DNA of 52,040 nucleotides, from NCBI GenBank assembly GCA_020438355.1, contig JAGQUT010000014.1, positions 1-52,040 of the forward strand, written 5' to 3'. Below the pieces are notes generated by a model. The model worked only from the letters and a program-made list of their open reading frames with translations. It did no database searches and had not been told where the DNA came from. Numbering within the stretch: the stretch's first letter is position 1; each line of letters opens with the position of its first letter. Positions 1 through 52,040 of this stretch are shown here, one piece after another. The DNA is from Solirubrobacterales bacterium (GTDB lineage: Bacteria > Actinomycetota > Thermoleophilia > Solirubrobacterales > 70-9). Both the position numbers and the translations under genes were made by a program.

Positions 1-1
1 G

Positions 2-193
2 TCGATGGCGGGGAAGAAGGCAAGGAAAGTTGTTTTCGACACCTTCATCACCCACGGCCGGACGGCTGCCATCAATGGCAGCTATGAGATGGAGAGTGGT
101 TCGATGTTTCGCTTCTGCGACGTCTATGAATTCGCCGGTGCCAGCACTGACAGCCCGATATCCCTTTACACCTCCTACGTGATCAGGATCTGA
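2..193 (+). CDS. NTF2/SnoaL-like protein, 5'-truncated by window edge
   Basis: The reading frame is open to the left edge, so the beginning is probably outside the window, although an ATG at 5 is possible. The visible 62 residues carry the pattern THGRTAAINGSYEM followed by FRFCDVYEF and a closing YTSYVI strand. I recognise this as the last beta strands of small NTF2/SnoaL-like proteins, which are usually about 110-120 residues, so roughly half is missing. These proteins form cone-shaped folds with varied or unknown substrates; nothing here identifies a reaction. The stop lies one base before the next ATG, so the two genes are probably cotranscribed. Confidence 0.5.
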   Translation, partial: SMAGKKARKVVFDTFITHGRTAAINGSYEMESGSMFRFCDVYEFAGASTDSPISLYTSYVIRI

Positions 194-194
194 G

Positions 195-686
195 ATGGAA
201 CTGAAACCCAAGACATCCGGCAAGCCCGAAAAGGAAAGAAAGAACGATTTCGATCGCATCCACGGAGACCAGCTGCGGTCGCTTCTTGACCCGGGGGAAG
301 AACTGCTGGGTGTGGCCGCGGTCAACTGGCAGCGGAGCATTTTCAAGCAGACGGTCAGCGCGGTCGGGGTGACTCCGACGCGGCTGGTAGTCCAGCCACT
401 GGACCGGAAAGGCAAGTTCGACGGCCAGCAGGCGACTTTCATCCGGAAAGACGAGATCTCAAAGGGCAGCTACGGAGGCGGGGGCGGCATGGGGAACACG
501 CCGACCTCGCTGATCATGGACTCGTCGTCTATCGACGTGAAGATCAAGACCACCGGCGGGGAGAAGTTCAAGTTCATGCTGATGACCGGCCAGGGCATGC
601 TGGGCGGGCTCGCCGGAGGCCCTTCTCAGAGAAACGGCGCCGAGGCATTGATGGCATTTCTGGAGGGCGGCGGGAGCAGCGTTTGA
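195..686 (+). CDS. conserved hypothetical protein, possibly PH-like
   Basis: This 163-residue cytosolic-looking protein has no signal peptide or membrane segment. It opens with a charged stretch, then a segment around residues 30-110 (GEELLGVAAVNW, then TPTRLVVQPLDRKG) that resembles the strand pattern of bacterial PH-like domains in which a small soluble domain reports on a membrane or partner protein. A glycine-rich loop (GGGGGMG, about residue 95) and a second glycine-rich stretch near the C-terminus interrupt it. The ATG follows the previous stop by one base, suggesting coupling to the NTF2-like gene. The PH-like label is only a resemblance and no function can be assigned. Confidence 0.45.
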   Translation: MELKPKTSGKPEKERKNDFDRIHGDQLRSLLDPGEELLGVAAVNWQRSIFKQTVSAVGVTPTRLVVQPLDRKGKFDGQQATFIRKDEISKGSYGGGGGMGNTPTSLIMDSSSIDVKIKTTGGEKFKFMLMTGQGMLGGLAGGPSQRNGAEALMAFLEGGGSSV

Positions 687-710
687 GCCGTCAGGGGTAG
701 ACAAGACCAA

Positions 711-745
711 ATACCTGTATCCCGATCAGGTATATGGGCTATAGT
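711..745 (+). promoter_or_regulatory. inverted repeat over a candidate promoter of the peroxiredoxin gene
   Basis: ATACCTG at 711-717 is mirrored exactly by CAGGTAT at 727-733 with nine bases between. A -10-like TATAGT lies at 740-745, so the repeat covers where the -35 and spacer would be. This is the layout of a repressor or redox-sensor operator. The half-site resembles ATA-CC-G...C-GG-TAT patterns bound by Rrf2-type regulators, but the regulator is unknown. Confidence 0.4.
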
Positions 746-823
746 GGAAGAACACCTCTGACCTTGAATGCCTGTGCCGTCTCTTGCTGACGGCCGACGC
801 ACCGCGACACCGAAGGAGAAAGC

Positions 824-1483
824 ATGGCCCTCCAGCTGGGACAGGAAGCACCGAATTTCGAAGCCGAGACCACCGAAGGAAAGATCAACTTTCACGACTG
901 GATCGGCGATTCCTGGGCAGTCCTCTTCTCGCACCCGAAGGATTTCACCCCGGTCTGCACCACCGAACTCGGCTACATGGCCAACGCCAAGCCCGCCTTC
1001 GACGAGCGAGGCGTAAAGATCATCGGTCTTTCGGTCGACCCGCTCGACCGTCACGAGGACTGGGCAAAGGACATCGAGGAAACCCAGGGCACTGCCCCCA
1101 ACTACCCCCTGATCTCTGATGCCGACTTCGCGATCTCCAAGGCGTACGGCATGCTGCCAGCCGAAGTTGAGGGCGATCCGACCGAGCGCACCCCGGCCGA
1201 CAATCAGACCGTTCGCAACGTCTTCGTGATCGGGCCTGACAAGAAGGTCAAGCTGATCCTGGTCTACCCGATGACCACCGGAAGGAACTTCGACGAGGTC
1301 CTCCGAGTGATCGACTCGCTCCAGCTGACTGCCCAGCACAAGGTAGCCACCCCCGCCAACTGGAAGAGCGGTGACGACGTGATCATCGCGGGCTCGGTCA
1401 ATAACGATCAGGCCAAGGAAATCTTCGGCGAGTGGGAAGAGCCCAAGCCGTACATCCGGATAGTTCCCGACCCGACCGCCTGA
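824..1483 (+). CDS. 1-Cys peroxiredoxin (Prx6 type)
   Basis: This 219-residue thiol peroxidase reduces hydrogen peroxide and organic hydroperoxides in the cytoplasm. The peroxidatic cysteine is Cys45 in the PVCTTELG motif, preceded by HPKDFTP. The length and the long C-terminal arm (residues about 170-219, VTPANWKSGDDVI-like segment) match the Prx6/1-Cys subfamily rather than the shorter AhpC or BCP types. I see no second cysteine in the typical resolving position, consistent with a 1-Cys mechanism needing an external thiol. The ATG is preceded by AAGGAG at a normal distance. The gene appears monocistronic, with an inverted repeat over its promoter and a hairpin after it. Confidence 0.93.
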   Translation: MALQLGQEAPNFEAETTEGKINFHDWIGDSWAVLFSHPKDFTPVCTTELGYMANAKPAFDERGVKIIGLSVDPLDRHEDWAKDIEETQGTAPNYPLISDADFAISKAYGMLPAEVEGDPTERTPADNQTVRNVFVIGPDKKVKLILVYPMTTGRNFDEVLRVIDSLQLTAQHKVATPANWKSGDDVIIAGSVNNDQAKEIFGEWEEPKPYIRIVPDPTA

Positions 1484-1511
1484 GTCGGAGCCGGGGGATC
1501 CGGAACCAGTC

Positions 1512-1546
1512 TTCGCCCGTCCCTGACCAGTCCGGGGGCGGGCGAA
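1512..1546. terminator. hairpin between convergent peroxiredoxin and P450 genes
   Basis: TTCGCCCG at 1512-1519 pairs with CGGGCGAA at 1539-1546, with the inner GC bases able to extend the stem. It lies between two genes that end towards each other and could serve both. There is no clear T tract, so intrinsic termination is only likely. Confidence 0.45.
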
Positions 1547-1561
1547 CACATTTAAGGGGTG

Positions 1562-2872
1562 TCAGAAGGCGAAGCGGACCTGTCCGCCACGCTTCGGCGA
1601 AGAGGTAATGAAGCGTGAAACAGTCGCTTCCTCGGGGCCTACCGGAAGCAGCACTCCGGCCCGGGCCACCGCTCTCATGACGAATTCCATCTCTGCCATC
1701 GCGAACTGCATTCCGATGCAACGGCGAACACCGCCGCCGAACGGGAACCAGGTGTAGGTCCCCGGCTTGACTCCGTCCCAACGGTCCGGGTTGAAGGTCA
1801 GGGGATCGGGATAGATGTCCCCACGGCGGTGAACCAGGTAGATGCTGGGTGCGAGAACGTCACCGGGTTCGAATTCGTAGCCGCCCACCTCGATCGGTTC
1901 CATCACCCGGCGTAGTACGAAGTCCAGGACCGGCCGCAGACGTAGCGCCTCCTGCGAAACCCAGCGCGAATATTCGCCCTCACCGGCCACTGCCTCCTCG
2001 TGCAGCCGTTCCGAGCCGTCCGGGATGCGAGTCACCCTTTCGAGCGCCCAGGCCAGGGCCGTCGCAGTGGTCTCATGACCGGCCACGATCAGGGTGACAA
2101 GTTCATCCCGGATCTCGATGTCTGTCATCGGCTCGCCGTCCTCGTCCCGGGCCAGCAGCAGCATCGAGAGGATGTCGCTTCGTTCCTCCAGATCGTCGGC
2201 CTTGCGGCGTTCGGAAATCAAGTCGTAGAGGCCACGATCCAGCGGCGCCAGTGCCGGCTTGTACATAGCCTTTATCGGCCGGCTGCGAGGACCAAACACG
2301 GAAGAAAGCATCAGGCGGTAGCCCTTCGAGATCCATTCGAGGAGCTCACGAGTTGCGGTACCGAGCCGGTCATGTTCCTCGCCGCTTGATGCGGTGCCCA
2401 GCACCACCTCGAGGATCACCTCAAGAGCGATGTCCTGGCTCATTTCGCGGACCTGGAAAGTTGCCCCGGCCGGGATGCGGCCCACAACTTCCTCTGAAAT
2501 CCGTTCCATGGCACCGGTCTGGGCGGCTAGTTTCTCCCCATGGAATGAGGGGAGGAGCAGCTTGCGCTGGCGCATGTGTTCGCCTTCGTCGAGCAGCAGG
2601 ACCGAGTGCTCCCCGAGCGCCGTCGCGAGGATCTCGTTCCCCTTGCCGGCATGCAGGGCTTCCGGGGAGGCCGTAAAGATCGTCTTCACGTCCTCGGGGT
2701 CGGCGAAGTAGAACCACTTGCCGCGGGCGAGGTTGAGGCCGAAGGTGTCGCCGTAGCGGGCCCGGGCCTGGTCGAAAATTTCGTTCTTGGCGGTCGTGAC
2801 CTTCCAGACCTGGGTGATCATCGACTCGTCGACCATCGGCGGCGTCTGACGGGCAATAGCGGTAGCGCTCAT
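1562..2872 (-). CDS. cytochrome P450
   Basis: A full-length 436-residue bacterial P450, soluble, with no membrane anchor. The oxygen-activation I helix shows AGHETT at residues 264-269, the K-helix ExxR motif is Glu308-Ala-Leu-Arg311, and the haem-thiolate loop FPFGGGVRRCIG places the axial cysteine at Cys385. It would hydroxylate or otherwise oxidise a hydrophobic substrate using electrons from a ferredoxin system, none of which is encoded nearby. It is divergent from an MFS exporter-like gene with a 103-base shared control region, which suggests joint regulation. The substrate cannot be read from sequence; similarity is to actinobacterial CYP families acting on lipids or natural products. 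Confidence 0.93.
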   Translation of the reverse strand: MSATAIARQTPPMVDESMITQVWKVTTAKNEIFDQARARYGDTFGLNLARGKWFYFADPEDVKTIFTASPEALHAGKGNEILATALGEHSVLLLDEGEHMRQRKLLLPSFHGEKLAAQTGAMERISEEVVGRIPAGATFQVREMSQDIALEVILEVVLGTASSGEEHDRLGTATRELLEWISKGYRLMLSSVFGPRSRPIKAMYKPALAPLDRGLYDLISERRKADDLEERSDILSMLLLARDEDGEPMTDIEIRDELVTLIVAGHETTATALAWALERVTRIPDGSERLHEEAVAGEGEYSRWVSQEALRLRPVLDFVLRRVMEPIEVGGYEFEPGDVLAPSIYLVHRRGDIYPDPLTFNPDRWDGVKPGTYTWFPFGGGVRRCIGMQFAMAEMEFVMRAVARAGVLLPVGPEEATVSRFITSSPKRGGQVRFAF

Positions 2873-2889
2873 GGGGCCAGACTAGATGA

Positions 2890-2938
2890 TTGACAATGTT
2901 TCGTGTCAGATCGGGGCGTAAGTCACGATGGCTGACTT
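2890..2938. promoter_or_regulatory. paired inverted repeats between P450 and MFS genes
   Basis: TGACA at 2891-2895 faces TGTCA at 2904-2908, and AAGTCA at 2920-2925 faces TGACTT at 2933-2938. TTGACA at 2890-2895 also looks like a -35 element for the rightward gene, though I see no good -10. The spacing in a divergent intergenic region fits operators of a shared regulator, but none is encoded here. Confidence 0.3.
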
Positions 2939-2975
2939 CAGTCGCCGCCTGATCGGGTAGAACCAACCCCCAAGA

Positions 2976-4205
2976 ATGCCCTCGCTTCTGACGCCACTCA
3001 GTGATCCGGTCTTTCGTCCCCTTTACGCGGCCCAGATGATTGGTCTGATCGGTTTTGGTCTTTCCACTGTGGCTTTGAGTCTCCTGGCTTTTCAGCTCGA
3101 GCCCGACAACGCGGGGCAGGTGCTGGGAATAGCGCTGGGACTCAAGATGGTGACCTTCGTTCTGGTTGCGCCGATGTTCGCCTCCGCGGCTGCAGCCGTT
3201 TCCCGGAAGAAGCTGCTGATCTGGCTTGATCTGGTCAGGGCGGTTGCGATTGGCGCCATCGCATTCGTTGACCAGGTCTGGCAGGTCTATGTGCTGATAG
3301 TGGTGCTGAGCGCCGCCGCCGCAGGGTTTACACCGGCGCTTCAGGCGGTAATTCCTGACATCTTCAGCGATGTCGACAGGTACACCGAAGCACTTTCACT
3401 GACTAGGACCAGTTACGAACTCGAAGGTTTGCTCAGCCCGGTGCTCGCCGCGGTCTTGCTTGGCTTCATCGGATTCAATGTCCTGTTCGCGCTGAACGCC
3501 GTTGCGTTCATTGCGTCGGCTGCCCTCATAGGGACCGTTTCGATTCCATTTCTGAGAGGCAAAGGGACAGCTTCGGGACGACGCCTTGTCGAGGTCACGC
3601 AGGGAGTCAGGCAATACCTGCGAGTACCCCGGCTGAGGGGTCTTTTCGCGATCTACTTCGGGGTGGCAGCGGGAAGTGCGATGGTGATCACCAACACGGT
3701 CGTGTTCGTCAAGGAAGATTTCGGTCTGGGAGACCAGGAAGTGGCCTGGGCATTGGGGGTCGCGGGTGCCGGTTCGATTCTCGTCGCGGTTGCGGTCCCG
3801 AGGCTCCTTCGTACCGTACGCGACTACTCGTTGATGCTCATCGGGGGAGGAGCATTGACAGCCGTCCTTTTCGTTCTGTCAGGAATTGGAGGAATCGCTT
3901 CTCTGCTTCTCTGCTGGTTTGTCATCGGCCTGTCTCTGTCTCTTGTCCAGACCCCTTCCGGCCGTCTGATTCAACGATCAGCGGACCCGGAAGGTCGCCC
4001 GGCGCTTTTCGCGGCCCAGTTCTCGCTTTCCCATTCCTGCTGGTTGATCACCTACCCGCTCGCGGGATTCGTCGGAGCCGGTCTCGGCCTTTCCACGGCA
4101 GCCATTACTCTCGCCATCGTCGCCGGAGCCGGAACTATCTTCGCGGTGCTCTTCTGGAGGTCAGGCCACGTCTTTGGTGAGGCTGAAGTTCCGGGCGCCG
4201 ACTAG
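2976..4205 (+). CDS. MFS transporter, likely drug/solute exporter
   Basis: The 409-residue product has about 12 hydrophobic segments with the MFS pattern; the first covers residues 15-40 (PLYAAQMIGLIGFGLSTVALS). A basic loop VSRKKLL at about residues 75-81 sits where the motif A loop of cytoplasmic loop 2-3 falls. The N-terminal DPVFRPLYAAQ stretch is typical of EntS/DHA3-type exporters, which use proton motive force to expel small molecules. The gene diverges from the P450 and ends inside the last codons of the opposite HMG-CoA reductase gene (four-base convergent overlap). Substrate is unknown; export of a P450 product is a guess from context. Confidence 0.85.
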   Translation: MPSLLTPLSDPVFRPLYAAQMIGLIGFGLSTVALSLLAFQLEPDNAGQVLGIALGLKMVTFVLVAPMFASAAAAVSRKKLLIWLDLVRAVAIGAIAFVDQVWQVYVLIVVLSAAAAGFTPALQAVIPDIFSDVDRYTEALSLTRTSYELEGLLSPVLAAVLLGFIGFNVLFALNAVAFIASAALIGTVSIPFLRGKGTASGRRLVEVTQGVRQYLRVPRLRGLFAIYFGVAAGSAMVITNTVVFVKEDFGLGDQEVAWALGVAGAGSILVAVAVPRLLRTVRDYSLMLIGGGALTAVLFVLSGIGGIASLLLCWFVIGLSLSLVQTPSGRLIQRSADPEGRPALFAAQFSLSHSCWLITYPLAGFVGAGLGLSTAAITLAIVAGAGTIFAVLFWRSGHVFGEAEVPGAD

Positions 4206-5368
4206 CGGTTTCGACCGTGGGTCTCGTGGGCGTCGACCCACTCGTCGGCGACGACTGCCGAACCCAGGGAAAGGTCGCCGCAGAGCACAGTGGCGGCAAC
4301 GATCTCGGCCAGTTTCCTGACCTTGCCCGGGCCGTCGCAACCAAGCACCTTCAGGCACTCGCTCTGGGTCGGCAGGGCCGTCCCGCCACCATAGGTCGCG
4401 ACGATCAGGGAGGGCAGGGTGATCGAGGAGTAGTAGTCCTCGCCACGCAATTCGGCGTACCCGAGACAGGCCTGCGACTCGGCCACGTTTGCCTCGTCCT
4501 GCCCCGTCGCGATGAAGACGGAGGCGATCCCGTTGGCCGGGTGGGGGGTGTTGGCGGAGGTGCCGGAAAGCATCCCGCCCTGGGTCGCGATCTGGCGGCT
4601 CCGGTAGATCTGCCTGGCGGTGACCCGCATGTGCCTCTCGAGGAGCTCCCCGGGGATCGTGATCTCGGCCACGACCCTCTTGCCGCGGGTCTTCAGGGTG
4701 TTGATGTGCGAATGCTTCTTGTCGGTCGAGAGCTGGGCATCAAGCATGTAGTCGTTGAGCGGCGGGTAATTCTTCTTGATCCACTCGCAGGCAAACCAGG
4801 TTGCCTTGCTGACCATGTTCTGGCCGGCAGCGTCACCCGTCGTGTAATCGAAGCGGGTGTAGACGAAGCGGCTGGCGTGGTAGCGCTCGATCTCGATCAG
4901 CTTTCCGGTTGAAGTGCTCGACTCGGCGACTTCCTTGATCTCGTCGTAATGCTCGTCCAGCCACACGACGAAGTCCCGCGCCTCACGGGCGGAGTCAAAG
5001 AGGAACCCGGGGGCCCGCTGCATGCGGTCGTCGACAATCGTCGTTTTCACGCCGCCCGCCTCGGCACACATCTTCATGCCGCGGCTGTAGGAAGCAACGA
5101 GGGTGCCCTCCGTGGTCGCCATCGGAACGTAGAACTCGCCCTGGGCATGTTCGCCATCCACCAGCAACGGCCCGGCGAGCCCGATCGGTACCTGCGCGAC
5201 GCCGATGAAGTTCTCGATGTTGCCCGGCAGAACCGACGGATCAAAGGAGAACGATGAGACGTGCTCCAACTCGGCGCCGGTCTCTTCCCGGATCAGGTCG
5301 CGCCGCCTCGCGGCTGCCTCCCGGGAATAGTCGTTTTCAGGGTCGCGAGGAATCCTGGGCAGACTCAT
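4202..5368 (-). CDS. HMG-CoA reductase (class I-like)
   Basis: This 388-residue enzyme reduces HMG-CoA to mevalonate with NADPH, the committed step of the mevalonate isoprenoid pathway. Catalytic residues are visible: Glu87 in TTEGTL, Lys188 in AGQNMVSKA, Asp291 in IATGQD, and a C-terminal histidine (His381 in DAHETH). ENFIGVAQVPIGLAGP is the substrate/dimer motif of the family and GGGTALPTQ is also present. It lacks the N-terminal membrane domain of eukaryotic enzymes, as expected in bacteria. No other mevalonate gene is in the window. It shares a 52-base divergent gap with the glutathione peroxidase gene and overlaps the MFS gene end. Confidence 0.93.
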   Translation of the reverse strand: MSLPRIPRDPENDYSREAAARRRDLIREETGAELEHVSSFSFDPSVLPGNIENFIGVAQVPIGLAGPLLVDGEHAQGEFYVPMATTEGTLVASYSRGMKMCAEAGGVKTTIVDDRMQRAPGFLFDSAREARDFVVWLDEHYDEIKEVAESSTSTGKLIEIERYHASRFVYTRFDYTTGDAAGQNMVSKATWFACEWIKKNYPPLNDYMLDAQLSTDKKHSHINTLKTRGKRVVAEITIPGELLERHMRVTARQIYRSRQIATQGGMLSGTSANTPHPANGIASVFIATGQDEANVAESQACLGYAELRGEDYYSSITLPSLIVATYGGGTALPTQSECLKVLGCDGPGKVRKLAEIVAATVLCGDLSLGSAVVADEWVDAHETHGRNR

Positions 5369-5420
5369 GGCGGCAGCCTATCTGTGGTCACCGGGTGAAA
5401 GGCCGGATACGATTCCGACC

Positions 5421-5909
5421 ATGAGCGATAGCGAGAGCCCGGTCGTCCTGACCGGCACCATGAACCGGCTGAATGGATCTCCCCAGGACCTCGGCGAGTT
5501 CCTGGGCAACGTGACCCTGGTGGTCAATACGGCCAGCAAGTGCGGACTGACCCCGCAGTTCGAGGGTCTGCAGGCGATCTACTCTCAAAAGAAAGAGGAG
5601 GGCTTCACCGTCCTCGGCTTCCCGGCCAACGACTTCATGGAGCAGGAGCCAGGCAGCACCGACGAGATCGCCGAGTTCTGCCAGATCAATTACGGAGTCG
5701 AGTTCCCGATGTTCGAGAAGACCACGGTCGTCGGCGAAGAAGCCAATCCGCTTTTCGCCTCGCTAGCCGACCTTTCGGAGCAACCCGAATGGAACTTCGC
5801 CAAGTACCTGATCGATCGTGACGGCCGACTCGTCGCCAAGTTCCCGGCCCCGATGAATCCCGATGACGAGGAGCTCGTCACCGCGATCGAGGAAGCTCTC
5901 TCGGCCTGA
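5421..5909 (+). CDS. glutathione peroxidase family thiol peroxidase
   Basis: A 162-residue cysteine-type member of the glutathione peroxidase family, which in most bacteria reduces hydroperoxides with thioredoxin rather than glutathione. The active cysteine is Cys41 in NTASKCGLTPQ, a glutamine follows in the usual place, and the WNFAKYLID motif supplies Trp and Asn of the catalytic tetrad. A second cysteine in IAEFCQINYGVEFP is at the position used for resolving in related enzymes; the FPxNDF motif has alanine where many have cysteine. I chose the ATG at 5421 because the frame further upstream overlaps the divergent HMG-CoA reductase start. Cytosolic, no signal peptide. Confidence 0.92.
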   Translation: MSDSESPVVLTGTMNRLNGSPQDLGEFLGNVTLVVNTASKCGLTPQFEGLQAIYSQKKEEGFTVLGFPANDFMEQEPGSTDEIAEFCQINYGVEFPMFEKTTVVGEEANPLFASLADLSEQPEWNFAKYLIDRDGRLVAKFPAPMNPDDEELVTAIEEALSA

Positions 5910-6004
5910 ATCCTGGCGCCGCGGCCTTGCCGTGGAGAGGACCTTCGCCTAGATTCGGGTGACCAGCGCCGGATACCCCGGCGCGACCCCGAGGAGGAGT
6001 GCGC

Positions 6005-7204
6005 ATGGCGAAGGTCCTTTGTGTCCTGTACGACGATCCGATCGACGGCTATCCGCCCGAGTACGCGCGGGATTCGATCCCGAAGCTGGACCGGTATCCG
6101 GATGGACAGAGCACCCCGACTCCGGAGGCGATCGACTTCACCCCGGGGGAGCTGCTCGGCTGCGTTTCCGGCGAGCTAGGACTGAGGAGTTTCCTCGAGG
6201 CGGCCGGTCACGAGCTGGTGGTGACATCAGACAAGGACGGCGAAGGTTCCGAGTTCGAAAGGGAGCTGGTCGATTCCGATGTTGTGATCTCGCAGCCGTT
6301 CTGGCCGGCCTACCTGACCGCGGAGCGGATCGCGTCAGCACCCGACCTGAAGCTCGCGATAACCGCTGGAATCGGCTCCGACCACGTCGACCTGCAGGCG
6401 GCGATGGACTCCGGGATCACGGTCGCCGAGGTCACCTATTGCAACAGCATCAGTGTCGCCGAGCACGTCGTGATGATGATTCTCGGCCTGGTGCGGAATT
6501 ACCTGCCCGCTCATCAGATCGTCCGAGACGGTGGCTGGAACATCGCCGACGCGGTTTCACGCTCCTACGATCTAGAAGGAATGCAGGTCGGAACGGTCGC
6601 CGCAGGCCGAATCGGGCTCGGCGTTCTTCGTCGCCTTGCGCCGTTTGATGTCGGCCTTCATTACATGGACCGTCATCGGCTCCCGACCGAGGTCGAGCAG
6701 GAACTGAACCTGACTCACCACGAGACTGTTGAGTCGCTGGTCGAGGTTTGTGACGTTGTGACAATCAACTGTCCTCTTCACCCGGAGACCGAGCATCTGT
6801 TCGACGAGGAGATGATCGGCCGGATGAAGCGCGGCTCCTATCTGATCAATACAGCCAGGGGAAAGATCTGTGACCGGGACGCGGTCGCGGCCGCCTGCGA
6901 AAGCGGACAGCTCGCGGGCTACGCCGGCGATGTCTGGTTCCCGCAGCCCGCTCCGGCCGACCATCCGTGGCGGACCATGCCTCACGAGGGCATGACTCCT
7001 CACATTTCAGGCTCGTCCCTTTCTGCCCAGGCCAGGTATGCGGCGGGTACCAGGGAGATTCTCGAGTGCTGGCTGGGCGACCGGCCGATCCGGGATGAGT
7101 ACCTGATCGTCCAGGGCGGATCGCTGGCCGGGACCGGCGCCCATTCCTACAGCGCCGGCAACGCCACCTCCGGATCAGAGGAGGCGGCGCGCTTCAAGGG
7201 TTGA
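6005..7204 (+). CDS. fdh: NAD-dependent formate dehydrogenase
   Basis: A 399-residue D-2-hydroxyacid-dehydrogenase-fold enzyme that oxidises formate to CO2 with NAD+. The FDH-specific motifs PFWPAYLT, TYCNSISVAEH, GWNIADAVSRSYDLEG and the catalytic TPHISG histidine and NTARGK arginine regions are all intact, and length matches the family (about 390-400). The acidic residue in HYMDRHRLP after the Rossmann motif GTVAAGRIG indicates NAD+ rather than NADP+. GAGGAGGAG ends about five bases before the ATG at 6005, favouring it over the GTG at 5999. It could complete formaldehyde oxidation together with the alcohol dehydrogenase and hydrolase at 14.9-16.8 kb. Confidence 0.95.
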   Translation: MAKVLCVLYDDPIDGYPPEYARDSIPKLDRYPDGQSTPTPEAIDFTPGELLGCVSGELGLRSFLEAAGHELVVTSDKDGEGSEFERELVDSDVVISQPFWPAYLTAERIASAPDLKLAITAGIGSDHVDLQAAMDSGITVAEVTYCNSISVAEHVVMMILGLVRNYLPAHQIVRDGGWNIADAVSRSYDLEGMQVGTVAAGRIGLGVLRRLAPFDVGLHYMDRHRLPTEVEQELNLTHHETVESLVEVCDVVTINCPLHPETEHLFDEEMIGRMKRGSYLINTARGKICDRDAVAAACESGQLAGYAGDVWFPQPAPADHPWRTMPHEGMTPHISGSSLSAQARYAAGTREILECWLGDRPIRDEYLIVQGGSLAGTGAHSYSAGNATSGSEEAARFKG

Positions 7205-7208
7205 GTTC

Positions 7209-8057
7209 CTAGCTGTCGAGCTTCTGGCGGGCGCGACGGGCGAGGTCGACGGTGGCGGCACGGAGGCCGCCGGGGGTATCGATCCGGTCGGTGAAGTTCA
7301 CCCGGCCGGCCTTCTCGCCTTCGGGTGTGACCAGCTGAAGGTCGAGTCCGTAGCGGTCGGCCCGCTCGCAGCTTGCCTCGGTGATCCCGGGATCGTTGAG
7401 GAAGGCCTGCGCCATCAGCAGCAGAGCATCGGGATGGTCGGCGTTGAGGTGCGCGACGGCATCCGGCACCTGGGGCTGGACCGGATCGGGTTCGGCGTTC
7501 CGGTAGTCCTCGGCGGTGGCGGAGTCCATGCGGCCATAGCCTCCGACCCAGCGGACCCGGTCGACCTCGAGGATCCAGAACGAGAAGTCATTGAAGTCCG
7601 CGTACATCGCGGCCGAGGGGACGGCATCTAGATGGGCAGCCCGGGCCGACGCCTCGTCGGGGTGCTCGTCGGAGCGCTTGACATTGCCCGCGAGGGTCAC
7701 GCGGCCACCGGCCAGGACCTCACCCTTGTGGAAGGGGTCGGCGACCATGAGCGAGGCCTGGCGGTTCTTCTCAAGGTTCCTGGCGTGCTCGGCGAGGGTG
7801 GAGAGGCAGAAGACAGGACTGCCGTCATCCATTACCCCGAAGGTGACGAGCGAGGCCCAGGGGGTTCCGTCGTCGCTCAGCGAACCGAGGGTTCCGTGGG
7901 TCGCGTTGGCGAGGATCGTTCGTGACTCCTCGGCCGCGCTGCGACGGTGGCCGCCACGGGTAATCGGCGCTACGTCGGGAATCTTCGTGTCGGGATTGAC
8001 ATCGTGACTTCCGACAGCAGCCCTGAGCTTCGGATCAATCTTGGTTTCGGTGGCCAC
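7209..8057 (-). CDS. HugZ/HutZ-like haem-degrading flavin-fold protein
   Basis: The protein joins a pyridoxamine-phosphate-oxidase-like split barrel (from TILANATHGTLGSL to VRWVGGYGRM) to a C-terminal DUF2470 domain (DAVAHLNADHPDALLLMAQ onward), the architecture of HugZ/HutZ haem oxygenases, which open haem to release iron. Next to it, in the opposite direction, is a haem/iron ABC importer, supporting the role. I place the start at the GTG at 8057 (282 residues) because the longer frame back to a TTG at 8177 would run across the iron-box-like palindrome and encodes low-complexity sequence. It ends four bases after the convergent formate dehydrogenase stop. A simple FMN-binding PPOX protein remains the alternative. 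Confidence 0.8.
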   Translation of the reverse strand: MATETKIDPKLRAAVGSHDVNPDTKIPDVAPITRGGHRRSAAEESRTILANATHGTLGSLSDDGTPWASLVTFGVMDDGSPVFCLSTLAEHARNLEKNRQASLMVADPFHKGEVLAGGRVTLAGNVKRSDEHPDEASARAAHLDAVPSAAMYADFNDFSFWILEVDRVRWVGGYGRMDSATAEDYRNAEPDPVQPQVPDAVAHLNADHPDALLLMAQAFLNDPGITEASCERADRYGLDLQLVTPEGEKAGRVNFTDRIDTPGGLRAATVDLARRARQKLDS

Positions 8058-8103
8058 CGGTTTCTCGCTTTCCGTCGGGAGGTCTGGGGCGTTCAAGGGG
8101 GAG

Positions 8104-8122
8104 TTAGGGTACCCTATCTTCG
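8104..8122. promoter_or_regulatory. iron-box-like palindrome between hugZ-like and binding-protein genes
   Basis: TAGGGTACCCTA at 8105-8116 is a perfect 12-base palindrome. The 19 bases from 8104 match 12 of 19 positions of the DtxR/IdeR consensus by hand alignment. Its central location in a divergent region suits iron-dependent repression of both genes. Confidence 0.5.
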
Positions 8123-8217
8123 AGTCAGCGAAGGATTTCGCGCCGGTCCAAGACCTTTGCCTCCGCGCTGTGTTCAAAAGGTTACTCGCCTACCCCTCGA
8201 AGGAGTTCAGCCCACAA

Positions 8218-9120
8218 ATGACGACTGTCGCCGCACGCCCCCAGCCCAGCTTCTCCCGACTCATCGGGTTGGTGACAGTCCTTGCCGTCTTCTTCGCCGG
8301 TTTCGCCATGCTGGCGCCGCAGGCGGACGCCGCAAAGCGCCAGCGGGTGGTGGCGATCAGTCCCTTCGCCGCGGCGACCATGGTCAAGCTGGGAATGAAG
8401 CCGATCGCCGTCGGGCAGACTCTCGGCGGCGACCGGCGCAAGCCGAAGCAGCTGAACGGCATCCCCGTGCTCAAGCTGAGCCACCCGAACGGTCCGAATC
8501 TTGAGCGGCTGGCCCAGATTCGTCCGACCATCGTCTTCACTTCGAGCCGTTGGGCCAAGGGCACGTCTGCGATGAGGCAGCTCGGCATTCGGGTTGTCAA
8601 TGCTGATCCGACCACGGTCGGGGGCGTCTACAAGTCGGTCACCCTGATGGGCAGGGTTCTGCGGCGCCAGAAGCAGGCGAACGCCCTGAAGCGCCGGATG
8701 AACAGCCAGATCAGGTTCGCGACACGGAACTTCAAGTCCCGGCCGAAAGTGATGCTTATGCTGGGGGTTGGCCGTACCCCCTTCACGTTCCTGAAGAACA
8801 GCTGGGGCGGAGAGATCGTCAGCAAGGCCGGCGGCATCCTCGTCACCGGCGGTGCCAGCGGCCAGGGCGGGTTCGCCAGGATCTCCGACGAGGTGGTCGT
8901 GGCCGAGAACCCGGACGTGATCATCGCCGTCCCTCACGGTTCAGTTACCGACATCAGCGAGGTCAGCGACTACATCCTCAACAACGAGGCCTGGCAGACG
9001 ACCAACGCATTCAAGTCCAAGCGGGTCTTCGTCTCGGTCGACAACGAACTGCTCCAGGCCGGCACCGATGTCGGCCCGGTGATCCAGAAGGTTCGCCGCC
9101 AGTTCCTCAAGAACTGGTAG
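8218..9120 (+). CDS. hmuT: haem/iron ABC transporter substrate-binding protein
   Basis: A 300-residue class III periplasmic-binding-protein fold: KRQRVVAISPFAAATMVKLGMKPIAVG is the usual first lobe of siderophore/haem binders, and GGEIVSKAGG with NPDVIIAVPHG marks the second lobe. An N-terminal Sec signal (VLAVFFAGFAMLAPQADA) is present but there is no lipobox cysteine, which is unusual for a Gram-positive binding protein that must stay attached. The ATG at 8218 starts just before the signal peptide; the open frame to 8041 would cross the divergent operator. Permease, ATPase and HtaA-type genes follow, so haem is the most probable ligand. Confidence 0.85.
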   Translation: MTTVAARPQPSFSRLIGLVTVLAVFFAGFAMLAPQADAAKRQRVVAISPFAAATMVKLGMKPIAVGQTLGGDRRKPKQLNGIPVLKLSHPNGPNLERLAQIRPTIVFTSSRWAKGTSAMRQLGIRVVNADPTTVGGVYKSVTLMGRVLRRQKQANALKRRMNSQIRFATRNFKSRPKVMLMLGVGRTPFTFLKNSWGGEIVSKAGGILVTGGASGQGGFARISDEVVVAENPDVIIAVPHGSVTDISEVSDYILNNEAWQTTNAFKSKRVFVSVDNELLQAGTDVGPVIQKVRRQFLKNW

Positions 9121-9187
9121 CTGGCGCATATAGTCGGGTCCGACGAGGAACCGGGGTAGTGAACTGAACGCGACAAGACGCATCGGC

Positions 9188-10153
9188 GTGGCAGTCGCAA
9201 TGGCGATCGCGCTGGTCGCATCGTTCTGCGTGTCTCTGGCGGTTGGCGCCGTTGACATTCCCCTGTCGCAGGTGATCGACACTCTGCTCGGCCGGGATGT
9301 TCCGGAGACGACCAGCCAGATCATCGAAGTGCTCCGCCTGCCCCGCACCGTAGAGGCGATGATCGTCGGAGCCGCCCTCGGCGTGGCGGGTGCCTGCCTT
9401 CAGGGGGCCCTGAATAATCCCCTTGCGTCACCGGATGTGATCGGCGTGACCGGAGGTGCCGGGTTCGGCGCGATGCTGATCATCCTGCTCTTCCCCGAGA
9501 GCCAGGCTCTGCTTCCGATGAGCGCGCTCTTCTTCGGGCTGCTGGCTGCCGCCCTCGTCTTCTTCATCGGGTTCGCCGGAAGGGGAGGAGGCAACATCAC
9601 CCGGATCATCCTCGCCGGTATCGCGATTGCCGCTCTCTTCTCGGCGGCGACCGCGGCAATCATGGCCGCGTACCCCGACCGGGTCCCGAACGGGATCTTC
9701 TTCCTTGTCGGCGGGCTCACCTCGACCGGCTGGGACAACCTCCAGCAGGTCTGGCCTTACTTCCTGGTCGGCTTCGTTCTCGCCGTCTTCATGATCCGTC
9801 CGCTCGACCGGCTGATGCTCGGGGATGACGTCGCGGCATCGCTTGGTTCCCGCCCCAGACTGATCCGTTTGCTGGCTGCGCTTGCCGCCGCAATCCTCGC
9901 CGCCGCGGCGGCGTCGATCGCCGGCCTGCTCGCCTTCCTTGGCCTGGTGGTGCCGCACCTTGTCCGTCTGATGGGTGGCGCCCGCAACCAGACCTATGTG
10001 ATGCCAGTTTCGGCCCTGACCGGCGCGGCACTCCTGACCGCTGCCGACACCCTGGCCCGCACCGTCAGGGCTCCGATCGAAATGCCGGTCGGGCCGTTCC
10101 TGGTCCTGCTTGGTGTGCCCCTGTTTCTCTGGCTCCTCAGAAAGGCCGTTTGA
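9188..10153 (+). CDS. hmuU: FecCD-family ABC permease (haem/iron)
   Basis: A 321-residue polytopic permease of the BtuC/FecCD type with about ten hydrophobic helices. Family motifs are GAALGVAGACLQGALNNPLASPDVIGVTGGAGFGA, split here as LRLPR and NPLASPD, and the coupling region GLLAFLGLVVPHLVRL. The GTG at 9188 leaves a very short, already hydrophobic N-terminus; a CTG at 9164 preceded by GGGG would add NATRRIG and give the usual basic start, and no ATG, GTG or TTG lies in frame upstream. The gene is 68 bases from hmuT and overlaps the ATPase by one base. Confidence 0.92.
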   Translation: MAVAMAIALVASFCVSLAVGAVDIPLSQVIDTLLGRDVPETTSQIIEVLRLPRTVEAMIVGAALGVAGACLQGALNNPLASPDVIGVTGGAGFGAMLIILLFPESQALLPMSALFFGLLAAALVFFIGFAGRGGGNITRIILAGIAIAALFSAATAAIMAAYPDRVPNGIFFLVGGLTSTGWDNLQQVWPYFLVGFVLAVFMIRPLDRLMLGDDVAASLGSRPRLIRLLAALAAAILAAAAASIAGLLAFLGLVVPHLVRLMGGARNQTYVMPVSALTGAALLTAADTLARTVRAPIEMPVGPFLVLLGVPLFLWLLRKAV

Positions 10154-10971
10154 TGTCTCTGGGCCGCAAGACCCCCGAGTTCGATGACCGGGCACCTCTG
10201 CTCGAGGCATCGAAGGTGAGGGTGGAGATCGGTGGCGAGCAGATCCTCGAATCGGCGAGTCTCACACTCGAGAAAGGCGAGCTGGTTGCCGTGGTCGGTC
10301 CGAACGGGGCCGGGAAGTCGACCTTTGCCCGGGCCTTCTGCGGCTTGAGGAGGCCGGAGGGGGGAGCCATCCGCTGGATGGGCATCGATCTGTCTGAACT
10401 CCGGGGCCGCCGCCTCGCCAGAGTAAGGGCCTATGTTCCGCAGCGGGCCCAGGTCCCGAATGGAGTCAGCGTCCAGGCCGCTGTGAACATTGGCCGCTCG
10501 ACCCATCTCAAGCCGCTGCAGGGCCTGAGCGGGGAAGACCGCGACGTGGTTTCCGAGTCGATCGCCCGGGCCAGAATGGAAGGTTTCGAGGACCGCGACC
10601 TTTCGACCCTCTCCGGCGGTGAGATGCAGCGGGTCCAGATCGCGATCGCTCTCGCCCAGGGCGCACCGGTTCTGGTTGCGGACGAGCCGACGGCCCAGCT
10701 CGACCTCGGAGCCACCGCCGCGATCTCGAAAATGCTCCGCGAACTGGTCGCCGAGGGCATGGGCGTGCTGCTGATTGTTCACGACCTGGCCCTGGCCGCG
10801 GCGATCGCCGACCGGGTTGTGGTCATGTCTCACGGAAGAACGATCGCAACCGGGACCCCCCAGGCGGTGTTAACGAGTCAGTTGATCAGCGACGTATGGG
10901 GTGTCGAAGCGGAACTCGTTCAGCGAGAAGGCCGCTCCGCCCTCCATGTGGAGTGGCTCGACCGCCATTAG
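10153..10971 (+). CDS. hmuV: ABC transporter ATP-binding protein (haem/iron)
   Basis: A 272-residue nucleotide-binding subunit. It has Walker A GPNGAGKST at about residues 47-55, Q-loop YVPQRAQVPNG, signature LSGGEMQR, Walker B VLVADEPT and H-loop VHDLALA. It powers import through the adjacent permease. The ATG overlaps the permease stop (TGATG), so translation is coupled. The single-NBD form with the HmuV/FecE style spacing between signature and Walker B fits importers of haem, siderophore or B12; the HtaA genes downstream favour haem. Confidence 0.93.
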   Translation: MSLGRKTPEFDDRAPLLEASKVRVEIGGEQILESASLTLEKGELVAVVGPNGAGKSTFARAFCGLRRPEGGAIRWMGIDLSELRGRRLARVRAYVPQRAQVPNGVSVQAAVNIGRSTHLKPLQGLSGEDRDVVSESIARARMEGFEDRDLSTLSGGEMQRVQIAIALAQGAPVLVADEPTAQLDLGATAAISKMLRELVAEGMGVLLIVHDLALAAAIADRVVVMSHGRTIATGTPQAVLTSQLISDVWGVEAELVQREGRSALHVEWLDRH

Positions 10972-10976
10972 GCAAG

Positions 10977-11020
10977 ACTAATCCGATGTTGTTAGTGTGG
11001 ATTAGTAAGGCAGACCTAAC
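10977..11020 (+). promoter_or_regulatory. inverted repeat and iron-box-like site before the HtaA gene
   Basis: ACTAATCC at 10977-10984 is mirrored by GGATTAGT at 10999-11006. The overlapping 19 bases at 11001-11019 match 13 of 19 positions of the DtxR/IdeR consensus by hand, ending in ACCTAA. The site lies between the importer genes and the HtaA gene, so the latter probably has its own iron-controlled promoter. Confidence 0.5.
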
Positions 11021-11058
11021 TTCCTATACCCCTCACTCCAGGAGATTCACCGAAAATC

Positions 11059-12291
11059 ATGAAAGCGTCTCTTTTTGCCCGTCGGGGCACCCTCGCAGCT
11101 GTCGCTGCCTCAGCTGTAGCACTCCTTTGCCTCGTCGGACTCAGCCCGGCTTCTGCCAGTGCCGACGTGACCACCGGCAAGGCCATCATCACCATCAATT
11201 CCGGCAAGGCCGGCCACATTTCCGCGGTCAAGCCCGCCACCGTCTCCAAGCGGATCGGCAGGAAGGGCGCAAAGGTGACCGGGTCCGTCTCCGAAGGAAT
11301 GTTCGGCAACGGAGCATCCGCCGCGATTGCCGGTGGAATTCGTTTCACGAACGGCAAGCGCAAGATCACCGCCACAGCTCTCCGGGTGGACGTCACCGGC
11401 AAGAAGACCACGGTCACTGGCAAGCTCGCCGGCAAGAGTGTCAGCATTTTCAACGCCTTCGGTGCGGCAACGGTCGATGAAGCGACCGGTCAGGCCCGGC
11501 TCTCAGGCGGAAAGCTCTACCTGGCCAAGGGAGCAGCCGGAACTATCCGCAAGGCTCTCAAGCTGAAGAAAGCTCCGAAGGGTCAGCTCGGCGGACTCTT
11601 CCTCAACATCAAGACGACCTACGTCGACCAGTACGCCGAACAGTGCGGAGTCGGCGTTGCCTCCCGGGCCATCGATTCCTGGCCTGATGCCACCAGCCTC
11701 CCGACGCTGAACGGCGCGACGACGATCACTTCGCCGACCAGCATCAACTGGGGCTTCAAGGCCAGCTTCCGCGGCTACGTGTACGGGACGATGACGGCGG
11801 GCGGCAAGTCCGACAAGGCGCTGCAGCCACTCGACGGCGCTGCCCGGACCATGCCTCCGTTTGACCCGACCCGGGGCTTCTCGTTCCCGGTCTCCGGGGG
11901 TCAGCACGCTTCCAACGGTGCCGGACTTGCCGATGACCAGGCCGTGATCAACGGCACCGGAACGGCGCTGTTCTGCAACTCCGAGCATGGATTCTGGGCC
12001 TCGATCAGCGATCCCACGATCGTGATCGACGGCGAGAACTCCAGGATCGTCGCCACCGTCAGCCAGAACATCAACGGAAACGGCATGTTCGGTGATCCGG
12101 GCCCCTGGCAGACCATCCAGCGCGTCGATCTGGCCCGCCTGAATGTTGCGTCCGTGACTCCGACCGAGTCCGAAGGCGCCGTCACCTGGACCGAGATACC
12201 GGTCTCGCTCGCCAGTGGCGTGGCACCTTTCGCCACCTACCCGGCGGACACAGCGCTGGATCCGATCTCGGTGACCGTCGCCGGGAGCTGA
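11059..12291 (+). CDS. htaA: HtaA-type haem-binding surface protein, two HtaA-like domains
   Basis: A 410-residue exported protein with a Sec signal ending near ASASA at residue 35. The second half holds a clear HtaA pattern: INWGFKASFRGYV, then FSFPVSGG, then a GTALFCNSEHGFWASISDPTIVIDG stretch (residues about 225-340, split for clarity). The first half repeats the later part of that pattern (GGIRFTNGKRKITATALRVDVTG), so two related domains are likely. HtaA proteins of Corynebacterium capture haem at the surface and pass it to HmuTUV. There is no C-terminal transmembrane anchor, so it may be secreted or held by partners. The start is the ATG after CAGGAGATTC. Confidence 0.85.
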   Translation: MKASLFARRGTLAAVAASAVALLCLVGLSPASASADVTTGKAIITINSGKAGHISAVKPATVSKRIGRKGAKVTGSVSEGMFGNGASAAIAGGIRFTNGKRKITATALRVDVTGKKTTVTGKLAGKSVSIFNAFGAATVDEATGQARLSGGKLYLAKGAAGTIRKALKLKKAPKGQLGGLFLNIKTTYVDQYAEQCGVGVASRAIDSWPDATSLPTLNGATTITSPTSINWGFKASFRGYVYGTMTAGGKSDKALQPLDGAARTMPPFDPTRGFSFPVSGGQHASNGAGLADDQAVINGTGTALFCNSEHGFWASISDPTIVIDGENSRIVATVSQNINGNGMFGDPGPWQTIQRVDLARLNVASVTPTESEGAVTWTEIPVSLASGVAPFATYPADTALDPISVTVAGS

Positions 12292-12292
12292 T

Positions 12293-13603
12293 CTGACCCG
12301 AACGGTTTCAAGAGAAGCCGCAACGGCACCGACGAGGGCGGCCCTTTCAGGGCTCGCCCTCGTCGGCGTTCTGCTGCTCGTCCTGGTAGCGATGCTGGGC
12401 AGGCCACCCGGGGCCGGCGCCGCGACCCTCGAGCCCTGCGAGTCGACCAACCCGACCGGTCCGATCATCACTCTCGAGGGTGACCTCACCCTCGAACCAC
12501 GCCAGGCCACCCGCCGGGCCTTGCGCCTCTCCGGCGTCCGTCAGGTCCTCGTCAAGCCGGCCAACGGATTCACTGGCCGTCCGGTCTTCCCGGTCGGCAA
12601 GGTTCGCTACGGGAAGTCGCCCCGCATCAGTCTGAAGGGGGGCATCACCTTGGTTAGAAAGAAGCGGAGGGCGCCGCTCCGTTCACTGCACGTGCTCTCG
12701 AAGCCGGGCAAGCCCGCGTACCTGCGGGCGAGGGCTGGCGGTCGCACGATCACCTTCCTCGTAGTCAAGGGCGGCAAACGCAAGTTCGTCGCCAGGAAGG
12801 GGCAGCTCTCCAGGATTGGCGCTGCCAGGCTGACCGCGGCGGGTGCCCGGTACATGAACAAGCGCCTCAGGCCGGCCCGGAAGCTCCGCGCCGGAACCTA
12901 TTGGGGAACCTTCAACCTCTTTTCGATCTACAAGGTGACACCGGTCGAGGATCCCACCGGTGAGCCACCTCCAGTGCCGCCAGCCAAGGAGAAACCCGCG
13001 GAAGCGATGGACATTGCTGCGGAAGCAACCATCAAGTGGTACGTCCGCGACAGCTTCATCGACTACGTCGCCGCCGGTGACGGAACCAGGGTGGAGGACG
13101 GCGCAACCGCCGACCCGCCCGAAGGGCAGAGCGGACTTTCCTACTCATTCAATTTCCCCTTCACCTCCGGGTGGGCTGTTCCGGCGCAAAATCTGGAATC
13201 ACAGAAGGCTCTGATCAAGGGCAGCGGGCTGGTCGGCTTTCGCTACTGCGACAACACGATCAATTTCACCGCTTCCGATCCGGAGATCGAGATCGACGGG
13301 GACGCAGACTCGCGGATCATCTTCCACGTGAACGGGACCGACGGCACCGCCTACCCCGACCAGCGGGCTGTGATGGTCAAGCTGATTCCGAGTCAGGCCG
13401 TGTCGAAGCAGGTTGATGACGACGAAGATACGAACCTGACTACCGTTACCTACGAAAGGATTCCAGGGTTCGTTCCGGCCGAGGGAACCGGCATTTTTGC
13501 CGATATCTACCCGGCTTTCAGTCCTGACTACGATGGCCTGAACCCCCGCCCTGACCGATTCGGCTTCATCTCGCTGACCTACACCTACCCAACCGACCCT
13601 TGA
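12293..13603 (+). CDS. second HtaA-type surface protein, probable CTG start
   Basis: The C-terminal half contains the HtaA pattern IKWYVRDSFIDYV, SYSFNFPF, then TINFTASDPEIEIDG (from about residue 240). The N-terminal half (GGITLVRKKRRAPLRSLHV onward) looks like a partial related domain. The first ATG in frame, 12392, lies inside the hydrophobic core of a signal peptide. Going upstream the frame stays open through SREAATAPTRAALSG to a CTG at 12293, placed about five bases after CGGGAG and giving a classic signal peptide ending AGAGA. No ATG, GTG or TTG occurs in that stretch. I therefore annotate the CTG start (436 residues). It follows htaA by one base and overlaps the next gene by one. Confidence 0.72.
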   Translation: MTRTVSREAATAPTRAALSGLALVGVLLLVLVAMLGRPPGAGAATLEPCESTNPTGPIITLEGDLTLEPRQATRRALRLSGVRQVLVKPANGFTGRPVFPVGKVRYGKSPRISLKGGITLVRKKRRAPLRSLHVLSKPGKPAYLRARAGGRTITFLVVKGGKRKFVARKGQLSRIGAARLTAAGARYMNKRLRPARKLRAGTYWGTFNLFSIYKVTPVEDPTGEPPPVPPAKEKPAEAMDIAAEATIKWYVRDSFIDYVAAGDGTRVEDGATADPPEGQSGLSYSFNFPFTSGWAVPAQNLESQKALIKGSGLVGFRYCDNTINFTASDPEIEIDGDADSRIIFHVNGTDGTAYPDQRAVMVKLIPSQAVSKQVDDDEDTNLTTVTYERIPGFVPAEGTGIFADIYPAFSPDYDGLNPRPDRFGFISLTYTYPTDP

Positions 13604-14829
13604 TGCCGCCCGCGACAGCTTCGCTCCGTTTCACCCTCCACGGACTGATGCTGGCCGCGCTGGCGGCTCTCCTTCTTGCCTTCGGCCCGGGCCGCGCGCT
13701 GGCCGCCGATTCAGGAGTGGTCGAGGTTTACGGCTACCAGTGGAGCAAGGTCTACAAGGTCAACCTCGACGACCTCCAGGGCAGCCCCGCCACAGTCAAT
13801 GGCGAACAGGTCACCGTCTACAGCCTGCTCGAGATCCTCGAGGACGCTTCCGCCCAGCAGTCACCGGCCAACAAGGACTTCAACCTCCAGACACTCTCCG
13901 AGATCGAAATCGCCCTTCCCGGTGGCGGCAAGGTCACTTACAGCGGCAACCAGATCCGATCCGGCGCATCCAACGTCGCCTCCTTCTATGTGAACGACCA
14001 GGGTGTGACAGTGATGCGGGTGCCCGGTCGCGGACCCGGTGGCTCTGTCGCTGAATTCGAGTACGGCGGCACCCTGAACCCCCAGCTTTACTCGCCGAAG
14101 CAGGTCCTGAAGGACTTCACCGTCTCGATCTCCCCGGCCAGCAGCACCGTCAAGACCGGAACCAGAGTCACCTTCACCGCAAAGCCGAAGGGCCTCGCCT
14201 CAGGCGCCTCCGCAAGCTATCGCTGGTCGGTCAACGGCGCACTTCAGTCAGGAAGCAGCAAGACCCTTTCCCGAACGTTCAGCGGTGACAGCGGCGACAC
14301 GTTCTATGTGACGGTGACCGCTTCTGCCAACGGCTACACGGACGCGACCGGGGCGGCCCAGGTCTCGATCGACAAGCCCGCCAAGAAGCCCAAGAAGGAA
14401 AAGAAGAACCAGGACAAGAACACCGGCGGCAATGACTCAAGCGGCAATTACGACCCCGGCTACATTCCCGGATACACCGACCCCTACGGCGGTGGCGGCA
14501 CGGGAACCGGTGGTGGCAGCCCGTCAACCGGCTCGACCGCGCCCTCGAACCCTGACCGCAAGCAGCAGGACCAGCAGCCCCGGACCGAGCCCGGCCAGAC
14601 GGTCACAGGTCAGCTGATCGACCCGTCGCAGATTTCCACTGTCGTTCCGCCGTCGGACGCCCCGGCAACCGGCGCTGAAGAGGCAACCCCGGCCGACGAT
14701 TCGAGCGGTGGGCTCGGCAGCGTACCGACCGGAGTGAAGGCAGCGTTCGGGATTGGCGCCCTGCTCGGAATCGGCGGACTCGCCGAAGCCGGAGCCTTCA
14801 CTGGCCGCTTCCGCCGCTTCCGGCCCTGA
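13603..14829 (+). CDS. secreted PKD-like protein with C-terminal membrane anchor
   Basis: A 408-residue protein translationally coupled (TGATG) to the second HtaA gene. It has a signal peptide (LAALAALLLAFGPGRALA), an N-terminal region (VEVYGYQWSKVYKVNLDDLQG, residues about 40-165) resembling small beta domains with a DLxxLP-type strand, a PKD/Ig-like domain (FTVSISPASSTVKTGTRVTF onward, about 175-260), a Lys-rich and then Gly/Ser/Pro-rich linker, and a final hydrophobic helix (GVKAAFGIGALLGIGGLAEA) with basic tail GRFRRFRP. It is thus a stalked protein anchored by its C-terminus. Position after two HtaA genes suggests a scaffold or haem relay, but this is inference. Confidence 0.6.
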   Translation: MPPATASLRFTLHGLMLAALAALLLAFGPGRALAADSGVVEVYGYQWSKVYKVNLDDLQGSPATVNGEQVTVYSLLEILEDASAQQSPANKDFNLQTLSEIEIALPGGGKVTYSGNQIRSGASNVASFYVNDQGVTVMRVPGRGPGGSVAEFEYGGTLNPQLYSPKQVLKDFTVSISPASSTVKTGTRVTFTAKPKGLASGASASYRWSVNGALQSGSSKTLSRTFSGDSGDTFYVTVTASANGYTDATGAAQVSIDKPAKKPKKEKKNQDKNTGGNDSSGNYDPGYIPGYTDPYGGGGTGTGGGSPSTGSTAPSNPDRKQQDQQPRTEPGQTVTGQLIDPSQISTVVPPSDAPATGAEEATPADDSSGGLGSVPTGVKAAFGIGALLGIGGLAEAGAFTGRFRRFRP

Positions 14830-14863
14830 CGGTTTTCAAGCGGCCGGCCTCCTTGAGCCAGAC

Positions 14864-15613
14864 TCAGCCGCGACTGATGATCTGGCTGCCGCCGGTGATC
14901 TTGTCCTCGCCGTCCGGCAGCCGGATCCAGGCCTTGTTGGTGCCGTCGTAATCGGGGGCCCAAAGAATCAGGGTGGCGGATCCGAGGTTGTTGACCTCGC
15001 AGGGTTCGTCACCCTCTTCGTCAAGTCCGCGCCAGATCCGTATGAAGGGGTTGTTCTCCCATTCGTCACCGACCGTCGAAGGTTCGCAGTGGCCCGGGTG
15101 GATCCGGGTCTCCGGCGGCAGGGTCATCAGCCGATCCATGATCGATGACTTCAGTTCGGGGAATCCGGTCTCGCCCGGTGCCACTGTGCCGCCGACCGTG
15201 CCCTTGAAGATCACGTCGGCGGTGATCACGTCGGTGCCGTTGATCAGAAGGGCCATGTGACCGTCGGAGTGACCGGGGGTGGCGATCCACTTGATCGTGA
15301 GGTCACCGGAAACGGTCTCGTCACCATCCTCGACTATCTCGTCGACCTTGAAGTCGACCAGGTCGGCGGTCTGCTGGCTGGCGACGATCGGAACCCCGTA
15401 GCGATCGGCCACCTCACGAAGGTCGACCACGTGATCCCAATGCTCGTGAGTGAGCAGGATGTGGGTCAGCGTGATTCCCTCGCGGTCGACCCTCTCCAGC
15501 AGGGGCTCGATCACGCCGTTGCCGTCGATCAGGACTCCTGTGCCGCCTTCGCCGTCACAGACGAGGTAGGAGTTCGAAAGCCACTCGGACTGCTCGACGC
15601 GCTGGATGATCAT
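14864..15613 (-). CDS. metallo-beta-lactamase-fold hydrolase (glyoxalase II-like)
   Basis: A 249-residue cytosolic MBL-fold enzyme with the zinc motif THEHWDH at about residues 74-80, GHSDGH, a downstream Asp in TADVIF and a C-terminal GHCEPS histidine. FKGTVGGT after the metal aspartate is typical of glyoxalase II-like thioester hydrolases. It lies 49 bases downstream of a class III alcohol dehydrogenase on the same strand. In mycobacteria an MBL hydrolase likewise follows the thiol-dependent formaldehyde dehydrogenase gene. Hydrolysis of an S-formyl thiol adduct to formate is therefore the leading hypothesis, not shown by sequence alone. Confidence 0.85.
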   Translation of the reverse strand: MIIQRVEQSEWLSNSYLVCDGEGGTGVLIDGNGVIEPLLERVDREGITLTHILLTHEHWDHVVDLREVADRYGVPIVASQQTADLVDFKVDEIVEDGDETVSGDLTIKWIATPGHSDGHMALLINGTDVITADVIFKGTVGGTVAPGETGFPELKSSIMDRLMTLPPETRIHPGHCEPSTVGDEWENNPFIRIWRGLDEEGDEPCEVNNLGSATLILWAPDYDGTNKAWIRLPDGEDKITGGSQIISRG

Positions 15614-15662
15614 GAAGGGTCCTTTCGGGTGGAGGGAGAGGGTTGGGTTTCAGGGCCGCTGG

Positions 15663-16769
15663 TCAATTGAACTCGATGACGCTGCGGATGCCGTCCTGGG
15701 CTTCCATCAGGTCGAAGCCCTTGTTGACTTCATCGAGGGTGATCCGGTGGGAGAGGAACGGTTCAACATCGATCTCTCCGGCGAGGTAGCGATCGACCAG
15801 TTCGGGCACCTGGTCGCGGCCCTTGACGCCACCGAAGGAGGAACCGGCGACACGGCGGCCGGTGATCAGAAGTCGCGGAACGATGTCGAGGGTCTCACCC
15901 TTGCCGGCGACGCCGGCGACGGTGCAGAGGCCCCAGGCCATACGGGTAGCTTCGACCGCCTGCTGCATCACGTTCACTAGTCCGGTCGCCTCGAAGGTGT
16001 AATCGGCACCGAAGCCTCCCGTTTCGTCGAGGATCCACTGGACGGTGTTCTCATCGGCGACTTTGAGGTCCGTGGCTCCCTGCCCCTTCGCCAACTCGAG
16101 TCGGTCCTCTGACAGGTCGACGCAGATGATCCGCTCGGCACCCATCAGGCGGGCCCCGGCGACTGCGCCGAGTCCGACCATGCCTGCACCAAAGACGGCG
16201 CAGGTGGTACCCGGTTCGACCTTCGCGGTGTACATCGCCGCGCCGAGACCGGTGGAGAGGCCGCAGGCGAAAAGACAGGCGTGGTCGAGCGGCGCTTCGG
16301 GATTGATCTTCGCCAGAGCGATCTCCGGCATCACCGTGTACTCGGCGAAGGTCGAGGTGCCCATGAAATGCCGGATGTCCTCGCCGTCCCGCGAGAGGCG
16401 GGTGGTGCCGTCAGGAAGGTGGCCGAGGTTCTGCTCGGCACGAATCGCCATGCAGAGGTTGGTCCTGGGATCAACGCAATGTACGCACTCGCGGCACTGG
16501 GGTGAAAACAGGGTCACGACCTTGTCGCCCGGTGCCAGGGACGAGACACCTTCGCCGACCTTCTCGACTATGCCGCCGCCTTCGTGACCGAGCACGCAGG
16601 GGGAGTATCCGGATGGGTCGGCCCCCGATGCCGTGTACATGTCCGTGTGGCAGACCCCGCAGGCCTCAAGCCGGACCAGCACCTCGCCTTCCTTCGGCTC
16701 GGCCAGATCAACCTCCTGGACCACGAGCGGTTCACCGAACTCCTCCAGCACAGCTGCCCTCATCCTCAT
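15663..16769 (-). CDS. frmA: class III alcohol dehydrogenase / thiol-dependent formaldehyde dehydrogenase
   Basis: A 368-residue zinc-dependent MDR enzyme. Catalytic zinc ligands are in ACGVCHTD and GHEGGG; the structural zinc site is CRECVHC with a fourth Cys in TNLC. HFMGTSTFAEYTV and GSSFGGVKGR are features of class III (FrmA-type) enzymes that oxidise the S-hydroxymethyl adduct of a low-molecular-weight thiol, formed spontaneously from formaldehyde, with NAD+ (Rossmann motif VFGAGMVGLGAV, acidic CVDLSED). In an actinobacterium the thiol may be mycothiol rather than glutathione; the sequence looks closer to the glutathione-type class III enzymes. Two start codons (ATGAGGATG) are possible. 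A perfect inverted repeat lies upstream. Confidence 0.88.
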   Translation of the reverse strand: MRMRAAVLEEFGEPLVVQEVDLAEPKEGEVLVRLEACGVCHTDMYTASGADPSGYSPCVLGHEGGGIVEKVGEGVSSLAPGDKVVTLFSPQCRECVHCVDPRTNLCMAIRAEQNLGHLPDGTTRLSRDGEDIRHFMGTSTFAEYTVMPEIALAKINPEAPLDHACLFACGLSTGLGAAMYTAKVEPGTTCAVFGAGMVGLGAVAGARLMGAERIICVDLSEDRLELAKGQGATDLKVADENTVQWILDETGGFGADYTFEATGLVNVMQQAVEATRMAWGLCTVAGVAGKGETLDIVPRLLITGRRVAGSSFGGVKGRDQVPELVDRYLAGEIDVEPFLSHRITLDEVNKGFDLMEAQDGIRSVIEFN

Positions 16770-16819
16770 GCCCCGATCCTAGACCCCGAAGCCAATCCCC
16801 CGTGGCACCCAGACTCCAC

Positions 16820-16842
16820 TTGTTGGTCATAACGACCAACAA
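16820..16842. promoter_or_regulatory. perfect inverted repeat, candidate operator
   Basis: TTGTTGGTC at 16820-16828 is repeated exactly inverted as GACCAACAA at 16834-16842, five bases apart, in the 110-base divergent gap between the alcohol dehydrogenase and the L,D-transpeptidase genes. The size suits a dimeric TetR-, GntR- or MarR-type repressor. No T tract follows, so a terminator is unlikely. Confidence 0.6.
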
Positions 16843-16879
16843 AGCGGATCTCACTGTTGTCGACCCGTCGCTCTAACCT

Positions 16880-17986
16880 GTGCGCGTGTCTGCCGTCCGT
16901 CTCATTCCCCTGACCGTCCTGCTGTGTGCCGCCGCCGTGGCAGGCTGCGGCTCTTCCGATGACCCGGGTTCCGGTGGCGGCAACGGATCGAATGGGCCTG
17001 GCGAGGTGACCGAACAGGTGAAGGTCTTCTCGACCGAAGGCGAGCAGTTCGATCCCGTGGAGCGGGAGGTGCCGGCCTCCGAGGCCCCCGAAGCGGCGAC
17101 CCGGGCTCTGCTCAGCGTACCGCCCGAACGGACCTACATCCCCAGGGGAACCGAGGTCGAAAGCGTGAAGGTGAAGGGCGGGGAGGCGACAGTCGACCTC
17201 TCGGACGAGTTCCTCGGGGACATCCCTGCCGACCCCTCCCGCCGGACCCGGCGCGAGCAGGAGGCGGTCGAGGGGAGGGTGGCCCAGGTCACCTACACCC
17301 TCACCTCGCTGAACGACGTCGAGAAGGTCTCGGTCAGTTCCGGTGGCCTCACGGTCGGAGTGCCGAAGGACCGGGCCGACTACGCCCCGCCGAAGAAGCA
17401 GCCGCCCCCGCCCGGCAAGGGCGGGGATTCGGGCGTAAGGACCGCAGGCGCCACCTGGCTCCAACAGCGCCTCGCCAACCTCGGTTACTTGCCTCAGAGC
17501 GGTGTGGACGGGGTGGTCGGCTACCAGACCCAGCAGGCGGTGATGGCCTTCCAGTCCTGGGAAGGGCTCACCCGCGACGGGGTGGCGGGCCCCCAGACCC
17601 GATCGGCACTCGCAACTGCCAAGCGCCCCCGGCCGAGCGCAAAGCGGCCCAGCCGGTTGATGGAGGTGAGAATCGGCCGCGGTGTGCTGATGCTGGTCCG
17701 CAACGGCCGGGCGGTCCGGACCATCCACATTTCGGCCGGCGGTCCCGGCAACGAGACCCCGACCGGAAGGTACGAGGTGTTCCGCAAGGAGTTGATGTCC
17801 TGGTCGGTCCCGTTCTCGACCTGGCTTCCCTACGCCTCCTACTTCAACAACGGGATCGCCTTCCACGAGTACCCGGACGTGCCGCCGTATCCCGCATCCC
17901 ACGGCTGTGTCCGCGTGCCCGCACCGGAAGCCCCGCTTGTCTACCGCTTCGCCCGCATGGGTACCGTCGTGGTCGTCCGCTCCTGA
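16880..17986 (+). CDS. lipoprotein with GerMN, peptidoglycan-binding and L,D-transpeptidase domains
   Basis: A 368-residue lipoprotein: signal peptide ends in the lipobox VAGC at about residue 23. A GerMN domain covers roughly residues 45-160 (LLSVPPERTYIPRGTEVESVKV, then SLNDVEKVSVS). A peptidoglycan-binding repeat follows (WLQQRLANLGYLPQSGVDG... AFQSWEGLTRDGVAGPQT, about 190-240), then a YkuD catalytic domain with the HEYPD and SHGCVRV motifs carrying the active cysteine. It would form 3-3 cross-links or attach proteins to peptidoglycan on the outer face. The start is the GTG at 16880. GerMN fused to YkuD is known in actinobacteria. The gene diverges from frmA. Confidence 0.9.
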   Translation: MRVSAVRLIPLTVLLCAAAVAGCGSSDDPGSGGGNGSNGPGEVTEQVKVFSTEGEQFDPVEREVPASEAPEAATRALLSVPPERTYIPRGTEVESVKVKGGEATVDLSDEFLGDIPADPSRRTRREQEAVEGRVAQVTYTLTSLNDVEKVSVSSGGLTVGVPKDRADYAPPKKQPPPPGKGGDSGVRTAGATWLQQRLANLGYLPQSGVDGVVGYQTQQAVMAFQSWEGLTRDGVAGPQTRSALATAKRPRPSAKRPSRLMEVRIGRGVLMLVRNGRAVRTIHISAGGPGNETPTGRYEVFRKELMSWSVPFSTWLPYASYFNNGIAFHEYPDVPPYPASHGCVRVPAPEAPLVYRFARMGTVVVVRS

Positions 17987-18030
17987 CCAAGGGCTAGGAT
18001 CAGGTTGAACCCAGCCAACCGGAGGTGACT

Positions 18031-18330
18031 TTGGAAGCCAGCGAACCCGACGGCGATCTCAGGCAGCAGGCGATCAGTCGTCTTGAAGCCAAACGGGACT
18101 TTCTCTCGCATGTGGCGATCTTTATCGGGGTCAGCATCCTGCTGGTCGCGATCTGGGCCCTGACCGGAACCGACAACTTCTTCTGGCCGGCGATCCCGAT
18201 CGTCGCCTGGGGAATCTTCGGGATCATTCCCAACTACTGGACCGCCTATCGTCAGTCCGGGCTGCCCGAAGACAAGATCCAGGCCGAGATGAACCGGATC
18301 CGCCAGGAAGGCAACGACCCCCGCTCGTGA
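18031..18330 (+). CDS. 2TM-domain membrane protein
   Basis: A roughly 99-residue protein with an N-terminal amphipathic charged helix (AISRLEAKRDFLSH), two transmembrane helices (VAIFIGVSILLVAIWAL and FWPAIPIVAWGIFGIIP) and a charged C-terminal helix. This is the layout of the 2TM domain family, whose role is unknown. I prefer the TTG at 18031 because GGAGG at 18020-18024 is correctly spaced for it and too close to the GTG at 18025. A GC-rich hairpin follows. Confidence 0.75.
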   Translation: MEASEPDGDLRQQAISRLEAKRDFLSHVAIFIGVSILLVAIWALTGTDNFFWPAIPIVAWGIFGIIPNYWTAYRQSGLPEDKIQAEMNRIRQEGNDPRS

Positions 18331-18343
18331 CCGCTTAAAGAGA

Positions 18344-18368
18344 GACGGCCCCGGGTTGCGGGGCCGTC
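18344..18368. terminator. hairpin between convergent 2TM and glutamine synthetase genes
   Basis: GACGGCCCC at 18344-18352 pairs perfectly with GGGGCCGTC at 18360-18368 around a seven-base loop. It could end both converging transcripts. The following bases are pyrimidine-rich but not a true T tract. Confidence 0.65.
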
Positions 18369-18408
18369 CTCTGCTTCCTCGTTTCCCCCGAGGTGTTCGT
18401 AGCGGGAC

Positions 18409-20556
18409 CTACTTGATGAACATCATCTCCGAATACTTCGGCAGCGGCCAGTAGCTGTCGGCGACGATCCGTTCGAGCTTGTCGGCCACCTCGCGGACTT
18501 CGCTCATCGCAGCAAGCTGCTCGTCCCGGGCGTAGATCGCGAGGTCCATGCCCTCGTCCTCCAGGCCATCCGGGTAGCCGTTGGCCTTCTCCAGCGCCAT
18601 GGTCTTGTCGACCAGCTGATTGAAGAGGTCCCGGCTTTCCTTCTCGAGAAGGTCCGCGTCGGCATCGTCGAGAAGCACCAGGTGCTTGGCGACCGCGGGG
18701 ATGATCTGGGTGCGGGCGATGGTCGCGGCGGTCTCCGCCTCGATGTTCGCGTTCATTGCGTACTGCTCGACCCAGACCTCGTAGCGCGCCTCGAGCTCAC
18801 GTTCGCTGAGCACGTTGTACTTGCCGAACACGTCGATCGTGTCGGCCGCGACAACCTCCGGAAGAGCATCCGGGGTGGTGCGCAGGTTCTTGAGGCCACG
18901 CTTCTCGGCCTCCTGCTGCCACTCCTCGGAATAACCGTCGCCACCGAAGATGATCCGGCGGTTGTCGACGTATGAATCGGTCACGACCTTGATCACCTTG
19001 GCGGCGAGATCATCGCCTTCGGCGGTCTCGAGCTTGGCGGCGAGATCGTCGATCGCCTCGGCAACGATCGTGTTCAGCACGGTGTTGGTGAAGGCAAGGG
19101 ACATGCTGGAACCGAGCGCGCGGAACTCGAACTTGTTGCCGGTGAAGGCGAAGGGCGAGGTCCGGTTGCGGTCGCCACCGTCCATCGGCAGGTCCGGCAG
19201 TACCTCGGCACCGAGGTCAAGGACCTCGTCCGGGGTGTGAGGGTCACCCTCGCCGGCAGCCATCGTCTCGAAGACCTTCTCGAGCTCGGCGCCGAGGAAG
19301 ATCGAGATGATCGCCGGAGGCGCCTCGTTGGCACCGAGCCGGTGGTCCTGGCCGATGTTGGCGACAGTCGCCCGCATCAGGCCCTGATGCTTGTCGACAG
19401 CCTGGATGACGGCGGCGCAGAAGAACAGGAAACTGAGGTTCTCCGCCGGGGTGTCACCCGGATCGAGAAGGTTGTGACCGGTATCGGTACCCATCGACCA
19501 GTTGTTGTGCTTGCCGGAACCGTTGACTCCCGCGAACGGCTTCTCGTGGAGCAGGCAGACCAGGCCGTACTTGCGGGCCTTGCTCTGAAGCACCTGCATC
19601 AGCAGCTGCTGGTGGTCGGAGCCGATGTTCGAGTTCTCGAACATGGGGGCGACCTCGTACTGGGCCGGGGCGACCTCGTTATGGCGGGTGGTGATCGGAA
19701 CGCCGAGCTTGGCGAGCTCAGCTTCGCAATCCATCATGTAGGCGAGCACGCGCTCCGGGATCGCACCGAAGTAGTGGTCGTCCAGCTCGTGACCCTTGGC
19801 CGGCTGGGCACCGAAGAGGGTGCGGCCGGTGAGGACCAGGTCAGGGCGCGCGTAGTAGTACTGCTCGTCGATCAGGAAGTACTCCTGCTCGGGGCCGACC
19901 GTGGTCACCACGCGGGACGTCTCCTCGTCACCGAGCAGCCGGAGCGCCTTGACCGCGGAGCGCGAGAGCGCGTCCATCGAACGGAGCAGCGGGATCTTCG
20001 CGTCCAGCGCCTCGCCGGTCCAGGAGGCAAAAGCGGTCGGGATGCAGAGCAGCGTTCCGTTCGGGTTGTCGAGGAGGAAGGCCGGGCTGGTCGGATCCCA
20101 GGCGGTGTAGCCACGGGCTTCGAAGGTGGCGCGGATGCCGCCGGTGGGGAAGGAGGATGCGTCCGGCTCGCCCTGGATCAGTTCGCTGCCCTTGAACTTG
20201 GCGATCGAACCGCCGTCGTCAGTCGGGCGGAAGAACGAGTCGTGCTTCTCGGCGGTAAGTCCGGTCAGCGGCTGGAAAACGTGGGTGTAATGGGTCGCAC
20301 CATTCTCGAGGGCCCAATCCTTCATCGCCTCCGCGACAGCATCGGCTAGGTCCACGTCGAGAGCTTCGCCTCTTTCGAGGGTGCCCTGAAGGCGTTCGAA
20401 CACATCGGCCGGGAGCCGTTCCTTCTGGGTCTTGATCGAGAAGACGTTGCTGCCGAATACGACGTTCTCCTCCTTGGTGAGGTCAGCAGACTCAACGGCT
20501 GAACCGTTGGCATCCCACTGGGCAGCGGTTACGTTCTTCTGGCGAATCGCGGTCAT
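18409..20556 (-). CDS. glnN: glutamine synthetase type III
   Basis: The 715-residue product matches the large GSIII family, which joins ammonia to glutamate with ATP. Family landmarks include [22 protein letters not shown] (read in two parts), [11 protein letters not shown] with the metal-binding glutamates, the KHNNWSM region after GSGKHN, and [21 protein letters not shown]. Length is normal for GSIII (about 700-730) and much more than GSI (about 470). AGGAGG precedes the ATG. It stands alone, with a 228-base upstream region holding an inverted repeat but no recognisable PII or GlnR gene. GSIII is widespread in Bacteroidetes and cyanobacteria and occurs in some actinobacteria. Confidence 0.95.
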
Positions 20557-20632
20557 CTGGAGAGTTCCTCCTGGGTGGCAAGATTGGATTTCGAGGGAAA
20601 AAGCGGGATTCAGGCTATCCCCGGACGGACAT

Positions 20633-20651
20633 GAGGTCGCTTGTACCTCAG
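20633..20651. promoter_or_regulatory. inverted repeat upstream of glutamine synthetase
   Basis: TGAGGT at 20633-20638 faces ACCTCA at 20646-20651 with a seven-base spacer, about 77 bases before the glnN start. The remaining bases of the 20557-20784 gap hold no ORF or RNA gene that I can recognise. Short repeats like this arise by chance, so the operator call is weak. Confidence 0.25.
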
Positions 20652-20784
20652 GACAAGGTTAGTTCAGGGGCACCCTCCCGTGGGACAGTCTTGGCTCCGG
20701 AACTGAGGGGGAGGGCGGTCGGTGCGAGCCATTCTGCAACTTTATGTGCAGCAGCTCACGTAATCATCGTCTAGAACTCATGTT

Positions 20785-21765
20785 ATGGTGTCCACGATGC
20801 GAGGAGCTCCAACGCGCAGGGGCCGAAAGCAGACCATCACTCCGGCAACGCTGATGCTGGTGGTTTTCGGTTTTCTTGCTCTCACCTTCATCGTCCTGAT
20901 GCCCGCCCAGGCCGAGGCCCGGGTTCTGGATGGAGCCGGCACGGCCTCCCTTGAGAACTCGCCGGTAGAACCGGTCGAACCCACTGCGCCTTCCAGCGGA
21001 GGTCAGGGTGACGTGAGCTCATCCGCCACATCAACGGGCGGCGGACTCGGAGTGCCGGGCCTGCCAGTCATCTCCAGCGTTGTCTGTCTGCGTCAGTGCG
21101 TCTCCAGCAGCCGACCGACCCGCGGTGCGATCATCGCGATCCGAGGCAAGAACCTTGACCGGGTCACCCGGGTGATCTTCAGAAGCAAGTCCGGACGGAT
21201 CGCAACCAGACTCAGAACCAGAAGCGTCGGGGCCGTAAGGGTCACGGTCCCGAAGCGGACCGTCCGGGGATATCTCTCCGTCGTCGACTCTGGCGGCAAC
21301 CGCGCCCGGTCCCCGCGAGAGATCTCGATCTTCCCGATATCCGCAATCCCGATCCAGGTCTTCCCGGTTCGCGGACCGATCAGCTTCGGATCCTCCGGCT
21401 CCCGCTTCGGTGCCGGCCGGCCCGGACACATTCATCAGGGCCAGGATGTCTCGGCTTCCTGCGGCACAACGCTGGTCTCGATCAGGAAGGCCAGGGTTGT
21501 CTACAACCAGTGGGACGACGGGGGAGGCAACTACCTCGTGCTCCGGAACATAGGCACCAACACGAACTTCGTCTACATGCACATGCTCAGGCGATCCCCG
21601 CTCAAGGTGGGCCAGGTCGTCGGAGCGGGCGCGAGAATCGGCAGGGTTGGCAACACCGGCCGCTCATACGGCTGCCACCTTCACTTCGAGTACTGGATCG
21701 GCCCCTGGCAGACCGGAGGCAAGCCGATCGATCCACTGCCCTTCCTGCGGTCCCTCCTGAAGTAG
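20785..21765 (+). CDS. secreted M23 peptidase with IPT/TIG-like domain
   Basis: A 326-residue exported protein with a basic N-terminus and signal/anchor helix (LMLVVFGFLALTFIVLMPAQA). A Ser/Gly/Pro-rich linker leads to an Ig-like TIG-type domain (PVISSVVCLRQCV... IRGKNLDRVTRVIF, about residues 95-180), then a LytM/M23 domain with HQGQDV near residue 215 and the zinc motif HLHF near residue 301. Such enzymes cut peptide bridges in peptidoglycan. The Zn ligands look complete (His and Asp of HxxxxD type, and HxH). The ATG at 20785 is followed by GTG; neither has a strong Shine-Dalgarno. Not obviously in an operon. Confidence 0.87.
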   Translation: MVSTMRGAPTRRGRKQTITPATLMLVVFGFLALTFIVLMPAQAEARVLDGAGTASLENSPVEPVEPTAPSSGGQGDVSSSATSTGGGLGVPGLPVISSVVCLRQCVSSSRPTRGAIIAIRGKNLDRVTRVIFRSKSGRIATRLRTRSVGAVRVTVPKRTVRGYLSVVDSGGNRARSPREISIFPISAIPIQVFPVRGPISFGSSGSRFGAGRPGHIHQGQDVSASCGTTLVSIRKARVVYNQWDDGGGNYLVLRNIGTNTNFVYMHMLRRSPLKVGQVVGAGARIGRVGNTGRSYGCHLHFEYWIGPWQTGGKPIDPLPFLRSLLK

Positions 21766-21844
21766 GCCCGCGGTCGCGCACCTTTCGCCCGGGGGTCGGG
21801 TTGGTAGGTTGAGCCGGCGCGGCAGGGAACGCCGGCCCGGGGAA

Positions 21845-24418
21845 ATGACAGAAGCCTCCAGCAACAAAGCCAGGCTGATTTCAGCCTTTGCAGCCCTCAC
21901 ACTCGGCCTGACGATGCTGCTCGCGTCTGGGGTCGAACCCGCCGCCGCCGGCACGAAACCAAAGGTTGCGGTCGAGATCGTTGACGCCGGGCAGAACCCG
22001 ATGCTGAATCGGGGCGTGCTCAAAGTGAAAGTGCGCTCCGCCCGCAAGGGCAAGGTCCGCGTCCGGGCGCTCTCCTCGACCTTCGACGGCAAGGGGGTGA
22101 TGAAGCCACTGACTGACGTCGCCTGGCCCTACTTCAAGCGGGCCGGCCAGTGGCGCACGGTCAATCTGAGGCTGACTTCAACCGGCAGGATCCAGGTCGC
22201 AAGTTGTCAGGACAGGGACATCCAGGTCAAGGCCGGCAACGTCAAGAGCCGCCGCAAGGCGATGCTCAGGCAGACCGCCGACTGCCGGGCCCCGGCACTC
22301 GACCTTTCCCGGGCGGCCACCTGCAACTTCATTGCCGCGCAGGACCCGTCCATCTGCATGTCTCCGTTCCCCGACAACTACTACACGCTGGCTGATTCGA
22401 CCACAGAAACCGGCCGCCGAATCAACTTCACTTCCGGGGCGATGCCCGAGAACGCGAGCGGGTCGGTCATCAACCCGTCTCCTTATCTGGCAAGCGACGG
22501 TTTCAGCCAGGGCCAGACGATCTCGGTCCGGGTGCCGGGTCTCGACAATCCGGCTGCGCTGGCCCAGACCAATCCGGTCGGCCTCGTCGACCCCTCCCGT
22601 TATCTCGATCCTTCTGCCCCGGTGATGGTTCTCGATGCGAGGACCCGTGAACGCCAGCCCATCTGGGTAGAGATCGACTCGAACGCTTCGAGTCCGGCGC
22701 AGACAAACCTGCTGATCCGTCCGATGGTCAACTTTGACCCCGCCACCCGCTACATCGTGGTGCTGCGAAACCTCAAGGACGCCAGCGGCAACCTTCTCAA
22801 GGCGCCCGACGGCTTCCGCTACTACAGGGACTTCCTCCGTTCAACCAACTCGAGGGTGAACGGTCGTCGTTCCTTCTACGAGGACATCTTCAAACGTCTC
22901 CGTGCAGCCGGGATCAGGCGGTCGAATCTCTATCTGGCCTGGGACTTCACGACCGCAAGCGACGAAAACAACAGCAGCCGCGCACTCTCGATGAGAGACC
23001 AGGCTTTCGCCGCGCTCGGGGATACCGACCTGGCCGACCGCAAGGTCCAGGGCACGGCCCCCGAGTTCAAGGTGGACTCGGTGCAGGTCAACCCGAGCAG
23101 CACTGTCGCCCGCCGAATCGCCGGCACCTTCGAGGTGCCCTGTTTCCTCGACCATCCGACTTCGTCCAGCGAGTGCGCCTCGGGTGCGACCCTGAACCTC
23201 GGGCCGGAAGGGCTCCCGCAGCAGAACGGCACCTACGAGGCGAACTTCGAGTGCATCGTGCCGAACTCGATCGCCGATCCGGACTCGGTCGACCCCGAAT
23301 TGCTGCCGGAAGAGTCGCTGCGCGGCAGGGCGATCGTCTACGGCCACGGCCTCATGGGGTCGATCGGCGGCGAGATCCACGCCGAGTCGCAGCGGCGCAC
23401 GGCCGCCAAGGGCTTCACGATCTGCGGCACGGACGAGATCGGAATGTCAACCGGAGACATCGTCACGGTGACCGGTGCCCTGATGGACCTCTCCAACTTC
23501 CCGAAGGTTGCTGACCGCCTCCAGCAGGGTCTTCTGAACGAGATGTACCTCGGCCGGCTGATGATCCACCCGGACGGACTGGTCTCGAAGGCCGCCTTCC
23601 GGGTTGACCCCGACCTGCCGGAGCCCGCGGACGTTCCTGGCGGAGATGGTGACGCAGCGGTACCTGAAGGCAGCGACCTCGAACCGGTACTCGAGACCGG
23701 GGAGGACGTCCGCGGCTGGTACCGGGGGATCAGCCAGGGCGGGATCATGGGAGGAGCCCTGATGGCACTCGCCCCGGATTTCGATCGTGGCGCCCTCGGA
23801 GTCGGTGCGATGAACTACTCGGTCCTCCTGACCCGCTCGGGATCCTGGGGAACCTATGGCGCCTTCTTCAACCCCGCGTACCCGAACCAGCTCGAGCGTC
23901 CCCTCGCTCTCAGCCTGATCCAGATGCTCTGGGACCGGGGTGAGCCAAACGGGTACGCGCATCGAATGACCGCGAACCCGCTGCCCGGTACACCACCGCA
24001 CGACGTCCTCTTCGACACTGCCTTCGGCGACCATCTGGTGACCAACTGGCAGACCAACGTCCAGGCACGGACCGTAGGTGCGAAGGCGGTCGCCCCGCTG
24101 ATCACGAACAGCCGCTGGCCCGGTGTCGACTGGGCCTGGGGGATTGAGCCGATCACCACCTATCCGTATTCCGGTTCGGCCGTCGCCTACTGGGACAGCG
24201 GCCCGCTCCGGCCGGGCGTCGAGCCGGAAAGCACCCTGGGAACCGACCCTCCCCCGATCACCAATACGCCACCCCTGACGGGCGAGGATCCGCATGAGCA
24301 CCCGCGTGTCACGGACACCGCGGTGGAGATGATCGACCGATTCCTACGCACCGATGGAGCGGTCACCAATCCCTGCGCGCCCGGTCCCTGCCTCGCTGGC
24401 GGCTGGACCGCTCCCTGA
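21845..24418 (+). CDS. large secreted alpha/beta-hydrolase (lipase-like) protein
   Basis: About 857 residues with a Sec signal ending EPAAAG. A beta-rich N-terminal part contains VNFDPATRYIVVLRNLKD, a pattern found in the N-terminal region of bacterial virulence-type lipases. The hydrolase core has YGHGLMGS (oxyanion-type HG) and a nucleophile-elbow-like GISQGG with Ser630. A late HPRVTDTAVEMIDRFL may carry the catalytic histidine. A frame extension to a TTG at 21809 is possible, but the ATG at 21845 sits directly before the signal peptide. It immediately precedes the mce operon, so release of lipids for mce-type uptake is attractive but inferred. Confidence 0.7.
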   Translation: MTEASSNKARLISAFAALTLGLTMLLASGVEPAAAGTKPKVAVEIVDAGQNPMLNRGVLKVKVRSARKGKVRVRALSSTFDGKGVMKPLTDVAWPYFKRAGQWRTVNLRLTSTGRIQVASCQDRDIQVKAGNVKSRRKAMLRQTADCRAPALDLSRAATCNFIAAQDPSICMSPFPDNYYTLADSTTETGRRINFTSGAMPENASGSVINPSPYLASDGFSQGQTISVRVPGLDNPAALAQTNPVGLVDPSRYLDPSAPVMVLDARTRERQPIWVEIDSNASSPAQTNLLIRPMVNFDPATRYIVVLRNLKDASGNLLKAPDGFRYYRDFLRSTNSRVNGRRSFYEDIFKRLRAAGIRRSNLYLAWDFTTASDENNSSRALSMRDQAFAALGDTDLADRKVQGTAPEFKVDSVQVNPSSTVARRIAGTFEVPCFLDHPTSSSECASGATLNLGPEGLPQQNGTYEANFECIVPNSIADPDSVDPELLPEESLRGRAIVYGHGLMGSIGGEIHAESQRRTAAKGFTICGTDEIGMSTGDIVTVTGALMDLSNFPKVADRLQQGLLNEMYLGRLMIHPDGLVSKAAFRVDPDLPEPADVPGGDGDAAVPEGSDLEPVLETGEDVRGWYRGISQGGIMGGALMALAPDFDRGALGVGAMNYSVLLTRSGSWGTYGAFFNPAYPNQLERPLALSLIQMLWDRGEPNGYAHRMTANPLPGTPPHDVLFDTAFGDHLVTNWQTNVQARTVGAKAVAPLITNSRWPGVDWAWGIEPITTYPYSGSAVAYWDSGPLRPGVEPESTLGTDPPPITNTPPLTGEDPHEHPRVTDTAVEMIDRFLRTDGAVTNPCAPGPCLAGGWTAP

Positions 24419-24461
24419 CGTATGGAGGTTACGCCGGTCGCTCAGGTAGCATGCGGCGCAC

Positions 24462-24505
24462 AGGAAGGAGGCTTCTTGGTGGGGAGAGAATCACCGGGTA
24501 GCTGA
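24462..24505 (+). promoter_or_regulatory. strong Shine-Dalgarno and nine-codon upstream ORF before mce genes
   Basis: AGGAAGGAGG at 24462-24471 is the best ribosome site in this region, but it serves a TTG at 24476 whose frame ends at TGA 24503-24505 after nine codons. The likely TTG start of the first mce gene is two bases further on, with no good site of its own. This arrangement would fit translational coupling through a leader peptide. Confidence 0.4.
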
Positions 24506-24507
24506 GA

Positions 24508-25884
24508 TTGACGACTGCCAATCAAGCAAATCCAAGTCGCGTCAATCGCGGACGTAAATCGACCGTGCTCAGAGTTGTGGCTCTGGGCCTGTTTGTCGTT
24601 GCGATCGTTTTTGTGGCATCGCTCATCTTCCGGGGCGATTCGGGCTACAAGTACTCCTTCGATTTCCAGAACGCGAGCGGCATCGTGAGCGGAAATCACG
24701 TGATGGTCGGCGGCTCTCCGGTCGGAACCATCACCAACGTTGAACTGACCGATGACATGCGGGTCAAGATGGACGTCGAGGTCGACCGTGAACTTCACGA
24801 GGGCACCGCGGCGGTAATCAGGAAGAGCTCTCTCTCCTCGATCCACAACCACTACATCTCCCTGACGCCCGGGCCCGACAATGCTCCGGTCGTCCCCGAA
24901 GGCACCGAGTTCGGTGAAGGAGCGACGGCCACGGCAGTCGAACTCGACCAGTTCTTCGACATCTTTGACGAGACCACCCGGGAGGGCTGGTCGAACTGGA
25001 TCCAGGGCATCGCCGCGATCTACGCCGGCGAGGGTGCCGAGGGAGCCAACAAGACCTTCAAGTACAGCGGCGCCGCTTTCTCCAGCACCCAGCGTCTGAT
25101 GGCCGAGCTTGCCGACCAGGACACCCGTCTCGACCAGTTCGTCGGCAACACCTCGAAGTTCGTCACCAACCTGGCTGAAGTCTCCCCGCAGCTGACCGAG
25201 CTGGTGAGCAACACCAACATCGCCCTCGGCGAGATCGCCGACAACAACGAGTCGCTGGCTCTCGCCCTGGACGAGCTTCCGCCGACCCTTCGCCAGGGCA
25301 ACACCACCCTGGCCAACCTGCGGGTCGCGCTCGATGACGTCCAGCCGATGATCGCTGCCTCGGGTCGCGCTGCCGATGCCGGTCTGGCCAACTACCTGAA
25401 GAACTACCTGCGACCGGTTCTGAACCGGGCCCGTCCGGTCTTCAACGATCTCGCCCTCGCCGCAGGCCGTCCCGGACCGAACAACGACACCTCCGATCTT
25501 CTCTCCCAGCTGATTCCGCTCCACCCGAGGGCAGAACCGGCGGTGAACGCCGTGGTCCGGGCGCTCAACGCCAACCAGGAGGAAGTCTCCGAGATGCGGG
25601 CCTACTCGCCTGACATCTTCAGCAACTGGTCGCAGCTGGCCGGAATCCTCGCGGCATATGACGCGAACGGCCCGTACGCAAGGGTCACTCCGACCGCGAC
25701 CGGTGTCTTCCAGCTCAACGGAACCGCGATCCAGCCTGCCGATACCGCCATTTACGGTGGCCTCGATGTGATCACGGGCATCAACCGTTGTCCCGGTGGC
25801 GGCGTCCAGCCGATCGCCGGATCCAACCCCTTCCTTGACAACGGAAACCTGACCGGCAAGTGCGACCCCTCACAGGTGCCCTGA
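24508..25884 (+). CDS. MCE-family (MlaD-domain) protein 1
   Basis: First of six coupled mce genes (458 residues). A single N-terminal transmembrane helix ([22 protein letters not shown]) is followed by an MlaD domain at about residues 45-125 ([31 protein letters not shown]), then a long helical region and a C-terminal cysteine-bearing tail. MCE proteins assemble into a tube that carries lipids across the cell envelope to a YrbE/MlaE permease and an MceG ATPase, none of which is nearby. The start is the TTG at 24508, two bases after a short upstream ORF; no ATG or GTG exists earlier in this frame. The stop overlaps the next ATG. Confidence 0.88.
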
Positions 25885-27485
25885 TGATGAAGCGGATCAT
25901 CAAAATCGCGCTCGTGATCCTCGTGATCGTCGCCGTCGTTCTGCTGATCCGCAGCTGCAACGACGACAGCAACGCATATGAGGTTCGCGCTGTCTTCGAC
26001 AACGGCGCCTTCGTGGTGGAAGGCATCGACGTTCGTGTGGCCGGCGCAAACGTGGGAAGCGTCAGCGCGGTCGATGTCTCGATGCCCGGTGAGGAGACCG
26101 GCTCCGACATCCCGGGCAAGGCGATCGTCGTCCTCAACATCACCGACCCCGGTTTCCAGGATTGGAAGGAAGACGCTTCCTGCATCATCCGGCCGCAGTC
26201 GCTGATCGGCGAGAAGTTCCTCGACTGCCAGGTCACCCAGCCCCGACCGGTCGGCTCCGAACCGCCTCCTTCGCTCACCCAGATCCCCGAGGGCGAGCCG
26301 GGAGCCGGTCAGTACCTGCTCCCGGTGCAGAACAACGCGAAGTCGGTCGACCTCGACCTGATCAACAACATCTACCGCCTTCCGTATGCGCAGCGGTTCC
26401 GGATCATCCTCAACGAACTTGGCGCCGGTCTGGCGACCCGGGGAGAAGACCTGCAGGAAGTCGTCGAAAGGGCCAACCCGGCGCTCTTCGAGGTCAACAA
26501 GGTCCTCGCAATCCTCGCTTCGGAGAACAAGCGCCTCGCCCAGCTCGCGGTGGACGGCGAGAGGAACATGTCAGCCCTGGCAAAGAGGAAGACGAACATC
26601 GTCAACTTCATGCGGAACGCCGGGTACACCGCTGCGGCCACGGCCGAGCGCGGGGAGGACCTCCAGCAGAACCTGAAGAACCTGCCCGAAACCCTCCGTC
26701 AGCTCCGCGCCGACTTCAACGCGCTCGGTACCTTCGCCGACCAGGCGATCCCCGTCTTCACTTACCTGAAGCCTGCTGCGTCCGACATCAGTGAGGTCCA
26801 GACCAAGCTCGGCCCGTTTGCCGAGGCGGGCCGCATCTCGATCACCAGCCTCGGCGAGGCAACCGTGACTGCCGGCCCGGACCTGGTCGCCTCCCAGCCG
26901 ATCATCCGGAAGCTCGGCAACGTTTCCCGCGCCTCGTACTCGCCTTCGGCCAACCTGAACTTCTTCCTCAAGACCCTTGACCAGGGTGGCGGCTTCGACA
27001 ATCTGATGAGGCTGACCTACAACACCTCATCACTCCTCAACGGCTACGACCAGTACGGCCATTACCAGCGGACCAACCTCGTGATCTCCGGCTGCTCCAC
27101 TTACGCCGACCGGTCCACCGGTGGCTGTACCGCCAACTGGAGCGCACTCACTACGGCGAGCGCATCGCTCAGCGAGTCTCTGGGTCAGCTCGAAGACCCC
27201 AACCAGCTTGAGAGCGGCACCACCGGACCTACCGGTGAAACCGGCGACACCCTCACCCCGACCGGCGAGACCGGTATCACCGGGTCGACCGGTACCACCG
27301 GCTTGACCGGGCTCACCGGCGAGACGGGAGAGACCGGAGTCGACGAGTTCGGCAACCCGATCGGCCCGACCGGTGAAGCCAGCCCGATCGGCCTCTCCAA
27401 TGTGGAAGGCCGCAGCCGTGGCACGACAGGTGCGACCGGGGTAACCGGCCGCATGAAAATCCTCGACTACCTCCTCGGACCGTGA
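25884..27485 (+). CDS. MCE-family protein 2 with collagen-like Gly-X-Thr tail
   Basis: A 533-residue MCE protein: N-terminal helix ([18 protein letters not shown]) followed by Cys, then the MlaD domain ([25 protein letters not shown], about residues 32-125) and a helical region. From residue 445 the protein changes to collagen-like Gly-X-Thr triplets: four, an LTPT break, then eight more, with four further triplets before the C-terminus. Such tracts occur in exosporium and surface collagen-like proteins, but I do not know them as part of mce products. Its ATG overlaps the preceding stop (TGATG) and its stop overlaps the next GTG. Confidence 0.88.
27216..27335 (+). repeat. collagen-like repeat tract within mce gene 2
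   Basis: Nine-base units coding Gly-X-Thr: [12 protein letters not shown], then LTPT, then [24 protein letters not shown]. The repeated ACCGGC/ACCGGT words make the tract prone to slippage, so copy number may vary between strains. Confidence 0.85.
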
Positions 27486-28954
27486 AGCGCAGCCGCTCAA
27501 GAATCTCAGCCAGCCCGGTACTGGTCGGGGCGATCACCGCCGTGATCGCGGTAGTCAGCGTGTTCTTCTCGTACAACGCCAACAAGGGCCTGCCCTTCGT
27601 GCCCACCTACGAGGTCAAGGCCGAGCTGCCCTCGGCCGCTTCGCTCGTCTCCGGCAACGAAGTGCGTATCGCCGGCGTGCGGATCGGCGTGGTCAGCGAA
27701 GTGAAGGCCGAACAGCTCGATGACGGCCGGTCTATTGCGGTTGCGACGATGAAGCTCGACAAGAGCGTGGAGCCGATCCCCGAGGATTCAACGGTTCTGG
27801 TCCGGCAGCGCTCGGCAATGGGTCTCAAGTACCTCCTGCTGACCCCCGGCCAGTCGAGCGAGGGCCTGCCCCAGGGCGGGACCCTGCCTGAATCCCAGGC
27901 TGAAGAGACGGTGGACATGGACCAGTGGTTCAACATGTTCCAGGAACCGGTCCGCAGGGCGATCCAGAAAAACCTCGCCGAGTACGGCGGTGGATTCGCA
28001 GCCCGCGGCGCTGACATCAACACGATCATCGCCGACCTGCCCCCGCTGCTCAGGCTGGCGGAGCCCGTCGGGCGCAACCTGTCTTCGAGGCAGACCGATC
28101 TTCGCGGCTTCGTCCGCGGCCTCTCTCAAGCGGCCGCTGAAGTCGCTCCGGTTGCCGATGTCCAGGCAGACATGTTCGTCCAGCTGGACCGCACCTTCGT
28201 CGCTCTCGCCGAGGTCGCGCGCCCCTACATCCAGGACTCGATCACCGAGGGAGTCCAGTCCGAGCTGGCGATCATCCGTAACGGCCCCCGGATCAGGCCC
28301 TTCCTCTACACATCGGCTCGGTTCATGGATGCCCTGCGACCCGGTGCCAGGGCCCTTGGGGAGAGCGCGCCGATCGTGGCCAACTCCTTCGACGTCGGCA
28401 TCCCGGTACTGCGTTCCTCGCCCCAGCTCTACGACCAGCTGGCACCGACCGCCCGTTCGCTGCGGCGCTTCGGCGAGAGCACCTCGAACAACACCGGTCT
28501 CGACACCCTGATCCGCACCAGCAACATCCTCAAGCCGCTGTTGAGGCAGGTCACTCCCGCCCAGAACGTCTGCAACTACGCGAACCTGCTGCTCCGGAAC
28601 GCGACAGACGCGACAGCCGGCGGTAACGCCGAAGGCCACTACGTCCGCGCGGTCAGCGTCCTGCCTTCAATCGGACCCAACGCTGAAGGCAACCCGTCTT
28701 CAGGTATCGCCAATGGCGGCGGAATCATCCCGCCGGCGGGTGGCGTCGACAAGAGCTTCCTCCACTCGAACCCGTACCCCAACACGGCAGCTCCGGGCCA
28801 GTCGACCCGTGAGTGCGAACCCGGGAATCCCCCGGCCGAGTGGTACAACCCCGGCGGGTGGCCGAATTCCGTCCAGATCGGCAACATCCCCGGCAATCAG
28901 GGGGTCCAGACCGCTTTCCAGACAAACGCTCAGCTGAATTGGGTGACCAAATGA
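27482..28954 (+). CDS. MCE-family protein 3
   Basis: A 490-residue MCE protein beginning with a GTG that overlaps the previous stop. A basic N-terminus (KRSRSRIS) and one transmembrane helix ([17 protein letters not shown]) precede the MlaD domain ([32 protein letters not shown], about residues 43-125). The helical needle-like region runs to about residue 370, followed by a Gly/Asn/Pro-rich tail with a few cysteines. As third subunit it should form part of a hetero-hexameric lipid conduit with the other five products. The stop overlaps the next ATG by four bases. Confidence 0.88.
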
Positions 28955-30453
28955 GCGACGGTCGCAAGGTAAGCCGCTACAACCAGCAGTTCTTCCGCCA
29001 GTGGGGCGGGCCCGGCCCGCTGTTCTTCGGCCTGATCGCCGTCGTTTTGCTGGTGATCGGCATGTGGCTCGCCTTCACCAAGACCCTGCCGTTCACCAGC
29101 CCCGGCTACGAGGTTCAGGCCACCTTCCGCAACGCGGTCAACATCGCGATCAAGTCGCCGGTCCGCATCGCCGGTGTGAACGTGGGCAAGGTCACCGAGA
29201 TGGAGCAGAAGGGCAACAACACCGTTGTCACCTTCACCGTCGATGACGAGGGCAGGCCAGTTCGAGAGGACGCGTCCGCGCAGATCCGACCCCGACTGTT
29301 CCTCGAAGGCAACTGGTTCATTGACCTCGATCCCGGTACTCCCCAGTCGAAGGAGATGCCCGATAACGGCATGATCCCGGTCAGCAACACCGCCACCAGC
29401 GTCCAGGTCGGTGACCTGCTGCGGACCCTTCAGACTCCCGAGCGGGCGAACATCCAGCGCCTGGTCGAGAGCCTCGGTACCGGCCTGAACGCCGAGCCGA
29501 CCGCCGAGCAGGACCTGACCTTCGAGCCCTTCGTTCAGGGCCTGACCGGTGGCGAGGCGCTCAACCTCGCCTACCGGGAAGGGGAGGTCGCAGCCCGCGG
29601 CACGGCCATCGTCAACGAAGCGACTCTCGGAACCCAGCCCAACGACCTCGGCAACCTGCTGCGCGGACTTTCTCGCGTCACCGGCGCCGTGAACGACCGG
29701 GGTGATGACATCCAGGGCTTCGTCACCAACTTTGCGACCTTTACTGGTGCGCTGGCCGCCGAGTCGGAGAATCTCGGCCTGACCATCCAGAAGCTGGGAC
29801 CGACCCTGGTTGTTGCCCGCGAGGCGCTGACCAGCCTCAACGCCAGCCTCCCGGCCCTGCGCGGATTCGCGATCGCCTCCCGACCAGGCCTCAACGAACT
29901 GCCCAGGACGATCCGCATCACGCGGCCCTTCCTGTTCCAGCTGCAGCAGCTCTTGACCCAGCAGGAACTCGGCGGGCTCGCCCAGATCATCCAGCGAAAC
30001 GCGCCTGCCGCCGCAAGCTCCGCAGCTGACACCCTGGCCTTGCTGCCGCAGCTCCGCAACTTCGGGCTCTGCATCGCAGACACGATCAGCCCGACCGGAG
30101 ATCAGATCATCAATGACGGTGCGTTCAGCAACGGCCAGAAGGCATCCCGCGAACTGTTCTACGCCGCAGTCAGCGTCACTGGCAGCACCAACGGGCTTGA
30201 CGGCAACGGCTCCTTCGCCCGACTCCAGGGCGGTGGTGGTCCGGTCACCGTCAAGATGCCTGACGATGCCGGAGTGAGCCCGACCGACAGCACTCTCTAC
30301 GGTCGCCTCCAGTCGGCCCCGCTGGGCACAACCCCGCTGGCCCCCGGCACGCCGCCGGTGGTGGACGACCAGCTCTGTAGTGAACAGGAAATCCCCGACC
30401 TCAACGGACCGATGGCCGGTCCGGGAGCCCCGAGCCCGGTGGCATACCCGTGA
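28951..30453 (+). CDS. MCE-family protein 4
   Basis: A 500-residue MCE protein. The start is the ATG at 28951 overlapping the previous stop (ATGA); the open frame extends upstream but inside the preceding gene. The N-terminus has RQWGGPGPLFFGLIAVVLLVIGMWLAF as transmembrane helix, then the MlaD domain (YEVQATFRNAVNIAIKSPVRIAGVNVGKVTEM). A helical region with QLQQLLTQQELGG follows and a Pro/Ala-rich C-terminus closes the chain. It belongs to the same coupled operon and presumably the same hetero-oligomer. No lipobox is present. Confidence 0.88.
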   Translation: MSDGRKVSRYNQQFFRQWGGPGPLFFGLIAVVLLVIGMWLAFTKTLPFTSPGYEVQATFRNAVNIAIKSPVRIAGVNVGKVTEMEQKGNNTVVTFTVDDEGRPVREDASAQIRPRLFLEGNWFIDLDPGTPQSKEMPDNGMIPVSNTATSVQVGDLLRTLQTPERANIQRLVESLGTGLNAEPTAEQDLTFEPFVQGLTGGEALNLAYREGEVAARGTAIVNEATLGTQPNDLGNLLRGLSRVTGAVNDRGDDIQGFVTNFATFTGALAAESENLGLTIQKLGPTLVVAREALTSLNASLPALRGFAIASRPGLNELPRTIRITRPFLFQLQQLLTQQELGGLAQIIQRNAPAAASSAADTLALLPQLRNFGLCIADTISPTGDQIINDGAFSNGQKASRELFYAAVSVTGSTNGLDGNGSFARLQGGGGPVTVKMPDDAGVSPTDSTLYGRLQSAPLGTTPLAPGTPPVVDDQLCSEQEIPDLNGPMAGPGAPSPVAYP

Positions 30454-31760
30454 AACGCGCGATAACGACACATTTCAAGGATTTTCTGGCGATCGCCGGT
30501 CTCGCAGTCATCGCAATCGCGGTGCTGCTCTTCATCCTCTCCAACCAGAAGGCGGCCCTGCCGTCATGGATCCCCTGGCTCGGTCAGGACTTCTACTCGA
30601 TCAACGTGGAGATGGAGACCGCCCAGGCAGTCACACCCGGTCAGGGGCAGGCCGCAGTGATCGCGGGCATCAACGTCGGCAAGGTCGGCGCTTCGACTCT
30701 CAACGACGGCATCGCCCAGGTTCGCCTGGACATCGAGCCCGAGTACAAGGAGCTGATCCACGAAGACGCCGAGTTCCTGCTCAGACCGAAAACCGGCCTC
30801 AGCGACATGGTCGTTGAAATCGACCCCGGTACGAAGGGTCCGACCCCTCCGGAGGGCACCACCTTCCCGGTGGCTCAGAGCATGTCCAACGTCCAGATGG
30901 ACCAGATCCTCGCCTCGCTCGACCGTGATACGCAGGATTACCTTGTACTGCTGCTGAACGGTGCCGGCGAAGGACTCAACAATCGCGGACCCGAGCTGTC
31001 CCAGGCACTCCGGCGGTTCGGTCCGTTCGCCACTTACACAGCAAGGATCAACGGTCTGCTGGAGAAGCGCCGGAAGTACATAGCCCGAGGCGTTCATGCA
31101 TTCAGCGAGGTTGCGTCGGAGCTCGGCGACAACAACGAGATCGTCGCGGACTTCATCACCAACTCCAGGCAGAACCTGGAGAACTACGCCGCCCAGGAAG
31201 CCTCGCTCCGCGAAGCCCTTCGCGAGTTCCCGTCGACCCTCGATGCCGGCCGTGTCAACTTGGCCAAGTCCAACCAGCTCTCCCAACTGACCAGGCCGAC
31301 CCTGCTCGGTCTCATCCCGGGTGCGAAGAACCTGAAGAGCTCCCTCCAGTCCGTTCAGCGCCTGGCCGAGGACACGACCGGGCTGGTCCGGGATGACATC
31401 CGGCCGTTCGCCAGGAATACACAGCCAGTGTTCCGCGAACTCGGCAAGACGAGCAGGGCGGGGGAGAAGTCAACTCCCGAGCTGCGCGGAGTCTTCACTC
31501 ACCTGAACACCCTGCTGAACACGCTCGCCTACAACCCGCCCGGCGATTCCGAGGGCTTCCTCTTCTATGCGCCCTGGGCCAGTCACAACTTCAACGCGTC
31601 CGTCGCTTTCCAGGACGGTCTCGGCCTTGTCCGACGGAGCGTCAACATGCTGACCTGTGACACGGCCAACGCAGCCAACATCGTCGCCCCCCAGAACGTC
31701 CAGCTCGAGACCGCTTACCGCCTAAACCAGCTACCCCCGGCTCCCGCCGTCTGCCCATGA
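30450..31760 (+). CDS. MCE-family protein 5
   Basis: A 436-residue MCE protein starting at a GTG that overlaps the previous stop. The transmembrane helix is FLAIAGLAVIAIAVLLFILS and the MlaD domain covers about residues 50-130 (YSINVEMETAQAVTPGQGQAAVIAGINVGKV). The remainder is mostly helical, ending in a short Pro-rich tail with cysteines (LPPAPAVCP). It is the shortest of the six. In mycobacterial mce operons the fifth product is usually a lipoprotein; here I see no lipobox, a difference worth noting. Its stop overlaps the next ATG. Confidence 0.87.
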   Translation: MKRAITTHFKDFLAIAGLAVIAIAVLLFILSNQKAALPSWIPWLGQDFYSINVEMETAQAVTPGQGQAAVIAGINVGKVGASTLNDGIAQVRLDIEPEYKELIHEDAEFLLRPKTGLSDMVVEIDPGTKGPTPPEGTTFPVAQSMSNVQMDQILASLDRDTQDYLVLLLNGAGEGLNNRGPELSQALRRFGPFATYTARINGLLEKRRKYIARGVHAFSEVASELGDNNEIVADFITNSRQNLENYAAQEASLREALREFPSTLDAGRVNLAKSNQLSQLTRPTLLGLIPGAKNLKSSLQSVQRLAEDTTGLVRDDIRPFARNTQPVFRELGKTSRAGEKSTPELRGVFTHLNTLLNTLAYNPPGDSEGFLFYAPWASHNFNASVAFQDGLGLVRRSVNMLTCDTANAANIVAPQNVQLETAYRLNQLPPAPAVCP

Positions 31761-33316
31761 ACAAACAGGCTCCTTCGATAGGTCAGCTCATCGCCATCGC
31801 GGGCTTCGCGCTCTCGTGCTTCGGCCTGCTGCTTTTCGTCTGGGTGGCCTTCGGTGGTCCGACTCCGCTGGCGGCGCGCGGCTACGAGGTCAAGGTTCCG
31901 CTGACCCAGGTCGGCCAGCTGGCAGACCAGTCCCAGGTCGACATCTCCGGTATCGAAGTCGGCCGGGTCAAGTCGATCGACCTCGGAGAGGGCAGCGAAG
32001 AGGGAACGGCGATCGTGACCCTGGACATCGAGCCGGAGTACGCGCCGATACCTTCGGACACACGGGCGATCCTGCGAGCGAAGAGCTTGCTGGGCGAGGC
32101 CTACATCGAACTCACACCGGGCGACGAGCGAGCCGGCATGCTCGAGGATGGCGACCAGCTGGCTCCTGCCCAGGTCGCCAAGTCCGTCCAGCTCGACGAG
32201 ATCTTCCGCACCTTCGACGAGAAGACCCGTCAGGCATTCATGCAGGGCGCGATCGACAACGCCACGGCGATCAGTGGCCGCGGCGCGACCCTGAACCAGA
32301 CACTTGGCGTCCTGCCCGGGACGATCACCTCGCTCACGGACGTCCTGCAGGTCGTCAACGACCAGGAGCAGGATGTCTCCAGGCTGATCAGGAACACGGG
32401 CGTCGTATTTGATGCGCTGAGCAAACGCCAGGGCCAGCTCAGCGGCATGATCCGGAACACGAACACGGTATTCACGACCCTTGCCGACAGGGACGAACAG
32501 CTGAAGGACTTCTTCCGGGTATTCCCGACCTTCCTCAGGGAATCAACGCTCACCCAGGACCGGCTCGGCAACTTCTCCGACTTCGCCACACCTGTCGTCC
32601 GGAAACTGGTCCCGGTTGCCGAACAGCTTTCACCGACCTTCAAGGCTTCCCAGCGACTGGCGCCGGTCAGTGTCCGTCTCTACACCAACCTGAAGCCGGT
32701 GATCAGGAAGGCACCCAAGGCGTTCCCGTCGCTTCGAGCCTTCCTCGATGACGATGCTCCGACCCTTCTTGCGAGGCTGCCTGACTATCTGGCCGAGCTC
32801 GATCCCGTCCTTGAGACCGCCAGCCTGTACCGCAAGGAGATACCCGCCTTCCTTGCGAACGCCGCAGCGGCGACGGCAACTTCAGTCGAGGCCGGTCAAT
32901 TCATCAGGGGCGGGGTACGCCTGGGTCCGGAAACGTACACCGCATACCCCGGAACGGGCGCTTCCTCGGGACGCGTGAACCCGTACCTGAAGCCCGGCGG
33001 CATCGACGACTTCGCCAGCGGCGGGATGAAGGTCTTCTCCTCGGCCAACTGCACCGGTTCGGTCAACGCCACGATCGCGCCCTGGGCGGCACTCACCCCC
33101 GTCCAGCAGGCCCAGTTTGGTGCCAACCTGCGCTACGGATACAGCCCCGCCCAGCAGGAGGATTACTACACCAAGGCGATCACATATCTGATGTGGAACG
33201 CCAACCAGACCAACGACGTACCGGCCCCGGCCTGTACGCAGCAGGCTCCGTTCGACCCGATCGGTGATGAATCACAGCCGGCTACCCAGTACCTGCACGT
33301 TTTCCGCGAGCCGTAA
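31757..33316 (+). CDS. MCE-family protein 6
   Basis: The last coupled mce gene (519 residues). It has one N-terminal transmembrane helix (LIAIAGFALSCFGLLLFVWVAF), an MlaD domain (YEVKVPLTQVGQLADQSQVDISGIEVGRVKSI, about residues 37-120), a long helical part and a C-terminal globular-looking stretch with two or three cysteines and many aromatic residues. Six mce genes in a row is the actinobacterial norm, but the usual two yrbE permease genes before them are missing. After it comes a 142-base gap and then a tandem family of secreted four-cysteine proteins. Confidence 0.87.
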   Translation: MNKQAPSIGQLIAIAGFALSCFGLLLFVWVAFGGPTPLAARGYEVKVPLTQVGQLADQSQVDISGIEVGRVKSIDLGEGSEEGTAIVTLDIEPEYAPIPSDTRAILRAKSLLGEAYIELTPGDERAGMLEDGDQLAPAQVAKSVQLDEIFRTFDEKTRQAFMQGAIDNATAISGRGATLNQTLGVLPGTITSLTDVLQVVNDQEQDVSRLIRNTGVVFDALSKRQGQLSGMIRNTNTVFTTLADRDEQLKDFFRVFPTFLRESTLTQDRLGNFSDFATPVVRKLVPVAEQLSPTFKASQRLAPVSVRLYTNLKPVIRKAPKAFPSLRAFLDDDAPTLLARLPDYLAELDPVLETASLYRKEIPAFLANAAAATATSVEAGQFIRGGVRLGPETYTAYPGTGASSGRVNPYLKPGGIDDFASGGMKVFSSANCTGSVNATIAPWAALTPVQQAQFGANLRYGYSPAQQEDYYTKAITYLMWNANQTNDVPAPACTQQAPFDPIGDESQPATQYLHVFREP

Positions 33317-33458
33317 GTCTCCGCAGATTCTCATTCAGAGAGCGCAACTAAAGCCCCGTATGGGGGTTCATCATCATGTAAGCTGCGACCGGTTAGGGAG
33401 TGGGAGCGGCTCACAAGTCGCAACCACGTGTAATCCACAGGAGAGAAGAGAGATCCAG

Positions 33459-34553
33459 ATGAAGAAGCTTGTAGCCATCGTAATGGCGCTTGTCGCGTCA
33501 TTCGCATTGGCGGCCTCGGCCCAGGCGGCCAACGAGACCGTTCTTGGAACCACGAACATCGAGCCCCGCAGCGGAACGCTGTATCAGGCCAAGCCGGTGC
33601 CCGTGAACATGACGATCCGTGCGGAAGTCACCACTCCGCCCGCTTCGCCGAAGGTCAACCCGCTCAAGAACACCAAGACCACTTTCCCGGCTGGTGTGGC
33701 CTGGAACCCGAACAACAAGGTTTGCTCGGATACAGCGCTGAGCGAGACGTCGAACCTCGCCGATCCCAGCGGCATCGTTGATGCCTGCAGCGACTCGGTA
33801 GTCGGTACCGGCACCTCGGCGATCGTCCTCGCGAAGATCAACCAGCCCGGCGCGCTGATCGCTGACCCGATTCTGGTCATCTTCAACGCCGGCAAGGACA
33901 ACAAGGGTCGACCCAAGGTCAAGATCTACGGCTACTCCAAGACCACCAACGTCGGCATCCTGATGCGGGGTACCCTGATCAACGGTGTCCTCGACGTTGC
34001 CGTCCCGGTTATCTCGAACGACTCGGCCGTCAAGTACTACCAGTTCGACCTGCCGGGCCCGGTCCTCGACCGTCCGGACATCGGAGTCAACACCCAGGGC
34101 AAGAACCCGAACTACGTCACGGCGATCTGCCCGGCTTCGGGAATCCTGAAGACCAACTCCGAGTTCGTCCTCGGCGAGCGGACCTACCCGGGTGGTGTCG
34201 ACACCACTCCGGAGACCACTGTCGCCTCGCCTGAGACCACTCAGGAATGCGTTGGTGCCGTAGGCAAGGCCAAGCTGGCCGCCTCGGTCAAGGGACCGAA
34301 GGCCGTCAAGTCCGGCGCCAAGGGTGCCTTCAAGGTCACTGTGAAGAACAACGGCACTGGCATCGCCAAGGCCGTCAAGGTCACGGCGACCGGCGGTGGC
34401 AAGGCCAACGCTGGCAACATCAACCCCGGTGCCTCGAAGACCGTCACGGTCAAGACCAAGGTCACCGGTCGCAAGGGCAGCAAGAAGACGCTGACCTTCA
34501 CGGCCAAGGGTGGAGCTACCGCCAAGGCCAAGATCAAGGTCACCGTCAAGTAG
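33459..34553 (+). CDS. four-cysteine secreted family protein 1 (full length)
   Basis: A 364-residue exported protein I do not recognise. Signal peptide: KKLVAIVMALVASFALAASAQA. The core (residues about 25-255) is shared by five tandem genes: NPLKN..FP..WNPNN followed by a first Cys pair (VCSD, DACSDSVVGTG), then IFNAGKDNKGRPKVKIYGYSKTTN, GILMRGTL, SNDSA and LPGP, then a second Cys pair (AICP, QECVG). The last 100 residues form a Lys/Thr-rich CARDB/Ig-like sandwich (KAVKSGAKGAFKVTVKNNGTG). No anchor is seen, so it is probably secreted or wall-bound. AGGAGAGAAGAGAG precedes the ATG; the frame to 33264 is not needed. Confidence 0.8.
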   Translation: MKKLVAIVMALVASFALAASAQAANETVLGTTNIEPRSGTLYQAKPVPVNMTIRAEVTTPPASPKVNPLKNTKTTFPAGVAWNPNNKVCSDTALSETSNLADPSGIVDACSDSVVGTGTSAIVLAKINQPGALIADPILVIFNAGKDNKGRPKVKIYGYSKTTNVGILMRGTLINGVLDVAVPVISNDSAVKYYQFDLPGPVLDRPDIGVNTQGKNPNYVTAICPASGILKTNSEFVLGERTYPGGVDTTPETTVASPETTQECVGAVGKAKLAASVKGPKAVKSGAKGAFKVTVKNNGTGIAKAVKVTATGGGKANAGNINPGASKTVTVKTKVTGRKGSKKTLTFTAKGGATAKAKIKVTVK

Positions 34554-34583
34554 GACTCTCCTGCTGACAGAAGTTCGCAAGAA

Positions 34584-34610
34584 GGGCGGCCCCGGGTGGG
34601 CCGCCCTTTT
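34584..34610 (+). terminator. intrinsic terminator after family protein 1
   Basis: GGGCGGCCC at 34584-34592 pairs perfectly with GGGCCGCCC at 34598-34606 and is followed by TTTT at 34607-34610. The next gene starts only 21 bases later. Confidence 0.85.
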
Positions 34611-34631
34611 GCGTTCAACTGAACCGAAGCG

Positions 34632-35759
34632 ATGAAGAGAACGGCACTGATCTCCCTCCTGGCCATTGCGGTTCTGATGACCGGGCCCTGGGTTGCTAAC
34701 GCTGCCGACGAGTCGATAGCGATCGAGCTCGAGGCGGAACCCAACGCTGGCCCGCTCTACAAAGAGGTCTACCGCCCGCTGGATGCAAGCCTCAAGGTGA
34801 CGGTGAGCAGCCCCCCGATCGAACCGGGGATCCTTCCCCTCAAGGTTGCAAACGTGCGTTTTCCCGGCGACATGGAGTTTTTCCCCGATCCCGCGAAGAC
34901 GCCGGTCTGCCCGCCCGGAAAGCTCAACGAGACGAGCAACCTGTCTGCCGGCGTGATCGCCACCGTAGCCCTCTGCCCCCGTTCAGTGATCGGGACCGGT
35001 TCCGCGGTGGTCCAGCTGGCCCAGCAGAAGTTCGGAACAGTGACGGACCCGAAGTTCGTAATCTTCAACGCTGGCCGAAACGCCTCTGGTCGACCGAAGA
35101 TCCTGATCTACGGTTACTCGAAGTCGGTCAATTCCGGTCTTCTGATGCGAGGGACACTCGCAACGAACGGGGATCTCAAGATAGATATCGGGGTGCTGCC
35201 CTTTGACTCTTCGGTCAGCAGCTTCGTGCTCGGGATTCCGGGAGATCCACTCGTGATCACCGACGAAGGGAACCCTGAACCGGTGACCGTCAAGGGACTT
35301 GACCCCGTCTACCTTCGAGGCAAGTGTTCGACCGGCAACTGGCGGGCGACCGGTGCTTTCGAGCTCGGGAAGAGGCAACATCCGAGCGGTATCCCGACGA
35401 GCCCGACCGTCTTTCTTGAGTCCGACCCTTTCGATCTCCCCTGTGAAGGAAGAAGAGGCAAGGGAAAACTGCAGGTCGTCAGGGCAGATGGACCCAAGAC
35501 GGTCCGGACTGGCCAGAAGGTCCGCTATCGAGTGAGTCTCCGGAACAGGGGAACAGCCACCGTGAGGCCCGTAACCCTCAAGGTGACCGGTCAGGCGACG
35601 GGGAGCGCGAGGATTGGAAAGCTCGCTCCCGGGCAGACGAAAGAAATGACGGTCAGCGTGCGGGTAGCCGCTGGAGCCGAAGCTGGAAAGCTCAGGTTCA
35701 GGGCCTCAGGTCCAGGCGTGTCCGCGGTCACTTCGACGAAAAGGATCACGGTCGGTTGA
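34632..35759 (+). CDS. four-cysteine secreted family protein 2
   Basis: A 375-residue paralogue with signal peptide ISLLAIAVLMTGPWVANAA. The family core is clear: VRFPGDMEFFPDP, the first Cys pair (TPVCPPG, ALCPRSVIGTG), IFNAGRNASGRPKILIYGYSKSVNSGLLMRGTL, then a second Cys pair (RGKCSTG, LPCEG). A C-terminal Ig-like domain (GPKTVRTGQKVRYRVSLRNRG) closes it. It is the most divergent copy (NPNN is replaced). The ATG lies just 21 bases after a strong terminator, so there is little room for a promoter; expression probably depends on readthrough or a promoter inside the preceding gene. Confidence 0.8.
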   Translation: MKRTALISLLAIAVLMTGPWVANAADESIAIELEAEPNAGPLYKEVYRPLDASLKVTVSSPPIEPGILPLKVANVRFPGDMEFFPDPAKTPVCPPGKLNETSNLSAGVIATVALCPRSVIGTGSAVVQLAQQKFGTVTDPKFVIFNAGRNASGRPKILIYGYSKSVNSGLLMRGTLATNGDLKIDIGVLPFDSSVSSFVLGIPGDPLVITDEGNPEPVTVKGLDPVYLRGKCSTGNWRATGAFELGKRQHPSGIPTSPTVFLESDPFDLPCEGRRGKGKLQVVRADGPKTVRTGQKVRYRVSLRNRGTATVRPVTLKVTGQATGSARIGKLAPGQTKEMTVSVRVAAGAEAGKLRFRASGPGVSAVTSTKRITVG

Positions 35760-35788
35760 CCGCAAACGACGCGGTTTATAAAGAAAGT

Positions 35789-35850
35789 GTTAGGAAACTG
35801 GCGGTCGGGTAACTCAAGAGCGTCCAAGGAAATGCCCTCGGGGGCATTTC
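35789..35850 (+). promoter_or_regulatory. shared GTTAGGAAAC element and leader hairpin before family protein 3
   Basis: GTTAGGAAAC at 35789-35798 recurs upstream of family protein 4 (36770-36779). A nine-base-pair hairpin follows: GAAATGCCC at 35829-35837 and GGGCATTTC at 35842-35850, ending seven bases before the AAGGAGG of the next gene. It could terminate the previous transcript or act as an attenuator. Confidence 0.4.
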
Positions 35851-35866
35851 GGCTTAAGGAGGCTCT

Positions 35867-36691
35867 GTGCTTAACCCGAAACGAATCGCCGGGCTGGTCT
35901 GCCTGGCCGTCCTGTCCGCCATGTTCGGGGCTGGCGTGGGAACCGCAACTGCGGCCAATGAATCCATCTCCCTGAAGACGACCATCCTGCCCAAGGGCAA
36001 GCTGTACAAGAAGCGCAGCGTGCCCGGAAAGATGCAGCTGTCGGTCCAGGTACAGGCACCCTCAGCGAAGATCAACCCCCTCAAGAGGGCTGTGATTCGT
36101 TTTCCCCGCGACATGAGTTTCAACCCGAACAACCGTCGCACCCCGGTCTGTTCGGACAAGAAGCTTGGCCCCACCTCGAATCTGGCGGCTGGCATTGCCG
36201 GGACCGTGAAGAATTGCCCCCGGTCGGTAATCGGAACCGGTACCGCCAAGATCTACCTGGCCAAGGTCAACACTCCTGCCGCACTGGTTGGTGATCCCCA
36301 GCTGATCATCTTCAACGCAGGCAAGGACAAGCGTGGCAACGCGAAGATCAAGATCTACGCATTCTCGAAGACCACCAACGTCGGTGTCCTGATGCGCGGT
36401 TCCCTCAGCCGCACGGGTGTGATCAATGTGTTCATTCCCGTACTCAGCAACGACTCGGCGACCGCCAGCTTCGTCCTGGCCATTCCCGGTCCGCCAATAA
36501 AGGATGGTGGCAAGACCTTCCGCGGACGCGACGGTCGGTACATCCGGATCAAGTGCTCGAAGGGCAAGTGGGTGAGCAGCGGCACATTCACCCTCGGTGA
36601 GAGGTCCTACCCGGGCGGGACGCCGACAGGACCGTCAACCACCGTCAAGACCAAGCCCTCCGCCCAGAAGTGCAGAGGTGCCCGCGGCTGA
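35867..36691 (+). CDS. four-cysteine secreted family protein 3 (lacks C-terminal domain)
   Basis: The shortest copy (274 residues). It starts at a GTG well placed after AAGGAGG and has a signal peptide (AGLVCLAVLSAMFGAGVGTATA). The core is complete: IRFPRDMSFNPNN, first Cys pair (TPVCSD, NCPRSVIGTG), IFNAGKDKRGNAKIKIYAFSKTTN, SNDSATASF, second Cys pair (IKCSKG, QKCRG). It stops directly after the last cysteine, so the C-terminal Ig-like domain found in the other copies is absent. I see no remnant of that domain before the terminator, which suggests an old loss or an original short form. Confidence 0.8.
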   Translation: MLNPKRIAGLVCLAVLSAMFGAGVGTATAANESISLKTTILPKGKLYKKRSVPGKMQLSVQVQAPSAKINPLKRAVIRFPRDMSFNPNNRRTPVCSDKKLGPTSNLAAGIAGTVKNCPRSVIGTGTAKIYLAKVNTPAALVGDPQLIIFNAGKDKRGNAKIKIYAFSKTTNVGVLMRGSLSRTGVINVFIPVLSNDSATASFVLAIPGPPIKDGGKTFRGRDGRYIRIKCSKGKWVSSGTFTLGERSYPGGTPTGPSTTVKTKPSAQKCRGARG

Positions 36692-36716
36692 CCGGGCGAC
36701 ACATTGCGGATTGTCG

Positions 36717-36745
36717 AAAGGGCCGGGAAAAGCTCCCGGCCCTTT
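36717..36745 (+). terminator. intrinsic terminator after family protein 3
   Basis: A perfect 12-base-pair stem, AAAGGGCCGGGA at 36717-36728 with TCCCGGCCCTTT at 36734-36745, around a five-base loop. Confidence 0.85.
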
Positions 36746-36769
36746 CGGTGCCCGTGACCGAATGATTCC

Positions 36770-36783
36770 GTTAGGAAACGTTT
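36770..36783 (+). promoter_or_regulatory. GTTAGGAAAC element upstream of family protein 4
   Basis: The ten bases at 36770-36779 are identical to those at 35789-35798. Here they run into AAACGTTT (36776-36783), a perfect eight-base palindrome. GGAAAC resembles the -35 element of ECF sigma promoters, but a matching -10 is not obvious. Confidence 0.35.
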
Positions 36784-36870
36784 ACCGTCCAACGAGTGCA
36801 AAGATTGAGTGACTGGGTAGGGGATTGGTAAGGGCCTGCCGGCAGGGCGGCCCAACAGAGAGGAGCAATC

Positions 36871-38022
36871 ATGACCAAATTGAGGACGTTCGCATCGACA
36901 GTCGGTGTCGCCCTCCTTGGGCTGACGATCTTCTCTTCTGCCGCATCAGCGGAGGGAGAGTCGATCACGCTCAAGACAGTGGTAAAGCCGCTCGGAGGCA
37001 AGCTCTACAAGGAGGTGAGGGTACCTGCCAGCACTTCGGTCTCCGCGCAGGTCAACACGCCACCTTCCTCTCCGAAAGTCAATCCGCTCAAGCGGGCCGT
37101 CATGCGATTTCCGACTGATCTGACCTACAACCCGAACAACAGGAAGACGCCCGTCTGCCCCGACAGTGCTCTAGGCACGCAGTCGAACCTGGCGGCCGGA
37201 GTCGCAGCTACCGTGAAGTTGTGCCCGAGGTCCGTGATCGGCAACGGAACCGCGGAAATCTACCTGGCGAAAATCAACACGCCGGCCGCGCTGATCTCGG
37301 ATCCGCAGATGGTGATCTTCAACGGGGGTCGTGACGGGAACGGGAACGCGAGAATGAAGATTTACGCGTACTCGAAGTCCACGAATTCGGGAATCCTGAT
37401 GACCGGATCGCTTACACGCAAGGGAATCCAGAACGTAGCGATCCCCGTCTTGAGCAACGACTCGGGGACAGCGAACTTCGTGCTTCGGATTCCGGGGCCG
37501 CCGATGACGGTGGAAGACCCGGCATCACCCACCGGCACCAGCATCATCAAGGGGCTCGACCCAGCCTATGCGCGTACGAAGTGCTCGAGTGGCAAATGGG
37601 TGAACCGCGGCACGTTCACTCTGGGCGAGAGGGCTTACCCCTCGGGAACCGACACCGGACCCGAAACTACGGTTGAGGCTACGCCCTACACAGAGTTCTG
37701 CAAGGGTCTGCCCGGACGGGCCAAGCTGACCAACGCAAAGGCAAGGGGACCGAAGTTCCTCCGTCGAGGTACGCGGAAGGTATTCCGGGTCACGGTTCGA
37801 AACCGCGGTACGGCGACCGCTCGCAACGTGAAAGTCAGGGTCAGCGGCTTTGGCCGTGGGCAGGCTCGCACGGCCAAGATCGCTCCCGGCAAGTGGCGGA
37901 CGATCAGGGTGCGGGTGAGGATCACCGGACCAAAGGGTCGTGCCGGCAGGATCGTCTTCCGCGTCAGCGGTAAGGGCACCGGCATCCGGACCGCCACCCG
38001 GGTGCGCATCGCACGCAGATGA
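36871..38022 (+). CDS. four-cysteine secreted family protein 4
   Basis: A 383-residue paralogue with signal peptide (STVGVALLGLTIFSSAASA). It carries the full family core: MRFPTDLTYNPNNRKTPVC, KLCPRSVIGNG, IFNGGRDGNGNARMKIYAYSKSTNSG, SNDSGTANF, then YARTKCSSGKW and EFCKG. The C-terminal Ig-like domain is strongly basic (KARGPKFLRRGTRKVFRVTVRNRG) and ends in ATRVRIARR. GAGAGGAG precedes the ATG. It has its own upstream region with the GTTAGGAAAC element and its own terminator, so it is an independent transcription unit. Function unknown. Confidence 0.8.
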   Translation: MTKLRTFASTVGVALLGLTIFSSAASAEGESITLKTVVKPLGGKLYKEVRVPASTSVSAQVNTPPSSPKVNPLKRAVMRFPTDLTYNPNNRKTPVCPDSALGTQSNLAAGVAATVKLCPRSVIGNGTAEIYLAKINTPAALISDPQMVIFNGGRDGNGNARMKIYAYSKSTNSGILMTGSLTRKGIQNVAIPVLSNDSGTANFVLRIPGPPMTVEDPASPTGTSIIKGLDPAYARTKCSSGKWVNRGTFTLGERAYPSGTDTGPETTVEATPYTEFCKGLPGRAKLTNAKARGPKFLRRGTRKVFRVTVRNRGTATARNVKVRVSGFGRGQARTAKIAPGKWRTIRVRVRITGPKGRAGRIVFRVSGKGTGIRTATRVRIARR

Positions 38023-38046
38023 ACAGGTAGGTTGTCTGCACCTGAG

Positions 38047-38081
38047 CGGCCGGAGGGCTTTTGGAGCCTTCCGGCCGTTTT
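38047..38081 (+). terminator. intrinsic terminator after family protein 4
   Basis: CGGCCGGAGGGC at 38047-38058 pairs with GCCTTCCGGCCG at 38066-38077 with one G-U pair, followed by TTTT. Confidence 0.85.
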
Positions 38082-38210
38082 CTGTTCGGCTGCATTTAAG
38101 GTTTTGTAAACAGCGAAACAAAGCCGTACCGAGCGGGTATCTATCAGTGACGGGTCGCACAGAGAGGCGGCGCGTCGTTCTCTCCAAGCCCACATGATTG
38201 AGGTCAGAAA

Positions 38211-39326
38211 ATGAATTCCCTGAAGAAATACATAGCCCTCGCAATCGCGGTGGTCGTCCCCTTCGCCCTGGTCTCCAGCGCGAATGCCGCCGACGAAACC
38301 GTGACTGCCACCAGCGAACTCGCTCCCCGAAGCGGACCCTTCTACAAGGAAGCGACCGTCGCCTCGAACCTGAAGGTTCGCGCCGAGGTCACCACTCCGC
38401 CTTCGTCGCCCAAGGTCAACCCGATGAAGAACGTGAAGATCACGTTCCCCAAGGGCATGACTTTCAGGCCGAACAACTAGAAGACGCCGGTTTGCCCCGA
38501 TAGCAAGCTGAGCCAGTCATCGAATCTGGCGAGTCCCTCGACCGTCCTGAGCTCCTGCTCGAAGTCGGTTGTCGGTACCGGTACTGCTGCCATCTACCTG
38601 GCGAAGATCAACCAGCCCGGTGCGCTGATCTCGGACCCGATTCTGATCGCCTTCAACGCTGGCAAGAACAACAGCGGTCAGCCGATGATGAAGATCTACG
38701 GCTACTCGAAGACCACCAACGTCGGCATCCTGATGAACGGCACCCTGAAGGGTGAAGTTCTGGACATCGCCGTTCCGGTCCTCAGTAACGACTCGGCCGT
38801 CAAGTACTTCGAGCTGAGCTTCCCCGGTCCGGACCTGAACCGTCCCGACATCAACGTTCAGACCCGCGGTCTTGACCCGAACTACGTCCAGGCCATGTGC
38901 TCCAGCAGCCCGCTGAAGACGAATGCTGTCTTCGAGCTCGGCGAGCGCACCTACCCGGGCGGTCAGCCGACCACCCCCACCACCACGGTCACTTCCCCCG
39001 AGACCACTCAGCCCTGCACCGGTAACGCCGGCAAGGCCAAGCTCGGCGGAATGAAGGTCAATGGTCCGAGCGCCGTCAAGAACGGTCGTAAGGGTGCCTT
39101 CAAGGTCACCGTCAAGAACAACGGCACCGCCACCGCCAAGAGCGTGGTCGTGACGTCAAACCGCGGCGGCAAGGCCAACGCTGGCAACATCGCCCCCGGC
39201 AAGTCCAAGACCGTCACCGTGAAGAGCACGATCCGCGGCAAGAAGGGCGCCAAGGTGGCCGTCAAGTTCACCGCGAAGTCCGGCAACGTCAAGTCGAGCG
39301 TGACCAAGAAGGTCCGCGTCAAGTAA
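38211..39326 (+). pseudogene. four-cysteine secreted family protein 5, interrupted by one in-frame TAG
   Basis: The ATG at 38211 opens a signal peptide (LAIAVVVPFALVSSANA) and the family core, but codon 90 (38478-38480) is TAG. Paralogues have Arg or Lys here (NPNNRKTPVC in copy 4), so a single base change from AGG or AAG explains it. After the TAG the frame stays open and fully conserved to 39326, with all four cysteines, SKTTN, SNDSA and the C-terminal Ig-like domain (372 codons in all including the stop). The lack of any further decay indicates a very recent mutation, a sequencing error, or stop-codon readthrough. Nucleotide similarity to copy 1 is high, especially in the last third. Confidence 0.8.
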
Positions 39327-39349
39327 GACTGCCTCAATCAACAGCGAAG

Positions 39350-39376
39350 AAGGGCGGCCTCAGGGCCGCCCTTTTT
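39350..39376. terminator. intrinsic terminator after family protein 5
   Basis: AAGGGCGGCC at 39350-39359 pairs with GGCCGCCCTT at 39364-39373 and is followed by a run of T (39372-39376). It lies between convergent genes and its left flank is purine-rich, so it may also serve the exonuclease gene on the other strand. Confidence 0.85.
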
Positions 39377-39413
39377 CGTGCATCAACCGGCATCCGGTTG
39401 CTTCGGCGTCAGC

Positions 39414-40229
39414 TCAGTTAGAGGCGAGCTTTTTCTCGTCAAGTTCGACGCTGACCGGGCAGTGGTCGGAGCCCAACACGTCATTGTGGATCTCGGCTCC
39501 GGTGATCACATCGCGGAGCCGTTCGGAGGCCAGGAAGTAATCGATCCTCCAGCCGGCGTTGCGTTCGCGTGCCTTTGACATGTAGGACCACCAGGAGTAG
39601 TGGCCATTGCCCTCGGTGAAAAGGCGGAAAGTGTCGATGAAGCCTGCGTCCAGGAAGTTCTGGAAACCCTGCCGCTCCTCGTCGGTGAAGCCGTGCTCGC
39701 CCTTGTTGGCCTTCGGATTGGCCAGGTCCTCCTCGGTATGGGCGACGTTCATGTCACCGCAGACCAGAACGGGCTTTTTCGCGTCGAGCATCTTCATGTG
39801 GTGAAGCAGGGCCGGGTCCCACTGCTTCTCCCTCAGGCCAAGCCGCGAAAGGTCACGCTTGGCGTTGGGGACGTAGGTCGTAACCAGGAAGAAGTTGTCG
39901 TACTCGGCCGTGATCACCCTTCCCTCGGCGCGGGGATCACCGTAGGAGTCGTTGTGAAGGTTGTATTCGTCGGAGATCTCGGCAGCGAAGTCATTCAGGA
40001 CCGCGATCGGCTTCGGCTTCGTGAAGATTGACGTGCCCGAGTAGCCCTTCTTCTCGGCCGAATTCCAGTACTCCTCGTAGTGGGGGAGGTCGACCTCGGC
40101 CTGACCCTGTTCCGCCTTGGTCTCCTGCATGCAGAAGATGTCCGGATCGTACTTTTCAACGAAGGAACCGAAGTCGCCTTTCCGGATCACTGCCCGGATT
40201 CCATTCACGTTCCAAGAGAAGATCTTCAT
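39414..40229 (-). CDS. xthA: exodeoxyribonuclease III
   Basis: A 271-residue EEP-fold nuclease. Motifs in order: MKIFSWNVNGIRA (Asn metal ligand), CMQETKA (catalytic Glu), TTYVPNA (Tyr), CGDMNVAHTEEDL (Asp/Asn), WRIDYFLAS (Asp) and LGSDHCPV (catalytic His). It acts as an AP endonuclease and 3'-5' exonuclease in base excision repair, in the cytoplasm. All catalytic residues are intact and the length is typical (about 260-270). It converges on the four-cysteine family and has its own divergent upstream gap of about 57 bases with the glycosidase gene. Confidence 0.96.
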   Translation of the reverse strand: MKIFSWNVNGIRAVIRKGDFGSFVEKYDPDIFCMQETKAEQGQAEVDLPHYEEYWNSAEKKGYSGTSIFTKPKPIAVLNDFAAEISDEYNLHNDSYGDPRAEGRVITAEYDNFFLVTTYVPNAKRDLSRLGLREKQWDPALLHHMKMLDAKKPVLVCGDMNVAHTEEDLANPKANKGEHGFTDEERQGFQNFLDAGFIDTFRLFTEGNGHYSWWSYMSKARERNAGWRIDYFLASERLRDVITGAEIHNDVLGSDHCPVSVELDEKKLASN

Positions 40230-40286
40230 CGGAGAGGGAGCCTACTCAGCCGGGTAGAATGGACGCATGGAGGTGGGGAGGTGATC

Positions 40287-42419
40287 GTGAAAGCGGTCAG
40301 GAAGACCATGTGTGGGGCTGGGCTGGCTCTGGTGACTGCCGCCTCACTGATGATCCCTGCCACCTCGCATGCCGGCGACGAGTCCTGGGCGACAACCCGC
40401 ATGGGCGATTACAGGATCATCATTTCCAACGCTCCTTTCGGGTTCACGGTCAGAAAGGGAAAGAAATCCGTGCTTGGGGGCCTCGGCAAGGGGTTCACGA
40501 AGAACGGCATCCAGTACGCGACGCTCGGGTTCACCCCCGGGCGCCCGGCGGAACTGGACCCGCCGGTCCTGGACGGAACGGAAGAAGAGCCCACCTCCGG
40601 CCCGAGCTACCGGGCCACGGGTACAGGGGGGATCGCATGGTTCGGGCCTGATTACTTCGAAGCGAGGCCGTTCACGAACTCACCGACGAAGCGCAGGATG
40701 AGCCTCAGCTTCGAGCTGGAGCCGGACGGCAGCCTCTCGATCAAGGCGGGAATGCTGAAAGGCAGGGCTGGCTCCGTCTTCATGGGGTTCCGCACAGCGG
40801 GAGACGAGGCATTTCACGGCTTCGGCGGACGACGGGAAGGGACCGACCTTCGGGGCTCTGACATTCGCAGCTGGGTGCTCGACTACCGCTACCCGGACCC
40901 GACCACGGCCTACTACGCGCCGATTCCCGGCTTCCTCTCCTCCCGGGGATACGGTCTTCTGCTGCGTGGTGACCGGATCAGCCGCTGGAGAATGGCAAGT
41001 GACTCCCCGAACGCCTGGCGGGTCAGCACCCCGGCCAGCGGGATGAAGATCAGCCTGGTGGCGGGATCGAAGCGAAAGGTTCTTCGCAGCATCACCAGCC
41101 TAACGGGCCGCCACCGGGTTCCACCGAACTGGTCGACGGGTGTCACTCTCTCCCGGACAATCGGGATCATCGGTGACGCCGGCGGCAAGTACCAGGGAAG
41201 GGTCGAGTCGGACCTCGAGAAGATCGCCCAGGCTGACTTCCCGATCGCTTCCTACGCTTTCGAGGGATGGCAGGCCCTGCCGATGGATTTCGTCCGGCAG
41301 ACGATCACTGATCTCAAGGCGCGCGGGATCAGGTCGATTCTCTACCTGCGTTCCTTCGTTTCCAACGATGTCGCCGGGACAGAGGGGCCGGGCACCTTCG
41401 ACCAGGCGATCAACCAGGGACTGGTGGCCACCCGCGCGAACGGCGAGCCTTTCCTGCTGCCATCGCCGTTCCCCGGTGCCCAGGCCGCGGTCATCGACTT
41501 CACAGACCCGAAGGCTGTGAGGTGGTGGCGCGAGCGGGTGTGGGCCCTGCTCGACACCGGTGCTGACGGTTTCATGAACGACTTCGGGGAACAGGTTGAA
41601 GCCGGAATGAAGTTTCACGACGGGACCCCCGCCGGAGTGATGCATAACCGCTACCCGGCGCTCCAGGCGAAGGTGACGAGGCAGGCAATCGACTCCTGGG
41701 AGAAACGGAACCCTGGCAGGAAGGCGTTCTTCTTTCAGAGGGCTGGATTCGCTGGCAGCCTCGCCTCGCAGAGATGGGAGAACGCCCAGTTCCCCGCGGA
41801 TGAGACCGTGGACTGGCTGCCGGACGCCGGGTTGCCCTCGATCATCCCCGACATGCTCAACCGGGCCATTCTCGGGGCCCCCGGTTTCTCGACAGACATC
41901 GGCGGTTACTCGCAGTTTCGGATCGGGCAGCCGTTCATGCCGGTCGCCAGCCCGGAGTTGTTCACCCGCTGGGCACAGGCTGGCGCATTCATGCCCTTCT
42001 TCAGGGTTCACAACTCCGGGCTGAGCGGAGCCATGATGCCCTGGGACTACTCGGAGGAAACCCAGGCGGTCTGGAAGGAGACGGTCGCCCTTCACAACCG
42101 CTCCAGACCTCTGATGAGGAGGCTCTGGCGGAATTTCGTGAAGACCGGGGTCCCGATGGTCCGTCCGATGTACATGGCGGGAGGGATCGGACCGAAGGAC
42201 CCGAGCAACGATGACCAGTGGATGGTCGGTGAGAACCTGCTGGTTGCCCCGGTGGTGACCGAGGGGGCCACCAGTCGCGAGGTGCGACTGCCTGCGGGAT
42301 GCTGGAAGCGCGAAGGGACGGGCCCGGCGCTCGACGGCAGGGCAACCGTCACCGTCGACGCCCCGGTCAACGAGTTGCCCTGGTTTACCCGCTGCGGTAC
42401 GAGTCCGCTGGGCAACTGA
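40287..42419 (+). CDS. secreted glycoside hydrolase family 31
   Basis: About 710 residues with a signal peptide (CGAGLALVTAASLMIPATSHA). The GH31 nucleophile is the Asp in DGFMNDFGEQ and the acid/base Asp is in FSTDIGGYSQF; HNRYPALQ and FFRVHN are further landmarks. Overall it resembles the YihQ-like branch of GH31, but the segment where sulfoquinovosidases place their sulfonate-binding Arg and Trp reads ASYAFEGWQALPMDF and lacks that motif, so the substrate is probably another alpha-glycoside. The start is GTG 40287 (or GTG 40281), just after GGGGAGG; the longer frame crosses the exonuclease gene. It acts outside the cell. Confidence 0.88.
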   Translation: MKAVRKTMCGAGLALVTAASLMIPATSHAGDESWATTRMGDYRIIISNAPFGFTVRKGKKSVLGGLGKGFTKNGIQYATLGFTPGRPAELDPPVLDGTEEEPTSGPSYRATGTGGIAWFGPDYFEARPFTNSPTKRRMSLSFELEPDGSLSIKAGMLKGRAGSVFMGFRTAGDEAFHGFGGRREGTDLRGSDIRSWVLDYRYPDPTTAYYAPIPGFLSSRGYGLLLRGDRISRWRMASDSPNAWRVSTPASGMKISLVAGSKRKVLRSITSLTGRHRVPPNWSTGVTLSRTIGIIGDAGGKYQGRVESDLEKIAQADFPIASYAFEGWQALPMDFVRQTITDLKARGIRSILYLRSFVSNDVAGTEGPGTFDQAINQGLVATRANGEPFLLPSPFPGAQAAVIDFTDPKAVRWWRERVWALLDTGADGFMNDFGEQVEAGMKFHDGTPAGVMHNRYPALQAKVTRQAIDSWEKRNPGRKAFFFQRAGFAGSLASQRWENAQFPADETVDWLPDAGLPSIIPDMLNRAILGAPGFSTDIGGYSQFRIGQPFMPVASPELFTRWAQAGAFMPFFRVHNSGLSGAMMPWDYSEETQAVWKETVALHNRSRPLMRRLWRNFVKTGVPMVRPMYMAGGIGPKDPSNDDQWMVGENLLVAPVVTEGATSREVRLPAGCWKREGTGPALDGRATVTVDAPVNELPWFTRCGTSPLGN

Positions 42420-42436
42420 CCGTAGCCCGGGTCGAG

Positions 42437-42520
42437 TGCGGCTGAGAGGAGTCGAACCTCCACGTTCTTGCGAACACAGGCACCTGAAGCCTGCGCGTCT
42501 ACCAGTTCCGCCACAGCCGC
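42437..42520 (-). tRNA. tRNA-Leu (anticodon CAG)
   Basis: On the minus strand the 84-base sequence opens with acceptor GCGGCTG, has a class II long variable arm (GTTCGCAAGAAC region), the anticodon loop CTTCAGG with CAG at 42484-42486, and a T arm GGTTCGACTCC, closing with CAGCCGC plus discriminator A. CCA is not encoded. Confidence 0.95.
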
Positions 42521-42601
42521 GCGGAGGCGGGACTCTATCGGAATTGAGTGATCCGGCTCACCTTCAACCGGGCCGTCAAATTGTTAGAATGCGCGCCACG
42601 C

Positions 42602-42674
42602 GCCGCTATCGTCCAGGGGTCTAGGACGCCGGATTCTCAGTCCGGAAACCGGGGTTCGAATCCCCGTAGCGGTA
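42602..42674 (+). tRNA. tRNA-Glu (anticodon CTC)
   Basis: A 73-base cloverleaf: acceptor GCCGCTA with TAGCGGT (a G-U first pair, usual in actinobacterial tRNA-Glu), D arm GTCC...GGAC, anticodon arm CCGGA-TTCTCAG-TCCGG with CTC, T arm CGGGG-TTCGAAT-CCCCG and discriminator A. CCA is not encoded. A terminator follows directly. Confidence 0.95.
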
Positions 42675-42681
42675 CCTCCCG

Positions 42682-42706
42682 AAAGCCCGCCCTTCCGGCG
42701 GGTTTT
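42682..42706 (+). terminator. intrinsic terminator after tRNA-Glu
   Basis: AAAGCCCGCC pairs with GGCGGGTTTT (one G-U) around CTTCC and runs into TTTTTCTTTTT. It ends the tRNA transcript just before the amine oxidase ribosome site. Confidence 0.88.
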
Positions 42707-42730
42707 TCTTTTTCAGGGGAGAATGAGTCC

Positions 42731-44131
42731 GTGGACCGGGGGTTGAGCAGAAGGGACTTCGGCAAACTGGCGATCGGCGGCATGGCGATGGCCGGACTTG
42801 CCGGGATGGGCGGACTCGCTGGCTGCTCGTCCGGCGGCAGTTCAACCTCCGATTCGAAACAGGACGTGATCGATCGTTTGCCCGATCTCGGGATTCCGAA
42901 ACCTGTCGATTACCTGCGGACAAGGTGGGCCGAGGACCCGCTTGCTCTCTGCTCCTACTCGTATCTGGCTCCCACGGTTTACGGGACGGGCATCCGCCGC
43001 ATGCTGGCCGAACCGGTCGGAAGGATGGTCTTTGCCGGTGAGGCGACGGCAAACATTCCGGCGACGGTTCACGGCGCAATTCAGGCGGGTGAAAGCGCCG
43101 CCCGGTTGGCCTCCCGCCAACTTCCTGCAGGAGCACGGGTGATCGTTGTCGGCGCGGGCGCAGCTGGGCTCTCCTGCGCCGGCGCGCTTGCGAAAGCCGG
43201 TCTCGAACCGGTCGTGATCGAGGCCTCGGACCGGATAGGAGGCCGGGTTCGGGAAGGGGACCTGGACGGTACCCCGGTCGAACTCGGTGCATCCTGGATT
43301 CACGGGGTCAACGGCAACCCCTTGACCGATCTGGCGAAGGAAGCCGGGGTGGGGTTGAAGCCCTTCTCCTACGAGTCACAATTTCCGGTTCCGGGGCAGG
43401 GGCAGATGGCGGCCGGTGGTGAGCGACGCTTCAATCGGGCGATCAATTCTTTTGCGCCTTACGCGCCGGGGGCGAAGCTCCAGACCGTTGACTCGCTGCT
43501 TCCCTGGCGATGGGGCCCCGGCCTCGAATGGGCGGTACAGATGGAAGTCCAGCAGGAATACGGGGCAGACCCGGGTCAGCTGGCCGCATTGGCGACCTGG
43601 GAGGGTCCCTGGCTGGGCGGCGGTGATGCTCTTCTGGACGGAACATATTCGGAGCTGTTCGCCGGGCTGGCCGGGGATGCCGAGATCAGGCTGGGCTCGC
43701 CGGTCGAGGTGATCGAGAGAGACTCCAGCGGCGTCACGGTGAAGTGGTCTGATGACGAGGTGAGAGGGGATGCCGTGGTTGTGACGGTTCCCATCGGGGT
43801 GCTCAAAGCGGGCACCATCGAGTTCCGACCCGCACTTCCACCGGGAACCAGAAAGGCAATCGAAGGTCTCGGGGCGGGTCTGCTCGACAAGGTCTGGCTC
43901 GCATTCGAGGAACCCTTCTGGGACGAAGAGGCGGAAGGCTTCGGCTGGATCGATCCCGCCCGGCCAGGACGATGGGGCAGCTGGGTAAACGCGGTGCCCG
44001 TCACCGGCAAGCCCTTCCTCATGACCCTGACCGGTGGCTCCGAGGCTCGCCGCCTTGAACGACAGGATGACTATCGGTTGATCAGCGGAACCATGTCCGC
44101 CCTCGCCTCGATGTTCGGCCAGACTGCTTGA
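42731..44131 (+). CDS. Tat-exported lipoprotein flavin amine oxidase, apparently circularly permuted
   Basis: A 466-residue flavoenzyme. It starts (GTG 42731, after GGGGAGA) with a twin-arginine motif SRRDF and lipobox LAGC at about residue 32. Residues 58-127 then read TRWAEDPLALCSYSYLAP and GRMVFAGEATANIPATVHGA, which in flavin monoamine oxidases is the extreme C-terminal segment. Only after it comes the normal N-terminal FAD motif VIVVGAGAAGL (residues 137-147) with EASDRIGGR. The chain then runs through GASWIHG, TVPIGVLKAG and LDKVWLAFEEPFW and ends at SALASMFGQTA, exactly where the missing segment would follow. All FAD-binding parts exist but in permuted order. It would oxidise an amine outside the membrane; substrate unknown. 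Confidence 0.85.
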   Translation: MDRGLSRRDFGKLAIGGMAMAGLAGMGGLAGCSSGGSSTSDSKQDVIDRLPDLGIPKPVDYLRTRWAEDPLALCSYSYLAPTVYGTGIRRMLAEPVGRMVFAGEATANIPATVHGAIQAGESAARLASRQLPAGARVIVVGAGAAGLSCAGALAKAGLEPVVIEASDRIGGRVREGDLDGTPVELGASWIHGVNGNPLTDLAKEAGVGLKPFSYESQFPVPGQGQMAAGGERRFNRAINSFAPYAPGAKLQTVDSLLPWRWGPGLEWAVQMEVQQEYGADPGQLAALATWEGPWLGGGDALLDGTYSELFAGLAGDAEIRLGSPVEVIERDSSGVTVKWSDDEVRGDAVVVTVPIGVLKAGTIEFRPALPPGTRKAIEGLGAGLLDKVWLAFEEPFWDEEAEGFGWIDPARPGRWGSWVNAVPVTGKPFLMTLTGGSEARRLERQDDYRLISGTMSALASMFGQTA

Positions 44132-44143
44132 AGAAAACTACGG

Positions 44144-45739
44144 TCAGGCGGGAGGACGGAGGTCGAAAGTGACCTGCCTGAAAGCCGAGATCGGCGACAC
44201 ATTGGGCGGGTTGCCTGCCGCCGTGAAGGACACGCGAATCTTCACTTTTCTCGAGGCTCCTGAGCGAGCGAGAGTCCGGCGAAGCTGGCGGTTGGCCTTC
44301 AGGACGACCTTGACGTTGCCGGATTTTCTGGTCTTCTTGCGGGTCGCACGGACCAGGTCGATCTTCTTTGCGTCATCGACGATGAGAATGCCTGCCCCCG
44401 GAACGCGGACCTTCAGACTGACCATGCCGTTGCCGAGCGAGGTCGAGCCGACGACCTTGAAGACGTTGCCCTTGGGTGGCTCGGGCTGAGTCGGCTTCCG
44501 GATTTTCGTCGGGTCTGAAGCATCGTTGTTGGTGCCGGCTGCCACCGACTCTCCACCCCCTGAAACGGTGGCGACATTGGTGACCAGCGAAGGCGGATCG
44601 TCCGCGACTGTGACGTCTACGATCACTGGCGGAAAGCTGCCACCCACCGGGAGAGAATCGGCTCTTGAGCAAGAGGCGGTCGCAAGATCGCAGTTCCAGC
44701 CCTCACCGGAGATCGCGGTCACCGTCAATCCCTCAGGGATCTGGTCGGTGACGGTGACCGTGCCGGTCGAAGCGAGACTTCCGCTGTTGCTCACCAGTAC
44801 CTCGTAAGTCCCGCTCCCGCCCGCGAGCAGATCGCCCTCATGACTCTTGGTGATTGTCAGGTCCGAACCGAAAACCGTGACCGGAATGAAGCCAGAAGCG
44901 GGCTGTGGCCAGGGACGCGAGTCGACGCTGCTGGAACCCGTGATCAGCGGCTGGCTTTCGTAGGTTCCGGGCAGAAGAAAGGTCCGTGAACAGGTGAACT
45001 TCCAGGTCTCCCCGGGGTCTAGGGCCGGTTCGCCAACCAGCGATGGCTGGTCGCCCGACTGGTAGACCAGTGGTGCGCACGCGGCGTCTGACAGCAGATC
45101 GCGAAGTCCGCCCGTGCCGCCGGGCGCAAGCGAAGGCCCTCCGACCCCGGTGTTGGACGCCGGGCTTTGATTGGTCAGCGAGTAGGTGAAGCCGACCGTC
45201 AGTGGCGGGCCTCCGGAATACCTGTCCGCCTCGATTTGAAGGCTTGTGCGGGGGCGGGTCAACTTGATCTCGAGTCCGGTGCCCTCCCCGCTGATTACGG
45301 TGTCCTGATCGCCGCCATGAACTGTCGCCTGCCATGAGATCGAGAGTGGTGCGTTGAAGATGCCTTCGTCGAGATCGACGACGTACGGGGCACCCTCGGT
45401 GAACCCTTCGACCGCAGCGCCGCCGGCAAGGTCAACGTCGCTTGCGAGAGTGCGAACCTCACCCGGAGTTCCATCCGAAGCGGGAAGCCGGACGGTAACG
45501 CTGATTTCGCTCAGGTCACAGGCGCTGGAGCCCATGTTCGAGATTCTGGCTCCGAGAACTATCGAGTCGCCCGGCCGGACGAAGGAATCGAGCTGATTCA
45601 TCGTCTCTGTGGCGAAACGGACTACCGGGTTCGATCCGGTGCATCCCACGGGGCTCTGATTCGCGTTCGAGGCAGGGGCGAAGGCCAGCGCTGGAATGAG
45701 CGCCACGGCCACTGCCAGACACCTTTTCATCTCCCTCAT
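44144..45739 (-). CDS. secreted DUF11-type repeat protein
   Basis: A 531-residue exported protein with signal peptide (LAVAVALIPALAFAPASNA). It has several beta-sandwich stretches and one clear DUF11-type domain (LTITKSHEGDLLAGGSGTYEVLVSNSGS... TVTDQIPEGLTV, about residues 300-410). The C-terminal 100 residues are a Lys/Arg-rich domain (VSLKVRVPGAGILIVDDAKKIDLV) of a kind I associate with surface proteins of Solirubrobacterales. No anchor is visible. The ATG at 45739 follows GGTAGGGG and is preferred to 45772; 45730 is also possible. It converges on the amine oxidase 12 bases away. Confidence 0.75.
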   Translation of the reverse strand: MREMKRCLAVAVALIPALAFAPASNANQSPVGCTGSNPVVRFATETMNQLDSFVRPGDSIVLGARISNMGSSACDLSEISVTVRLPASDGTPGEVRTLASDVDLAGGAAVEGFTEGAPYVVDLDEGIFNAPLSISWQATVHGGDQDTVISGEGTGLEIKLTRPRTSLQIEADRYSGGPPLTVGFTYSLTNQSPASNTGVGGPSLAPGGTGGLRDLLSDAACAPLVYQSGDQPSLVGEPALDPGETWKFTCSRTFLLPGTYESQPLITGSSSVDSRPWPQPASGFIPVTVFGSDLTITKSHEGDLLAGGSGTYEVLVSNSGSLASTGTVTVTDQIPEGLTVTAISGEGWNCDLATASCSRADSLPVGGSFPPVIVDVTVADDPPSLVTNVATVSGGGESVAAGTNNDASDPTKIRKPTQPEPPKGNVFKVVGSTSLGNGMVSLKVRVPGAGILIVDDAKKIDLVRATRKKTRKSGNVKVVLKANRQLRRTLARSGASRKVKIRVSFTAAGNPPNVSPISAFRQVTFDLRPPA

Positions 45740-45799
45740 CGAACCCCTACCTTCAGATAAAGAGTAGGCCACAGCGCCGAAGGCCGCAACCGGTCCCGC

Positions 45800-46525
45800 T
45801 CACGCCTCGTTTTCGGCGTGAACCGGCTCTCCTTCTTCGTCGATCGGGTTCTCGAACGGCTCCGGCTTCTGGTGCGAATCGGCTTCCTTCTTTGCCTTGC
45901 GGATCTCGTAGACAACCGGGACTACGGAAACGAAGACCACTCCGAGGAGGATGAACTCAATGTACTTCTCGACGAAGGAGATCTGGCCCAGGAAGTAGCC
46001 GAGCGTCGTGACACCGGCACCCCAGAGGATGCCGCCGATGATGTCGTAAGTGAGGAAGGTCCGGTAATGCATGCGGGAGGTGCCGGCCATGACCGGAACA
46101 AACGCCCGGACGATCGGAACGAACCTTGCCAGGATGATCGCCCGGGGGCCGTGCTTCTCGAAGAATGCTGCGGTCTGGTCCACGTACTCCCGCTTGAAGA
46201 ACCGGCTGTCGGGACGGTTGAAGAGGGGCGGGCCGAACTTGCGTCCGATCCAGTAGCCGGTCTGGTCACCGGCGATCGCAGCGATGGGGATCAGGATCAC
46301 GAGGACCCAGAGGTCCGGAAGGATGTTCGTGGTGGCCGAAAGCAGCCCGGCGGTGAACAGCAGCGAGTCGCCGGGCAAAAAGAAGCCAACCATCATTCCC
46401 GACTCCATGAAGACGATGATCAGGAGTCCGATCATCGAGAACTTCTCGATCAGGCTTTCGGGATCGAGCCAGCTCGGGCCGAGGGCTAGCGGGACCTGGT
46501 GTATTAGCGACAGGAAAATGTCCAT
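45800..46525 (-). CDS. DedA-family membrane protein
   Basis: A 241-residue polytopic inner-membrane protein. Typical DedA features are ESGMMVGFFLPGDSLLFTAGLL with the conserved acidic and PGD residues, GDQTGYWIGRKFG, and FARFVPIVRAFVPVMAGTSRM-like (here ILARFVPIVRAFVP) re-entrant motif with key arginines. DedA proteins take part in phospholipid (undecaprenyl phosphate or PE) flipping and membrane homeostasis. The last 35 residues are a highly charged cytoplasmic tail. It diverges from the cobalamin riboswitch; no functional link is evident. Confidence 0.93.
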   Translation of the reverse strand: MDIFLSLIHQVPLALGPSWLDPESLIEKFSMIGLLIIVFMESGMMVGFFLPGDSLLFTAGLLSATTNILPDLWVLVILIPIAAIAGDQTGYWIGRKFGPPLFNRPDSRFFKREYVDQTAAFFEKHGPRAIILARFVPIVRAFVPVMAGTSRMHYRTFLTYDIIGGILWGAGVTTLGYFLGQISFVEKYIEFILLGVVFVSVVPVVYEIRKAKKEADSHQKPEPFENPIDEEGEPVHAENEA

Positions 46526-46603
46526 GGGAGAGGGGTTCGCGGGAAAGGCGCGGAACCCGGCATCTTGACAGGTCGCGCCGCGGCAGGACGGTCTATCATC
46601 GTC

Positions 46604-46762
46604 GGTGAAGTCGGTCGCACCCCTTCAGCGGGGTCAGGGAATCCGGTCGAAATCCGGAACTGACGCGCAGCGGTAGGGACGCAATTGGAGGCACAAAGCC
46701 ACTGGACGCAAGTCTGGGAAGGTTGCCTCTTCGAAACGTCCAAGTCCGAAGACCTGCCGGCT
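46604..46762 (+). promoter_or_regulatory. cobalamin (AdoCbl-class) riboswitch
   Basis: The conserved core is readable: CAGGGAATCCGGT...ATCCGGAACTG, then CGCGCAGCGGTAGGGA, then GCCACTGGACGCAAGTCTGGGAAGG and a late GAAGACCTGCC, in the order found in cobalamin riboswitches. It lies in the leader of the DUF4430/ECF operon. Edges are approximate. B12 binding normally lowers expression of the uptake genes downstream. Confidence 0.93.
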
Positions 46763-46763
46763 T

Positions 46764-46779
46764 TGCGCCAGATGGCGCA
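46764..46779 (+). promoter_or_regulatory. hairpin between riboswitch and first gene (expression platform)
   Basis: TGCGCC at 46764-46769 pairs with GGCGCA at 46774-46779 around AGAT, followed by a run of A. It sits directly 3' of the aptamer, where the expression platform should be, but it lacks a T tract, so translational control is as likely as termination. Confidence 0.4.
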
Positions 46780-46823
46780 CCGAAAAAGCGGTCTCGCGTA
46801 AGGCCGCCGGACAAAAGGAACGC

Positions 46824-47561
46824 ATGACCAATCGATTCACCAAACCCGCCGTCGGGCTGTTGCTCGGGCTGATCACGCTGCTTGGATTCGTGAGCCTGCC
46901 CGCGACCGCTTCGGCCGGAACGCCCGTCCACCTTCGGGTGGTGACCCACGAGGGCAGGATTCTCGTCGACAGAAACATGTCCACGGGAACGGCGACCATC
47001 AAGCCCACATCAAGCTGCCCCTCTCTCGGCGGTCGAACAGGTCCAGCCCGCACCCTGGACGGGGCGACCGGGATGGGACTGCTCTACCAGGCATCACTCA
47101 GGTTCAAGGCGCTTCGGCCCCTGAAGGTTTCCGACAGCGATTTCGGCTTCGGGATCTGCGGGATTGGCGGCGTCATGGCCAAGGGCCAGGAATGGTGGTC
47201 CATTTACCTGAACAACAAGGCTGCCGCCACCGGAGCCGAGGGGCTCAAGCTGAAAAAGGGAGATTCCGTCCTCTTCTTCCTCTCCGAGACATGGGCGGAG
47301 CCCAATCCGAACCTGCTGGTCCTGAAAGGACCTGGCAAGGTGCGGAGGGGCGCGACGACAAGTGTCCGGGTCTTCGAGTACGACTCGAACGGCAAGCGCA
47401 GGCCTGCCGCCGGGGCGAAGGTGTTCGTCCAGGGAAGCGGGTCTGTCGTGACTGATTCCCAGGGATATGCGCAGGTGAAGATCAGTGGCAAGACGCGGAT
47501 CGTCGCCCGAAAGAGCGGATCGATCCCCTCGAACAGGGTGTACGTGAAGACCGGGAAGTGA
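46824..47561 (+). CDS. secreted DUF4430 (transcobalamin C-domain-like) protein
   Basis: A 245-residue exported protein (signal LLLGLITLLGFVSLPATASA). Residues about 35-160 form a DUF4430-type domain: HLRVVTHEGRILVD at the start, GMGLLYQA in the middle and the diagnostic WWSIYLNNKAAATG...LKKGDSVLFFLSE. The same fold forms the C-terminal beta domain of transcobalamin and intrinsic factor, which covers bound B12. A second Ig-like domain follows (GPGKVRRGATTSVRVFEYDSNGK). As first gene after the B12 riboswitch it is a good candidate for an extracellular cobalamin-capture protein. The ATG follows AAAAGGAACGC. Confidence 0.82.
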   Translation: MTNRFTKPAVGLLLGLITLLGFVSLPATASAGTPVHLRVVTHEGRILVDRNMSTGTATIKPTSSCPSLGGRTGPARTLDGATGMGLLYQASLRFKALRPLKVSDSDFGFGICGIGGVMAKGQEWWSIYLNNKAAATGAEGLKLKKGDSVLFFLSETWAEPNPNLLVLKGPGKVRRGATTSVRVFEYDSNGKRRPAAGAKVFVQGSGSVVTDSQGYAQVKISGKTRIVARKSGSIPSNRVYVKTGK

Positions 47562-47570
47562 CCCTCTCCT

Positions 47571-48533
47571 GTGAGTGAAGCGACCACAAGCCGGCGGTTT
47601 CGGGGCACCTGCACCCGGGCCGTCGGCATGGTCGCTCTTCTTTCCGCCGGCCTGCTCCTGAATGGTTGCGGCCTCGGTCCGGGTGAAGACACCGGCAACG
47701 CAAGCCTGTTGGTCACGCGTGACTACGGCCAGGAAGTGATCCTCGAGAAGCCGGACCTGCCGGTCAACGAGTCGAGCAACGCGATGCGCATCCTCGACGA
47801 GAGCGCTGACCTCGAAACCGCCTATGGCGGCGAATACGTGCAGGCGGTTGACGGCCTTGCCGGAGGTAACTCCGGAGGCCGTAGCTTCGATTGGTTTTTC
47901 GCCGTCAACGGGATCGTCGCGGAACGGGGATCAGCCCAGTTCCCCGTAGCTGGTGGCGATCGGGTCTGGTGGGACTACCGCGACTGGACCGACGCGATGG
48001 AAGTTGGTGCCGTGGTCGGCTCCTACCCGGCCCCTTTCACGACCGGATATGACAACCGGGACTGGGGCACTGAAGTCGAGTGCCTTGACTCCGACGAAGC
48101 ATGCGACCTGGTCGAGAAGCAACTCATGGATGACGGGGTTAGCCTCGAAAGTCGCGGGGAGAACATGGTGATCCGGGTCGGAACCATCGGACCGGTCAGC
48201 GACACCCCCGAAGGGCGCCGGATCCTCAACGGCCCGGGGTCAAGCGGAGTCTTTGCCACGTTCAGGAGCGGAGGCGGTGCCGATGCTCCGTGGCATCTGG
48301 TCGGTTTGACTGAAGAAGGAGAGACCGGGATCGACTACGGCACCGGGTCGGGCCTGGTCGCCGCCATGAGGAGCGGCGAGAAGCCGCCTGTCTGGATCAT
48401 CACCGGAGGGACCGATCGGGCCGTCAGTCTCGCCGCCTCCGCCCTCGACCCGAAGTACCTTGAACGCCGGTACGCGGCAGTGGTCAGCGGACGCGAGGTG
48501 TCTTCGCTTCCACTGGCCAGGGGGCAGCAGTGA
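47571..48533 (+). CDS. DUF4430-containing lipoprotein
   Basis: A 320-residue lipoprotein: GTG start, signal helix and lipobox LNGC near residue 34. The DUF4430-like region spans about residues 44-140 (ASLLVTRDYGQEV, SNAMRILDESADLETAYGGEYVQAV, FDWFFAVNGIVAERG, GDRVWWDYRDW). The second half (from ECLDSDEACDLVEKQL) is a mixed alpha/beta domain with VWIITGGTD that I cannot name. Anchored beside an ECF transporter and under a B12 riboswitch, it probably hands cobalamin or a precursor to the membrane complex. The stop overlaps the next GTG. Confidence 0.8.
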   Translation: MSEATTSRRFRGTCTRAVGMVALLSAGLLLNGCGLGPGEDTGNASLLVTRDYGQEVILEKPDLPVNESSNAMRILDESADLETAYGGEYVQAVDGLAGGNSGGRSFDWFFAVNGIVAERGSAQFPVAGGDRVWWDYRDWTDAMEVGAVVGSYPAPFTTGYDNRDWGTEVECLDSDEACDLVEKQLMDDGVSLESRGENMVIRVGTIGPVSDTPEGRRILNGPGSSGVFATFRSGGGADAPWHLVGLTEEGETGIDYGTGSGLVAAMRSGEKPPVWIITGGTDRAVSLAASALDPKYLERRYAAVVSGREVSSLPLARGQQ

Positions 48534-49408
48534 AAAAGCTTTCGCCGATCGCGTACGTCCCGAAGCGGGAGACGATCCAGACCGCATCGCTCGGTCCGGT
48601 TGCCCTTTATCTGGGCGCGTACCTCCTGGTCTGCTTCTTTTCGTCCGATCCTCTGGTCCTGGTCGCGGCCACGGCCGGCGCGGCGGTCGCCGGTTACGGA
48701 AGCGGTGCTGGCAGGGCGGTCAACTTCTCGCTCAAGCTCGGCGGGTTTCTCCTGATCACGATGGTCGTCGTCAACGCACTGGTCACCAGCCGCGGTGCGA
48801 CGGTTCTGGCCCGGCTTGGCGAATGGCCGATCCTCGGTCGGGTTGATGTGACTGCCGAAGCGATTGCTGCGGGCGGAGTCATCGGACTCAGGGCACTGGG
48901 GACGATGGTGGTTATCGGTGTCTGGTCGGCCTGCGTTGATCCTGACCGGATCCTCCAGGCCGTTCACGGGGTGGCCCGGCGATCGGCCCTGACCGCAACC
49001 CTGATCTCGAGGCTGGTCCCGCTCGCCGCTACGGATTACGCACGGATAGGCGAAGCCGCGAATCTGCGGGGTCCTGCGGCAACCCCGGTTGGTCGGGCGG
49101 CAATGGCCAACAGGTTGCTGGCCGGTTCGCTTGACCGCGCCGTCGACGTTGCCGCCACCCTGGAGCTGCGTGGCTACGGGATGGAAGCAAAGAAGACCGG
49201 CTTCCAGAAGATCGCCTCGCGATACGACCTTCGTTTCTGGTTCGCGGGCGGAATGCTGATGGTCGTGGCAGTAGCCGAACTGGCCCTCGGTCCGGGACGG
49301 TTCGAGACCTACCCGGGGCTCGAGTACCAGTTCGAACCCCTCGGGCCCCTGGTTGCTTTCGCATTCCTGTTGGGTGGGGTCGTTCCATGGCGGAGGCGGG
49401 CAAAGTGA
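48530..49408 (+). CDS. ECF transporter T component (EcfT/CbiQ family)
   Basis: A 292-residue membrane protein with about five to six hydrophobic helices. The EcfT hallmarks are an RALGTMVVIGVWSACVDPDRILQAVHG-like region and the two Ala-Arg-Gly type coupling motifs, seen here as EAANLRG and LELRGYG, which dock on the ATPases. It couples ATP hydrolysis to toppling of the S component. It starts at a GTG overlapping the lipoprotein stop (GTGA). Confidence 0.87.
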   Translation: MKKLSPIAYVPKRETIQTASLGPVALYLGAYLLVCFFSSDPLVLVAATAGAAVAGYGSGAGRAVNFSLKLGGFLLITMVVVNALVTSRGATVLARLGEWPILGRVDVTAEAIAAGGVIGLRALGTMVVIGVWSACVDPDRILQAVHGVARRSALTATLISRLVPLAATDYARIGEAANLRGPAATPVGRAAMANRLLAGSLDRAVDVAATLELRGYGMEAKKTGFQKIASRYDLRFWFAGGMLMVVAVAELALGPGRFETYPGLEYQFEPLGPLVAFAFLLGGVVPWRRRAK

Positions 49409-51066
49409 ACCTGGTTGCCAGTCCGCCCAGATCAGGCCATGCCCTTGAGTTCTCCGGTCTCGATTACACCTACGCGGCTTCCTCAGAACCGGCCCTTCGT
49501 GGCATCGACCTGGTGGTCGAGCCTGGAGAGTTCATCGTTCTCGCCGGCGGCTCCGGATCCGGCAAGACCTCCTTGCTCAGGGCCGGCTGCGGGTTGATTC
49601 CTCACTTCCACGGGGGCGAAATCGATGGCACCGCCCTGGTCGCTGGCCGCCCGATAACCGGGAACGGTCCCGGGCAGCTCGCCGATGTGGTCGGTTACGT
49701 CGCCCAGGATCCGGAGACCCAGATCGTCTCGACGACAGTCGCGGCCGAGCTCGACCTCCCCCTGAGGTTCCGGGGCGACCACCCGGCCGAGAGGGCCCGG
49801 GCAGTTGAGGAAGTCGCCCTGGCGCTGGGTATTCCGCACCTGCTTTCCCGGACGGTCACCACACTTTCGGGCGGTGAACTCCAGCGGGTCGCACTCGCCG
49901 TCGCCCTGGTGACCAGACCGCCGCTGATCCTCCTCGACGAGCCGACCTCCCAACTCGACCCGGTTTCCGGAGACGAGTTGATCTGGCTGCTTCGCCGTCT
50001 GAACGAGGAGTGGGGGGTGGCCGTGGTGCTGGCCGAGCACCGGCTCGAGCGTTGTCTCGCCGCCGCCGACCGGGTAGTCGCGATGGACGAAGGCCGTATC
50101 GGTTTCGACGGGACGCCCAGGGATTTCCTGGCCTGGGCGATCGAGCTCAGGCCTGAACTCGCTACTCCTTCGGCGATGATGTTCGCCGGTGCTGGTGTCG
50201 AGCCCCTGCCCGTTGGGGTGAGGGACGCGAGGCAGATTCTCCGCCACGAGTTTCCGGCGCCTCTGGATCAGGGGTGGGGGCCCGATAACGAATCCGTCCC
50301 AGCCTCACAGGATGCCCCTTCAGTGCTTGAAGCTTCCGGGCTATGGGTCGAACTTGACCCGGGCGACGGGCCTCGCGACGTGCTTCGGGGGATCGATCTC
50401 GAAGTGCGGGCTGGGGAGAAGGTCGCCCTCATGGGTCGCAACGGTGCCGGCAAGTCGACCCTGCTGCGGGCGGCAGCGGGCCTGGTCGAACCGGTCGGCG
50501 GTCGAACCATGGTCCCGGAGGGAATCGCCCTGCTCACCCAGAACCCCGGAGATTTCCTCGTCCGTGACCGGGTCGGGGACGAACTGGCCGGGCCGGAAGG
50601 TGAAGCAGCGATGAAGGCGGTGGGCCTCGAGGTGGACCCGGACCGGGATCCCCGCGACCTTTCCGGTGGAGAGCGGCAGCGACTGGCTCTGGCGATTGCC
50701 CTGGCAGGGCGGATGGAAGGCCGCGCCCTGCCCGGGCTGGTTTGCCTCGACGAGCCGACCCGGGGAATGGATCGGGGCCTCAAATGTCATCTCACCGACC
50801 TTGCGAAGCGGCTTGCGGCGCAAGGCTCGGCAGTACTCATAGCAACCCATGACGTCGAGTTTGCGGTGTCCTTCGCCGACCGGGTGATCCTGTTGGGCGA
50901 CGGTGAAGTGATCGCCGATGCGGGGATGCAGACCGTTCTGAGTGGCGGCTGGTACTTCGCCTCGGAAGCGGCGAGGGTTTTCGACCGGCCAGGGCTCGTG
51001 ACCGTCGAACAGGGTGTCGACTACCTCAACGACCTGAGAAACGGGGCTGAGGGGGAGGGTCGGTGA
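49405..51066 (+). CDS. ECF transporter double ATPase (fused EcfA-EcfA')
   Basis: About 553 residues with two full ABC ATPase domains. Domain 1 has Walker A GGSGSGKTS, Q-loop YVAQDPETQ, signature LSGGELQR and Walker B LILLDEPTSQ. Domain 2 has GRNGAGKST, LTQNPGD, LSGGERQR and LVCLDEPTRG, with H-loop THD. Fused CbiO/EcfA pairs are usual in actinobacterial ECF systems. The GTG at 49405 overlaps the EcfT stop in the same GTGA style as its neighbours; an ATG at 49387 is the alternative. It energises import by the T and S components on either side. Confidence 0.93.
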   Translation: MNLVASPPRSGHALEFSGLDYTYAASSEPALRGIDLVVEPGEFIVLAGGSGSGKTSLLRAGCGLIPHFHGGEIDGTALVAGRPITGNGPGQLADVVGYVAQDPETQIVSTTVAAELDLPLRFRGDHPAERARAVEEVALALGIPHLLSRTVTTLSGGELQRVALAVALVTRPPLILLDEPTSQLDPVSGDELIWLLRRLNEEWGVAVVLAEHRLERCLAAADRVVAMDEGRIGFDGTPRDFLAWAIELRPELATPSAMMFAGAGVEPLPVGVRDARQILRHEFPAPLDQGWGPDNESVPASQDAPSVLEASGLWVELDPGDGPRDVLRGIDLEVRAGEKVALMGRNGAGKSTLLRAAAGLVEPVGGRTMVPEGIALLTQNPGDFLVRDRVGDELAGPEGEAAMKAVGLEVDPDRDPRDLSGGERQRLALAIALAGRMEGRALPGLVCLDEPTRGMDRGLKCHLTDLAKRLAAQGSAVLIATHDVEFAVSFADRVILLGDGEVIADAGMQTVLSGGWYFASEAARVFDRPGLVTVEQGVDYLNDLRNGAEGEGR

Positions 51067-52040
51067 GCTGGCAACTGATCAGCGTGATCGTGCTGCTGGT
51101 GGCGATCGGCAGCGGGATGCTCTGGTACGAACGTTCCCGGCCGCCGTCACAGATTGTCGCTCTGGTCGCCGTACTGGCCGCGCTCGCGGTTGCCGGACGA
51201 ATCGTTCTGGCCCCTATTCCAAACGTGGTCGCGACGACGGACATCGTGATCATCGCGGGATTCGTGCTTGGCCCGGCCCCGGGGTTCGCGGTGGGTGCGC
51301 TGGGTGGCCTGGTGTCGAACTTCTGGCTCGGCCAGGGTGTGTGGACCCCCTGGCAGATGGTCGCCTGGGGCATGTGCGGTGTGGCCGGAGGGGTGCTGTG
51401 GAAGATGACCGCGGGCCGGATTAACCGCTGGTGGCTGGCCGCATTCTGCGGTGCGGCCGGACTCGCATTCGGTGCCTGGATGAACCTTGAGACTATGGTC
51501 AGCTTCGGGGGTGAGATGTCCCTCGATCGGTACCTTGCACTAGAGGTAAGAGCAATTCCATTCGATATCGCACACATGACCGGGAACATCGTCTTCGCGC
51601 TGGCCGCCGGCCCGGCGATGATCGCCGCGCTGACCCGTTTCAGGGAACGGTTCGAGTGGCATCGAGCCGAGGCTGCGGAGGGCACCGTCGGTATCGCCGG
51701 AAGGGCCCGGTCGGCCGCAGGGCTTGGCATGATCGTGCTCGGAGCCCTGCTCTTCACTTTTGCCGGTTCGACCACTCCCCAAAAGGCGGAAGCGGCCTAC
51801 ACCGCCCAGGCAGGCCAGGCTGCCACCTGGCTCAGGGCCCAACAGAACGTTGACGGCGGTTTCGCCTCCACGCCGGATGGCACGTCATCGGTCAACATCA
51901 CGACGCGGGCGATGTTTGCCTTGGCGGCAACGGGAACAAACCCTCTGGACGTGAAGACGAACGCCACGCCCTACGGGTACCTGATCAACAACCGCAGCGA
52001 CATCACAGACGCCAGTGACATTGCCCTGACCATTCTGGCG
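51063..52040 (+). CDS. ECF S component fused to an extracytoplasmic alpha/alpha-barrel-like domain (3' end outside window)
   Basis: The frame opens at GTG 51063 (GTGA overlap with the ATPase) and is still open at the right edge after 326 codons. Residues 1-190 are a substrate-binding S component with about six helices (IVALVAVLAALAVAGRIVLA, DIVIIAGFVLGPAPGFAVGALGGLVSNF split here, WTPWQMVAWGMCG). A further helix (GLGMIVLGALLFTFAG) ends in AEA, then a repeat AATWLRAQQNVDGGFAST begins, the first hairpin of a prenyltransferase/terpenoid-cyclase-like barrel. The same barrel forms the N-terminal domain of transcobalamin and intrinsic factor. With the B12 riboswitch upstream, cobalamin or a precursor is the likely substrate. 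Confidence 0.82.
   Translation, partial: MSWQLISVIVLLVAIGSGMLWYERSRPPSQIVALVAVLAALAVAGRIVLAPIPNVVATTDIVIIAGFVLGPAPGFAVGALGGLVSNFWLGQGVWTPWQMVAWGMCGVAGGVLWKMTAGRINRWWLAAFCGAAGLAFGAWMNLETMVSFGGEMSLDRYLALEVRAIPFDIAHMTGNIVFALAAGPAMIAALTRFRERFEWHRAEAAEGTVGIAGRARSAAGLGMIVLGALLFTFAGSTTPQKAEAAYTAQAGQAATWLRAQQNVDGGFASTPDGTSSVNITTRAMFALAATGTNPLDVKTNATPYGYLINNRSDITDASDIALTILA

Follow-up and report, generated by a model that had tools for sequence, protein, structure and literature searches.

The window, that is, the whole stretch of 52,040 nucleotides that was analysed, encodes a protein, P0001, whose gene starts with GTG and lies between a tRNA-Glu gene and a convergent gene for a DUF11-domain protein (Table 1). 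A 527-aa reading of the same open reading frame only adds upstream sequence, which overlaps the tRNA-Glu gene (42602-42676), and was rejected. The neighbours in the window (DUF11, a DedA-type VTT domain, GH31, and an exonuclease-like gene) gave no clue to the substrate.

Table 1. Features of the P0001 gene, its protein product, and the flanking sequence (window coordinates)
Feature	Coordinates	Strand	Basis
tRNA-Glu(ctc), directly upstream of P0001; conserved gene site in the genus	42602..42676	+	
Terminator-like hairpin between tRNA-Glu and P0001	42681..42707	+	Matches the consensus only; 1.6 per region in shuffled sequence
AGGGGAG, likely ribosome-binding site, 9 bases 5' of the GTG start	42715..42721	+	Read from the sequence; inference
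P0001, circularly permuted flavin amine oxidase gene, 466 aa	42731..44131	+	Pfam Amino_oxidase match; order swapped relative to PDB relatives
Tat signal and lipobox, residues 1-31 (R7-R8; LAGC at 29-32)	42731..42823	+	Sequence, kept in relatives; cleavage inferred
Lipobox Cys32, predicted lipid attachment site	42824..42826	+	Sequence
Displaced segment, residues 54-127, classically C-terminal (TRW...DP...SYSY...FAGEAT...ATVHGA...helix)	42890..43111	+	phmmer matches to LSD1/LSD2/SMOX/MAO C-termini
GEAT FAD-binding motif, residues 103-106	43037..43048	+	
New linker from old C-terminal helix to Rossmann strand, residues 128-133	43112..43129	+	GEAT-to-GxGxxG spacing; helix then strand in model
FAD Rossmann unit and substrate domain, residues 134-466, the classical chain from its N-terminus up to the last segment	43130..44128	+	
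GAGAAG dinucleotide-binding motif, residues 141-146	43151..43168	+	
Lys387, which aligns to the LSD2/polyamine oxidase catalytic lysine	43889..43891	+	
Last helix, residues 447-462, the cut point; a classical chain would enter the displaced segment here	44069..44116	+	Model secondary structure; LSD2 696/699 join
DUF11-domain protein, convergent; adjoins the permuted gene in relatives examined	44144..45736	-	

P0001 matches the Pfam family Amino_oxidase (PF01593) with an E-value of 4.3e-67 and 227.8 bits (cut-off 19.8), in three separate stretches. The motifs RTRW (residue 63), CSYSY (74), GEAT (103), and then ATVHGA precede GAGAAG (141) and the GGR motif (RIGGR, to residue 172), and the stop codon follows MFGQTA. 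Residues 101-127 are the FAGE(A/H)T segment and the helix after it, and the GxGxxG site, at residue 141, is away from the N-terminus. Classical members have the Rossmann unit first and the GEAT segment last; P0001 does not, and we therefore filed it as a permuted variant and not as an ordinary PF01593 member. The preliminary description, made from the sequence alone, had placed the FAGEAT...ATVHGA segment before the FAD Rossmann motif, and we found the motifs and the stop where it put them. It had also named a Tat lipoprotein signal, and the pattern is complete: a twin-arginine motif (SRRDF), a hydrophobic stretch, and a lipobox (LAGC) with Cys32, kept in most relatives.

Searching the PDB sequences with phmmer placed both parts of P0001 in the same amine-oxidase chains, with residues 134-463 matching their N-terminal and middle parts. 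In spermine oxidase, P0001 residues 134-206 correspond to 4-77, 316-410 to 232-336, and 54-127 to 404-480. In LSD2, residues 296-463 correspond to 523-696 and residues 54-123 to 699-769; one match ends at 696 and the other begins at 699, so the two new ends of P0001 abut in the classical chain. An 87-residue piece (residues 44-130) searched alone matched 47 distinct PDB sequences, all of them flavin amine oxidases and all at the C-terminus, including LSD1, spermine oxidase, and MAO-A/B (best E-value 1.5e-7). With the pieces of P0001 rejoined in classical order, the LSD2 score was 149.7 bits, up from 128.8, and one continuous alignment (LSD2 523-769) then spanned the join. Profile-profile comparison with hhalign (40 permuted against 29 classical proteins) aligned permuted columns 90-429 with classical columns 5-352 and left the two ends over. 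Aligned separately, the front piece matches the C-terminal FAD segment of LSD1, LSD2, and spermine oxidase, and residues 134-463 match all that comes before it. The domain order confirms that P0001 is a circularly permuted flavin amine oxidase. The permuted proteins are covered by no curated NCBIfam model; their matches all fall below the cut-off and come mainly from the Rossmann part.

We searched for further members with a junction profile, in which the old C-terminal segment is joined to the Rossmann unit. In the taxonomic order of the window (232 genomes), it gave nine permuted matches with E-values of at most 3.7e-75 over the full profile, all within the window's genus; the next match (E 6.9e-29) covered part of the profile, a clean separation of permuted from classical proteins. 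Permuted members also occur in 11 of 396 genomes in an even sample of the phylum (Actinomycetota), in 9 of 249 genomes in the class of G371 (families f5, f9, and f1), in 2 of 30 in the order of G389, and in 3 of 299 in Pseudomonadota, the phylum of Rheinheimera. They are found in about 64 of the 200 species in family f63, where many genomes consist of one or a few contigs. In Chloroflexota, a sample without a positive control, none of 350 genomes had a match at E 1e-32. Permuted amine oxidases are a widespread, mostly exported family that extends beyond one genus. All 65 loci that were checked with separate profiles for the three parts have the order displaced segment (A), Rossmann unit, and substrate domain, with a single copy of A, and 45 distinct proteins were kept for the tree. 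The closest relatives of classical order are about 33-41% identical and include L039 of G005, from the window's own genus. Relatives from Haloarcula and a Synechocystis plasmid proved classical when checked. The preliminary description knew of no permuted member, and we likewise found none in the open-access literature (subscription papers and preprints were outside the search). This widespread family is apparently an undescribed, rearranged topology of a known family.

The permuted proteins share their anatomy. All members are cut ahead of the (I/V)PxP...TxW strand; in classical enzymes a helix leads into this strand, and the permuted chains stop at that helix or shortly past it. The distance from GEAT to GxGxxG is 37-43 residues in 40 permuted proteins. 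A twin-arginine signal is present in nearly all, and a simple pattern detects a lipobox in 36 of 45; in L035, the G009 orthologue from the window's genus, the lipobox Cys is replaced by Arg. Two permuted proteins from Pseudomonadota (L138 and L139) have no recognisable export signal, and permutation is therefore not strictly tied to export.

Circular permutations usually arise by tandem duplication followed by the gain of a new start and stop (PMC2213659). None of the loci scanned had the corresponding A-B-A intermediate, in which both ends carry the segment; a weak hit (0.17) occurred only in the classical L016. In a maximum-likelihood tree with the parts put in one order, the window protein groups with L127 of family f63 in a clade made up entirely of permuted proteins (support 100/94). 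The best tree of all rows needs three changes of order, and no bootstrap tree has a single change, as would be expected if the permutation arose repeatedly; against this, the deep branches lack support, a tree that holds all permuted proteins in a single clade is not rejected by the AU test (p = 0.18), and the cut point and linker length are equal in all. The identical cut and linker lean towards a single origin with later transfer and loss, and repeated origin is possible but less probable. Tandem duplication and trimming would have taken place behind a retained signal peptide. The classical relatives L010, L039, and L183 also carry Tat-lipoprotein signals, so the signal probably predates the permutation, and these classical oxidoreductases are the likely ancestral form. 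More speculatively, a mostly exported family may have come from permuting the monoamine-oxidase/LSD fold, perhaps repeatedly at one cut point, and may have been kept since the tether moves from the FAD domain to a loop next to the substrate domain, which would turn the active site with respect to the membrane; we place this scenario at the doubtful end of what is plausible.

Tat export suits proteins that need FAD bound before they cross the membrane, and amine oxidases use a lysine close to flavin N5 in oxidising amines, with O2 as the acceptor. An extracytoplasmic amine oxidase that makes H2O2 is therefore expected. P0001 would be exported by Tat loaded with FAD, bound jointly by the displaced GEAT segment and the GxGxxG unit, and would oxidise an amine, with hydride passing to FAD near Lys387 and O2 being converted to H2O2. 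The catalytic lysine is present in 29 of 40 sampled permuted proteins, P0001 included, and the other 11, all from family f63, have T, V, A, L, S, or R in its place. These f63 proteins (L095-L098, L121, L122, and L128-L132) retain the FAD motifs and are possible pseudo-oxidases, and the loss of lysine within f63 raises a second question, the role of the lysine-less copies. Where LSD1 has Tyr761, LSD2 a Phe, and spermine oxidase a Tyr, the window's clade has the non-aromatic Ile109; the usual aromatic cage may therefore be altered, and we make no claim of a histone demethylase or polyamine oxidase. Both the Ile and the lysine-less quarter or so of the sample could fit a permuted protein that is catalytically dead and kept as a flavin-binding or structural lipoprotein. 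We consider this rather unlikely for P0001, as the lysine is kept in it and in most sampled relatives, and the GxGxxG and GGR motifs are kept in all 45 distinct permuted proteins. P0001 is best read as a putative exported FAD amine oxidase with an intact catalytic lysine. Cys74 lies one residue before the MAO Cys by position counting, and a covalent flavin of the MAO type is not claimed.

AlphaFold2 modelling of P0001 residues 44-466, with 40 permuted proteins, gave a mean pLDDT of 95.1 and a pTM of 0.92; the classical control L039, modelled with 29 classical proteins, reached 94.2 and 0.92. Structural alignments were made with VIA-align, which appears to follow chain order. Against maize polyamine oxidase, model residues 92-423 of P0001 aligned with 5-381 (331 residues, Z 26.1, 2.2 A), and the first 85 to 91 model residues of P0001 and the last 78 of the polyamine oxidase were left out. 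Across PDB amine oxidases, Z was 26-27 over 330-337 residues, with only model residues 86-423 matched. The L039 model, from the same genus, instead matched maize polyamine oxidase from end to end (6-428 with 5-459, Z 43.8). A partial match of P0001 beside an end-to-end match of L039 is the pattern that circular permutation predicts; the displaced 85 residues of P0001 fall outside a sequential alignment. The strand and helix elements of the displaced segment have the same order in both models. The high pTM, this shared order, homology, and the conserved FAD residues support the prediction that the displaced segment (58-127) occupies its classical position. The mature chain would then begin with the old C-terminal FAD segment, continue through a six-residue linker into the Rossmann strand, and end with the helix that precedes the old segment. 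Permutations and domain swaps can resemble each other in sequence, and in a domain-swapped oligomer the displaced segment would complete the FAD site of a neighbouring subunit. This is improbable here, given that a single chain is predicted to fold with high confidence, the linker is short and of near-constant length, and the amine-oxidase fold should bring the natural ends close together. We regard it as very probable that P0001 is a natural, permuted member of the LSD/polyamine-oxidase branch of flavin amine oxidases, Tat-exported and probably lipid-anchored, and that both parts fold into the ordinary fold.

In five further genomes of the genus (G009, G010, G011, G012, and G015), full-length orthologues share the domain order, cut point, and linker of P0001, with 65-69% identity across the entire permuted length; orthologue fragments lie at contig ends in G003, G006, and G017. 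Nei-Gojobori comparison of the window gene with the five orthologues gave dN of 0.25-0.30, dS of 1.26-1.49, and dN/dS of about 0.2, which indicates purifying selection on the permuted protein. The orthologues and this ratio led us to reject a pseudogene reading of P0001. That the source genome is a draft of 133 contigs leaves room for two adjacent genes or pieces having been misjoined in assembly, an error that is excluded for practical purposes by the same order, cut point, and linker in independent genomes, some of them single-contig, and by a dN/dS far below 1. The permuted enzyme proposed in the preliminary description is borne out by sequence, by orthologues of the same domain order, by profile-profile comparison, and by predicted fold. 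The genus orthologues mostly occupy one site, after tRNA-Leu(cag) and tRNA-Glu(ctc). Three members of the genus have an empty site, where tRNA-Glu is followed directly by the DedA gene, and the extra DNA elsewhere comprises the DUF11 gene and, convergent to it, the permuted gene. These two (DUF11 at window 44144-45736; L142, L146, and L148) appear to be jointly present or absent between tRNA-Glu and DedA within the genus. The G002 copy (L038:1312-2457) looks broken: it has a TAG in frame, and its substrate domain is short by about 100 residues.

LSD2/KDM1B and LSD1/KDM1A (PDB: 4gu0, 4fwe, 2z5u) are the best sequence and fold matches to P0001. They share its FAD motifs, its catalytic lysine, and, with the predicted fold of P0001, 337 residues at 2.5 A, whereas they have the classical order and are eukaryotic histone demethylases with extra domains; their C-terminus corresponds to the first 85 model residues of P0001. 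Maize polyamine oxidase (1b37) and spermine oxidase (7oxl) are, like P0001, single-module FAD amine oxidases of similar length, but are eukaryotic and of classical order. Classical Tat lipoproteins from bacteria and Haloarcula (L010, L039, and L183), named "FAD-dependent oxidoreductases", are about 37-41% identical and have the same signal type and fold, yet their C-terminal segment is still C-terminal. MAO-A/B and LSD1, which have the amine-oxidase fold, are drug targets. As far as we found, a natural permutation of a large two-domain flavoenzyme is apparently reported here for the first time for this fold. The known natural permutations cited in PMC2213659 include saposin-like domains and DNA methyltransferases, the same type of evolutionary event in other folds, neither of them a flavin amine oxidase. 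The permuted family is evolution's test of where an amine oxidase can be cut and rejoined, and could be useful for engineering biocatalysts and sensors. Automatic annotation would label its members generic FAD oxidoreductases, and sequential tools misread their domain order.

At all four f63 loci examined, a gene for a small membrane protein is convergent to the permuted gene (L170:6379-7032, L171:3217-3876, L172:3482-4237, and L173:6468-7190), and some of these genes overlap its 3' end; the two of the four proteins that were scanned had no Pfam match. Like the neighbours in the window, this one gave no hint of the substrate. In G745 (L180:1065-3664), the permuted gene is convergent to a second amine-oxidase gene, of classical order, and the two overlap by a few bases.
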